Both the position numbers and the translations under genes were made by a program. 37,492 nt of DNA from the IMG/VR virus record IMGVR_UViG_3300033146_004280, positions 1 to 37,492 of that record, one strand, 5' to 3'. Below the pieces are notes generated by a model. The model saw only the letters and a program-made list of their open reading frames with translations, had not been told where the DNA came from and searched no databases. Numbering within the stretch: the stretch's first letter is position 1; each line of letters opens with the position of its first letter. This stretch comes from a virus. Of the stretch, positions 1 to 37,492 are shown piece after piece.

Positions 1-103
1 AGGTTATACTTATATAGAAGCACCAGGATGAATTTATTCACTGTAACAGACGCTAATATAAGTTAAGCAGTTCTTGGGTAAGGCTCAAACTCCCTTGAAT
101 TAT

Positions 104-181
104 ACGACTGTAGGCAAATTGGAATAAGCCACCACACTTTCACTGTGGATATTGCGGGTTCAAGCCCCGTCAGTCGTACCA
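104..181 (+). tRNA. tRNA-Glu(TTC)
   Basis: The acceptor ACGACTG pairs with CAGTCGT, followed by A73 and an encoded CCA. The anticodon stem CCACA/TGTGG carries a 7-nt loop with TTC, and the T loop is TTCAAGC. It is the first of a tRNA-rich block. Positions 1-103 before it show no gene I can support. Confidence 0.85.
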
Positions 182-189
182 AATGTAAC

Positions 190-280
190 AAAAACTTAAT
201 GAAGTTCTTAGGTCTTAGTTAGTGCCATAACTCCTCTGGGGTTTAAATATACTAACTTGATAGAATTTCATTAAGTTTTT
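190..280 (+). ncRNA. Structured RNA closed by a 14-bp stem, unassigned
   Basis: AAAAACTTAATGAA (190-203) is perfectly complementary to TTCATTAAGTTTTT (267-280). Inside, AGTTAGT pairs with ACTAACT. No reading frame is present. It lies just downstream of tRNA-Glu and is probably co-transcribed. I recognise no known family; strand is inferred from the flanking tRNAs. Confidence 0.45.
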
Positions 281-283
281 ATT

Positions 284-640
284 TACTCAAAATAGAAACA
301 GAATGCAAGCCAACTAAGTGGAATGGTATGAGAACCACGATATGGAATTAACTTGTGAAGAATAAAGACAATGTTATTGTCCCTCTTGGATTAACGAATA
401 TATGGAAATGAGATACATACGTCCTTTTAGTAGGCTAAAAGTTATCTCCAGGAGGTCAATGTAAAGGGATTGGGAAGCAGTTGTATAAGCATCCCCGGAC
501 TACCAGACTTTACTTAGAACCGCTTCCAGCGACTGATTCATCTCTGGAATGTTCACCAATAATTTTAAGAAGCTTTCAGATGGTAAAACATCCGGGACCT
601 ATACAAACCGTGGTAGAAGGTTTCTTAAAGTTATTGAGAT
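284..640 (+). ncRNA. Candidate large structured RNA, unassigned
   Basis: This 350-nt stretch has no ORF but many clean hairpins: GACAAT-gtt-ATTGTC near 369, CTTTTAG-tagg-CTAAAAG near 433, GGAAGC (472-477) with a distant GCTTCC, and a 14-bp helix with one G-U pair joining 558-571 to 622-635. It lies inside a phage tRNA cluster, a setting known for large ornate RNAs such as GOLLD and ROOL, but I cannot assign it to either. It may be one RNA or several. Confidence 0.35.
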
Positions 641-666
641 TAATTACCTTAATAATTTAGAAAAAA

Positions 667-806
667 TTGATAACTAAGACTTCGATGATAGCTCAACTGG
701 ATAGAGCGCTCACTGCTAAGGCGGGGGGAGGTTATGGGTTCGAGTCCCGTTCATTACGACCTGAAAAGATAGACGGCTGATTAAGATCGGTTTATCCTGT
801 TATCAA
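667..806 (+). ncRNA. tRNA-like domain enclosed in a longer stem
   Basis: Positions 682-759 look like a degenerate tRNA: TAGCTC D-arm start, T arm ATGGG-TTCGAGT-CCCGT, and an acceptor in which TCGATGA pairs with TCAT and CGA around a bulged TA. No acceptable anticodon stem can be drawn and no CCA follows. The unit is closed by TTGATAAC (667-674) with GTTATCAA (799-806). It could be a decayed tRNA or a tRNA mimic. Confidence 0.35.
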
Positions 807-914
807 ACAACTAGAAGATATGAATGACGATTCAGAATGTCTAGGTTTTTCGATGATTGAACTGTACATCAATTCAGTTTCGGTGAGGGTACACCGATAA
901 CAATACCCAAATTT

Positions 915-989
915 GGTCTTGTAACTCAGAGGCAGAGTGCTACATTGTCAGTGTAGAAGTCGGGATTTCGAAATTCCTCAGGACCGCCA
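915..989 (+). tRNA. tRNA-Asp(GTC)
   Basis: Acceptor GGTCTTG/CAGGACC is followed by G73 (as expected for Asp) and an encoded CCA. The anticodon arm is CTACA-TTGTCAG-TGTAG. The T arm has loop TTCGAAA and one mismatched pair. Confidence 0.85.
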
Positions 990-1004
990 AATTAGAATAA
1001 ATAT

Positions 1005-1084
1005 AGCAGAGTAAAGAGAAGTCTGGTTACTCATCGGTCTCATAAGCCGACATTACGGGGGTTCAAATCCCTCCTCTGCACCCA
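1005..1084 (+). tRNA. tRNA with CAT anticodon (Met or Ile2)
   Basis: Acceptor AGCAGAG pairs with CTCTGC but leaves A1 opposite A72, followed by C73 and CCA. The anticodon arm TCGGT-CTCATAA-GCCGA gives CAT. It has a short variable loop. The three consecutive G-C pairs of initiator tRNA are absent, so this is an elongator Met or an Ile tRNA that needs lysidine; sequence alone does not decide. Confidence 0.7.
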
Positions 1085-1091
1085 AAATTAA

Positions 1092-1173
1092 TGGCAGATA
1101 GAATAATGGTAATTCCCCCGGCTCATAACCGGTGTTCGAAAGAACTATGCAGGTTCAAATCCTGTTCTGCCAA
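1092..1173 (+). tRNA. Class II (long variable arm) tRNA with CAT anticodon
   Basis: The acceptor TGGCAGA/TCTGCCA is perfect, with A73 and no encoded CCA (CCC follows). D stem is GAAT/ATTC, and the anticodon loop CTCATAA lies on a CCGG/CCGG stem. Between anticodon stem and T stem sits a 4-bp hairpin GTTC-GAAA-GAAC (1134-1145). That is a long variable arm, normally limited to Leu, Ser and Tyr in bacteria. Charging identity is therefore unclear. Confidence 0.7.
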
Positions 1174-1175
1174 CC

Positions 1176-1222
1176 CGTAGTAGTATTTTGATACATAGAA
1201 GTTCAACCTTCTTACTACGACC
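1176..1222 (+). ncRNA. 47-nt tRNA-like remnant or mimic
   Basis: CGTAGTA (1176-1182) pairs with TACTACG, followed by ACC. Between them are a small hairpin GTAT-tttg-ATAC and a T-arm-like hairpin AGAAG-TTCAAC-CTTCT. D arm and anticodon arm are missing. It is probably the residue of a deleted tRNA, though a deliberate minihelix is possible. Confidence 0.35.
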
Positions 1223-1247
1223 GTATATCGAACTAAGTATCGAACTT

Positions 1248-1255
1248 TATAAATA
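1248..1255 (+). promoter_or_regulatory. T4-type late promoter, probably giving a leaderless mRNA
   Basis: TATAAATA ends 4 nt before the ATG at 1260. In the four pseudoknot leaders of this window the same promoter lies 4 nt before the first base of a conserved stem, taken as the transcript start. By that rule the A of this ATG is +1. No Shine-Dalgarno sequence is present. Confidence 0.6.
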
Positions 1256-1259
1256 ATAT

Positions 1260-1931
1260 ATGAATGAAACAAAATATATTATCTATAAGATAACAAACTT
1301 AATAAATGAAAAAATCTATATAGGGTGTCATAAATGCGAAGACATTAATGATGATTATATGGGTTCAGGTACACTTTTAAAAAGAGCTAAAGAAAAATAT
1401 GGTATAGAAAATTTCAGTAAAGAAATTCTTGAAGTATATAATACATCTGAAGAAATGTTTAATATGGAGTCTCAATTAGTAAATGAAGAATTTATTTCTA
1501 GAGATGATGTATATAATATTAAATTGGGCGGAGAAGGTGGCTGGGATTATATAAATGACCATAATTTATGTAATACTTTTAATAGAGAATTAAATTTAAT
1601 TCTCGGAGAAAGAGGTAGGCAATCGCAGAAAATCTTATCAGAAACTGATAATGAATGGGTTAAGCAAAGATCTGAAAATTTATCTGTAAGTAGTAAAAAA
1701 TATTTTGAAGATGGCGGCATCAATGGATTCGCCGGTAAAGTGCATTCAGACGAAGCAAAAAAGAAAATTGGTGAAGCAAATTCAAAACACCAAAAAGGCG
1801 AAGGTAATTCACAATTTGGTAAAGTATGGATTTATAGTTTAGACTTAAAAGAGTCTAAGAAAATAGAAAAAGAAGAACTCCCTAAATATTTAGATTTAGG
1901 TTGGTTTAAAGGCCGTAAAATGAAGTTTTGA
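1260..1931 (+). CDS. GIY-YIG homing endonuclease
   Basis: The 223-aa protein opens with a GIY-YIG nuclease domain: YIIYKITN (residues 6-13), then KIYIGCHK, and GSGTLLKRAKEKYGIENF around 37-54. A NUMOD3-like region (GFAGKVHSDEAKKKIGEANSKH) and a C-terminal segment ending GWFKGRKMKF follow and probably bind the target DNA. It is a free-standing mobile endonuclease between tRNA genes, with no intron boundaries I can support. Its C-terminal half is nearly identical to that of 2659-3333, and the last segment recurs in the HNH protein at 19977, so modules have been exchanged. A late promoter ends 4 nt upstream and no SD is visible. Confidence 0.85.
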   Translation: MNETKYIIYKITNLINEKIYIGCHKCEDINDDYMGSGTLLKRAKEKYGIENFSKEILEVYNTSEEMFNMESQLVNEEFISRDDVYNIKLGGEGGWDYINDHNLCNTFNRELNLILGERGRQSQKILSETDNEWVKQRSENLSVSSKKYFEDGGINGFAGKVHSDEAKKKIGEANSKHQKGEGNSQFGKVWIYSLDLKESKKIEKEELPKYLDLGWFKGRKMKF

Positions 1932-2202
1932 ATTGTTTAAAGTATAAAGGTTAGTAGCCTCCATTATAATAGACTATTATAATTTAATGAAACCTGTTAG
2001 TAAGCTGTCACTTACATCTTCTATAATGGTTAGTAATTTTATATTTTAAACAGTCCAAGTTTTAGAATTTTTACAACGACGCTGTGAGATAAAAGATATT
2101 CAGACCGGTTTTATGAATATCAAGAGTCAGGAAAAGAGAAAAAATTCAAAGGTTTTAAAGAAAGTTCCCGTATGGGTGATTTGAAGCCCTGGAGATATCC
2201 TA
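1932..2202 (+). other. Non-coding stretch with RNA structure
   Basis: There is no ORF. It contains a 7-bp hairpin GATATTC/GAATATC near 2095-2118. A 20-nt segment at 2057-2076 (AAGTTTTAGAA, T-run, ACAA) recurs at 5690-5710 inside the tmRNA gene with one T added. It may be the 5' part of the RNA annotated next, or a decayed RNA gene. Confidence 0.3.
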
Positions 2203-2336
2203 AAGTTTTTAGCCTTTAAGAAGAGTATAAAGAGAAAGAGGTTCAAATCCTCGGGAGGGGACTGATAATTTCTATCCCCGCCATGTTGACTGCTGAGGAA
2301 AAAAAGTCATTTATTCTTCTTAAAGTGTAAAAACTT
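2203..2336 (+). ncRNA. Structured RNA with T-arm mimic in a 20-bp stem
   Basis: AAGTTTTTA plus CTTTAAGAAGA (to 2224) pairs with TCTTCTTAAAG (2315-2325) plus TAAAAACTT, giving 20 bp with a 2x2 internal loop. Inside are GAGG-TTCAAAT-CCTC, which copies a tRNA T arm, and a GGGG/CCCC hairpin followed by GCCA. No anticodon arm is found. The unit directly precedes tRNA-Thr, and I know of no matching family. Confidence 0.45.
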
Positions 2337-2338
2337 AT

Positions 2339-2415
2339 GCTGGTATAGCTCAGATGGCTAGAGCAGTTGATTTGTAATCAACAGGCCCGGGGTTCAAATC
2401 CTCGTACCAGCACCA
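2339..2415 (+). tRNA. tRNA-Thr(TGT)
   Basis: Acceptor GCTGGTA/TACCAGC is perfect, with A73 and encoded CCA. Anticodon arm GTTGA-TTTGTAA-TCAAC is canonical, with a TAGCTC D arm and TTCAAAT T loop. Confidence 0.9.
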
Positions 2416-2558
2416 TTAAAATATTGAATGAAGAATTTATAAGAATCTTTCATTCAGTATTTACCAAACTGATAAATAGCTGATTGAGCTAGCACATTTG
2501 ATGCAGTACAAAGAGAGTTAGGTAGCTTTCGAAAAATGTTACTGTCTTATAAATGTGT

Positions 2559-2640
2559 TCTGTTGTAGCCAATCGGTACGGCACCTGACTGTTAATCAGT
2601 GGAAGCAATTCCTATGTAGGTTCAAATCCTACCAGCAGAG
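2559..2640 (+). tRNA. Class II (long variable arm) tRNA with GTT anticodon
   Basis: Acceptor TCTGTTG pairs with CAGCAGA, with G73 and no encoded CCA. Anticodon loop CTGTTAA sits on CTGA/TCAG, giving GTT (Asn codons). The variable region folds as GGAA-GCAA-TTCC, a long arm of the Ser/Leu/Tyr type. A canonical short-arm tRNA-Asn(GTT) exists at 3338, so this is a second, structurally different reader of AAY. G73 is compatible with both Asn and Ser. Confidence 0.7.
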
Positions 2641-2646
2641 CACATT

Positions 2647-2654
2647 TATAAATA
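2647..2654 (+). promoter_or_regulatory. T4-type late promoter, probably giving a leaderless mRNA
   Basis: TATAAATA is followed by exactly 4 nt and then the ATG at 2659, the same arrangement as at 1248. It overlaps the 3' trailer of the preceding tRNA. Confidence 0.6.
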
Positions 2655-2658
2655 ATGT

Positions 2659-3333
2659 ATGAATTACATAATATATAAGGTAACAAACTTAATAAATAAA
2701 AAAATCTATATAGGAGCTCATAAATGTGAAGACATTAATGATGATTATATGGGTTCAGGTAAGTATTTAAAAAATGCTCAAGATAAGTACGGTATAGAAA
2801 ATTTTCATAAGGAAATTATAGAAATTTTCGATAATTCAGAAGAAATGTTTCAACTAGAGTCTCAATTAGTAAATGAAGAATTTATTAAAGATACTAATAC
2901 TTATAACCTTAGATTAGGTGGAAATGGCGGATTCGATTATATAAATTCTAATAATAAGAATTTATACTATAATGATGAAGGTGAATTATTAAATGGTAAA
3001 AATTGGAGTTTAGCTGGAAGGGCGAAACAAAAATGGTTATTTGAAAATGATCCAGAATGGGTCAAATCTTTATCTAATAGTTTATCTGTAAGTAGTAAAA
3101 AATATTTTGAAGATGGTGGCATTAATGGGTTTGCTGGTAAAGCACATTCAGATGAAACCAAGAAAAAAATAGGTGAAGCAAATTCAAAACACCAAAAAGG
3201 CGAAGGTAATTCGCAATTTGGTAAAGTATGGATTTATAATATAGACTTGAAAGAGTCTAAGAAAATAGAAAGAGATAAACTCCCTGAATATTTAGATTTA
3301 GGTTGGCTTAAAGGCCGTAAAATGAAGTTTTAA
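2659..3333 (+). CDS. GIY-YIG homing endonuclease
   Basis: This 224-aa paralogue of the protein at 1260 has GIY-YIG motifs YIIYKVTN (3-10) and KIYIGAHK, and a similar N-terminal domain through about residue 80. The middle (about 90-140) is diverged. From SLSVSSKKYFEDGG onward it is almost identical to the paralogue, with a NUMOD3-like motif and the GWLKGRKMKF end. The sharp change in similarity suggests gene conversion of the DNA-binding half. It lies between a tRNA with GTT anticodon and tRNA-Asn, and its stop is 5 nt from the start of tRNA-Asn. It has a late promoter and no SD. Confidence 0.85.
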   Translation: MNYIIYKVTNLINKKIYIGAHKCEDINDDYMGSGKYLKNAQDKYGIENFHKEIIEIFDNSEEMFQLESQLVNEEFIKDTNTYNLRLGGNGGFDYINSNNKNLYYNDEGELLNGKNWSLAGRAKQKWLFENDPEWVKSLSNSLSVSSKKYFEDGGINGFAGKAHSDETKKKIGEANSKHQKGEGNSQFGKVWIYNIDLKESKKIERDKLPEYLDLGWLKGRKMKF

Positions 3334-3337
3334 ATAT

Positions 3338-3412
3338 TCCGGGTTAGCTCAGTTGGTAGAGCAGGTGTCTGTTAAACACAAGGTCGCAGGATCGTGCCCG
3401 CACCCGGAGCCA
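3338..3412 (+). tRNA. tRNA-Asn(GTT)
   Basis: Acceptor TCCGGGT/ACCCGGA is perfect, with G73 and encoded CCA. Anticodon loop CTGTTAA sits on a GTGT/ACAC stem, with a class I variable loop. The T loop is ATCGTGC rather than TTCNANN. Confidence 0.85.
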
Positions 3413-3417
3413 AAATT

Positions 3418-3495
3418 GCTGATTTAGCTCATCATTGGAAGAGTACCGCTTTTGTACTGCGGAGGCGACGGGTTCGAGTCCTGTAATCAGCTCCA
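3418..3495 (+). tRNA. tRNA-Thr(TGT), second copy
   Basis: Acceptor GCTGATT/AATCAGC is perfect, with T73 and encoded CCA. CCGC/GCGG plus a T-T pair closes loop TTTGTAC, giving TGT. Its sequence differs from the tRNA-Thr at 2339, so it is not a recent duplicate. Confidence 0.75.
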
Positions 3496-3808
3496 TAAAA
3501 TTAATTCAAGTATAATTTAGAATTATATTTCGATTAGTTTTTGCTTATTAAAAGGTTTAACCACTTTTAAAATCAGGGAGGCATGATATAGTCATAGCCG
3601 TTTGAACCTAAGCTAAATGACCAATTTAGTAGATTTTATTAATACCTCTAACGAGTCAATTCTTAGAATTTTGAAATAAGCTCATCAGGGCAGTTAGTTT
3701 TCAGTCTTACCTCTAGTGGCATTTTAGCGGCTATGTAAGGTCTACACTGATATAATTCTTTCGCTGGGCTGTAGACGTCTAGGCACTGGTGGGCAGATTT
3801 CAGAATTT
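3496..3808 (+). ncRNA. Non-coding stretch, candidate structured RNA
   Basis: There is no ORF over 310 nt. The clearest element is a perfect 7-bp pairing GTCTACA/TGTAGAC near 3751-3777. The G+C content is higher than in the flanking coding DNA, as in the other RNA-rich gaps of this block. I cannot assign a family. Confidence 0.25.
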
Positions 3809-3816
3809 TATAAATA
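3809..3816 (+). promoter_or_regulatory. T4-type late promoter of a pseudoknot leader
   Basis: TATAAATA lies exactly 4 nt upstream of ATAAGAG, the first strand of the leader's outer stem. The same spacing occurs in the three other leaders. Confidence 0.65.
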
Positions 3817-3820
3817 TATT

Positions 3821-3898
3821 ATAAGAGATATTAAATATGTAGAAGCTCTTCGACGTTCCTTCTACATATTTAATCTGAACGTCGAAATTCACTCTTAT
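3821..3898 (+). ncRNA. 5' pseudoknot leader of HNH endonuclease gene (copy 1)
   Basis: Outer stem ATAAGAG (3821-3827)/CTCTTAT (3892-3898). Stem A is a perfect 16 bp, 3830-3845 with 3859-3874. Stem B is TTCGACGTTC (3849-3858) with GAACGTCGAA (3877-3886); its 5' strand lies in the loop of A and its 3' strand lies after A, which is an H-type pseudoknot. The start codon follows 21 nt after the outer stem. Three other endonuclease genes carry the same architecture with different stem sequences. Confidence 0.75.
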
Positions 3899-3919
3899 AA
3901 TTTAATAAAAAGAATTATA

Positions 3920-4576
3920 ATGAACTATAAAAATATAAGCATTCTACTCGGTGAACAATCTAAATATAGTATAACATATATTAATATAATTAGAAAAGCA
4001 CATGATAGACAAAGAGTTATAAATCCTAAAATATATGAGAATCATCATATATTACCTAAGTCAATATTTCCTAAATATAAATCTTTAATAAAACATAAGT
4101 GGAATTCAGTATTACTAACATTTAAAGAGCACTATATTTGCCATCTATTAATATACAAACATTATAAAAGCATATTTAAGAAAAATGAATTTAAAAAAAT
4201 GGCGTATGCAATATTAGGAGTTAAAAATTCTACCGGTTATGCTAAAAATAGAATTAATGCAATAAAACTTAATACTGTTATAATAAATAAGGAATGGTTA
4301 CAGAATGAATTAAAAACCAAGAATTTAACATTAATAGTAGAAGAATCCAAATATAGTAAATATTTATTAACAAAATGTATAAAAGAATATAATTTAATAC
4401 AATATGTTAAATATGGAAAAGTTCGAGATGGACGAGAAGGAGATAAATTCGATATAGATAAAGAATGGTTGCAGAATGAATTAAAAACTAAAACTATTTC
4501 TGAAATTGCTACTAATAATTTTAGTGTTAGAGTTATCAGAAATAGGATAAAAAGGTGGAATTTAATATTAGTTTAA
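3920..4576 (+). CDS. HNH homing endonuclease
   Basis: The 218-aa protein has an HNH-type core at about 41-80: ENHHILPKSIF, then LLTFKEHYICHLLIYKHY, with paired His as metal and catalytic ligands. The C-terminal part carries two copies of a helix-turn-helix-like unit starting NKEWLQNELKTK and DKEWLQNELKTK, which probably contact the target. It is basic, AT-rich and free-standing. Expression probably depends on the late promoter and pseudoknot leader upstream; the Shine-Dalgarno is weak. Confidence 0.8.
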   Translation: MNYKNISILLGEQSKYSITYINIIRKAHDRQRVINPKIYENHHILPKSIFPKYKSLIKHKWNSVLLTFKEHYICHLLIYKHYKSIFKKNEFKKMAYAILGVKNSTGYAKNRINAIKLNTVIINKEWLQNELKTKNLTLIVEESKYSKYLLTKCIKEYNLIQYVKYGKVRDGREGDKFDIDKEWLQNELKTKTISEIATNNFSVRVIRNRIKRWNLILV

Positions 4577-4587
4577 TATTACTATGT

Positions 4588-4800
4588 TATAATAATAGTA
4601 TGAAAGTTGATAATTCATAGGTCTTCTATTACCTTCGTAAAAATAGAACGCATAGAGGTTAGCTTCCATTGAATCTGCGTAAAATTCAAATAAAGTTAGA
4701 TACTTACTAATCTGGTAATATTGGAAATCTAAGAATATTAGATAGAGTCTTGCCATGAAGTGGCATAGAGACTTATGAAGCGTTTAATATTTGGATTTTT
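4588..4800 (+). ncRNA. Candidate structured RNA with its own -10 box
   Basis: TATAAT at 4588-4593 precedes about 200 nt without a significant ORF. It contains TTCTATT/AATAGAA and a strong hairpin near 4746-4773 in which AGTCT and TGCCA pair with TGGCA and AGACT around loop TGAAG. The next gene has its own promoter at 4864. An independent small RNA is possible, but strand and ends are guesses. Confidence 0.35.
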
Positions 4801-4863
4801 TAAATATATTTTAATAATATTATTATAGTATTATAATTTAATATTAGTTTAATGTATTTTCGT

Positions 4864-4869
4864 TATAAT
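4864..4869 (+). promoter_or_regulatory. -10 box for the cytochrome gene
   Basis: TATAAT lies 20 nt upstream of the start at 4889, with AAAGGA in between. The usual upstream TTTAAGC box is absent. Confidence 0.5.
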
Positions 4870-4888
4870 AAGATATAAAAGGATAAGA

Positions 4889-5233
4889 ATGAATAAAATC
4901 GGAATTTGGATAACAATAGTTGCACTAGCATCAATGGCGGCTTGTGCTGATATTAAAGCAGATACAAATGCTACAGAAATAAGTGTACAGAAATGTACTG
5001 GTTGTCATGGTAAAAACTTTGACAAAAAAGCCCTAGGGAAATCAAAAGTAGTTTCAGAAATGAAATATTCAGAGATTAAAACAGCATTAGCTGGTTACCA
5101 AGATGGTACTTATGGTGGGACTATGAAAGGTCTTATGGTTGGTCAAGTAAAAGATATGAATGAAACTTCAATTGATGCTATGTCAATGCATATTGCAAGA
5201 GATTGTAATGAAACGGTTTGTATCGTAAAATAA
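4889..5233 (+). CDS. Periplasmic c-type cytochrome, c553-like
   Basis: The 114-aa protein starts with a Sec signal peptide (about 1-23, hydrophobic GIWITIVALASMAA then CA). A single haem site CTGCH lies at about 36-40, and the region GGTMKGLMVGQV near 76-87 supplies the likely distal Met ligand. ALGKSKVVSEM and GYQDGTYGGTMKGL match what I know of Campylobacterota cytochrome c553 proteins, small carriers between the bc1 complex and terminal oxidases. Maturation would use the host haem-attachment machinery. It stands alone between structured RNAs with its own promoter and SD. It was probably acquired from the host, and keeping respiratory electron flow is the obvious guess for its role. Codon 18 is followed by CA, so a lipoprotein signal cannot be excluded. 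Confidence 0.8.
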   Translation: MNKIGIWITIVALASMAACADIKADTNATEISVQKCTGCHGKNFDKKALGKSKVVSEMKYSEIKTALAGYQDGTYGGTMKGLMVGQVKDMNETSIDAMSMHIARDCNETVCIVK

Positions 5234-5239
5234 TACTTT

Positions 5240-5475
5240 GGTGATCAGCAGCCAATTTGAGAAATCTAACAAATGCGGGAACCGAAAAATTTTTGATAAT
5301 CAGAGGCGAAAGCCGAAGACATGTGGTTATTTTAGATTCCATATTTGATGTGTGGTAACAGCACTAGTCCATAAGTGACGAATCAAATTTTGCCTAAAAT
5401 ACTTATTGAAGACTTGTAGACAAGGTGGTACAAGTATAAATAACGTCCTTGTCAACTACCCCTTTAAGTAGGGAT
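5240..5475 (+). ncRNA. Candidate structured RNA upstream of tmRNA
   Basis: There is no ORF. Pairings include AATCTAA/TTAGATT, ATTTGAT/ATCAAAT, GGC-GAAA-GCC and ACAAGG/CCTTGT. A TATAAATA late promoter lies inside it at 5435-5442, so its 3' part may be the 5' leader of the tmRNA precursor. Confidence 0.3.
5435..5442 (+). promoter_or_regulatory. T4-type late promoter upstream of tmRNA
   Basis: TATAAATA ends 38 nt before the tmRNA 5' end, leaving a short leader of the kind RNase P removes. Confidence 0.5.
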
Positions 5476-5480
5476 AATAT

Positions 5481-5811
5481 GGGGAATAACTGAATCGATT
5501 GGTTATTAAAGTAAATGTAGAAACAAGTAGATAATGAGTTATATCTTAAAAATACTTAACAAATATAAGTGCAAATAACACAAACTATTCTCGTAGAGGA
5601 GTCCTAGCGGCTTAATCAACGACTAAGGAACTATCCTTAGTTACCAAAAATAGTAACCGTAAAAACGATAAGGGTGATATCTTATCAAAAAGTTTTAGAA
5701 TTTTTTACAAAAATCGGGAATTAGCTACCATAAGCGCTTAACCTTAAACTTGTATAATTTCGAAATTGAAACAATAATTAAGAACCGGAGTCGAATCCGG
5801 ATTCTCCACCA
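5481..5811 (+). ncRNA. ssrA: tmRNA (10Sa RNA), phage-encoded
   Basis: The 331-nt gene begins GGGGAAT and ends ATTCTCC-A-CCA; the ends form a 7-bp acceptor stem with a G-U at the third pair, the alanine identity signal of tmRNA. The 5' end continues CTGAATCGATTGG, close to the conserved tmRNA D-domain CTGGATTCGAC. The T arm is CCGGA/TCCGG around TCGAA, with a loop one nt shorter than usual. The resume codon GCA at 5571 opens a 14-codon tag, ANNTNYSRRGVLAA, then TAA (5613-5615). A CTAAGG/CCTTAG hairpin follows. ANNTNY matches Campylobacterota tags as I recall them, but the second half differs from the usual APAYAKAA. It pairs functionally with the SmpB at 10349. Length fits bacterial tmRNA (about 350 nt). 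Confidence 0.85.
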
Positions 5812-5879
5812 ATCTTTTATTAAGACTTAAAATTAAAAACTAATTGTAAATTTTAATAAAGAATTAATGTTAATTATGG

Positions 5880-5885
5880 TATAAT
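5880..5885 (+). promoter_or_regulatory. Early-type promoter -10 box
   Basis: TATAAT in the context ATGGTATAATATAG, followed by AGAAGGA and the start at 5912. It belongs to the host-like promoter series of this window but lacks a good TTTAAGC box. Confidence 0.55.
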
Positions 5886-5911
5886 ATAGTATAATTAAAA
5901 GAAGGATAAGA

Positions 5912-6616
5912 ATGCAAACATCTAAATGTTTCTGTGTAAATTGTGAAACTATTCAACAAGGCGGCTCTAAATGCTTAAAGTGTCAAAGTGACTCTTTATT
6001 CCATATTGGCACTATCGCGAGATTCCCAAAACACCCAAAGAAAGAAGATTACGAATACTTATTTGGTATTTTAATCAACTCAATGACACGTTCTTATGAC
6101 TTAAAAAATGTTACGAAAATTCATAAGTATATTACTAATCACAAATATAGTAATAGTATAAATCCAAATGTAAAATTATCTTATAAAGAGAGAGCTGAAG
6201 CATTACTTAAAACTGCAAATGAAAGAAAACTTCAAAATCAGAAAAAAATTGATGAGAAAAGACTCAGTGGTATTTGGGCTTTTTTTAATGATGATGAACT
6301 CACTGTATTAAAAAACATAGGTACTAAAGATAAAAAAGATTATTATATTCAAGGATTAGGGTTTTTCTTAAGTAGAGAATCTTATAACATCAATGATGAA
6401 ACTAATCCATTTAGACCTAAAAAAGCCCCAAGTAAATGGGTGGGTGATGCAATTTTCTTTAAGACAAGAAGAGAAGCTTTAGCTGTTTCAGCTACAGTAT
6501 GTCAAAAGTTTTTAGATTCTGAAGTCTCTGAAGGACACGGAAAACTAATAGAATTCGCTAAAACGTATGCGAAGAAACAAAGTCTACAGGATTTACTTCC
6601 TGAATATTTTGTATAA
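5912..6616 (+). CDS. Zinc-ribbon protein with PEYFV tail, unknown function
   Basis: The 234-aa protein opens with a four-cysteine zinc ribbon: C-x-x-C at CFCVNC (about 6-11) and C-x-x-C at KCLKC (about 20-24). The rest is basic, with a helical segment near 90-125 and no motif I recognise. It ends LPEYFV, the tail shared by many small proteins here. In this gene the tail codons are CCT GAA TAT TTT GTA and do not overlap the next gene, which has its own AGAAGGA. It heads a probable operon running to 7880 from the promoter at 5880. Confidence 0.7.
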   Translation: MQTSKCFCVNCETIQQGGSKCLKCQSDSLFHIGTIARFPKHPKKEDYEYLFGILINSMTRSYDLKNVTKIHKYITNHKYSNSINPNVKLSYKERAEALLKTANERKLQNQKKIDEKRLSGIWAFFNDDELTVLKNIGTKDKKDYYIQGLGFFLSRESYNINDETNPFRPKKAPSKWVGDAIFFKTRREALAVSATVCQKFLDSEVSEGHGKLIEFAKTYAKKQSLQDLLPEYFV

Positions 6617-6628
6617 GAAGGATTAAAA

Positions 6629-6880
6629 ATGTCAGTGAATAGAAAAGAGATAAGCATAAAACAACATTTTTTAGAATCGGATAATATTTACAAAAGTATT
6701 GCCGGATTTAAGCCAGAAAGTTTACAAAGAATTTCTGATGCTTTAGATCTGTATATGTCTTTAGAAGTTGGTACAGTAGAAGGGTCTGAAGAAGACTTTG
6801 AAAAATTATATGATTGTAGAGTATCATTAGATGTTATTATACAATCTAATATTGAAATTAATAAAATGAAGGAAAAATAA
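6629..6880 (+). CDS. Small acidic protein, unknown
   Basis: This 83-aa protein is predicted to be mostly helical (IAGFKPESLQRISDALDLYMSLE and the C-terminal third) with no recognised motif. An SD (AAGGA) precedes the ATG at good spacing. Its TAA overlaps the next ATG (TAATG), so the two are translationally coupled. It does not carry the PEYF(V/I) tail of its upstream neighbour. Confidence 0.6.
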   Translation: MSVNRKEISIKQHFLESDNIYKSIAGFKPESLQRISDALDLYMSLEVGTVEGSEEDFEKLYDCRVSLDVIIQSNIEINKMKEK

Positions 6881-7521
6881 TGACTGAAGAACAAATGGAT
6901 AGAATGATTGAGATTAGAAATGCTTATAAAGCTGGCGATATTACAGAGCAAGAACATTTAGAAATGATTGATATTGAGGTATTTGGAAATTCTCCAGTAG
7001 AAAAAACAATTTCTATTAAAGAAACTGAAAGTGGTTTTATGACTATGAGGTCTGTACCAATGCAACCAGGGGAATTATATGAACCAGAAGAATATGAGAC
7101 AACACCATTAACAGATGAAGAAGTCGAAAAGCTAGATAGTTATGATAAACTATCTGGATATTCGGATGAAACAAATGATGGTGGAACAATTACATTAGAA
7201 CAAATTTCTAACCACTATTTAGAGATGGGTATTAGCGGCTTTTATCAATTCGATATAGATTGTGATGATAATAAACAAGATGAGTATTTTGTTCAAGTAG
7301 ATGGAGATGACAATTCAAAATTTAGCATTTGGATGGATATTTATAAAGCTAATAACCCAGATGAAGATTTAGAATGGTTCTTTGGTGACACATTAGAGGA
7401 ACCAATGGAATGCTACTACTGGTATGAAAGAAATGAAGATGGCTCTCAATCGGAAGATTCTAAAAAATTCTATGAATTTGTTTCTAAGTATTGCGAACTT
7501 GAAGAAGGAGATGGTTGCTAA
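6880..7521 (+). CDS. Acidic protein, unknown
   Basis: This 213-aa, strongly acidic protein starts with a short helical unit (EEQMDRMIEIRNAYKAGDITEQEHLEMID) of the kind seen in SHOCT-like segments. Further on, FYQFDIDCDDNKQDEYFVQVDGDDNSKFSIW suggests a beta-rich domain. No catalytic motif is visible. The acidic character would suit an inhibitor or DNA mimic, but nothing here demonstrates that. It overlaps both neighbours by one base (TAATG). Confidence 0.6.
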   Translation: MTEEQMDRMIEIRNAYKAGDITEQEHLEMIDIEVFGNSPVEKTISIKETESGFMTMRSVPMQPGELYEPEEYETTPLTDEEVEKLDSYDKLSGYSDETNDGGTITLEQISNHYLEMGISGFYQFDIDCDDNKQDEYFVQVDGDDNSKFSIWMDIYKANNPDEDLEWFFGDTLEEPMECYYWYERNEDGSQSEDSKKFYEFVSKYCELEEGDGC

Positions 7522-7880
7522 TGGGAATGGGATTATTTGGAAGTTCAAGCTCTAGTTTAGTTAATAGTTTCAGTAATGAATATGATGGAATGTATGAACA
7601 TGCAGATACCGCACAAGACCCAGACCCGGAAATTTTCAGAATTGAAGGAACTCTACAGATGGGAGATTATCTTATTGCTGTGATTGTTTACCCAAATTGT
7701 ACAAATTTTGAAGGTAAAAAGGTTATTGTATTTAAAGATACAACAATCAAAGAACTCAATAATATGAAAATAATTGACCCACATTTCTTAGAACAGAATA
7801 AAGTAATTGCTAGATTTGTCCCTACAGATGAAGGCTTAATCTATGCTATTAAATTTATAGATTCATTAATTCTTTCTTAG
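7521..7880 (+). CDS. Small protein, unknown
   Basis: I start this 119-aa protein at the ATG of 7521, which overlaps the previous TAA. A TTG at 7515 is closer to the GGAG at 7507-7510, so the start is uncertain. The N-terminus MGMGLFGSSSSSLVNSF is low-complexity. The remainder alternates beta-like stretches (YLIAVIVYPNC, KKVIVFKD) without a recognised motif. It is the last gene before the promoter of the LRR-like protein. Confidence 0.55.
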   Translation: MGMGLFGSSSSSLVNSFSNEYDGMYEHADTAQDPDPEIFRIEGTLQMGDYLIAVIVYPNCTNFEGKKVIVFKDTTIKELNNMKIIDPHFLEQNKVIARFVPTDEGLIYAIKFIDSLILS

Positions 7881-7914
7881 TTTAAGCCAGTTTTAATGTT
7901 AAACATGGTATAAT
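7881..7914 (+). promoter_or_regulatory. Early promoter with TTTAAGC box
   Basis: TTTAAGC (7881-7887), 21 nt, then TATAAT (7909-7914) in ATGGTATAATATAG. The same box-to-box distance of 21 recurs in ten or more promoters here. It is nearly identical to the promoter at 32739. Confidence 0.7.
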
Positions 7915-7930
7915 ATAGAGAAGGATTATT

Positions 7931-8896
7931 ATGACATTTAAAGAAAAATATGGAGATAAATCAAATGAAGTATATGATGGAGATTTAAACGTATCAATGG
8001 AAAGATTAACATCTTTAGAGGGTTGTTATAAAATAATCAAAGGAGACTTTTATTGTCATAATAATAAACTAACGTCATTTAAGCATTGTCCGGATATCAA
8101 AGGAAACTTTGATTGTTCTAATAATAAAATAACTTCTTTTGAACATTGTCCGGATATCAAAGGAAACTTTGATTGTTCTAATAATAAAATAACTTCTTTT
8201 GAACATTGTCCGGATATCAAAGGAAACTTTGATTGTTCTGATAATAAAATAACGTCTTTTAAACATTGTCCGGATGCCAAAGGAGATTTTAATTGTTCAT
8301 ATAATAAAATAACGTCATTTAAACATTGTCTGGATATCAAAGGATATTTTGATTGTTCTAATAATAAAATAACGTCATTTAAGCATTGTCCAGATATCAA
8401 AGGATATTTTGATTGTTCATATAATAAAATAACGTCATTTAAGCATTGTCCAGATGTCAAAGGAGACTTTTATTGTCATAATAATAAAATAACGTCTTTT
8501 GAACATTGTCTGGATATCAAAGGATATTTTGATTGTTCTAATAATGAACTAACGTCATTTGAACATTGTCCGGATGTCAGAGGGATCTTTAATTGTTCTA
8601 ATAATAAAATAACGTCTTTTAAACATTGTCCAGATGTCAAAGGAGACTTTTATTGTCATAATAATGAACTAACGTCATTTAAACATTGTCCAGATGCCAA
8701 AGGAGACTTTGATTGTCATAATAATAAAATAACGTCTTTTGAACATTGTCCGAATATTAAAAGAGGCTTTTATTGTTCTAATAATAAAATAACGGTATTT
8801 AAATATATTAAATATTATAAAATTATTAATTTTGATTTAGAACATTTAGAATATCTAGAATACTGTAATATACATTATCCAGAGTATTTAGTTTAA
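7931..8896 (+). CDS. Leucine-rich-repeat-like protein, PEYLV tail
   Basis: The 321-aa protein is built of about thirteen 20-residue repeats of the form CPDIKGNFDCSNNKITSFEH (about residues 37-297). This resembles the short LRR-like repeats common in phage proteins, giving a solenoid for protein binding. The DNA repeat unit is exactly 60 bp, and the units starting 8101 and 8161 are identical, showing recent expansion. The first 22 residues and the promoter are nearly the same as those of 32789-33463, so the two are duplicates with different repeat numbers. It ends YPEYLV. The partner is unknown. Confidence 0.75.
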   Translation: MTFKEKYGDKSNEVYDGDLNVSMERLTSLEGCYKIIKGDFYCHNNKLTSFKHCPDIKGNFDCSNNKITSFEHCPDIKGNFDCSNNKITSFEHCPDIKGNFDCSDNKITSFKHCPDAKGDFNCSYNKITSFKHCLDIKGYFDCSNNKITSFKHCPDIKGYFDCSYNKITSFKHCPDVKGDFYCHNNKITSFEHCLDIKGYFDCSNNELTSFEHCPDVRGIFNCSNNKITSFKHCPDVKGDFYCHNNELTSFKHCPDAKGDFDCHNNKITSFEHCPNIKRGFYCSNNKITVFKYIKYYKIINFDLEHLEYLEYCNIHYPEYLV

Positions 8897-8919
8897 ATTT
8901 AAGTAAAATTTAAGTAAAA

Positions 8920-8953
8920 TTTAAGCCAGTTTTAATGTTAAACATGGTATAAT
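8920..8953 (+). promoter_or_regulatory. Early promoter with phased TTTAAG boxes
   Basis: TTTAAGC at 8920 and TATAAT at 8948-8953 are 21 nt apart. Upstream, AAATTTAAGT is repeated twice at 11-bp steps, about one helical turn, which would suit a DNA-binding activator. It drives the operon 8988-10792 that ends in SmpB. Confidence 0.65.
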
Positions 8954-8987
8954 ATGAAGAACATAAATAGATTTTAAAGGAATTATT

Positions 8988-9224
8988 ATGAGAAATGAAA
9001 GAAGAAGTACAAGTAGAAGTAAAGTTAGAGTATTTTTTATATTAGAAATTATTATATCAGTAATGCTAGTATATGTATTATCATTAATGTCATTACCAAC
9101 TGGAATATTAATAGGAGCATTTGTATTTTTAATGTTTAGTCCATTTAATAGATTTACAGAGAAGTGTTCATTTATTACAGCAAATTTTGTAATTAATAGC
9201 GAGAGAAATTTTAGAAAAGTTTAA
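8988..9224 (+). CDS. Small membrane protein
   Basis: The 78-aa protein has a basic N-terminus (RNERRSTSRSKVR), two likely transmembrane helices (about 15-35, VFFILEIIISVMLVYVLSLM, and 38-55, TGILIGAFVFLMF), and a basic C-terminal tail. The positive-inside rule would put both ends in the cytoplasm. It is the first gene after the promoter at 8920 and precedes the receiver/phosphoesterase/SmpB group by 23 nt. It has no family I recognise. Confidence 0.6.
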   Translation: MRNERRSTSRSKVRVFFILEIIISVMLVYVLSLMSLPTGILIGAFVFLMFSPFNRFTEKCSFITANFVINSERNFRKV

Positions 9225-9247
9225 TAAAATATAAAGAAGGAACAAGA

Positions 9248-9568
9248 ATGAAACCATACACAATGTACTTAGATGATATTAGAGACCCTAAAAATGATTA
9301 TACAGTAATCGCTAGAACTTCGCAAGAAGCTATCGATTATTTAACTTGCCCTTTAGGTTGTCCTGTATTTATTTCATTTGACCACGATTTAGGTGGTGAT
9401 GATACAGCTATGGTTGTTATTAAATTTATGATTGAAAGAGACTTAGATATGAATGGGGAATTTATCCCTAAGGGTTTCGAGTTTAATGTTCATAGTGCTA
9501 ATCCAGTTGGAGCAGCAAATATTAACGGTTACTTAAATAGTTATTTAAATCAGAAGGATAGAAAATGA
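9248..9568 (+). CDS. Receiver-like protein of the cyclic-phosphate processing type (cREC)
   Basis: This 106-aa stand-alone domain shows YLDDIRDP (7-14), ISFDHDLGGDDTAM (about 43-56) and VHSANPVGAANI (about 84-95). That pattern fits the cyclic-phosphate processing receiver domain family described from RNA-repair gene neighbourhoods, in which the acidic and His residues are thought to act on 2',3'-cyclic phosphates. The next gene is a metallophosphoesterase overlapping by ATGA, and SmpB is three genes on. This supports a role in RNA end healing. Activity is inferred; a plain phosphoacceptor receiver is the alternative. Confidence 0.65.
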   Translation: MKPYTMYLDDIRDPKNDYTVIARTSQEAIDYLTCPLGCPVFISFDHDLGGDDTAMVVIKFMIERDLDMNGEFIPKGFEFNVHSANPVGAANINGYLNSYLNQKDRK

Positions 9569-10119
9569 GTAAAGTATTTACAACATCAGATTATCATTTT
9601 GGGCATAAAGCTATCTGTAAATACAGAGACCAGTTTAAAACTCCAGATGAACACGATGAATATATTATGGAACAATTTAGAAAAGTTGTCGGTAAAAGAG
9701 ATTTAACGTATTTCCTAGGAGATATGGCTTTTACTGAAGAAGGCTTAGATAAAATTGCGACATTACCAGGTCGTAAAAGACTTATCATGGGTAACCACTG
9801 TTTTCAACACTATTCAAAATATCAAGATAAAATATTTGAAGTTTTTGAAGAAGTTTTAGGCTCTAAGAAATATAAAGGAGCTTGGTTAAGTCATATTCCA
9901 ATTCATCCAGATGAGCTTAGAGGTAACTATTGTATTCATGGGCATGGGCACAATTATGAAATAGATGATAAACGTTATCAAAGTGTATGTCTTGAAATTA
10001 CGGATTATAAGCCTGTAGAAATTAAAGATGTTATTTCTGAACTTGCTAGAAAAAACCCTGAATATGAGACAGCAAGATTAAAACAAAAAGAAGAAAGATT
10101 TAAAAGAGAGGTAATGTAA
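9565..10119 (+). CDS. Calcineurin-like metallophosphoesterase
   Basis: The 184-aa protein carries the full motif set: DYHFGH (8-13), GDMAF (about 52-56), GNH (about 76-78), SHIPIHP and the final GHGHN, which bind two metals and cleave phosphoester bonds. The substrate is not evident. Given the upstream cREC gene (ATGA overlap) and the downstream SmpB, an RNA end or cyclic-phosphate substrate is plausible; a nucleotide second messenger is another option. It overlaps the following gene by TAATG. Confidence 0.8.
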   Translation: MSKVFTTSDYHFGHKAICKYRDQFKTPDEHDEYIMEQFRKVVGKRDLTYFLGDMAFTEEGLDKIATLPGRKRLIMGNHCFQHYSKYQDKIFEVFEEVLGSKKYKGAWLSHIPIHPDELRGNYCIHGHGHNYEIDDKRYQSVCLEITDYKPVEIKDVISELARKNPEYETARLKQKEERFKREVM

Positions 10120-10349
10120 TGCAAGAATATAAGAAAATAAAAAAACCATATAGAATTATTAAGAAACATAATACATATTATTTTCAGAAGAGAGGATTTT
10201 TGTGGGGTTGGAATGACAAGTATATTATGTCAAGCTTACACAACTGTAAAGCAGGATATTTCCAGGAAGTATTAAGAGAAAAATATCCTGACTTAGACTT
10301 AGATGAAGTTATAAAAAAATATGTAGACTGCTCAAAAGTGAGAGACTAA
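10119..10349 (+). CDS. Small aromatic-rich protein, unknown
   Basis: The 76-aa basic protein has a core YRIIKKHNTYYFQKRGFLWGWNDKY. It recalls the start of the frameshifted gene at 35503 (HYRVQWK, then WFWWYL), so the two may belong to one small phage family. Near the end it has LREKYPDLDL, distantly like the PEYFV tail, but the protein continues. It overlaps both neighbours by one base and is coupled to smpB. Confidence 0.6.
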   Translation: MQEYKKIKKPYRIIKKHNTYYFQKRGFLWGWNDKYIMSSLHNCKAGYFQEVLREKYPDLDLDEVIKKYVDCSKVRD

Positions 10350-10792
10350 TGAAAATATTATCTAATAATAAGAAAGCTAAATTCGATTACTTTTTAAGTG
10401 ATTGTTTAGAAGCCGGTATGGTATTAACAGGTGCTGAGACTAAATCAATTGTTTCTGGGAATATTTCACTAAAAGAATCTTATGTAAAAATTATAGGCTC
10501 AGAAGTTTTCTTAATCGGTGCGCAAGTTACACCATCACAAAATCTTGTATTTTCAAGTTACAGTGATTTCAATTCTAATAGAGATAAGAAATTATTACTG
10601 AATAAAAAGCAAATTAAGAAGTACAGTAAACTAACTCAAGAAGTTGGTACAACTTTAATATTAAAAGATGTTTATGTTGCTGAAAACGGAAAGATTAAAT
10701 GTACTGTTTGTGTAGGAAAAGGTAAAAAGAATTTTCAGAAGAAAAATCTTATTAAAGAGAGAGATTTAGATAGACAAATTGGAGAGGTTTAA
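10349..10792 (+). CDS. smpB: SmpB, tmRNA-binding protein
   Basis: The 147-aa protein aligns along its length with the bacterial SmpB pattern: NNKKAKFDYFLSDCLEAGMVLTGAETKS (6-33), GNISLKESYVKI (37-48), FLIGAQVTP, a KKLLLNKKQIKK helix (about 80-91), GTTLILKDVYV, and the tail KGKKNFQKKNLIKERDLDR that enters the mRNA channel. SmpB binds tmRNA and brings it to stalled ribosomes. Together with the tmRNA at 5481 it makes a complete phage trans-translation pair. It is last in the 8988-10792 operon, with a TAATG overlap upstream. Its 3' end overlaps by 27 nt an endonuclease remnant on the other strand, which may have replaced the last residues. Confidence 0.92.
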   Translation: MKILSNNKKAKFDYFLSDCLEAGMVLTGAETKSIVSGNISLKESYVKIIGSEVFLIGAQVTPSQNLVFSSYSDFNSNRDKKLLLNKKQIKKYSKLTQEVGTTLILKDVYVAENGKIKCTVCVGKGKKNFQKKNLIKERDLDRQIGEV

Positions 10793-11059
10793 TTTACAAT
10801 TATCTAAATGCCATCTTTTTATAACATTTATTGATATCATACATTTACAATGAGGGCATTTCTCTTTTTTATGTACCTTACCTTTATGAATTCCTTTCAT
10901 TTTTAATTTCCGCTCTTCTGAAAATTTAATTCCTAAATTTGCGTCACTTAATTTTCTTTTATGCTCTTCGGTTTTAATAATTCCTTTTTTAGCTTTCGAT
11001 ATATTTTTATTATGTTCTTCTGAATTCTTTCTGCCTAATTTAGATTTTGACATTTTCAA
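10766..11059 (-). pseudogene. C-terminal half of a frameshifted homing endonuclease
   Basis: In this frame the protein reads KMSKSKLGRKNSEEHNKN, GIIKTEEHKRKLSDANLG and GIKFSEERKLKMKG, three NUMOD3-type DNA-binding repeats. A Cys/His finger follows (CPHCKCM with a later HLDNC). The only start is a TTG overlapping the stop of the upstream ORF (AATTGA), and the preceding ORF ends GYKHTEKTN. In intact relatives that runs directly into KLKMSKSKLG. One missing T explains the break. It is either a dead gene, a sequencing indel or a frameshift product. Confidence 0.65.
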
Positions 11060-11547
11060 TTTGTTTTTTCTGTATGTTTATATCCCAAATGTACAGAGAT
11101 TAAATTGCTATTATTATAAAATTCATTTTTTGTAACTGTTAAAGTAACACCATTTTCATCGATACAATGGACTTGGTCAAAATGAGATTTACTTAAGTTA
11201 TCCCTATGCTCATCATTAAAAGTATTATTTATTCTATACCATTTTATAGCTAATGATTTATTCATATACTTATCATTATATATTAGATTATGCCTTTTCT
11301 GATAAATATATTCGGCTATTGTTGCCATGTTTCTTTTATAAAATTTTCTTAAAATTTTAGTCTTAAACAAATGTGGATTATTTTTTCTTTCCTGGACCCA
11401 AATTTTCTTATATTTTTTAGATGATACTGAACCATTATAACCATTTTCGATTTTCGATATAGTACCAGATCCAAAATACCATGGTGGTAATTTATTACCT
11501 AAATAATGAGTTAAATATATACAATATTCTTTTTGATTTCTAGACAT
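11056..11547 (-). CDS. GIY-YIG homing endonuclease, N-terminal part of a frameshifted gene
   Basis: The 163-aa reading frame starts after a good SD (TATAGGAG). It holds a divergent GIY-YIG domain: YCIYLTHYLG (8-17), WYFGSGTISKI (23-33), then TKILRKFYKRNMATIAEY. It ends at a stop where the NUMOD3 region should begin; that region continues in the +1 frame at 11059. A late promoter and pseudoknot leader lie upstream on the same strand. It is inserted tail-to-tail against smpB. Confidence 0.7.
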   Translation of the reverse strand: MSRNQKEYCIYLTHYLGNKLPPWYFGSGTISKIENGYNGSVSSKKYKKIWVQERKNNPHLFKTKILRKFYKRNMATIAEYIYQKRHNLIYNDKYMNKSLAIKWYRINNTFNDEHRDNLSKSHFDQVHCIDENGVTLTVTKNEFYNNSNLISVHLGYKHTEKTN

Positions 11548-11571
11548 TGAAGTCTCCTATAATTTATAATT

Positions 11572-11646
11572 ATAAGAGGGTTGATGGACCAAAATATATA
11601 AGCCGATAGGTCCATCAAGAGTATCGGCTTATATATTATCTCTTAT
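11572..11646 (-). ncRNA. 5' pseudoknot leader (copy 4)
   Basis: Read on the minus strand. The outer stem ATAAGAG (11646-11640) pairs with CTCTTAT (11578-11572). Stem A is a perfect 16 bp (11637-11622 with 11608-11593). Stem B is TTGATGGACC (11618-11609) with GGTCCATCAA (11590-11581). The order A, B, A', B' makes an H-type pseudoknot. The promoter TATAAATA (11658-11651) is 4 nt upstream of the outer stem. The start codon follows 24 nt after the leader. Confidence 0.75.
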
Positions 11647-11679
11647 GATATATTTATATAAGCTAAATACTTATAAAAT

Positions 11680-12882
11680 CTAAAATTTATATACTATTTT
11701 AAACTCTATTTTATCTAAATTTGTAAACCAATCTTCTTTTTGTTGAACATTTTCGATATCGGTTGATTTAGAAATTGAGAAGAAATTAGGAACTTTTCTT
11801 GAAATTGTTTTGGTATATCTTGACTCTATACTTAAGTTATCTGTAATATCGAAACCACCAAAAACACTGTATTGGTCGGCTTCTCTATTTTGCCACCATG
11901 AATGATTACTTAAGAATAAAGTACCATGATTCATTGAAACCCAATTAGCATATGTTTTAAAATATTCAGTACCTATAAAATATCCATGACTACCAATTTC
12001 GTCTTCATATTTTAAATTTGCTTTCCAAGCATAACCAGTGTTATCTTGATTTTCTGTTTCAAATCCTGCATAAGGTAAAAATGGTTGGTAAGATGCAGGC
12101 ACTCTTGAATCTATTAATCCTTCAACATTTTCTTTTGAATTACTAATACCACCTTCTATTGAGAATAAAAATCCAGAATAAGCAGTATCATCAAAAATAT
12201 ATCCAGCGCCATATAAAGTTATATCTGTATAATCTAATGGTTCTTCTGTACCACTATTGGAAACAACATTTGCAGTAAAATAATTTAGTTCAAAGTAATG
12301 TCTGTCTTTTTCATAATTAATAATTGAGAAAAATCCATCACTACCATCATTATTATCATAACCTAATGAGTTATAATTTGCTTTATTGGTCCATTCGGCT
12401 ACACCAGCAATAAAATTAACACCTTCATATTCATATCTTAAGAATGAACCTAAGAATACTTGGTCAATTAGTAGCTCAATACCATTTCCACCATGTTTAG
12501 ATGGTTCCTGGATTTCTGAAAATTTTCCACCTCTAAATGGAATAAATCCACCGTATACCGAAATATCTTTATACTTATGAGATAACATAATAGAATTAAT
12601 TTGAAGATCATTTCTTTTTTTGTATCCTAATGATACATTTTTATAATCTGGGATTTCTTTATTGTGGTGAAATGCTTCAACATCTATATCTAATCCAAAG
12701 TGATAATACTCAGCTCTTACATTAAAATCCCAAGCTACTCTATGTAAATCGTCGTGAGATTTTATATATTTCGATTTACCACTTCCATAAATTGAATGTG
12801 TCTTTAAGATATTTTCCATTTCAAATTTAAACTCTTCTCCAAATAATGCTATACCCAATAATAAAACTAAGACTATTCTCAT
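11680..12882 (-). CDS. Outer-membrane beta-barrel (porin-like) protein
   Basis: The 400-aa protein begins with a signal peptide (MRIVLVLLLGIALFG, about 1-15). The rest alternates short amphipathic strands rich in Tyr, Phe and Gly, such as SVYGGFIPFRGG, SFLRYEYEGVNFIAGV and YFIGTEYF. It ends KIEFKIVYKF, a C-terminal Phe strand of the type the Bam machinery recognises. A barrel of the porin class is the likely fold; substrate and family are unknown. It is the last gene of the minus-strand operon, coupled by an ATGA overlap to the exported protein upstream, with GGGAG as SD. A host-derived porin carried by a phage could change uptake or block superinfection. Confidence 0.75.
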   Translation of the reverse strand: MRIVLVLLLGIALFGEEFKFEMENILKTHSIYGSGKSKYIKSHDDLHRVAWDFNVRAEYYHFGLDIDVEAFHHNKEIPDYKNVSLGYKKRNDLQINSIMLSHKYKDISVYGGFIPFRGGKFSEIQEPSKHGGNGIELLIDQVFLGSFLRYEYEGVNFIAGVAEWTNKANYNSLGYDNNDGSDGFFSIINYEKDRHYFELNYFTANVVSNSGTEEPLDYTDITLYGAGYIFDDTAYSGFLFSIEGGISNSKENVEGLIDSRVPASYQPFLPYAGFETENQDNTGYAWKANLKYEDEIGSHGYFIGTEYFKTYANWVSMNHGTLFLSNHSWWQNREADQYSVFGGFDITDNLSIESRYTKTISRKVPNFFSISKSTDIENVQQKEDWFTNLDKIEFKIVYKF

Positions 12883-13148
12883 GATAATCTCCCGAAGTTA
12901 AGTTTCTTGCTATAATTATAAAGGCAAAGCATCAAAATCTTTTTTTCTTCTTTAGATATGTGATAAATGTAACATTTATCGTTATTATTAAGAAAGCGAA
13001 TCCAGCCTTTAGTACTTTTAGTTCTAAAATCTAATCCTTTTTTTATAAGAATAGATTGGATTTTTTTATTTAAAGAACAAGCTTCACTTGCTGTTGCTTC
13101 TACAGATAAGAATAATAAAATAATAATAATAATTGCTAATGATTTCAT
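12879..13148 (-). CDS. Small exported protein, unknown
   Basis: The 89-aa protein has a clear signal peptide (MKSLAIIIIILLFLSVEATA, cleavage near 20-22). The mature part is short and basic, with three Cys (SEACSLN, DKCYIYH, MLCLYN). It overlaps the histidine kinase (ATGA) upstream and the barrel gene (ATGA) downstream. Its position between a sensor and an outer-membrane protein suggests a periplasmic accessory or ligand-binding role, but nothing in the sequence proves it. Confidence 0.65.
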   Translation of the reverse strand: MKSLAIIIIILLFLSVEATASEACSLNKKIQSILIKKGLDFRTKSTKGWIRFLNNNDKCYIYHISKEEKKILMLCLYNYSKKLNFGRLS

Positions 13149-14452
13149 AATTCACCTTTATCGGAACAAATTATATTTGCCCATTCTGCTTTAATGTTGA
13201 GCTTAAATATAGTCCCAGCCTTATCGGTTTTGACAAGTTTTAAACTACCTTTAGCACCTTCAAGTAATTGTTTATTAATAAATAGACCATTACCTCTTTT
13301 TTCACCGTTAGATTTCGTTGAAAAATCTTCATCATATATTTTATTTATATTATGTGACTTAATACCATTACCATTATCCGCTATAAAAAATGATAGTTCA
13401 CCAATTTTTACAGCATTTTCCATTGTAATTTTAATATTGGTACTATGCGCATCAATAGAATTTTTAAGCAAATTAAGGATAACTGCAATTAGTTCGCCAT
13501 TTTGCATAAATGTATTGTTTAATGTAAAATTATGAAGGTCTTCATCAATAATAACTTTAAAATGTTCAGATTGAGTAACTAGTAAAACATTTATAGTAGT
13601 TTCTAATACTTCATATATATTTTTCTCATTATCTTTTTTTAGAGATTTGAATGCTTTCATTTTATCTAAAACATCTGAGAGTTGTAATAAACTAGCATCA
13701 ACTAATTTAAAATCCCTTGCAAATTCATCAAAATGATTAAGGCAAGCTTCTTTTTCTCGTTTACATAAAGAACAGTTTCTATCAGTTTTAATTTTCTCAA
13801 AGAAGTGTTCAATTTTATGTATCTTATTTGAAACTACAGTTAATGGGGTGTTAAGTTCATGGTGTAAATTTTCTGTTAAGATTGCCACATTTTTCGAGTA
13901 TATTTCTGAATCTCTTTTAAGAACATTTAAATATCTTATTTTATTATTATGCCTTAGTCCTACTATTAATAATGATATATTTAGGAATAATATAATGAAT
14001 ATAATGTTTAAACTTTGAGTCTTAAGTATTTCCATAATATCATTAATATTTATTACAACAAATCCATTTATCGGAGCAAGTTTAATATAAACATCTAACT
14101 TATTGGTGATATATCCGTTATTGGAAATTTTTAAGATTGTTTCTATAACTTCATCAGTTTGTTTTAACTGTTTAATATCTTTATATTCTAAATTTGTGGA
14201 GTAAGTTATATTATCAGTAGATATATATAAACAATCTGATAATATACATAAGTGTTCTAAATCAATTTCTTCATATTCAAAAACATTTTTCTTTACATTA
14301 ACAACTGTTCGCTCTACATATATAGTAGCTATTGTATATACTAGTGTAAGATTAGCAACAAATAAAACACTTAATATATAGATGAATAAGTGTAAATTCT
14401 GCTGGACAGAATCTTTAACATAATTAACTATATACTTGGTTGGGCAATTCAT
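13145..14452 (-). CDS. Membrane sensor histidine kinase
   Basis: The 435-aa protein has two transmembrane helices (about 21-46 and 149-166) flanking a periplasmic sensor region of about 100 residues. The H box HHELNTPL (197-204) gives His198 as the likely phosphorylation site. The ATPase domain shows the N box NLLKNSIDA (327-335), G1 DNGNGI (359-364) and GNGLFI (387-392). Between the H box and ATPase is C-x2-C-x6-C-x2-H (227-240), a possible metal or redox site. The gene follows the response regulator with AAAGGG as SD and overlaps the next gene by ATGA. All key kinase residues are present, so activity is expected. Confidence 0.85.
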   Translation of the reverse strand: MNCPTKYIVNYVKDSVQQNLHLFIYILSVLFVANLTLVYTIATIYVERTVVNVKKNVFEYEEIDLEHLCILSDCLYISTDNITYSTNLEYKDIKQLKQTDEVIETILKISNNGYITNKLDVYIKLAPINGFVVININDIMEILKTQSLNIIFIILFLNISLLIVGLRHNNKIRYLNVLKRDSEIYSKNVAILTENLHHELNTPLTVVSNKIHKIEHFFEKIKTDRNCSLCKREKEACLNHFDEFARDFKLVDASLLQLSDVLDKMKAFKSLKKDNEKNIYEVLETTINVLLVTQSEHFKVIIDEDLHNFTLNNTFMQNGELIAVILNLLKNSIDAHSTNIKITMENAVKIGELSFFIADNGNGIKSHNINKIYDEDFSTKSNGEKRGNGLFINKQLLEGAKGSLKLVKTDKAGTIFKLNIKAEWANIICSDKGEL

Positions 14453-14453
14453 T

Positions 14454-15110
14454 TTAACCCTTTAGCTGAAATTCTTCTTTTTTAAATAACTTTACAATAT
14501 CTGCTTTGGTTTCTTGATAATTTTTGTTGCCTTTGAAGATAATAAATCTATCAATTTTCTCATCAAAATTATTCTCAAATTTATTTACTTTAAGTTTAAT
14601 GTAATCAACATATTCAGAAATAACATTACCTGTATAAAAACATAAGTTATGACATTTGTATTCTTCATTTAATAATATAGCCACATCGATTCCATCTAAT
14701 CTTGTAAGTTTATCACCTAAATTCATTTTACCAGGTAACACTATATCAATAATAGCATAATCAATTTTATCTATGTCTATGCTTTCTAGAGTTCTCTTTA
14801 AAACAAATGGTGCATATTTGTCATAGAATGTAAGTATATTATATTCATCTAAATTAATGATTCCTTCTTTTTCAATATCATTAATAATGTCTTCAATAAT
14901 AGAAACTATACCTCTTGAATCATCAATAATTATAATATTCTTTTTAGCTGGGTCATACTCATTAATAATTCTTTCTATTGGGATTTTTAAATCTACTTCG
15001 TGCTTATCAGCACAGATTCTAGACATATCCACACATTCAGCCATAACCTCAACTTCTTTCTTTTTAAATAATGCTTTTATTATATTAAATAACCATATAA
15101 ATTTATTCAT
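14454..15110 (-). CDS. Response-regulator receiver protein
   Basis: This receiver domain lies at about 58-210: acidic pair in IIIIDDSRG (61-68), phosphoacceptor Asp in YAIIDIVLPGKM (about D123), Thr in CFYTGN, and Lys in IIFKGN. There is no DNA-binding output domain, so it probably signals by protein contact. The first 20 residues (MNKFIWLFNIIKALFKKK) form a hydrophobic-basic helix that could hold it at the membrane. Two ATGs are possible; the second (15110) is better placed after AGGAG, which lies within the last codons of the upstream gene. It is the natural partner of the kinase downstream. Confidence 0.75.
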   Translation of the reverse strand: MNKFIWLFNIIKALFKKKEVEVMAECVDMSRICADKHEVDLKIPIERIINEYDPAKKNIIIIDDSRGIVSIIEDIINDIEKEGIINLDEYNILTFYDKYAPFVLKRTLESIDIDKIDYAIIDIVLPGKMNLGDKLTRLDGIDVAILLNEEYKCHNLCFYTGNVISEYVDYIKLKVNKFENNFDEKIDRFIIFKGNKNYQETKADIVKLFKKEEFQLKG

Positions 15111-15408
15111 CATCGTCTCCTGGTACTTTAATTTTAGCCGATTTTTCTATTTTTATTCCATAATAAGATAATATACCTTCTATTAAATATTCACTTCTAG
15201 CTATTCCAACTATAATTCCAAGAGCAACACACACAGCTGCAATTACTTTAATATTTTCTATTGAGAAATAAGCCTTATGTTTTTTATTCGGTTTAGTAGA
15301 AAACGATATTTTATCTATTATATTACTATTAAAATTTCCAGTAAATTCTATCAGGTCTTCTAATGTTAATCTTGTAAGTTCTTTATCGGTCTCAAAACGG
15401 TCAAGCAA
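15103..15408 (-). CDS. Small membrane protein, possibly frameshifted at its start
   Basis: The visible frame begins with a TTG without SD. It has a single transmembrane helix (about 53-68, VIAAVCVALGIIVGIA) and an acidic end, PGDDDE, whose codons contain the SD and overlap the start of the regulator. A different frame upstream, from a TTG at 15485 with a weak GGAA, reads MEDLKKLNDNIKNLRIRLR, a coiled-coil-like segment. It would join this protein by a slip or one extra base in the T5 run near 15399-15403. The real gene may therefore be 15103-15485. It is first in the operon with regulator, kinase, exported protein and barrel. Confidence 0.55.
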   Translation of the reverse strand: MLDRFETDKELTRLTLEDLIEFTGNFNSNIIDKISFSTKPNKKHKAYFSIENIKVIAAVCVALGIIVGIARSEYLIEGILSYYGIKIEKSAKIKVPGDDDE

Positions 15409-15574
15409 AAAGAGTTAATATTTTCAGTTCTTAACCTAATTCTTAGGTTCTTAATATTATCATTTAATTTTTTTAAATCTTCCAATTACGTTCCATTTTT
15501 ATATTTGTTTGTTTTTAAAATTTATTACTTTAGTTTATTTATGAATCTCTAAATTCTTTTCAAAATAGAGCAAA

Positions 15575-15608
15575 TTTAAGCTTCGTTTAATGTTAAACAT
15601 GTTATAAT
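15575..15608 (+). promoter_or_regulatory. Early promoter with TTTAAGC box
   Basis: TTTAAGC at 15575-15581 and TATAAT at 15603-15608 are 21 nt apart. AGAAGGA and the start at 15638 follow. Confidence 0.65.
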
Positions 15609-15637
15609 ATGGTATAAAGAGAAAAGAAGGATTAAAA

Positions 15638-16057
15638 ATGAATTTAACAGCAAATCAAATTGACGAGTTACAAGCTAAAGGTGAGATTTCATTATCTCAA
15701 GCGATTACATTAAAACTTAAAATTGACAATCCGTTAATTGGGACAAGTATAATTAGTGATACTAATCATTATGGACCTGGTCGTACAAGAGGTGAAGTTA
15801 CTTTAAATGATGCTATTATTAGCTCAGTAGAACGTGGAAATTTTTCAGCAGTTGAACTTATCGATGAAGTTCAAGCGGAAGGTTATGAATTCCCGGAAAC
15901 TGTTCCGGAAGATTCTTGTTTTGATAGACCCGCATACTTAGTAAGTCTTATTACTGCTCAATTGAAAAATACTTTTGATGCTCAGTTAGTAAGTCGTACT
16001 AAAGGTTTATCTGGTGGCCGTCAAGTATTTATTTACGAAACTTATAAAGGAGTTTAA
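15638..16057 (+). CDS. Small protein, unknown
   Basis: The 139-aa protein begins MNLTANQIDELQAKGEISLSQ, a helix-turn pattern, and continues with HYGPGRTRGEVTLNDAI and a mixed helical C-terminus. I recognise no family. The segment LQAKGEI and its DNA (a 20-nt identity) recur in the next gene at 16138, so part of one was copied into the other. It has its own early promoter and SD. Confidence 0.65.
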   Translation: MNLTANQIDELQAKGEISLSQAITLKLKIDNPLIGTSIISDTNHYGPGRTRGEVTLNDAIISSVERGNFSAVELIDEVQAEGYEFPETVPEDSCFDRPAYLVSLITAQLKNTFDAQLVSRTKGLSGGRQVFIYETYKGV

Positions 16058-16079
16058 ATTCTTTTGAATTTAGCTCAAA

Positions 16080-16113
16080 TTTAAGCTAGAACTAATACTA
16101 AACATGGTATAAT
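16080..16113 (+). promoter_or_regulatory. Early promoter with TTTAAGC box
   Basis: TTTAAGC (16080-16086), 21 nt, TATAAT (16108-16113). It is preceded by an AAATTC-tttt-GAATTT hairpin that could terminate the previous transcript. Confidence 0.65.
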
Positions 16114-16137
16114 ATAGTATATAAAGAAGGATATATT

Positions 16138-16287
16138 ATGAAATTAAGAAATTTTAATACGTTGTTACAAGCTAAAGGTGAGATTAATCTTTGTACTCGC
16201 TCTCCAAAGAGTACTAGAAAGAAGCTTAAGAGCCGTAATGGTAAACTTGCCACTCGTGCTTTAAGGAAACAATTGAACGATTATTAG
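16138..16287 (+). CDS. 49-aa basic protein, unknown
   Basis: The frame starts 6 nt after AGAAGGA-type SD sequence and reads MKLRNFNTLLQAKGEINLCT, followed by a Lys/Arg/Ser-rich half (RSPKSTRKKLKSRNGK) and ends KQLNDY. The high positive charge suggests nucleic-acid contact. LQAKGEI is shared with the upstream protein at both protein and DNA level. A full promoter directly upstream and a clean SD support it as a real gene despite its size. Confidence 0.6.
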   Translation: MKLRNFNTLLQAKGEINLCTRSPKSTRKKLKSRNGKLATRALRKQLNDY

Positions 16288-16300
16288 TATTAAAATTCTT

Positions 16301-16308
16301 TATAAATA
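16301..16308 (+). promoter_or_regulatory. T4-type late promoter
   Basis: TATAAATA is followed within 17 nt by AAAGGA and the start at 16325. Confidence 0.6.
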
Positions 16309-16324
16309 ATAATAAAGGATTAAA

Positions 16325-16858
16325 ATGTTAAATGAAGCATCACTATCTAGAGTCAAGAAACATTTTGACGATAAAGATACAACAATTGTAATTTTTACGG
16401 CGTTCAGAGATGGCGTAAAGTATGAAGACAATGTTAAAAAAAATAAATCATTTGCCGCAGAACTTAAGAATAACAAATTTGGTTATTTTTTCGTTAACGG
16501 TTACTTCCCAGAGAATGAGGGAACAGACCAAGAAGTTAATGTAAAAGAAGATAGTATATTTGCGATTGCAAGCGGTTCTCAAGGCGATAAGTTAATTTCA
16601 TTAGCTCATAACCTTGCAAATTCTGCAGACCAAGATAGTATCATTGTTAAGGAAGCATCTGGAGAAATTTATTTTCTTGACCAAAGCGGTAAAAAAGATA
16701 AACTAGATGGAGAACTAAAAGCTGGTAAAATTGGAAAATATTATACTCAGTTAAGAAACAAGAAAAAGACTAATACATTTGTATTTGAAAATATTACAGA
16801 TGCTCCAGGATTTATTAGTTCTTTTAGAAAACATTTCGTCAAAGAGGACGATATATAA
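16325..16858 (+). CDS. Conserved phage protein of unknown function
   Basis: The 177-aa protein starts LNEASLSRVKKHF, then IVIFTAFRDG, NKSFAAELKNNKFGYFFVNGYFPEN and EDSIFAIA. This order (an SLSR start, TAFR, and a variable-but-recognisable GY..V.G.Y.EN segment) resembles a protein family seen in many large phages, but I cannot name a function. It has a late promoter, so it probably acts in assembly or packaging stages. No catalytic motif is evident. Confidence 0.65.
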   Translation: MLNEASLSRVKKHFDDKDTTIVIFTAFRDGVKYEDNVKKNKSFAAELKNNKFGYFFVNGYFPENEGTDQEVNVKEDSIFAIASGSQGDKLISLAHNLANSADQDSIIVKEASGEIYFLDQSGKKDKLDGELKAGKIGKYYTQLRNKKKTNTFVFENITDAPGFISSFRKHFVKEDDI

Positions 16859-16905
16859 ATTTCGAAATTCTTTCTGAATTTCTGAATTTCAGAATTCTTT
16901 CTGAA

Positions 16906-16939
16906 TTTAAGCTAGAACTAATGTATAACACGTTATAAT
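16906..16939 (+). promoter_or_regulatory. Early promoter leading into a repeat array
   Basis: TTTAAGC (16906-16912), 21 nt, TATAAT (16934-16939). Transcription would start about 7 nt on and run straight into the GTTAGAG/GTTACG array; no ORF follows. Confidence 0.65.
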
Positions 16940-16953
16940 AGTACATATAAAGA

Positions 16954-17079
16954 GTTAGAGGTTACGGTTACGGTTACGGTTAGAGGTTAGAGGTTACGGT
17001 TAGAGGTTACGGTTAGAGGTTAGAGGTTAGAGGTTAGAGGTTAGAGGTTAGAGGTTACGGTTAGAGGTTACGGTTAGAG
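16954..17079 (+). repeat. Tandem array mixing a 7-mer and a 6-mer
   Basis: The 126 bp consist without a gap of GTTAGAG (12 copies) and GTTACG (7 copies). With A for the 7-mer and B for the 6-mer the order is A BBB AA B A B AAAAAA B A B A. There is no sequence drift inside units. The mixture breaks every reading frame. It is preceded by a complete early promoter and followed by a hairpin with a T run, so it may be a small repeated RNA; a protein-binding DNA array is the alternative. Confidence 0.85.
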
Positions 17080-17087
17080 GCCGTATG

Positions 17088-17116
17088 GTAAATAGGAGTC
17101 GGAAGCCTTACCTTTT
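17088..17116 (+). terminator. Possible terminator after the repeat array
   Basis: GGTAA, a 3-nt bulge and GG pair with CC and TTACC, followed by TTTT. It is weak but correctly placed 9 nt after the array. Confidence 0.4.
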
Positions 17117-17142
17117 CCCTGAATGTTTAAATTCTTTTTGAA

Positions 17143-17176
17143 TTTAAGCTAGAACTAATGTATAACATGGTATAAT
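17143..17176 (+). promoter_or_regulatory. Early promoter without a following ORF
   Basis: TTTAAGC (17143-17149), 21 nt, TATAAT (17171-17176). It overlaps an AAATTC-ttttt-GAATTT hairpin. Within 105 nt comes another promoter, and no gene lies between them. Confidence 0.6.
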
Positions 17177-17181
17177 AGGTA

Positions 17182-17258
17182 CATATAAAGAGAGAGACAT
17201 ATAAATTTTCAAAGAGTCTTCAAAATCTGAAAAGATTGAAAATTCTTTGAAAGTTTAA
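17182..17258 (+). ncRNA. Possible small hairpin RNA
   Basis: Between two promoters is a nested hairpin: TTTCAAAGA pairs with TCTTTGAAA, enclosing AATCT-gaaa-AGATT. Start is inferred from the -10 box at 17171. It could be a short RNA or only a terminator. Confidence 0.35.
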
Positions 17259-17286
17259 GCTTACTTTAATAAAGTTATGATATAAT
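17254..17286 (+). promoter_or_regulatory. Early promoter
   Basis: TTTAAGC (17254-17260), 20 nt, TATAAT (17281-17286). A late promoter TATAAATA lies downstream at 17330-17337, so the next gene probably has both. Confidence 0.6.
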
Positions 17287-17365
17287 ATAACATAACGAGT
17301 AAGTAGCAACTTATCGAAAACAATACTTTTATAAATAAAGTATATAAATTAAAAAAGGAATACAC

Positions 17366-17527
17366 ATGAAAAATGTTAAATCGAACTATCGCTTTTATCA
17401 AAACGTTTCAGCTAATGTAGCAGGCTTTATTATGCCTTTACATAGATGTATTCCTTCAAGTGCCTTACTGGGTTGTTCGTTTATTGGACAACCGAAACAG
17501 TGGCACGTGAGTCAACTCCTAAAATAG
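17366..17527 (+). CDS. 53-aa protein, unknown
   Basis: The frame begins 7 nt after AAAGGA and reads MKNVKSNYRFYQNVSANVAG, then FIMPLHRCIPSSALLGCSF and a short C-terminal IGQPKQWHVSQLLK. It has two Cys and a moderately hydrophobic centre. I recognise nothing. Support comes from the SD and from the early and late promoters upstream. From 17528 to 17718 there is only non-coding sequence before the tRNA array. Confidence 0.5.
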   Translation: MKNVKSNYRFYQNVSANVAGFIMPLHRCIPSSALLGCSFIGQPKQWHVSQLLK

Positions 17528-17718
17528 TTTCTTAAAATCTCTTCTCAAGGGCTTTTAAGAAGCTCTTTGTGGAAGTAGAATTAAGAAATATCTCCCAAGA
17601 TACTTTCTAAAAATACTAACATAAATCTTCAAAGAAGATACTATATATCCCAGTATATATTTGTCTTCAAGTTTATTAACTTATTATTGTTAAACATATT
17701 TTACATATTTTACATAAT

Positions 17719-17804
17719 CGTAGATTGCCTGAGTGGACAAAAGGAGCCGGCTGATAACCGGTGGCAGTAATGTCTCGTTGGTTCGAATCCAACATTTACG
17801 ACCA
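17719..17804 (+). tRNA. Class II (long variable arm) tRNA with GAT anticodon
   Basis: Acceptor CGTAGAT/ATTTACG, A73, encoded CCA. The D arm GCCTGAGTGG looks Ser/Leu-like. Anticodon arm GCCGG-CTGATAA-CCGGT gives GAT (Ile codons). The variable region folds as GGCA-GTAA-TGTC, a long arm that normal tRNA-Ile lacks. It is the third such mismatch between arm class and anticodon in this window. Confidence 0.7.
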
Positions 17805-17809
17805 AATAT

Positions 17810-17885
17810 GGGGTATTAGCTCAATCGGGAGAGCACTAGGTTTGCAACTTAGAGGTACTCGGATCGTAACCGAGATACTCCACCA
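17810..17885 (+). tRNA. tRNA-Ala(TGC)
   Basis: Acceptor GGGGTAT/ATACTCC with A73 and CCA. Anticodon arm CTAGG-TTTGCAA-CTTAG. T arm CTCGG/CCGAG with loop ATCGTAA, an unusual first base. Confidence 0.85.
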
Positions 17886-17893
17886 AAAATTAT

Positions 17894-17978
17894 GGAGACT
17901 GAAAGTCGTTTTGGATACGGCAGCAAGACTGTAAATCTTGTCTTTAGGGGAGTGGTTCGAATCCACCAGGCTCCACCA
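17894..17978 (+). tRNA. tRNA-Tyr(GTA)
   Basis: Acceptor GGAGACT/AGGCTCC with one A-G mismatch, A73, CCA. Anticodon arm CAAGA-CTGTAAA-TCTTG. The long variable region is as expected for bacterial Tyr. Confidence 0.85.
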
Positions 17979-17988
17979 TAAAATATAT

Positions 17989-18066
17989 GTATGTGTGACC
18001 CGAATTGGTTTAGGGACTCGCCTTTTAAGCGAGATTATGCAGGTTCAAACCCTGTCACATACACCA
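17989..18066 (+). tRNA. tRNA-Lys(TTT)
   Basis: Acceptor GTATGTG/CACATAC perfect, A73, CCA. Anticodon arm CTCGC-CTTTTAA-GCGAG. Short variable loop and T loop TTCAAAC. Confidence 0.85.
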
Positions 18067-18140
18067 ATATACATTATTCAGAAATTAAAAATATTTGAAT
18101 AATGTATATTTAATATACAGATAAGCCAGGTGCTCTACCT

Positions 18141-18148
18141 TATAAATA
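18141..18148 (+). promoter_or_regulatory. T4-type late promoter
   Basis: TATAAATA, 4 nt, then ATAAGGG as the probable transcript start and SD region for the endonuclease at 18166. Just upstream is a 12-bp hairpin ATACATTATTCA/TGAATAATGTAT. Confidence 0.6.
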
Positions 18149-18165
18149 ACTTATAAGGGTTAATT

Positions 18166-18825
18166 ATGAACTTAATTGAATTAGAGTTAAATGAAGAAAC
18201 AAATAAATATAAATGTCCACATTGTGATAAAGAATATTCAAAGTATGGAATAAAAAATCATATTGAACAATCTCATAATGGTAAGAAAAATGGTATGAGT
18301 GGTAAAAAAGCTTGGAACAAAGGACTTACTAAAGAAACAGATGATAGAGTAAAACAGGCAGCTGATACTCTAAATGAAGGTTTTGAAAGTGGTAGAATAA
18401 TTCCAGTTCAAACAGGAAAACCAATTTCACAAGAGACAAAAGATAAAATTTCTAAATCTAGAATAAAATATTTGAAAGCTAATCCTGATAAAGTGCCTTA
18501 CGTTCTTAATCATTATTCCAAGGGAGAAAGTTATCCAGAAAAATATTTTAGAGAAGTGTTAGAAAACAATAATATATTATTTGAGCAAGAGAAAAGAGAG
18601 AGTATATATTCTTTAGATTTTGTTATTGGAAATATTAATTTAGAAATAGACGGTGAACAACATTATGTTGATAATCGAATAGTTGAAAGTGATATTAAAA
18701 GACAAAAATATTTAGAAGATTTAGGTTATGAAACAGTAAGAATTAGATGGTCTCATTATCAAAAATTAGCTAGAGAAGAAAAAGAAGAATTTATAAAAAA
18801 TCTTATAAAAAATATTGAGGATTAG
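18166..18825 (+). CDS. Vsr/EDxHD-type homing endonuclease
   Basis: The 219-aa protein has an N-terminal C2H2-like finger (CPHCDKEYSKYGIKNHIEQSH, 18-38), NUMOD3-like repeats (WNKGLTKET, TGKPISQETKDKISKS) and a C-terminal nuclease of the Vsr-like PD-(D/E)xK group: LDFVIGNINLEIDGEQHY (about 151-168), then YLEDLGYETVRIRW. It is a free-standing mobile gene between tRNA-Lys and tRNA-Gln. Its final codons GAG GAT TAG form part of the acceptor stem of tRNA-Gln, so gene and tRNA overlap by about 10 nt. Confidence 0.8.
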   Translation: MNLIELELNEETNKYKCPHCDKEYSKYGIKNHIEQSHNGKKNGMSGKKAWNKGLTKETDDRVKQAADTLNEGFESGRIIPVQTGKPISQETKDKISKSRIKYLKANPDKVPYVLNHYSKGESYPEKYFREVLENNNILFEQEKRESIYSLDFVIGNINLEIDGEQHYVDNRIVESDIKRQKYLEDLGYETVRIRWSHYQKLAREEKEEFIKNLIKNIED

Positions 18826-18890
18826 GCAAGCGGTATGCCAGCGTGTTTTGAACGCGTAGATCCGGGGTTCGAATCCCTGATTCTCAACCA
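18816..18890 (+). tRNA. tRNA-Gln(TTG)
   Basis: Acceptor TGAGGAT/ATTCTCA, A73, CCA. Anticodon arm GCGTG-TTTTGAA-CGCGT. The 5' strand of the acceptor lies within the last codons of the upstream endonuclease. Confidence 0.8.
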
Positions 18891-18897
18891 AAATTAT

Positions 18898-18969
18898 GCC
18901 TAGGGTTAGCGGGAACAGCTAATGCTCATAACATAAGTCAATGGAGTTCAAACCTCCAACTAGGCACCA
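18898..18969 (+). tRNA. tRNA-Met(CAT)
   Basis: Acceptor GCCTAGG/ACTAGGC with one mismatch at the inner pair, A73, CCA. Anticodon loop CTCATAA on an imperfect stem. Short variable loop. It is the third CAT-anticodon tRNA of the window. Confidence 0.75.
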
Positions 18970-18976
18970 AAAATAT

Positions 18977-19052
18977 ATGGGTGAGGGAAAAATGGTAATC
19001 CGCTTCATTTGGGATGAAGAGACAGCTGGTTCGATACCAGTCACCCGTACCA
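18977..19052 (+). tRNA. tRNA-Pro(TGG)
   Basis: Acceptor ATGGGTG/CACCCGT with one T-G pair, A73, CCA. Anticodon arm CTTCA-TTTGGGA-TGAAG with G37 as expected for Pro. Confidence 0.85.
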
Positions 19053-19061
19053 TTAAAATAT

Positions 19062-19137
19062 GCTGAAGTAGCTCAAATGGTAGAGCACTGGAGTGAAGCC
19101 CCAGGTGTAGTCGGATCGTTACCGACCTTCAGCACCA
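19062..19137 (+). tRNA. tRNA-Phe(GAA)
   Basis: Acceptor GCTGAAG/CTTCAGC perfect, A73, CCA. Loop GTGAAGC on CTGG/CCAG gives GAA, with one mismatch next to the loop. The T loop is ATCGTTA. Confidence 0.75.
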
Positions 19138-19147
19138 TAAAAAATAA

Positions 19148-19224
19148 CTAGATGTGACGGGAATTGGTTTCCGTGCTCCCTTGGATGGAGGAACATGCAG
19201 GTTCGAGTCCTGTCATCTAGACCA
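19148..19224 (+). tRNA. tRNA, anticodon probably TGG
   Basis: Acceptor CTAGATG/CATCTAG perfect, A73, CCA; T arm GCAGG-TTCGAGT-CCTGT. The best anticodon arm is CTCC-CTTGGAT-GGAG, giving TGG (Pro). A one-base shift would give GGA (Ser), but with a worse stem and T37. Identity is uncertain. Confidence 0.6.
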
Positions 19225-19230
19225 AAATAT

Positions 19231-19306
19231 ATTCCTATAGCTCAGTTGGCAGAGCACTATCCTTCCAAGTTAGGTGTCGGGATTTCGAAATTCCTCACCC
19301 GCTCCA
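19231..19306 (+). tRNA. tRNA-Gly(TCC)-like with unpaired acceptor
   Basis: From the D arm (TAGCTCAGTTGG) to CACCCGC-T-CCA this is a good tRNA-Gly(TCC), with anticodon loop CTTCCAA. The 5' seven bases, ATTCCTA, cannot pair with CACCCGC; GCGGGTG would be expected. Either the 5' end was lost or it needs 5' editing. It may be a pseudogene. Confidence 0.55.
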
Positions 19307-19314
19307 AAATATAT

Positions 19315-19390
19315 GCTCGAGTAGCCGAATGGTTTAGGCAATCGATTTAGAATCGTAAATTTGAAGATTCGAATTCTTCCAGGGGTACCA
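19315..19390 (+). tRNA. tRNA-Leu-like (TAG), short variable loop, weak acceptor
   Basis: GCTCGAG against CAGGGGT leaves two mismatches and two wobble pairs; A73 and CCA follow. Anticodon loop TTTAGAA gives TAG. T arm GAAGA-TTCGAAT-TCTTC is perfect. The variable region is short, although bacterial Leu tRNAs have a long one. Confidence 0.6.
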
Positions 19391-19398
19391 AAAAATAT

Positions 19399-19476
19399 GC
19401 TGGCGTAGTGCAATTGGTAGACGCATCGGTCTTAAAAACCGTCCAGGTGTGGGTTCAAATCCCACCGTCAGTACCA
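19399..19476 (+). tRNA. tRNA-Leu(TAA), short variable loop
   Basis: Acceptor GCTGGCG/CGTCAGT with two wobble pairs, A73, CCA. Leu-like D arm (GCAATTGGTAGACGC). Anticodon loop CTTAAAA gives TAA. Only about 5 nt lie between anticodon and T stems, so the Leu long arm is missing. Confidence 0.75.
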
Positions 19477-19494
19477 AAAAAAATAAGGAAAGAA

Positions 19495-19584
19495 ATGTCA
19501 TTTATTACACTTTTAATAGTAGGTTCATTATTATTAATGATAGTACCTTTAGTAGTTGATAAGTATATTCTAAAATACTTATAA
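19495..19584 (+). CDS. 29-aa single-helix membrane peptide
   Basis: Between tRNA-Leu and tRNA-Arg a short frame follows AAGGAAAGAA and reads MSFITLLIVGSLLLMIVPLV and then VDKYILKYL. Nearly all of it is one transmembrane helix with a basic C-terminal end. The good SD and its position in an otherwise filled tRNA array support it; there is no homology evidence. Small membrane peptides of this kind can act on host enzymes or membranes. Confidence 0.5.
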   Translation: MSFITLLIVGSLLLMIVPLVVDKYILKYL

Positions 19585-19589
19585 AATAT

Positions 19590-19665
19590 ATCGTTGTAGT
19601 CTAATTGGAGAGGCAATGACCTTCTAAGTCATAAAATGTAGGTTCGAGTCCTATCAGCGATACCA
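19590..19665 (+). tRNA. tRNA-Arg(TCT)
   Basis: Acceptor ATCGTTG/CAGCGAT with one wobble, A73, CCA. Anticodon arm ATGAC-CTTCTAA-GTCAT. Confidence 0.85.
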
Positions 19666-19668
19666 AAT

Positions 19669-19801
19669 TTATTATAAGGGAATTTTAAGATGTGCACAAT
19701 CTTAAATAACTCTTTAGTGAATTTTCCATGGGTCTAGAACCTAAAAATAAACTAGAATCGCCTCCAGTTTGGCGGGTAAAAATAAATCTGGAACCAAAGA
19801 T
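19669..19801 (+). other. Intergenic remnant with hairpins
   Basis: No reliable gene. TCTAG/CTAGA and CGCC-tccagttt-GGCG hairpins near 19731-19775 suggest a decayed tRNA or small RNA. The long frame across this stretch runs through tRNA-His and is not real. Confidence 0.3.
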
Positions 19802-19878
19802 GGTGTTAGTAGATTTAATGGTAGAACGCTGGCCTGTGAAGCTGGTAGATGAGGGTTCAAGTCCCTTCTTTCACCCCA
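19802..19878 (+). tRNA. tRNA-His(GTG)
   Basis: It has an extra G at -1 facing C73, the His hallmark. GTGTTAG pairs with CTTTCAC at five of seven positions, and CCA is encoded. Anticodon arm CTGGC-CTGTGAA-GCTGG. Confidence 0.8.
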
Positions 19879-19881
19879 AAT

Positions 19882-19930
19882 GGTTCCTTACGTTAATGGT
19901 AAACGAGCAGGTTGCTAACTTCTAGGTAAT
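19882..19930 (+). pseudogene. 5' half of a tRNA truncated before an endonuclease gene
   Basis: GGTTCCT, a TAATGG-type D arm and a loop TTGCTAA look like the first half of a tRNA. The matching 3' end (AGGAACC) is found neither here nor after the endonuclease at 19977. Insertion of that gene probably removed it. Confidence 0.4.
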
Positions 19931-19953
19931 GAATAAAAAAATAGTTCGGGAAG

Positions 19954-19961
19954 TATAAATA
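19954..19961 (+). promoter_or_regulatory. T4-type late promoter
   Basis: TATAAATA, 4 nt, then an 11-nt leader with AAGGA before the ATG at 19977. Confidence 0.6.
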
Positions 19962-19976
19962 ATATAAGGATATATT

Positions 19977-20696
19977 ATGAACTATAAATTACATTATGAA
20001 AAACTCATTCAAAGAGGTAAAAATAGAAAATTAGATTGTTATAAAGAAGTACACCATATATTACCTAGATGCTTAGGTGGCGAAAATGATAAAAATAATT
20101 TAGTAGAATTAACTGCTAGAGAACATTTTATTGCTCATATATTATTAGTTAAAATATATCCGAATGAGTATGGATTAATTAAAGCAGTTAATATGATGTG
20201 TACTTCAAGTAATAATCAAGACCGCATTCATAACAGAATGTACGGATGGCTAAAAGAAAAGTTTAGTATTGAAATGAGTAGAAGTCAAATAGGTGATAAA
20301 AATTCGCAGCATGGAACTATGTGGATACATAATTTAGATTTGAAAGAGTCTAAAAAACTTTCCAAAAGTGAAGAAATTCCTTTAGGTTGGCTTAAAGGTC
20401 GTAAAATAAATTGGAATAAACCAAAAGTAAAAATTGATAAAATATTTAATAGAAGAGTTAATACTATTAAAAAGAATATGATTGAAAGAATATATAAAGA
20501 TAAATTACTAAAATATAATTTAATAAGTAAAAAAATTTTAGCAGAATATCAATATATATTATTTAGAAAAATCGGTTTTGAATCTTATAAAAATGTAGTA
20601 TCATATAATAAATCATACGAAAATTTAATAATGGGATTTAAGAGAAACGCTAAAAATTATGTATCATTAGATCATAAAGCAGCAAAATCGCGGTGA
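19977..20696 (+). CDS. HNH homing endonuclease
   Basis: The 239-aa protein has an HNH core at about 22-60: EVHHILPRCLGG, ENDKNNLVEL and AREHFIAHILL, the arrangement found in phage free-standing HNH enzymes. Residues about 108-133 (MWIHNLDLKESKKL to GWLKGRK) match the C-terminal ends of the two GIY-YIG proteins at 1260 and 2659, so a DNA-binding tail has moved between nuclease types. The basic C-terminus has no clear motif. Its stop codon lies inside the first bases of tRNA-Ser, an overlap like that at 18816. Confidence 0.8.
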   Translation: MNYKLHYEKLIQRGKNRKLDCYKEVHHILPRCLGGENDKNNLVELTAREHFIAHILLVKIYPNEYGLIKAVNMMCTSSNNQDRIHNRMYGWLKEKFSIEMSRSQIGDKNSQHGTMWIHNLDLKESKKLSKSEEIPLGWLKGRKINWNKPKVKIDKIFNRRVNTIKKNMIERIYKDKLLKYNLISKKILAEYQYILFRKIGFESYKNVVSYNKSYENLIMGFKRNAKNYVSLDHKAAKSR

Positions 20697-20779
20697 GTAA
20701 ATTAGCCAGGGACTGGCACTGTTTGCTAAACAGTTGGAGGTGTTAAAACCTTTCGGATCGATACCGATTCTCTCCACCA
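20692..20779 (+). tRNA. tRNA-Ser(GCT)
   Basis: GGTGAGT pairs with TCTCTCC at five of seven positions, A73, CCA. Anticodon arm ACTGT-TTGCTAA-ACAGT is perfect. Long variable arm AGGT-gttaaa-ACCT fits Ser, although Ser normally has G73. It overlaps the endonuclease stop codon. Confidence 0.75.
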
Positions 20780-20785
20780 AAATAT

Positions 20786-20859
20786 GTCGGTATAGCCAAA
20801 AGGAAAGGCACCAGCTTGCAACCCTGGGATTGAGATTTCGAAATTCTCTATCGACTCCA
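20786..20859 (+). tRNA. tRNA-Cys(GCA)
   Basis: Acceptor GTCGGTA/TATCGAC, T73 (the Cys identity base), CCA. Anticodon loop TTGCAAC on CCAG/CTGG. Confidence 0.85.
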
Positions 20860-20862
20860 AAT

Positions 20863-20939
20863 GCCCTTATAGCACAACTGAATAATGCTCAGAGCTACGA
20901 ACTCTGATAGTGCAGGTTTGAATCCTGCTAAGGGCTCCA
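20863..20939 (+). tRNA. tRNA-Arg(ACG)
   Basis: Acceptor GCCCTTA/TAAGGGC perfect, T73, CCA. Anticodon arm CAGAG-CTACGAA-CTCTG; A34 would be converted to inosine by host TadA. Last tRNA of the array. Confidence 0.85.
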
Positions 20940-20959
20940 AAATATTTTTAAGGACTTAA

Positions 20960-21304
20960 ATGAAGACTGTTTTAAATGATAGACAAGCGTTAGAAGTTCC
21001 TAGAAATATTTTTGATACGTATGACTTAGATGATTATGATGAATATTATGATGATTATGGCTATGGGTATGATTATTATTTTGGGCATGATATACCCCCA
21101 GAAAGTTTAATTATCTCAAAAGATAAAGAAGGAATTAAAGTATTCCAAACAGACTCTAAAACTTATTATGATGAAGTTATAATTGATAAAGATTATCAAT
21201 TAGATGATGTCATGGAAGAAGGATTTTTCAAAGACATTGATGTTTTTATATCTTCAACTGCAGAAAGTGAAATACTTCACAAATACCCCGAATACTTCGT
21301 TTAA
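20960..21304 (+). CDS. Acidic Tyr/Asp-rich protein with PEYFV tail
   Basis: The 114-aa protein has a low-complexity centre (YDLDDYDEYYDDYGYGYDYYFG, about 21-42) followed by a beta-like half, IIDKDYQLDDVMEEGFFKDIDVF, and ends KYPEYFV. It starts 5 nt after AAGGA, 20 nt behind the last tRNA, and may share the tRNA transcript. The tail codons (CCC GAA TAC TTC GTT) do not overlap another gene and differ from those in other tails. Function is unknown; acidic mimicry of nucleic acid is possible. Confidence 0.65.
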   Translation: MKTVLNDRQALEVPRNIFDTYDLDDYDEYYDDYGYGYDYYFGHDIPPESLIISKDKEGIKVFQTDSKTYYDEVIIDKDYQLDDVMEEGFFKDIDVFISSTAESEILHKYPEYFV

Positions 21305-21342
21305 TTTCCAAATTCTTTCAAAATTCAAAAATTCTTTTCAAA

Positions 21343-21376
21343 TTTAAGCTTACTTTAATGTTAAACATGGTATAAT
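21343..21376 (+). promoter_or_regulatory. Early promoter with TTTAAGC box
   Basis: TTTAAGC (21343-21349), 21 nt, TATAAT (21371-21376), preceded by AAATTC/GAATTT-like pairs. It drives the operon from 21400. Confidence 0.7.
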
Positions 21377-21399
21377 ATAGTATATAAGAAGGATTGAAA

Positions 21400-21867
21400 A
21401 TGAATGTAAATTATGAAGATAAAACAAAAGAAGAGTTAATAGAGCTTATTAAGTATTATAGACATGATAGTTTAACTGGAATGAAACTTAGAAAAGATTT
21501 TGAAGTTGAATTAACAGAAAGATTTTATGGTACAGATAATTTTTACTTATCAATGTTTGATGTTAATAATTTACATTCAACTAACAGAGATGAAGGATAT
21601 GCGGCAGGTAATGATTTAATTAGAAGAGTTGCAAATCATATTATGTTTTATTGTCAAAAAAATTCTTACCGTTATGGTGGAGATGAATTTATGGCATTTA
21701 CAAATGAAGCACCTAATTTTACACAAATTAATAGTAAAGAAGCATGTTGTGCTACTGTATTTTCTGGAGATTTTGAAAGTCCACAATCTTTATTAAAAGA
21801 AGTTGATAGACTTTTAACACTTAAGAAAATAGAACTACGCAAAGGTGTAGATGATAGAAGACAATAA
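21400..21867 (+). CDS. Stand-alone GGDEF protein, putative diguanylate cyclase
   Basis: I start at the ATG of 21400, 6 nt after AGAAGGA, rather than an upstream TTG. The 155-aa protein is one GGDEF domain: DSLTG (23-27), metal-binding Asp in MFDVNN (about D54), DEGYAAGNDLI (64-74) and RYGGDEF (91-97). The catalytic signature is intact, so synthesis of cyclic di-GMP from two GTP is predicted. No RxxD inhibitory site precedes GGDEF and there is no sensor domain. The C-terminal part is shorter than usual. It heads an early operon of tagged small proteins, so it would act soon after infection, perhaps shifting the host towards attachment or slower motility. Confidence 0.8.
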   Translation: MNVNYEDKTKEELIELIKYYRHDSLTGMKLRKDFEVELTERFYGTDNFYLSMFDVNNLHSTNRDEGYAAGNDLIRRVANHIMFYCQKNSYRYGGDEFMAFTNEAPNFTQINSKEACCATVFSGDFESPQSLLKEVDRLLTLKKIELRKGVDDRRQ

Positions 21868-22226
21868 TGTATTTAATGCAAGGTCAATATTATGGGAAAA
21901 TATTTGCAGAAGCTAATAATTTAAGAGCAATTTGTTTTAAAGAATTTAGTGAGCCAATATATTATGATAATGAAAAATGTATTTTAATGATTTGCCAAGA
22001 TATGTTTTTACTTGAGTATAAAGCTTATTTGAAACCATTATCAAGAGCTTATCCGAATTTTATTCATGGGGATGCAACTGAAAATGATGAGAGAATTTTG
22101 TCAGCTATGATGTATGGGGATTCATTTCCAGCATATAGAGCACAAAGATACTTTCCAGAAATTGATTTTATAGAAGGAGATTATTTTGATAATATTAAAA
22201 ATAGATTACCAGAGTATTTCGTATGA
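21867..22226 (+). CDS. Small protein with PEYFV tail
   Basis: The 119-aa protein overlaps the GGDEF gene by TAATG. It has mixed helical and beta segments (CILMICQDMFLLEYKAYLK) with no known motif, and ends RLPEYFV. The last codons CCA GAG TAT TTC GTA TGA contain the SD and ATG of the next gene, so tail and ribosome-binding site share DNA. Confidence 0.65.
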   Translation: MYLMQGQYYGKIFAEANNLRAICFKEFSEPIYYDNEKCILMICQDMFLLEYKAYLKPLSRAYPNFIHGDATENDERILSAMMYGDSFPAYRAQRYFPEIDFIEGDYFDNIKNRLPEYFV

Positions 22227-22450
22227 GTATAGCAATTAACAGGCCGGATTTTGCTAATAGAACTTTACAGAAAATCAAGAAAGGTCAAGGGTACAGTTGG
22301 AATTTAATTACGTTACAAGTAATTCAAGAATATGTTGAAATGGTTGAAATTATAACCAAAGATAAATCAACATTTGGGGTTGATATTTATTATGAAGCCC
22401 TGAAATTAAAGAAAATTATGAAAGAACAAATACCAGAGCATTTCACATAG
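22223..22450 (+). CDS. Small protein with PEHFT tail
   Basis: This 75-aa protein is mostly helical (LITLQVIQEYVEMVEIITKD) and ends EQIPEHFT, a variant of the common tail. Its start is embedded in the tail of the upstream gene (ATGA). A TAG follows, then GGAGATAAG for the next gene. It has no recognised family. Confidence 0.6.
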   Translation: MSIAINRPDFANRTLQKIKKGQGYSWNLITLQVIQEYVEMVEIITKDKSTFGVDIYYEALKLKKIMKEQIPEHFT

Positions 22451-22458
22451 GAGATAAG

Positions 22459-22662
22459 ATGAAACCTTTAAATAGAAAATGTGTAAAATTTCCAGGTAAA
22501 ACTGATTGTCACCCTGAACCGGGATATCAGAATTGGTGGGAAGATGTTGGTGATATTGGAGCAGGTAAGCTCAAACAAAACTTAGAAAATGAAATACTAG
22601 AAGAAATTCTTGATATGGATGAAAAAGATGAAGGACAAATTGATGAAGAACCAGGAACATAG
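22459..22662 (+). CDS. Small acidic protein, unknown
   Basis: The 67-aa protein starts after GGAG at 8-nt spacing. Its N-terminal half has two Cys and aromatic residues (CVKFPGKTDCHPEPGYQNWW), and the C-terminal half is strongly acidic (EEILDMDEKDEGQIDEEPGT). It overlaps the start of the next, very basic protein by 20 nt; an acidic/basic pair made together may form a complex, but this is speculation. Confidence 0.6.
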   Translation: MKPLNRKCVKFPGKTDCHPEPGYQNWWEDVGDIGAGKLKQNLENEILEEILDMDEKDEGQIDEEPGT

Positions 22663-22792
22663 CAATAAAAATTGTTGGTGTGGTGGACATAATCATAAAA
22701 ACCGTAAGAAAAATAAAAGACATAATTCTACTAAACGTAGATTATCTCAGAAAATAAATAGAAAATTTATTAGTGAAATGAAGGGGAAATAA
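22643..22792 (+). CDS. Small basic protein with CWCGGH motif
   Basis: I choose the ATG at 22643 because AAGGA lies 7 nt upstream, inside the preceding gene; an upstream TTG frame has no SD. The 49-aa product contains CWCGGHNH (about 11-18), a possible small metal site, followed by a Lys/Arg/Asn-rich stretch (KNRKKNKRHNSTKRRLSQK). It could bind nucleic acid or ribosomes. Its TAA overlaps the next ATG. Confidence 0.55.
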   Translation: MKNQEHSNKNCWCGGHNHKNRKKNKRHNSTKRRLSQKINRKFISEMKGK

Positions 22793-23004
22793 TGAGAGAA
22801 TTAGTAGGAAAAGCTTTTATGACTAAAGATGGCGGTGCATCAATTATTAAGATAAAAAATGGAAATGTCATATTTGAATTGACTTCAAATAGATTTCGTA
22901 AACCAGTAATGCTAAGTATACAAGAGCTAGTTACTAATTATATGACCAAAGATAGCGTATTATACGGAAAAATTAAAATAGAATATCCAGAATATTTTAT
23001 ATAA
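22792..23004 (+). CDS. Small beta-rich protein with PEYFI tail
   Basis: The 70-aa protein has short alternating strands (ASIIKIKNGNVIFELTSN) suggestive of a small barrel and ends KIEYPEYFI. The tail codons CCA GAA TAT TTT ATA TAA do not serve as an RBS; a separate AAGGAG follows and leads to a truncated frame at 23014. It overlaps the upstream gene by TAATG. Confidence 0.6.
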   Translation: MRELVGKAFMTKDGGASIIKIKNGNVIFELTSNRFRKPVMLSIQELVTNYMTKDSVLYGKIKIEYPEYFI

Positions 23005-23013
23005 GGAGAAATA

Positions 23014-23082
23014 ATGGATTTAAAATTTAGTAATTTTCCACCCATTCTTAGGATTACAAGCTTTAGAATAAGATATTCCTAA
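23014..23082 (+). pseudogene. Start of a gene cut off by an endonuclease insertion
   Basis: AAGGAG-aaata-ATG is a textbook start directly after a tail-bearing gene, but the frame is lost after 22 codons and lies antisense over the 3' end of the HNH gene. It looks like the surviving 5' end of the next operon gene. Confidence 0.35.
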
Positions 23083-23736
23083 CTCTAATAAATGTCGTTT
23101 TATACCACCTTCAAAGAAATATTCATTTCCTTCAGGGTCTATAACGTGCCAAGATTTTGCATTTGGATTATTAGCTCCAAGTTTACCTTGAGAAAGTTTT
23201 TCACGAACCTCTGGCCTCTTGGCTGGATTTTCGGCTCCAAGTAATTTGCCTTTAGAATTGATAGACATTTTTAATTTTGATTCTTCCGTATGATTTTTAT
23301 TATACATTGAATTATTTGAACCTGAGACTTGAGGTCGTGGACCTCTCATTTTTAGTTTCGATTCATCTGAATGTTTTTTATTATAAAATGGATTTTTTTC
23401 GCCAGTCATTTTTATAGACATTTCTTTAGAAAATATTGTTTTTACTAATGAATAATTTTTACTAAAGCTTCTAATATTTTCATTAGAAACATCAAAATTA
23501 TTCATACATTGAATTGCATAAGATAACTTACATTTATATTTTATATATTCTGACATTTTATACAATAATAAGTGGGCAATATAATGCTCTCTTGGTGTTA
23601 ATCTAATCAAGTTAGATTTGTTATTAGTTCCACCTGCACATTTGGGAACTATATGGTGAGTTTCAAAATATCCTTCATTTATGGCGGTATTTTGTCTCTT
23701 TAATATTAAGTTATTATAAATTTTTGAATAATTCAA
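23020..23736 (-). CDS. HNH homing endonuclease with NUMOD3 repeats
   Basis: The 238-aa protein begins at a TTG 6 nt after AAAGG. HNH core: ETHHIVPKCAGGTNNKSNLI (25-44) and REHYIAHLLLY. NUMOD3-type repeats follow (NPFYNKKHSDESKLKMRG, NSMYNKNHTEESKLKMS), then NPAKRPEVREKLSQGKLGANN. It lies opposite to the surrounding early operon and appears to have replaced a gene begun at 23014. No pseudoknot leader or TATAAATA is visible upstream on its strand. Confidence 0.8.
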   Translation of the reverse strand: MNYSKIYNNLILKRQNTAINEGYFETHHIVPKCAGGTNNKSNLIRLTPREHYIAHLLLYKMSEYIKYKCKLSYAIQCMNNFDVSNENIRSFSKNYSLVKTIFSKEMSIKMTGEKNPFYNKKHSDESKLKMRGPRPQVSGSNNSMYNKNHTEESKLKMSINSKGKLLGAENPAKRPEVREKLSQGKLGANNPNAKSWHVIDPEGNEYFFEGGIKRHLLELGISYSKACNPKNGWKITKF

Positions 23737-23790
23737 TCTAAGCCTTTGGTATTGGTTGCGTTATTTTATTTATATTTAATAAAGTTATGG

Positions 23791-23796
23791 TATAAT
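23791..23796 (+). promoter_or_regulatory. Early-type promoter -10 box for rtcB
   Basis: TATAAT in TTATGGTATAATATAA, then GAAGGA and the start at 23820. The upstream box is TTTAATAAAG rather than TTTAAGC. Confidence 0.55.
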
Positions 23797-23819
23797 ATAA
23801 TATATACGAAGGAATAATT

Positions 23820-25022
23820 ATGATAAATACAAACAAACCGTATAAAATTTATGCGGACACAATAGAAGATGACGCTTTACGTCAATTTGAAGAAACTATG
23901 AACCAAGATTGCACTATTCAAGGTGCTTTAATGCCAGATGCACATAAAGGATATACACTTCCTATTGGATGTGTATGGAAAACAAAAGATAAAATATTTC
24001 CATCAGCAGTCGGGTATGATATTGGATGTGGTATGTGTGCTACAAAGTTAGATATTACGGCTGATGAGTTAGATTTAGAAAAGTTACGTGATGGTATTGT
24101 AAAAAATATTCCAATAGGAATGAATCGTCATAAAAAAGCCCAAGCTTATAAACCATTTGTACATACTGAAGTTGCTGCTAAAGCTTATGAGTCTTCAGGT
24201 AAATACCAATTAGGTACTTTAGGTGGTGGAAATCACTTTATTGAAATCGGAACTGGTAATGATGGTAAAGTCTGGATTGTAATTCACTCAGGTTCTCGTG
24301 GTTTCGGCTACAAGATTGCTGAGCATTATATGAAAGAAGCTGCTATTGATAATACTGATGAAGCTCGTTATGAAACAGAGTTTGACAATAAACATAATTG
24401 GCGAGAACGTGACCCAGAAAAATATGATGCAGCAAAGAAAGAGTTTGTTTATCGTCGTGTTCGTGCACGTTTATCGACTAATATTGAAGGTCATTATGGC
24501 TTAGATATTAATTCAGAACGTGGTAAAGACTATTTGAAAGACCTTGATTGTGCCTTAGAATATGCTTTAGAAAACCGTAAACGTATGATTAATGAAATTG
24601 AAAAATTAATGGGTTCTCCTAAGGTTTTAGATTTTATTAACCGTAATCATAATCATGCTGAAGTTACAGGTAATGAAGTTATTCACCGTAAAGGTGCAAC
24701 TCACGCTGAATTTGGTATGAAGGGAGTAATCCCAGGAAATATGAAAGATGGTTCATTTATTGTATCTGGTAAAGGAAATGCGGATTCTATGAATTCTTCA
24801 TCTCACGGAGCCGGTCGTGTTTTATCACGTTCTAAAGCTAAGAAAACTTTAGACTTAGATGAATTTAACAAAACGATGAAAGATGTTGTAACCAACCATA
24901 CTGATGGTACTTTAGATGAGTCTCCAAAGGCTTATAAAAATATTTTTGAGGTTATGGATTTACAATCAGACTTAGTGGAAATTATTGACAAGGTAACTCC
25001 AATATTAAACGTAAAAGGATAA
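23820..25022 (+). CDS. rtcB: RtcB family RNA ligase
   Basis: The 400-aa protein has the RtcB motif series: MPDAHKGYTLPIG (38-50), AVGYDIGCGM (62-71, with the metal-binding Cys), GTLGGGNHFIEI, HSGSRGFG, NHNHAEV and NSSSHGAGRVLSR, which includes the His that accepts GMP. RtcB joins 2',3'-cyclic-phosphate ends to 5'-OH ends using Mn and GTP and repairs cleaved tRNAs. It is full-length for the compact bacterial/phage form. Only 2 nt separate it from the RNase H-like gene. In a phage with two tRNA arrays it most likely mends tRNAs cut by host anticodon nucleases. Confidence 0.9.
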   Translation: MINTNKPYKIYADTIEDDALRQFEETMNQDCTIQGALMPDAHKGYTLPIGCVWKTKDKIFPSAVGYDIGCGMCATKLDITADELDLEKLRDGIVKNIPIGMNRHKKAQAYKPFVHTEVAAKAYESSGKYQLGTLGGGNHFIEIGTGNDGKVWIVIHSGSRGFGYKIAEHYMKEAAIDNTDEARYETEFDNKHNWRERDPEKYDAAKKEFVYRRVRARLSTNIEGHYGLDINSERGKDYLKDLDCALEYALENRKRMINEIEKLMGSPKVLDFINRNHNHAEVTGNEVIHRKGATHAEFGMKGVIPGNMKDGSFIVSGKGNADSMNSSSHGAGRVLSRSKAKKTLDLDEFNKTMKDVVTNHTDGTLDESPKAYKNIFEVMDLQSDLVEIIDKVTPILNVKG

Positions 25023-25024
25023 AT

Positions 25025-25495
25025 ATGGCATTCAGTGAATTAGAAATTGAAGCAATAAAAGAGGTGCTAAACGCGAACCCAACTGCAAAAATATTTTTGG
25101 GGTCCGATAGTCAAAGACAAAAGAAAAAGAAAATCAAGTATGCTACAAGTCTAGTAATACATTATATTGATGAAAATGGAATTGGTAAAGGTGCAAAAGT
25201 CTTTACTGATATTCTGATGGAAGATGCAATTAAGGAAAACTTATCTCGCCCATTTGTAAGAATGATGAGAGAAGTTGAATTAGTTACTGAACTGTATATG
25301 TCTTTAGAAGATGTATTACTTGAAAGAGATGTTGAAATTCACTTAGATGTTTCTCCAAATAAAGGTGATGGTTCTAATGTTGCTTATGGAGCAGCTGTTG
25401 GATATGTTAAAGGATTTATTGGATTAGACCCAGTAACAAAACCTGCTAGTATGTCATTTGCAGCAAGCTGCGTTGCCGACCGTTATTCAAAATAA
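25025..25495 (+). CDS. RNase H-like protein (DUF458/YkuK type)
   Basis: The 156-aa protein shows IFLGSDSQR (about 18-26), VIHYIDENG, VEIHLDVSPNKGDGSN (about 110-125) and SFAASCVADRYSK at the end. These match what I recall of the YkuK/DUF458 group, which has an RNase H fold with acidic residues for metal binding. The substrate is unknown, but its position directly after rtcB suggests RNA processing or repair. The start follows AAAGGATAA. A pseudoknot leader and endonuclease follow. Confidence 0.7.
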   Translation: MAFSELEIEAIKEVLNANPTAKIFLGSDSQRQKKKKIKYATSLVIHYIDENGIGKGAKVFTDILMEDAIKENLSRPFVRMMREVELVTELYMSLEDVLLERDVEIHLDVSPNKGDGSNVAYGAAVGYVKGFIGLDPVTKPASMSFAASCVADRYSK

Positions 25496-25516
25496 TTAAT
25501 ATCTTATAAATAAAAT

Positions 25517-25603
25517 ATAAGAGATATTAAATGTGTATGTGAGTTGCTCTTTCAGGACTCTTCTCATATACATTTAATGTAGTCCTGAAACCTACACTCT
25601 TAT
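25517..25603 (+). ncRNA. 5' pseudoknot leader (copy 2)
   Basis: Outer stem ATAAGAG (25517-25523)/CTCTTAT (25597-25603). Stem A, 25526-25543 with 25563-25578, has about 16 bp with a 2-nt bulge and a G-U. Stem B is TTTCAGGACT (25550-25559) with AGTCCTGAAA (25581-25590), a perfect 10 bp across the loop of A. The promoter TATAAATA (25505-25512) is 4 nt upstream. The ATG follows 22 nt after, preceded by TATAGGA. Confidence 0.75.
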
Positions 25604-25625
25604 AATTAAATTTATAGGAATTAAT

Positions 25626-26483
25626 ATGTTAATATATAAACATACTTGCTCAATTAATAATAAATCATACATTGGTTTAACTACACTTACCCTTCACAGA
25701 CGATTAAAAGAACATCTTAAACAAGTAAGATTCGGTTCTAAATATCATTTTCATAATGCAATTAGAAAATATGGAATTGAAACATTTACTTCTGAAATAT
25801 TAGAAGATAATATAATTGATAAAGAAATTCTAAAACAAAGAGAAATATACTGGATTAAGCATTATAATACTTTTTTAGGAGAAGGTTATAATATGACTGA
25901 TGGTGGAGATGGATGTAATGGTGGAAAATTACCTTTGAGCCATTTAATTTGTAAAAATTTAGAAACTGGATTATATTTAATGGTACATAAAAATGAGTTT
26001 AAATTAAATAATAATTTAGTTGGCCCAAATTATGGTAATAAGCATTCAAAAGAAACAATAGAAAAATATAAAACGGATAGAAAAGGCCAAGTTCCTTGTA
26101 AAGACCTAGATGGTAATTATTTAACCGTTTCTAAAGAAGAATATGAAGAAAGAGACGATCTAATTGGTGTATGGAGTGGTAGAAAACATTCAGAAGAGTA
26201 TAAGAAAAAGATGAGCATAATAGGGTCAGGTAAAAATAATGCAATGGCTGTTATAACAGAAATTTATAATGAAAATGATGAATTAATGTTTAGTTGCGAA
26301 GGCAGTTTTAAGAAAACTTGTGAAGAAAACAATTTACCATTAAGTGCTCTTGGTAAATCAATAAAAACTAAAACTCCAATATATTTAAATATTTATCCAA
26401 AAATTATAAATAAGTTAATAGATAAAAAGTGGTATCAATATAAAGGTTGGTATGCTAAAACAAAGGATAAATTATTTGTGTAA
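25626..26483 (+). CDS. GIY-YIG homing endonuclease
   Basis: The 285-aa protein opens with LIYKHTCSINNKSYIGLTT (2-20), LHRRLKEHL and AIRKYGIETFTSEIL, a complete GIY-YIG domain to about residue 95. Two copies of a C-terminal module follow (ICKNLETGLYLMVHKNEF and CKDLDGNYLTVSKEEY), with NUMOD3-like YGNKHSKETIEKYK and GRKHSEEYKKKM, and a final ICE-type helix. It sits exactly in front of the Ntn hydrolase gene; its last codons contain the SD and overlap the probable start of that gene. Confidence 0.85.
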   Translation: MLIYKHTCSINNKSYIGLTTLTLHRRLKEHLKQVRFGSKYHFHNAIRKYGIETFTSEILEDNIIDKEILKQREIYWIKHYNTFLGEGYNMTDGGDGCNGGKLPLSHLICKNLETGLYLMVHKNEFKLNNNLVGPNYGNKHSKETIEKYKTDRKGQVPCKDLDGNYLTVSKEEYEERDDLIGVWSGRKHSEEYKKKMSIIGSGKNNAMAVITEIYNENDELMFSCEGSFKKTCEENNLPLSALGKSIKTKTPIYLNIYPKIINKLIDKKWYQYKGWYAKTKDKLFV

Positions 26484-27568
26484 TCGCAGCTAAAAAAGTA
26501 AGATTAAAAAACAGTGATGTCGAAAATTGGATGCTTTACAAAATCAGGGACAGGAACTATGACCCAGAATATAAGCTAGAAGTTGAAAATAAAAAAGGTG
26601 TTGAAACTCTATTTTTAACAGACCAGGCTACAGCTTGGAGTGAAGGTGTAAATTCTGAAGGACTTATGATAGTTTCAGCTGCTTTAGATAATCACACAGA
26701 CCTTGATGATAATGGTGTTTCTTCAGGTGACCGTCCAGCTACTGGTGGTCAAGTTGAAAAAACTGAAACACTTAGAACAGCAATGACCTCAAAAACAGTT
26801 AAAGATGCTGTTAAAATACTTACAGATGATAGATTTATCGGTACATCATTTGTCTCAGATGGTGACTCGCTAACAATATTAGAAATCTACGTAAATGATA
26901 AGGCTTATCAAAGAGAAATTGATAAACTTGATGCTAAAGAACTTGAAAAAATGCAAATTGTAGATCAAGTTTATAAAATCATGGAAGGTATCACTGATGC
27001 CGATTATGATATTGCTTCGCATGATGTTAAAAAAGATACAGTAGCGGTTAGAACTAATCATGGAAAGCTTTTATCTAAAGCTGGTTACCAAAAAGATGAT
27101 GATGATTTAACTGGATATACTTCTTCAATGTTAAGAAAAAAATATTCAACAGATGCACTAGAAAAACTTGGTGATGATGCTCACCCATTCGATGCTTTAA
27201 CTGCTCTTAAGAATCTAAAAAATGTTGATAAAGAGGTTATTAATAACCCAATTCGTATTAAACTTAAGAAAGATAAAGATGGTAACTTTCCATATTACAG
27301 TTCAACTATTATTATGCTTACTCCAACTGGAACAATGTTTGCTGTTCCTTTAGATAGTGAAGTAGATGAAAAATCTAAGCTTGTTTTAAAAGATGATAGA
27401 AAAGTTGACTTCATTTTACTTCCACAAGCATTACCCCTATTTGAAAATCACTCTGATTTTATCACTAATATTTATGCTAAAGAATATGATAACGTAATGT
27501 TTAATGAAGAAGTATTTAATATGTCTAAGATGTCTTTAAGAGAACGTTTGATTTATACTAGTTCATAA
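26474..27568 (+). CDS. Ntn-hydrolase-type protein, probable AUU start
   Basis: The frame is open from ATT TGT at 26474, 6 nt after AAAGGA (26462-26467), and reads (M)CVIAAKKVRLKNSDVENW, then MLYKIRDRNYDP. An N-terminal Cys followed by a strand and the NRDRN-like element fits Ntn amidohydrolases/acyltransferases, in which Cys is exposed by Met removal and acts as nucleophile. WSEGVNSEGLMIVSAAL (about residues 55-71) supports this. Starting at the ATG of 26531 would remove the Cys. The endonuclease insertion seems to have changed ATG to ATT and supplies the SD. Substrate is unknown. It is 364 aa in this reading. Confidence 0.6.
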   Translation: MCVIAAKKVRLKNSDVENWMLYKIRDRNYDPEYKLEVENKKGVETLFLTDQATAWSEGVNSEGLMIVSAALDNHTDLDDNGVSSGDRPATGGQVEKTETLRTAMTSKTVKDAVKILTDDRFIGTSFVSDGDSLTILEIYVNDKAYQREIDKLDAKELEKMQIVDQVYKIMEGITDADYDIASHDVKKDTVAVRTNHGKLLSKAGYQKDDDDLTGYTSSMLRKKYSTDALEKLGDDAHPFDALTALKNLKNVDKEVINNPIRIKLKKDKDGNFPYYSSTIIMLTPTGTMFAVPLDSEVDEKSKLVLKDDRKVDFILLPQALPLFENHSDFITNIYAKEYDNVMFNEEVFNMSKMSLRERLIYTSS

Positions 27569-27569
27569 T

Positions 27570-27577
27570 TATAAATA
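27570..27577 (+). promoter_or_regulatory. T4-type late promoter
   Basis: TATAAATA, 4 nt, then an ATG opening only an 8-codon frame. A leaderless mini-ORF or a relic of a lost gene. Confidence 0.45.
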
Positions 27578-27621
27578 AAGTATGAAATATAATTATATTA
27601 AAAAGTAATAATAAATATTTA

Positions 27622-27687
27622 TATAAGGGTCCGAAAATATTAAGCGGTGGTAATACTGAATTATTCTCAAGAAATATTTGGAAATAA
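27622..27687 (+). pseudogene. C-terminal remnant of a MUG113/T5orf172-type endonuclease
   Basis: The frame reads YKGPKILSGGNTELFSRNIW and stops. It resembles the ends of the proteins at 35813 (GEKVLKSGNTELFIKDI) and 29767 (KGERILKGASINELL). The rest of the gene is gone. Confidence 0.5.
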
Positions 27688-27694
27688 ATAGAAT

Positions 27695-27702
27695 TATAAA
27701 TA
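27695..27702 (+). promoter_or_regulatory. T4-type late promoter
   Basis: TATAAATA, 4 nt, then a 13-nt leader with AAAGGG before the ferritin-like gene at 27720. Confidence 0.6.
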
Positions 27703-27719
27703 AATAATAAAGGGTACAG

Positions 27720-28211
27720 ATGGATTATACTGAATTAATTAATGAAAAAATTGGTAAATTAATGACTGATGAAATTTCTGCTGCAACTATGTATATTGAG
27801 GCAGCTCAGTATATTGCAGATTTAGAGCTTGCTGAAGAAATAAAAACTCACGGTCAAGAAGAGTTTGAACATTTTCAAGAACTTATGCAATATGCCATTT
27901 CACATAATCTTAAAACAAATTATGATTTTGATAGAAAAGTTATTAAAAATATTTCTAGAGATACTAAAACTTTAATGAGAGTTATACAAAATTTAGAGAA
28001 AAAAGCAATAGCAAATTATAGAGAAATCGCTCTACTTGCTAGAGAAAATAATGATATAGAATCTGAACAATTCTTTATGTCATTAATGAAAAAAGAAATG
28101 GAACATTTTGATGATGTTGCACAGAAGACGGGTGAACACCGTAAACTTGGTGAATCGTTAACTAAGTTTAAGAAATTTAAAAATGAATTTAATAAAATAA
28201 AAGGGCAATAA
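27720..28211 (+). CDS. Ferritin-like diiron protein
   Basis: This 163-aa four-helix protein has spaced carboxylate motifs: E in DEISAATMYIEAAQ (17-30), ExxH at EEFEHF (47-52), E in LEKKAIANYREIALL and ExxH in KKEMEHFDDV (about 121-130). This is the ligand set of ferritin, rubrerythrin and bacterioferritin-like proteins. The length fits the domain. It could store iron or detoxify peroxide during late infection; a structural use of the fold is the alternative. A late promoter lies upstream and the AAA ATPase follows without a gap. Confidence 0.75.
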   Translation: MDYTELINEKIGKLMTDEISAATMYIEAAQYIADLELAEEIKTHGQEEFEHFQELMQYAISHNLKTNYDFDRKVIKNISRDTKTLMRVIQNLEKKAIANYREIALLARENNDIESEQFFMSLMKKEMEHFDDVAQKTGEHRKLGESLTKFKKFKNEFNKIKGQ

Positions 28212-29750
28212 ATGGGATTTAAAAAATATACACAAGACAAAGATTTAAAGGTTGTTAATGAAGCAGAAACTGCTATTATTAATGAAGATTTTAGAGAAAG
28301 CGACTTACAAAAAGTAGGTGTACTTCTTTCTAAAATGGCTACTAAAAAATTAGGTACAGGTAAATTTGATTTTATCTGGTCTGAAAGATTTAAAAAAGAT
28401 AATGGCCAGACTGGTATTGGTGCTTTATTCGCTTCAACTAATGGTGTACTTATGAGATATAATTACTTAAGTAAAGCGAAAAAAGGTTACTCAGTAAATT
28501 CTATTGATTACTGGGAAGTAGGTAAAAGATTAGGCGAAGCTCCATCTAAATCTATTTCTTTTCAAGGTCAAAATATTGTTGAATTAAGTTCATTATTATT
28601 TGAATTTCTAGCTACTGGTAAACTTGATGAGTCTACAGATGGTGCTTATAATTCATTTGAAGAACTTGTAAATGAAGCTACGGCGTCAGAGAAAAAAGAA
28701 CAGCGTAAAGCATTTGCAGCAGAGCATGGTATTAAAGCTTCTTATGCTGAAGGTTATACATCTCTTCAAAAAGTTGCAATTAAACAAGGACTTGAAAACG
28801 AATTTTATGAAGCATGTGGTGGAACATTAAATGTTTCTTCTAATGTTGGTGAAGTAACTTCTAAACAAAAAGAATGGGCAGAAGACCAAAAACAACTAGG
28901 GCCAAGTGGTGTATTTGCTGACCCTGAATATGTATTCCAAGATATGGAAGAAGCAGCTAAAGTTGTTGCAAAAGGTGGTTGGAGATCATTAATCATTGCT
29001 GGTGATGGTGGACTTGGTAAAACTTATGGTGTTAAACAAGTACTTACTCAAGAACTTGGACCGTACGGCGAAGGACCAATGGGAAAATGGGCATTCTATG
29101 AAGGTCTTAAAGCATCTCCATTTGGTTTATTTAAGCTTTTACTATTAAATAAAAGAAAACTTATTGTATTTGATGATTCAGATTCTATCTGGTCAGATAA
29201 AGATATGACAAATATGATGAAAATCGTTACATCTGATTCAGGTGATAGAGGTATTTCGTGGACTGCAAACAGTACAGCGAATGTTTCAATGATGGACAAA
29301 TATGAAAGACAAGCATACGAAGATGAGTATATTGAAGCTATTATGGAAGACCCTAATACTAAAATTAAACCACCTTCTACATTTAACTTTGAAGGTTCAA
29401 TGATTAATATTTCTAATATGCCAGCTGATAAATTTGATAATGCTATTAAATCTCGTGCTATCTTTATTAACTTATTCTTAGCCCAAAGAGATGTATTACG
29501 TCGTATGGCTACAATTTCTAAACTTCAAGGTGAACCTGAAGATGAAACTTTAGAATTACTTGAGATGATTGACCCAGATGCTGCAGATGCTTTAAAAGGT
29601 ATTGGTAAATATGGTGGTGAAGTTAAGTATGTTACTCCTGAAGATGCTCGTAAAAGTAAAAAACTTAATATGCGCACTTTAGATATTGCACGTGCCTTCA
29701 AACGTGCAGGTGTCAAAAACATTAAACACATGGTTTCCCTGTATGCCTGA
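28212..29750 (+). CDS. Phage AAA-type ATPase
   Basis: The 512-aa protein has a P-loop ATPase in its second half: Walker A AGDGGLGKTYGVK (about 259-271), Walker B KLIVFDDSDSIW, a sensor-like GISWTANSTANV and a C-terminal lid region with LDIARAFKRAG. The first 230 residues have no known domain. Related large ATPases occur in many big phages and are thought to remodel protein or nucleoprotein complexes, but the role is unknown. SD AAGGG sits in the last codons of the ferritin-like gene. A hairpin terminator follows. Confidence 0.75.
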   Translation: MGFKKYTQDKDLKVVNEAETAIINEDFRESDLQKVGVLLSKMATKKLGTGKFDFIWSERFKKDNGQTGIGALFASTNGVLMRYNYLSKAKKGYSVNSIDYWEVGKRLGEAPSKSISFQGQNIVELSSLLFEFLATGKLDESTDGAYNSFEELVNEATASEKKEQRKAFAAEHGIKASYAEGYTSLQKVAIKQGLENEFYEACGGTLNVSSNVGEVTSKQKEWAEDQKQLGPSGVFADPEYVFQDMEEAAKVVAKGGWRSLIIAGDGGLGKTYGVKQVLTQELGPYGEGPMGKWAFYEGLKASPFGLFKLLLLNKRKLIVFDDSDSIWSDKDMTNMMKIVTSDSGDRGISWTANSTANVSMMDKYERQAYEDEYIEAIMEDPNTKIKPPSTFNFEGSMINISNMPADKFDNAIKSRAIFINLFLAQRDVLRRMATISKLQGEPEDETLELLEMIDPDAADALKGIGKYGGEVKYVTPEDARKSKKLNMRTLDIARAFKRAGVKNIKHMVSLYA

Positions 29751-29755
29751 TAACT

Positions 29756-29780
29756 TTAAGCTATACTTAATATAGCTTAA
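29756..29780. terminator. Bidirectional hairpin between convergent genes
   Basis: TTAAGCTAT/ATAGCTTAA with a 7-nt loop lies between the ATPase stop and the last codons of the endonuclease on the minus strand. A T run is weak. Confidence 0.5.
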
Positions 29781-30375
29781 CAGAGCAAGTTAATAATTCA
29801 TTTATACTTGCTCCTTTAAGAATTCTTTCACCCTTATATTTAAGGTGTGAAAATTTCTTAGATACTTCCTTCTCTAAATCTAAAGCATCTTGACCATTTA
29901 AAAAAGATATTTCATATAATACAGTCATTCTATCTCTATCTTGTTTCTCATATCTTAGTTTAAAACTTCTATTTGTTATTCCAAATTTATATGCAATACC
30001 ATTATCAATTCTAGCGAAATAAAATGTTGCAGGTTTCATAGGGTCAAATCCGCCTCCACCCTTAGTCATATGTTTACAAACTTCATCCATAATATTCATT
30101 CTATGAGCAGCATGATAAGCAGCTCCACATTTATTCTTAAAATCGGTTCTTTTCGTATATTTTAATGTTTCTATTTGTATTGTTTCTTGAGTCCATCTAA
30201 CTACTTTTTTCATGTGACTACATATATAGTCTACATTTAATAATTCTTTATGTCTAGTCATATAACAATATGCAGCACCCGCATTAAGTTTAAACTCACT
30301 TCTTGTGTTATACGGAATTGCAGCAACCCGTAAAGTTTCATTATTCCAATTAAGATTTCTTTTGATTTTTGGCAT
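29767..30375 (-). CDS. MUG113/T5orf172-type (GIY-YIG superfamily) endonuclease
   Basis: The 202-aa protein carries two copies of a DNA-binding unit, WNNETLRVAAIPYNTRSEFK (10-29) and WTQETIQIETLKYTKRTDFK (about 66-85), each followed by GAAYxxxxR. The C-terminal nuclease domain reads FYFARIDNGIAYKFGITNRS (about 117-136), LRYEKQDRD, then EKEVSKKF and KGERILKG. This fits the divergent GIY-YIG group found in phages. It starts after TATAGGA and a pseudoknot leader on the minus strand and lies between the ATPase and the gene at 30517. Confidence 0.75.
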   Translation of the reverse strand: MPKIKRNLNWNNETLRVAAIPYNTRSEFKLNAGAAYCYMTRHKELLNVDYICSHMKKVVRWTQETIQIETLKYTKRTDFKNKCGAAYHAAHRMNIMDEVCKHMTKGGGGFDPMKPATFYFARIDNGIAYKFGITNRSFKLRYEKQDRDRMTVLYEISFLNGQDALDLEKEVSKKFSHLKYKGERILKGASINELLTCSVKLY

Positions 30376-30396
30376 GTGGTTCCTATAAATTTAATT

Positions 30397-30476
30397 ATAA
30401 GAGTAAGTTGTCCGACTTAAATTTCTTATACTACACAGTCGGACAGAGAATGTAGCATAAGAAATGTATCTCTTAT
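30397..30476 (-). ncRNA. 5' pseudoknot leader (copy 3)
   Basis: Minus strand: outer stem ATAAGAG (30476-30470)/CTCTTAT (30403-30397). Stem A has 15 bp with one G-U (30465-30451 with 30435-30421). Stem B is AGTCGGACA/TGTCCGACT in plus-strand terms (30437-30445 with 30409-30417). The A, B, A', B' order is a pseudoknot. TATAAATA (30488-30481) lies 4 nt upstream. Confidence 0.75.
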
Positions 30477-30480
30477 ACAT

Positions 30481-30492
30481 TATTTATAAATA
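30481..30492. promoter_or_regulatory. Palindromic divergent late promoter
   Basis: TATTTATAAATA reads TATAAATA on both strands (plus 30485-30492, minus 30488-30481). One side serves the pseudoknot leader of the minus-strand endonuclease, the other the gene at 30517. Confidence 0.6.
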
Positions 30493-30516
30493 TATAAAAC
30501 TACTCAAGGAAATAAT

Positions 30517-31095
30517 ATGAGTTTAAAAAATTACATGAACGAAAGTACTCAAGTTGATGAACAAGTTGTAAAATACTTAGCATTAACAGAATTAATGGAA
30601 ATGGATTCTAGTGCTCTTAATGAGAGTACTATTAATGAAACTGCAGAAAATATTGTTGAAGGTTTAAACGATAAACTTAATAAATTAGGTTTAAAAATTC
30701 ACAAAGGTTCTGGAATACTAGATTATATTAAATCATTTGCTACTGGAGTAGGGAAAGTATTCTTAGCTCTAATTAAAGGTGATACAGTTAAAGCTAAAGA
30801 AATTCTTAAGACACTGAAGAAAGAAGACGTTTTAGACTTCATCTATAAATTAGATTTAGGTACATTACATTTATTCACAGGTCCTCTGCACATGATAGAT
30901 GCTTGGACGGGTTGGGATTTATCTGCTAACATTAAACAGCACATGGCTAAAGCTCAAAGCTTAGCTCAAGTATTCAAAGATGCTGTTATAAAACTTAAAG
31001 ATACAATTGTTAATGGTTTCTCAGGAAAACAACAAAAAAATCTTATGAAACATGCTCAAGCACTTGAAAATGGTGCAGGAACTGCAGCAGTTTAA
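30517..31095 (+). CDS. Phage protein of unknown function, late
   Basis: The 192-aa protein begins MSLKNYMNESTQVDEQ and is helical, with a hydrophobic middle (FATGVGKVFLALI; LHLFTGPLHMIDAWTGWDL, about 70-135) and an Ala/Gln-rich end. The short polar N-terminus recalls propeptides of internal head proteins in T4-like phages, but no cleavage site can be proved. SD CAAGGA and the late promoter at 30485 fit a virion or assembly protein. Confidence 0.65.
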   Translation: MSLKNYMNESTQVDEQVVKYLALTELMEMDSSALNESTINETAENIVEGLNDKLNKLGLKIHKGSGILDYIKSFATGVGKVFLALIKGDTVKAKEILKTLKKEDVLDFIYKLDLGTLHLFTGPLHMIDAWTGWDLSANIKQHMAKAQSLAQVFKDAVIKLKDTIVNGFSGKQQKNLMKHAQALENGAGTAAV

Positions 31096-31122
31096 CCCCT
31101 TTCTATCCATAACTAATATTAG

Positions 31123-31144
31123 TTTAAGCTTCACTTGTTATAAT
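31123..31144 (+). promoter_or_regulatory. Possible promoter
   Basis: TATAAT (31139-31144) in CTTGTTATAAT, with AAGGAGG before the next start. A TTTAAGC is present but only 9 nt away, unlike the 21 nt of the others. Confidence 0.4.
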
Positions 31145-31170
31145 AAAGAATAACAAACAAGGAGGCTTAA

Positions 31171-31473
31171 ATGCCAGAAACTCAAGAAATACCTCAAGAA
31201 CAAGTACCCGCAAATTCAGAAATCGCTACTATTAATGGTAAGCATTATTTCAAACACTCTATGTCAGAAGAACAAATTGGTGCATTTGACCAAGCTATCG
31301 AAATTTCAGGAAAAATTGAAAAACTAAAAATTGGTATTCGTGATGCTCAATATGGCCGTCAATACCTTATTAATTTTATTGAATCTGGTGCGGACACAAT
31401 GAAAGAATATATCCCAGAACCTGAAGTAAATGGTGAAGATGGTGAAGATGAGTCAGCTGAAGAGACTGCTTAA
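31171..31473 (+). CDS. Small phage protein, unknown
   Basis: The 100-aa protein has a Pro/Gln-rich start, a beta pair (EIATINGKHYFKHSM, 17-31), a long helix (EEQIGAFDQAIEISGKIEKLKIGIRDAQYG), and an acidic tail (NGEDGEDESAEETA). Such short INGKxY plus helix proteins occur in many tailed phages without a known role. A strong SD (AAGGAGG) precedes it and its TAA overlaps the next ATG. Confidence 0.65.
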   Translation: MPETQEIPQEQVPANSEIATINGKHYFKHSMSEEQIGAFDQAIEISGKIEKLKIGIRDAQYGRQYLINFIESGADTMKEYIPEPEVNGEDGEDESAEETA

Positions 31474-31760
31474 TGTCAAATAAATTAGTTGTACTTACAA
31501 ATAATGTAGTATTAATCGGTGATGCAACGGATACTGCATCTGGTGTCCTAATTGCAAAACCTCACAGTATACAACCTACTGCTGAGGGTCTTCAAATCCA
31601 ACCCTTTTTAGAACAGTTTACTGGTCAAGAGTGGAAAGAGATTGAAATTAAAACTGAACATATTCTAGCTTTAACTGATGCTGAAAATAATGATGTTCTT
31701 ACAGCTTACCTCCAGAAAATTTCTGGAATACAATTAGAAGATAAAAAAATTATTATATAA
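31473..31760 (+). CDS. Small beta-barrel protein, possibly Sm-like
   Basis: The 95-aa protein reads KLVVLTNNVVLIGDATDTAS, then GVLIAKPHSIQP and EWKEIEIKTEHILALTDAEN. A start with LxNxxxxxGD, bent strands and a final HILALTD strand recalls Sm/LSm-like folds, which bind RNA or act as small adaptors. This is a pattern impression only. It is coupled to the gene upstream by TAATG; both probably belong to the late set. Confidence 0.6.
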   Translation: MSNKLVVLTNNVVLIGDATDTASGVLIAKPHSIQPTAEGLQIQPFLEQFTGQEWKEIEIKTEHILALTDAENNDVLTAYLQKISGIQLEDKKIII

Positions 31761-31809
31761 CTTATTAGTAACTTAATAGTTTATAATAAATCTTCTAATT
31801 CCCTCTTCA

Positions 31810-31843
31810 TTTAAGCTCTTTTTAATCTTTATTATGGTATAAT
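31810..31843 (+). promoter_or_regulatory. Early promoter with TTTAAGC box
   Basis: TTTAAGC (31810-31816), 21 nt, TATAAT (31838-31843), then AAAGGA and the start at 31862. Confidence 0.7.
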
Positions 31844-31861
31844 ATAGAATAAAGGACTTAA

Positions 31862-32743
31862 ATGGCACTTACATTTTATTTCCCAGTTGGATTACCTGGC
31901 TCTGGAAAGACTACATATTTAAAAAACTTAGCAACGAATGTTTCAATATGGAATACCGTCGAATATTTTGATGCTGATAAAGGTTTCTCAAGTATAGAAG
32001 AATTAATTAATGCTTTAGATAAAAAATATAATAAGAAATATCCAACGGATTATTCACCTATTATATTAGTTGATGGCTTATTCATAAGTAATGAAGTCCA
32101 TAAAAAAATAGTCAATAGCATGGATAAGAAAATGAAATATGCTAGTAAAAAGTTTATTGTATTCAATGGGGACGAAGAGACTCTATTATTTAATGATGCA
32201 AAAAGATTTAATTCAGGCGAGAGAGCTAAAAATACGGCTATAAGTATTAAAAATTTAAAAATGGAAACTAATTATATTAGAGAGAATAAATTAGTCAAGG
32301 AGGAAATAAAAGTGGAAAAATTTAATTATTTGTATAACTTAAGAAAAAGTTTAGATGTTGGTGATATTATTTCATCATCTCAATGGTCGACAGGTGGAAC
32401 TTATGGAACTTGTTGGGATGAAAATGGACCTACAGAAGTATATCCAGATGAACCATTAAAAATTAATCGTAGCGATTTCTGGGAATTATTTAGTGTATTA
32501 GATAAGTTATATAAATTCAAATCAGAAAAAGAAGTTGATTTAATTAGCTACATATATGAAGATTTAGCTGATATTGAAGAAGAAGATGAAAGTGATTATT
32601 ACGGTGGTTACCAAACTCATGACCGTTATAAAATTTATACAAGTGAAATTATAAGATTATTCCATAAAGATAAATATGGAATTGAAGGCGAAGATTTTAA
32701 CTCTGCATATATTGAAGAGAACTTTCCAGAAATCTTTATTTAA
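31862..32743 (+). CDS. P-loop kinase-like protein with PEIFI tail
   Basis: The 293-aa protein has a Walker A motif GLPGSGKTTYLKNL (about 9-22), an acidic strand VEYFDADKG and Walker B-like PIILVDGLF, with KRFNSGERAKNT as a possible lid. This is the layout of small-molecule or polynucleotide kinases of the Pnkp/zeta-toxin group. The second half (about 130-285) is unrecognised and acidic (YEDLADIEEEDESDYYGGY). It ends ENFPEIFI, a variant of the common tail. A 5'-OH kinase would fit the RNA-repair theme, but that is inference. Early promoter upstream. Confidence 0.65.
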   Translation: MALTFYFPVGLPGSGKTTYLKNLATNVSIWNTVEYFDADKGFSSIEELINALDKKYNKKYPTDYSPIILVDGLFISNEVHKKIVNSMDKKMKYASKKFIVFNGDEETLLFNDAKRFNSGERAKNTAISIKNLKMETNYIRENKLVKEEIKVEKFNYLYNLRKSLDVGDIISSSQWSTGGTYGTCWDENGPTEVYPDEPLKINRSDFWELFSVLDKLYKFKSEKEVDLISYIYEDLADIEEEDESDYYGGYQTHDRYKIYTSEIIRLFHKDKYGIEGEDFNSAYIEENFPEIFI

Positions 32744-32772
32744 GCCAGTTTTAATGTTAAACATGGTATAAT
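32739..32772 (+). promoter_or_regulatory. Early promoter with TTTAAGC box
   Basis: TTTAAGC (32739-32745) overlaps the stop of the kinase-like gene; 21 nt on is TATAAT (32767-32772). It is identical over about 50 bp to the promoter at 7881, which drives the paralogous gene. Confidence 0.7.
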
Positions 32773-32788
32773 ATAGAGAAGGATTATT

Positions 32789-33463
32789 ATGACATTTAAA
32801 GAAAAATATGGAGATAAATCAAATGAAGTATATGATGGAGATTTAGATATAACAGGTGAAGGTTTAACATCTTTAGAGGGTTGTTATAAAATAATCAAAG
32901 GAAACTTTGATTGTTCTGATAATAAAATAAAGTCTTTTGAACATTGTCCTGATGTCAAAAGAGATTTTAATTGTTCATATAATAAAATAACGTCATTTAA
33001 ACATTGTCCGGATATCAAAGGATATTTTGATTGTTCTAATAATGAACTAACGTCATTTGAACATTGTCCAGATATAAAAGGATATTTTGATTGTTCATAT
33101 AATAAAATAACTTCTTTTGAACATTGTCCTGATGTCAAAAGAGACTTTTATTGTTCTAATAATAAAATAACTTCATTTAAACATTGTCCGGATATTAAAG
33201 GTTATTTTGATTGTTCATATAATAAAATAACGTCTTTTGAACATTGTCCGGATATCAAAGGAGACTTTTATTGTTATAATAATAAAATAACGTCTTTTGA
33301 ACATTGTCCTGATGTTAAAGGGAGCTTTAATTGTTATAATAATAAAATAACGTCATTTAAATATATTAAATATTATAAAACTATTAATTTTGATTTAGAG
33401 CATTTAGAACGTTCGGAATATCTAGAATACTGTAATATACATTATCCAGAATATTTGGTTTAA
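32789..33463 (+). CDS. Leucine-rich-repeat-like protein, PEYLV tail (paralogue)
   Basis: The 224-aa protein shares its N-terminus (MTFKEKYGDKSNEVYDGDL), promoter and C-terminal region (FDLEHLE to NIHYPEYLV) with 7931-8896 but has only about eight 20-residue repeats. Repeat units mix between the two genes, as expected from recombination. The repeats have conserved Cys, Phe and Asn positions forming a solenoid. Differing repeat number suggests that partner specificity or reach is being varied. Confidence 0.75.
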   Translation: MTFKEKYGDKSNEVYDGDLDITGEGLTSLEGCYKIIKGNFDCSDNKIKSFEHCPDVKRDFNCSYNKITSFKHCPDIKGYFDCSNNELTSFEHCPDIKGYFDCSYNKITSFEHCPDVKRDFYCSNNKITSFKHCPDIKGYFDCSYNKITSFEHCPDIKGDFYCYNNKITSFEHCPDVKGSFNCYNNKITSFKYIKYYKTINFDLEHLERSEYLEYCNIHYPEYLV

Positions 33464-33475
33464 ATTTAAGTAAAA

Positions 33476-33509
33476 TTTAAGCTCTGTTTAATATTAAACA
33501 TGTTATAAT
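33476..33509 (+). promoter_or_regulatory. Early promoter with two TTTAAG boxes
   Basis: TTTAAGC (33476-33482), 21 nt, TATAAT (33504-33509), with an additional TTTAAG 11 bp upstream. It heads the run of small genes to about 35.8 kb. Confidence 0.65.
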
Positions 33510-33530
33510 ATAGTATATAAAGGATTGAAT

Positions 33531-33722
33531 ATGAGAGTTTATGAATTATACACAAAAAGTTTAAATACAGATTGGCACAAAGTTCAGCAACATTCAAATA
33601 AACAGTTTATTGGTTATGTTACTCAAGAATATATTAAAGCTAAAAAGAAAGCTATCAAGAAAGGTCATTTAGTTATTGAGGGAATATTTTCCTTATTATT
33701 AAGGCTACTAAAATTCAAATGA
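33531..33722 (+). CDS. Small basic protein, probably the 5' part of a frameshifted gene
   Basis: I start at the ATG of 33531, 6 nt after AAAGGA. The 63-aa frame reads MRVYELYTKSLNTDW, then QFIGYVTQEYIKAKKKAIKKGHLVIEG and an abrupt hydrophobic end. In the +1 frame the sequence continues naturally as NIFLIIKATKIQMIDYGKID into the next ORF, so one missing base near 33679-33685 probably splits a single gene of about 108 aa (33531-33856). Confidence 0.5.
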   Translation: MRVYELYTKSLNTDWHKVQQHSNKQFIGYVTQEYIKAKKKAIKKGHLVIEGIFSLLLRLLKFK

Positions 33723-33856
33723 TTGATTATGGCAAGATAGATAAATCGTATAACGCTCATTTGAATTTTAAAATGATGGAAGAAGAAATTGAAACAGCTA
33801 AATCTGTTATAGAAGCTCTTCAAATTATTAAAGATTGGACTGAAGGAATAAAATGA
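33719..33856 (+). CDS. Small helical protein, probably the 3' part of the same gene
   Basis: The 45-aa frame MIDYGKIDKSYNAHLNFKMM, then EEEIETAKSVIEALQIIKDW is mostly helical. Its ATG overlaps the previous stop (ATGA) but has no SD, which favours the view that it is the continuation of the gene at 33531. Its last codons contain AAGGA and overlap the next start by ATGA. It does not carry a PEYF tail. Confidence 0.45.
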   Translation: MIDYGKIDKSYNAHLNFKMMEEEIETAKSVIEALQIIKDWTEGIK

Positions 33857-34125
33857 TAAATCAAGAATCAGCAAGACATTATGGGATTCATACTAAAATT
33901 ATAGAATCTAAAACTAAGTTTAATGAATTTGCTTTAGAGACCATTAAGAATAATAAAAATGTTACACCGACAATGCAATTATTTTTACCTGCATTTGTTG
34001 ATTATGTTTCACTTTTAGAAAATAGAAATATACTTAATGATTATTTTAAAGCAGAGTTATATAATTTAGCACAAAATAACAATTTTGAATGTTACAGAGA
34101 AATGTTCCCGGAGTATTTTATATGA
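33853..34125 (+). CDS. Small helical protein with PEYFI tail
   Basis: The 90-aa protein is predicted to be all-helical (IIESKTKFNEFALETIKNN; LFLPAFVDYVSLLENRNIL) and ends REMFPEYFI. The codons CCG GAG TAT TTT ATA TGA include GGAG and the ATG of the next gene. The start is coupled (ATGA) to the previous gene. I recognise no family. It is part of the string of tail-bearing early genes. Confidence 0.65.
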   Translation: MINQESARHYGIHTKIIESKTKFNEFALETIKNNKNVTPTMQLFLPAFVDYVSLLENRNILNDYFKAELYNLAQNNNFECYREMFPEYFI

Positions 34126-34325
34126 AAGATGCAATAGAAATTTCAATTAGCCATATAAAAGTTAATCTTAGAAATAATAAGGAAAGTCTTAATAAGTATA
34201 TGGCTTTACCTTATGATGAAAGAATAAAGTTCAGTTGTAAAACACAACATTATAAGTACAGAATTGAATATTTTGAAAAAATGTTAAAGATGTATGAAAC
34301 TGATTTACCGGAGTACTTCGTATGA
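34122..34325 (+). CDS. Small helical protein with PEYFV tail
   Basis: The start is the ATG at 34122, embedded in the upstream tail, not an earlier in-frame ATG at 34089 that lies within the previous gene. The 67-aa product is helical and basic (ISISHIKVNLRNNKESLNKY; YRIEYFEKMLKMY) and ends TDLPEYFV. Its tail codons CCG GAG TAC TTC GTA TGA again carry GGAG and an ATG, which opens the frame at 34322. Confidence 0.65.
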   Translation: MKDAIEISISHIKVNLRNNKESLNKYMALPYDERIKFSCKTQHYKYRIEYFEKMLKMYETDLPEYFV

Positions 34326-34571
34326 TTTATAGATGGAAAATATCACAATTAGGAGAACATGAGCATGGTTACATGGCTGAAAGTCCTTTCTAATACATTA
34401 GAACATTTAATTGAAGATATTTTATATAAGAGTTATCCGTCAGAAAAACATAATTTTAGTAAAGTTTGGATATGGGAAAAAGCAAAAAACAATGCAAGAT
34501 TTATATGTTATTATAAACCCAGCCAAGTATTAAAAACAATTAAAAATAAATATCCGGAGGAATTCGTATGA
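34322..34571 (+). CDS. Small protein with PEEFV tail, apparently frameshifted
   Basis: The coupled ATG at 34322 opens MIYRWKISQLGEHEHGYMAE and stops at 34393. The frame that ends in KNKYPEEFV (up to 34571) opens at ATG 34359 or 34365, just after AGGAG but with irregular spacing. Joining the frames near 34383-34388 would give one protein of about 82 aa. Otherwise the real gene is 34365-34571. The tail codons CCG GAG GAA TTC GTA TGA serve the next gene. Confidence 0.5.
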
Positions 34572-34945
34572 GAAACCCGATGAGAAACACAAACATACCA
34601 AAGAACAAAAAGAAGTTCAAGCATAATTTATATAAGCCCAAGGTTAATGATATTCTTAGAGTCATTAGACAAGAAACGGCCAAGTCAGATAAATATGATG
34701 AAATAGTTTTTGTTAAAAGTTTTTACAATGGTGTACCACTTTTGATAATAGTTGACATAGATGCTGCATATAGCAATTCACAACCATTTAATATTAACGG
34801 TGCGAATTATTATCAAAAAGATTCGCCAGTATTATTTGAAGAGAATTTTAAATGGAAATTTGAATTCATTGCAAATCTAGGTAAAATACCAAGAACTGAA
34901 ATTTATGATATGTCTTGTGATATAGCCCCAGAATTTTTTATATAA
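34568..34945 (+). CDS. Small protein with PEFFI tail
   Basis: The 125-aa protein has a very basic N-terminus (RNPMRNTNIPKNKKKFKHNL), then a beta-rich part (DEIVFVKSFYNGVPLLIIVDID, about 47-68). It ends CDIAPEFFI with codons CCA GAA TTT TTT ATA TAA, which do not act as an RBS; a separate AAGGAGA follows. The start is coupled to the gene before by ATGA. The fold is unknown; a small barrel is plausible. Confidence 0.65.
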   Translation: MRNPMRNTNIPKNKKKFKHNLYKPKVNDILRVIRQETAKSDKYDEIVFVKSFYNGVPLLIIVDIDAAYSNSQPFNINGANYYQKDSPVLFEENFKWKFEFIANLGKIPRTEIYDMSCDIAPEFFI

Positions 34946-34954
34946 GGAGATAGA

Positions 34955-35506
34955 ATGATAGTAACAGATTTATTAGGAATACCAATTAAAGTTGGAGATA
35001 CAGTTTTATATTCTGTATCTGGGGAAAAATCGATGTATAGTGGTGTCAATACTTGTCAACATTTTAGTTGTGAAGTCCTGGAGATTCACGATTTTGAGTG
35101 GGCTGTTGGAAAGTATAATCATAAACTTATTGTTGCCGTTCCAGAATATAGTAATCAAACTAGAATAGAGTTATTTAAAGAGGCATCTGGCAGCCAAAGC
35201 AGGTATGCGAGAAATCCCAAAGAAGCTAAAAAGTTTTTAGAAGAGAGTTCATTTGAAAAACAGAGTATTATGAGTAATGATGTAATGAATATTACTGAAA
35301 TTGAAACATTAGCTCAACAAGAACATGCGGAGTATTTAATCTTAGCTTATGGTGTTAACAGAATGGACCTGAGAACGGTTATATGTGCAAATGAAGATGG
35401 GCTATATTTTAAAGACGATGTGAATCCTTATAATTCGCTAAAATGTGTAGTTGTTACAGAACAAATAGAAAACAACAAAATTAAACATGCGGAGTATTTC
35501 ATATGA
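34955..35506 (+). CDS. Protein with AEYFI tail, unknown
   Basis: The 183-aa protein starts MIVTDLLGIPIKVGDTVLYS, a beta-barrel-like opening (a GDxVLY pattern), then HDFEWAVGKYNHKLIVAVPEYSN and a second half QQEHAEYLILAYGVN. It ends KIKHAEYFI; codons GCG GAG TAT TTC ATA TGA contain the GGAG and ATG of the next gene. It follows AAGGAG. No family is recognised. Confidence 0.65.
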   Translation: MIVTDLLGIPIKVGDTVLYSVSGEKSMYSGVNTCQHFSCEVLEIHDFEWAVGKYNHKLIVAVPEYSNQTRIELFKEASGSQSRYARNPKEAKKFLEESSFEKQSIMSNDVMNITEIETLAQQEHAEYLILAYGVNRMDLRTVICANEDGLYFKDDVNPYNSLKCVVVTEQIENNKIKHAEYFI

Positions 35507-35800
35507 AAGCAAGAGTAATAAGAACTAAAAATGGGCACTACAGAGTACAGTGGAAAACTGGTTGGTTTTGGTGGTATTTAACAGAGCAACAACATAACAT
35601 TCAAGACTGAAAAAGAAGCGAATTTAGCTATGATTGAAATGGTCCAAGAGCATAAAGTAAAAAATTATAATGCTTCTCAAGCTGGTATAGTTTCTGAATT
35701 TACATCAGAGCAACTAGAAGAAAAATTTGCAGAGTACATGGTTGCTTTGATATTTATAAATATATTAGTATTTAGTACAACCGGAATTGCAATAATTTAA
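35503..35800 (+). pseudogene. Small tail-bearing gene, frameshifted and interrupted by an endonuclease
   Basis: From the coupled ATG at 35503 the frame reads MKARVIRTKNGHYRVQWKTG, then WFWWYLTEQ, and stops at 35610. The next frame continues NITFKTEKEANLAMIEMVQE and reaches EEKFAEYMV, where the common tail should end the protein. Instead it runs on for 19 hydrophobic residues to 35800, in sequence brought by the endonuclease gene behind it. So there is one frameshift, and the stop after the tail has been lost. Confidence 0.55.
35755..35762 (+). promoter_or_regulatory. T4-type late promoter
   Basis: TATAAATA within TATTTATAAATA, 50 nt before the endonuclease start. No pseudoknot leader is seen here. 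Confidence 0.5.
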
Positions 35801-35812
35801 TTAAGGATAATT

Positions 35813-36649
35813 ATGTCTAAAAATTTAATATATGATAATAAGTTAAAAGATAAGAATATAAGTGTTATAAGGCTTGATAATTATATTAATAATTACACCC
35901 AGATTTTACATAAGTGTATATGTGGAAATGAGTGGGAAGCACAACCAAATAATATATTAAGTGGTGGATTTTGCGGTTGTAAAACTAATGCGAAAAAGAC
36001 TCAGAATTGGTATATTAAAAAACTTATAGATAAAAATATAGAAGTTAAACCGATAGAAGAATATATTAATATAAAGACTAAAATTTTACATAAATGTACT
36101 TGTGGAAATGAGTGGGAGATTACACCAAATAATGTTCTCTCTGGACAAAAATGCGGGTGTATAATAGGCCCAAAAAATAATACTAATGAATGGTATTTAA
36201 AAAAACTAAAAGAGAAAGGTATAAAAGTTATACCATTAGAGACTTATATAAACATTAGAACAAAAATTTTACATAAATGTATATGTAATAGTGAATGGGA
36301 AGTTAGCCCGCTGAGTATTATAAATGGCAATAAATGTGGGTGTGCTAAAAGATTAAATTTGAGGGATAAAGAATTCTATAAAAATAAAGAGACTGTCTTA
36401 TATTACATAAAAATTAAAGGTTTATATAAAATCGGAGTTACATTATATAAAAATTCTATAGAGGAAAGTTTAAAAAAGAGATTTTTTAAACAAAAGTATG
36501 AGGTAATAGAAGTGGATATATTTAAAGATGGTAGTGAAGCGTTCACATTAGAACAACAGATATTAGAATTTAACAGAGAATACAGATATTTAGGCGAGAA
36601 AGTTCTTAAATCTGGAAATACTGAATTATTTATTAAGGATATAAGATGA
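35813..36649 (+). CDS. Endonuclease with three Cys-rich repeats and MUG113-like nuclease domain
   Basis: The 278-aa protein has three repeats, each near 58 residues, with the core HKCxCGNEWEAxPNNILSG and CGC (about 33-56, 91-114 and 150-173), probably zinc-binding units that read target DNA. The C-terminal domain is a divergent GIY-YIG of the MUG113/T5orf172 group: VLYYIKIKGLYKIGVT (about 197-212), LKKRFFKQKYEVIE, LEQQILEFN and GEKVLKSGNTELF. It begins after AAGGATAA. Its last codons contain AAGGA and overlap the next gene by ATGA, taking over the RBS role lost from the tail of the interrupted gene. Confidence 0.75.
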   Translation: MSKNLIYDNKLKDKNISVIRLDNYINNYTQILHKCICGNEWEAQPNNILSGGFCGCKTNAKKTQNWYIKKLIDKNIEVKPIEEYINIKTKILHKCTCGNEWEITPNNVLSGQKCGCIIGPKNNTNEWYLKKLKEKGIKVIPLETYINIRTKILHKCICNSEWEVSPLSIINGNKCGCAKRLNLRDKEFYKNKETVLYYIKIKGLYKIGVTLYKNSIEESLKKRFFKQKYEVIEVDIFKDGSEAFTLEQQILEFNREYRYLGEKVLKSGNTELFIKDIR

Positions 36650-36882
36650 TAGACCCAAAAAAATTAAAAATTAATGATACATTAATATTTTATGATGGGA
36701 TAAGAAAAACTCATCACATTGGGATATTCGAGGGTTATTCTATAAAAAATGACCCGGAAATTTGCGATATACATTCTAGTTATGGACCAACTGTTTGTAA
36801 TATTCTAAGTTTTACCGAGAACTTAGGTAACATAGGAAATATTGATACAGTCAGAGAATTATATCCGGAGTATTTCGTATGA
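36646..36882 (+). CDS. Small protein with PEYFV tail
   Basis: The 78-aa protein begins MIDPKKLKINDTLIFYDGIR, a small-barrel-like start, and ends RELYPEYFV. The tail codons CCG GAG TAT TTC GTA TGA give the SD and start of the next gene. Its own start is now coupled to the inserted endonuclease. No function is apparent. Confidence 0.65.
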   Translation: MIDPKKLKINDTLIFYDGIRKTHHIGIFEGYSIKNDPEICDIHSSYGPTVCNILSFTENLGNIGNIDTVRELYPEYFV

Positions 36883-37376
36883 AAATATTAGTAGACACTG
36901 ATAAAAAAATAATAGATATAGAAGAATCCCTAGATAAAATTGTGATTAAAGATTTATATAATAACATAAAGCATAAGTGGCGATATAACGAGCAATTACT
37001 TAACTATGAATTCCCAATGAGTATGGCAACATTAGAGATTGGCAGCATGAACTCAGACTGGAAATTATCTGAAAAAATATTAAAGAATTTATTTGGGGCA
37101 TTAGTACAAGGCAAAGATGAATATGCTTGCTTATATTCATTAGTTGAAGTAAGAGGACATGCTTGTGTTAAAATTAAATGTGATGAATTCGATATTACTA
37201 CTAAATTAGTAAACTATATTGAGGATTGGACTGGGTATAATATAGGTACAGCGAGTATTGGTGCTCACATGATACCACTTCCTGTGCCAATAATGAATGA
37301 ACGTTTATATACAACAGAATTTTTTGGGAGGGATATTGACGAGATTAGAGAAAAATATCCGGAGTATTTTGTATGA
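36879..37376 (+). CDS. Small protein with PEYFV tail
   Basis: The 165-aa protein has a beta-like N-terminus (MKILVDTDKKIIDIEES), a central alpha/beta part (CLYSLVEVRGHACVKIKCDEFD, about 87-108) and the end REKYPEYFV. The tail contains GGAG and an ATG that opens only 11 codons (37373), so the downstream partner has been lost or replaced. It recalls no family I can name. Confidence 0.65.
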   Translation: MKILVDTDKKIIDIEESLDKIVIKDLYNNIKHKWRYNEQLLNYEFPMSMATLEIGSMNSDWKLSEKILKNLFGALVQGKDEYACLYSLVEVRGHACVKIKCDEFDITTKLVNYIEDWTGYNIGTASIGAHMIPLPVPIMNERLYTTEFFGRDIDEIREKYPEYFV

Positions 37377-37403
37377 TTTTATTTAATTTTAATATTAATA
37401 GGT

Positions 37404-37409
37404 TATAAT
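37404..37409 (+). promoter_or_regulatory. -10 box next to a start codon
   Basis: TATAAT ends 5 nt before the ATG at 37415. A transcript starting there would have essentially no leader. Confidence 0.45.
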
Positions 37410-37414
37410 AGAAT

Positions 37415-37492
37415 ATGAAAGAGATTAAAAATAGCACTTATTGTATCAGGATTCATAATAGAGAGTGGCTAAATTTTAACATGCATGTTGGT
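37415..37492 (+). CDS. Start of a gene running off the window
   Basis: An open frame from ATG reads MKEIKNSTYCIRIHNREWLN and continues past the window end (26 codons seen). There is no SD; if the -10 box upstream is used, the mRNA would be leaderless. It is too short to assign. Confidence 0.4.
   Translation, partial: MKEIKNSTYCIRIHNREWLNFNMHVG

Follow-up and report, generated by a model that had tools for sequence, protein, structure and literature searches.

A structured RNA leader precedes four endonuclease-like genes in the analysed stretch of viral DNA (hereafter the window, the 37,492-base IMG/VR virus record IMGVR_UViG_3300033146_004280) and recurs in other viral contigs, and the preferred reading, held at a probability of about 55%, is that it acts in cis as a translational ON/OFF switch on late homing-endonuclease transcripts. 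The leader is arranged in the order O5, stem A (14–21 bp), L1, stem B (7–13 bp), A′, B′, a short spacer, O3 and the AUG, with A′ adjoining B directly in most copies and with an A′–B′ linker of 0–5 nt, mostly 0–2 nt. The evidence read in the DNA itself consists of the promoter position, the covariation of A and B together with a single O pair in which both bases vary, the dual complementarity of O3 and the association with homing genes, from which the switch is proposed.

Leader copies in the window and in other viral contigs

T4-type late promoter sequences are present in the window, together with 21 tRNA matches and about ten endonuclease-like genes. On three contigs bearing the same leader, Gp23 major capsid genes were clearly identified, and searches with Gp23 indicated T4-like Vibrio and Campylobacter phages as the nearest named relatives. 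The four copies that the first-pass annotation had placed in the window were all recovered to the exact base, and the outer stem ATAAGAG/CTCTTAT that it had described around strands ordered A, B, A′, B′ was seen in each of them, as listed below.

3809–3816, + strand: late promoter of copy 1, TATAAATA, exact match, 4 nt before O5
3821–3827, + strand: O5 of copy 1, ATAAGAG, where the late transcript is predicted to begin
3830–3845, + strand: 5′ strand of stem A of copy 1, 16 nt
3846–3848, + strand: L1 of copy 1, conserved CUC (CTC in 44 of 45 copies)
3849–3858, + strand: 5′ strand of stem B of copy 1, 10 nt
3859–3874, + strand: 3′ strand of stem A of copy 1
3877–3886, + strand: 3′ strand of stem B of copy 1
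3892–3902, + strand: O3 of copy 1, CTCTTATAATT, partner of O5 or of the AUG region
3912–3920, + strand: alternative O3 partner of copy 1, GAATTATAA, extending into the AUG
3920–4576, + strand: HNH-type homing endonuclease gene after copy 1 (phrog_655, E 5e-18)
25505–25512, + strand: late promoter of copy 2
25517–25603, + strand: leader copy 2 (O5 25517–25523, A 25524–25543, L1 25544–25549, B 25550–25559, A′ 25561–25580, B′ 25581–25590, O3 25597–25603)
25611–25619, + strand: alternative O3 partner of copy 2, TTTATAGGA, including the SD
25626–26483, + strand: GIY-YIG and NUMOD3 homing endonuclease gene after copy 2 (Pfam PF01541, PF07460)
30481–30488, − strand: late promoter of copy 3, which shares bases with a TATAAATA pointing the other way on the + strand
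30397–30476, − strand: leader copy 3 (O5 30476–30470, A 30468–30450, L1 30449–30446, B 30445–30437, A′ 30436–30418, B′ 30417–30409, O3 30403–30397)
30381–30389, − strand: alternative O3 partner of copy 3, TTTATAGGA
29767–30375, − strand: endonuclease-like gene after copy 3 (phrog_681 endonuclease, E 9.5e-14; no Pfam match)
11651–11658, − strand: late promoter of copy 4
11572–11646, − strand: leader copy 4 (O5 11646–11640, A 11637–11622, L1 11621–11619, B 11618–11609, A′ 11608–11593, B′ 11590–11581, O3 11578–11572)
11554–11564, − strand: alternative O3 partner of copy 4, AATTATAGGAG, 11 bp with O3
11056–11547, − strand: homing-endonuclease-like gene after copy 4, possibly broken (tblastn to T4-type coliphage HNH/homing endonuclease genes)

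The copy-4 endonuclease runs on in another frame at 10766–11059, and a longer homologue occurs in contig L017; the split into two overlapping frames suggests that the gene has decayed while its leader stayed intact. At 30481–30492, TATTTATAAATA combines two late promoters that overlap and point in opposite directions, serving leader copy 3 on the − strand and a gene at 30517 on the + strand.

With few exceptions, the copies have the promoter TATAAATA 4–7 nt ahead of O5, the distance being 4 nt in all four copies of the window. It is already known that T4 late transcription begins about six bases downstream of the late promoter element, and with this spacing O5 should therefore be the very 5′ end of the transcript. 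Thus, the position of the promoter supports the leader as the 5′-terminal RNA of late transcripts, with a predicted start. The distances from the leader to the promoter and to the AUG are near-constant. Most downstream proteins, some of whose genes are cut by contig ends, match homing, HNH or GIY-YIG endonucleases, NUMOD3 or DUF7487, and a minority is without family match; several homing-endonuclease-like families are accordingly found behind one leader, as had been claimed from the window alone. In copy 2 and in L039, stem A is common, B differs by a compensated change and the downstream endonucleases differ. Two further homing endonuclease genes of the window, near the tRNA cluster (1248–1931 and 2647–3333), have their ATG (1260 and 2659) 4 nt after TATAAATA, so that both are probably expressed as leaderless late messages, which indicates that late expression as such needs no leader.

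Further copies had been expected in related phages, and 41 were found in other viral contigs, giving 45 distinct copies with those of the window; this tally pools an outer-motif search, an interleaved-stem scan and two more pattern scans, and many of the copies lie on fragments of uncultured phages, some sharing a contig, so they do not count as independent events. The search with the outer motif only, which is blind to inner pairing and free of the upward bias of the scan, returned 70 viral stretches, and interleaved stems scoring at least 52 were present in 20 of them (21 matches). The split was clean, the leaders scoring at least 52 and the next best match 25. The unbiased interleaved-stem scan gave 48 matches at this threshold, including double counts from overlapping loci and antisense reading, versus one in shuffled sequence. 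A looser promoter/outer-stem pattern occurred in at least 120 stretches and provided no new copies among the matches listed, and ten stretches of GTDB contigs with the pattern contained no leader. The outer motif after a late promoter was absent in the phages nearest by gp23 (Vibrio phiKT1024 and Va1, Campylobacter CP21 and CJLB-13), and the leader was not found in three T4-type phages carrying homologues of the copy-4 gene. When compared with 4227 Rfam 15 families at gathering and relaxed thresholds, the leader matched none, the only hits being tRNAs and one weak unrelated miRNA match, and no pseudoknot leader of homing genes is described in the open-licence literature searched. The leader represents a family of structured RNAs, associated with phage homing endonucleases, that had not been described before.

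Other features of the window were also observed. About 15 otherwise unlike small proteins share a near-identical C-terminus, ...PEYFV/I, encoded by differing codons (ORFs ending at 6616, 21304, 22226, 23004, 34125, 34325, 36882, 37376 and others), and 19 such ends occur in the related contig L224; judged by sequence, this ending looks like a shared C-terminal tag. A related gene pair at 7931–8896 and 32789–33463 is built of repeated units of ~20 residues (CSNNKITSFKHCPDIKG). By eye, possible host-derived genes lie at 4889–5233 and 11680–15408, comprising a c-type cytochrome (CTGCH motif), an outer-membrane-like protein, for which a search gave no relatives, and a sensor kinase/regulator pair.

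Covariation and geometry of the interleaved stems

The natural covariation claimed for the inner stems proved strong in both A and B. Across seven copies aligned without gaps, 182 of 182 cells were paired (100%), versus 31–39% with partners slid, and 21 of the 26 pairs had changed on both sides, versus 10.9 in shuffles. The covariation score of this set was 0.80, against 0.26 in shuffles, none of 500 reaching 0.80, and about 0.1 with slid partners. Each core position of A and B was paired in 30–32 of 32 copies, percentages of pairing that are biased upward because the scan rewards pairing, and covariation spans the whole of A and the whole of B. The further statement that the inner stems differ completely was too strong, since the window copies share 3–8 of 14 A bases and GTAGAnR is frequent in the upper part of A. 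Likewise, the length of 15–16 bp given for stem A suits some window copies, and in copies 2 and 3 it can be drawn up to 19–20 positions. On the sense strand, 33 G·U pairs were counted versus two A·C pairs, a count favoured by the G·U tolerance of the scan, under which the antisense strand was scanned identically. This difference indicates that selection acts on the transcribed sense-strand RNA.

Regarding the H-type pseudoknot that the first-pass annotation had proposed, the interleaved order of the strands stood, whereas the coexistence of both full stems did not, given the short A′–B′ linker. The loop length of a classical H-type fold is not reached, only 0–5 nt being available for a stem of 14–21 bp. 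By our own estimate from A-form geometry, a 16-bp strand spans roughly 45 angstrom, which such a linker would not bridge, so that B and a complete A exclude each other; on the same estimate, about 11–12 bp of A could stay in a pseudoknot. The likely state is therefore either a pseudoknot in which A is open at its foot or a switch between A and B. The mean predicted energies are nearly equal (−17.5 kcal/mol for the A hairpin and −17.4 kcal/mol for the part-open pseudoknot, under a standard pseudoknot penalty), and the conservation of both full stems suggests that the A and B pairings probably alternate or succeed each other during transcription. With stems this long and interleaved, the leader is an unusual example from nature of either strand exchange or a partly opened pseudoknot. 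Two other identities were rejected, namely a tRNA-like element with the 7-bp outer stem as acceptor, as the leaders match no tRNA model, and a self-cleaving ribozyme, as the conserved unpaired core is absent.

A dual-use strand at the ribosome site and its possible roles

Besides pairing with O5, O3 (CUCUUAUAAUU) is complementary to the ribosome-binding site or to the stretch up to the AUG. In most copies this second partner is UUAUA(A)GGA(G), and in a second class it is (G)GAAUUAUAA, which enters the AUG. In staged folding with A held, O5:O3 was predicted in 45/45 copies at the end of O3, and it was supplanted by O3:ribosome site in 44/45 when the AUG was reached; in the controls, such pairing arose in 13% of trials when another ribosome site of these phages was used and in 10% when the sequence was shuffled. 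The O3 duplex energy was −6.6 kcal/mol in the leaders versus −3.6 kcal/mol in 457 other ribosome sites. The idea that the leader masks the ribosome site is thus retained as a prediction, with O3, and not stem B, as the masking strand.

In two copies with O5 ACAAGAG and O3 CUCUUGUAUUC (CUCUUGU), the ribosome-site partners (GGAUACAA and GGAAUACGA) carry the matching C, within AUACAA and AAUACGA, so one strand has changed together with two partners. This three-way change of O5, O3 and ribosome site is the strongest evidence for a switch, in a pair of copies that may be related and that are the only ones with varying O stems. Additionally, the O3 endings AAUC and AAUUC are matched by GAUU and GAAUU in L030, L050 and L065. 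The mean difference between O5:O3 and O3:ribosome site was +2.3 kcal/mol in favour of OFF when only A was present and +1.2 kcal/mol with a pseudoknot surrogate, a crude term that moved the balance by about 1 kcal/mol only, and the two states lay within 1.5 kcal/mol in 20/45 copies. In this model, the module would be near balance, with the pseudoknot leaning to the open state. Even with the surrogate, OFF was favoured in 32/45 copies, suggesting that the ON state may be transient or need a factor.

In the proposed mechanism, the late promoter would set the transcript start at or beside O5 (AUAAGAG), and in the emerging RNA stem A would form first, followed by pairing of O3 with O5, a state that would leave the ribosome site, once made, free (ON). 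The ribosome site (UUAUA(A)GGAG, or GGAAUUAUAAUG in the second class), once out, would compete for O3 and thereby mask itself (OFF). Formation of B would require the foot of A to open and would draw O5 and O3 together, favouring ON, and the long A hairpin alone would favour OFF. Each late message would then yield a nuclease burst that is short or conditional, wherever the mobile gene had landed. We infer the transcript start, the folding order, the translational effect and the role of A/B. The leader suggests how selfish nuclease genes could carry their own expression control when moving, and the dual use of O3 offers clear point mutations for testing.

The strong conservation of A/B and of the L1 CUC is not fully explained by this switch, for which a plain O5/O3 pair would suffice. 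For the CUC, whose bases hardly vary, a triple helix or pairing of L1 with O5 was considered as a conceivable role. A tentative and rather doubtful extension is that A and B, as exclusive helices of near-equal energy, serve as a slow clock for the time during which the ribosome site is free, in a portable, position-independent unit, which would give each late message a limited translation window. It was also considered that the O stem and the A/B module might guard the late message from 5′-dependent decay (through RNase J or RNase E/RppH) and shield the mobile gene from the influence of its surroundings, with secondary effects on translation. Protection by 5′-terminal stems, as in ompA, is a known principle for mRNA, and here the structure starts at the predicted first nucleotide and is conserved as structure rather than as sequence. 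However, such a shield does not predict the O3:ribosome-site pairing of 44/45 copies, and the homing genes at 1260 and 2659 start 4 nt past the promoter without any leader; taken together, protection and insulation seem rather unlikely as the main role.

Silencing of the RBS in early transcripts was one of two roles suggested by the first-pass annotation, the other being protection of the 5′ end from an exonuclease such as RNase J. In silencing of the T4 type, the promoter arm UAUAAAU of early or middle RNA started upstream would pair with AUUUAUA before the SD and so mask it, and late RNA would lack this arm. I-TevI and mobE are described as following this rule (PMC2988022, PMC3014915), the promoter is complementary to the pre-SD stretch in many copies, and predicted SD openness drops in the readthrough RNA of some of them (L030, L050, L066). 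Nevertheless, mean predicted openness was equal in the two RNAs (0.15 late versus 0.16 readthrough, and 0.32 versus 0.30 with the pseudoknot surrogate), several copies changed in the opposite direction, the upstream gene is divergent in 11/30 copies, and A and B are left without a role, so the restriction to early transcripts is not supported and this mechanism is judged unlikely. A receptor function of A/B, in which a metabolite or a phage or host protein would choose between O5:O3 and O3:ribosome site, agrees with a modular anatomy resembling receptor plus expression platform and with the CUC of L1 kept in 44/45 copies; it is nonetheless quite improbable, considering that A (14–21) and B (7–13) vary freely and that almost no conserved unpaired bases are available for a pocket. 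Finally, an element acting as DNA (cruciform, operator or recombination site) could account for the inverted repeats, and I-TevI itself binds DNA to repress its own late promoter (PMC2988022), but the G·U excess on the sense strand, the near-constant promoter and AUG distances and the many unrelated endonucleases downstream make it barely credible.

Relation to known phage leaders

The translational switch proposed here resembles the hairpins that mask the RBS of T-even and related homing genes (I-TevI, I-TevII, I-TevIII, segB and Aeh1 mobE), with which it has in common the homing gene downstream, the late promoter at the leader and a helix able to mask the SD, here predicted for the SD/AUG (PMC2988022). 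In I-TevI, the placement of the late promoter lets only upstream-initiated transcripts form the masking structure (PMC2988022). In contrast, masking confined to readthrough transcripts is not predicted for the present leader, in which the strand that would mask is encoded past the late start and the 5′ end competes for it, with interleaved A/B between the two. In Aeromonas phage 25, the GIY-YIG homing gene seg43 likewise has a stable hairpin close ahead of an RBS that is not part of the stem, but this is one plain 9-bp hairpin without an interleaved stem. The T-even gene 32, also from T4-type phages, resembles the leader in having a 5′ pseudoknot followed by an A+U-rich ribosome site, and gp32 binds this pseudoknot for autoregulation (PMC3014915); unlike the leader, it is not a homing gene, and no dual-use strand is described for it in PMC3014915. 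Binding by the encoded protein, as for gene 32, is unlikely here, given the many different downstream proteins. In translational riboswitches, one strand is shared by an upstream helix and an SD-masking helix (sequestor/anti-sequestor), as in the leader, which differs from them in being without a conserved receptor core or a known ligand. Therefore, the leader stands near the known T4-type masking leaders, to which it adds a contested strand and the A/B module.
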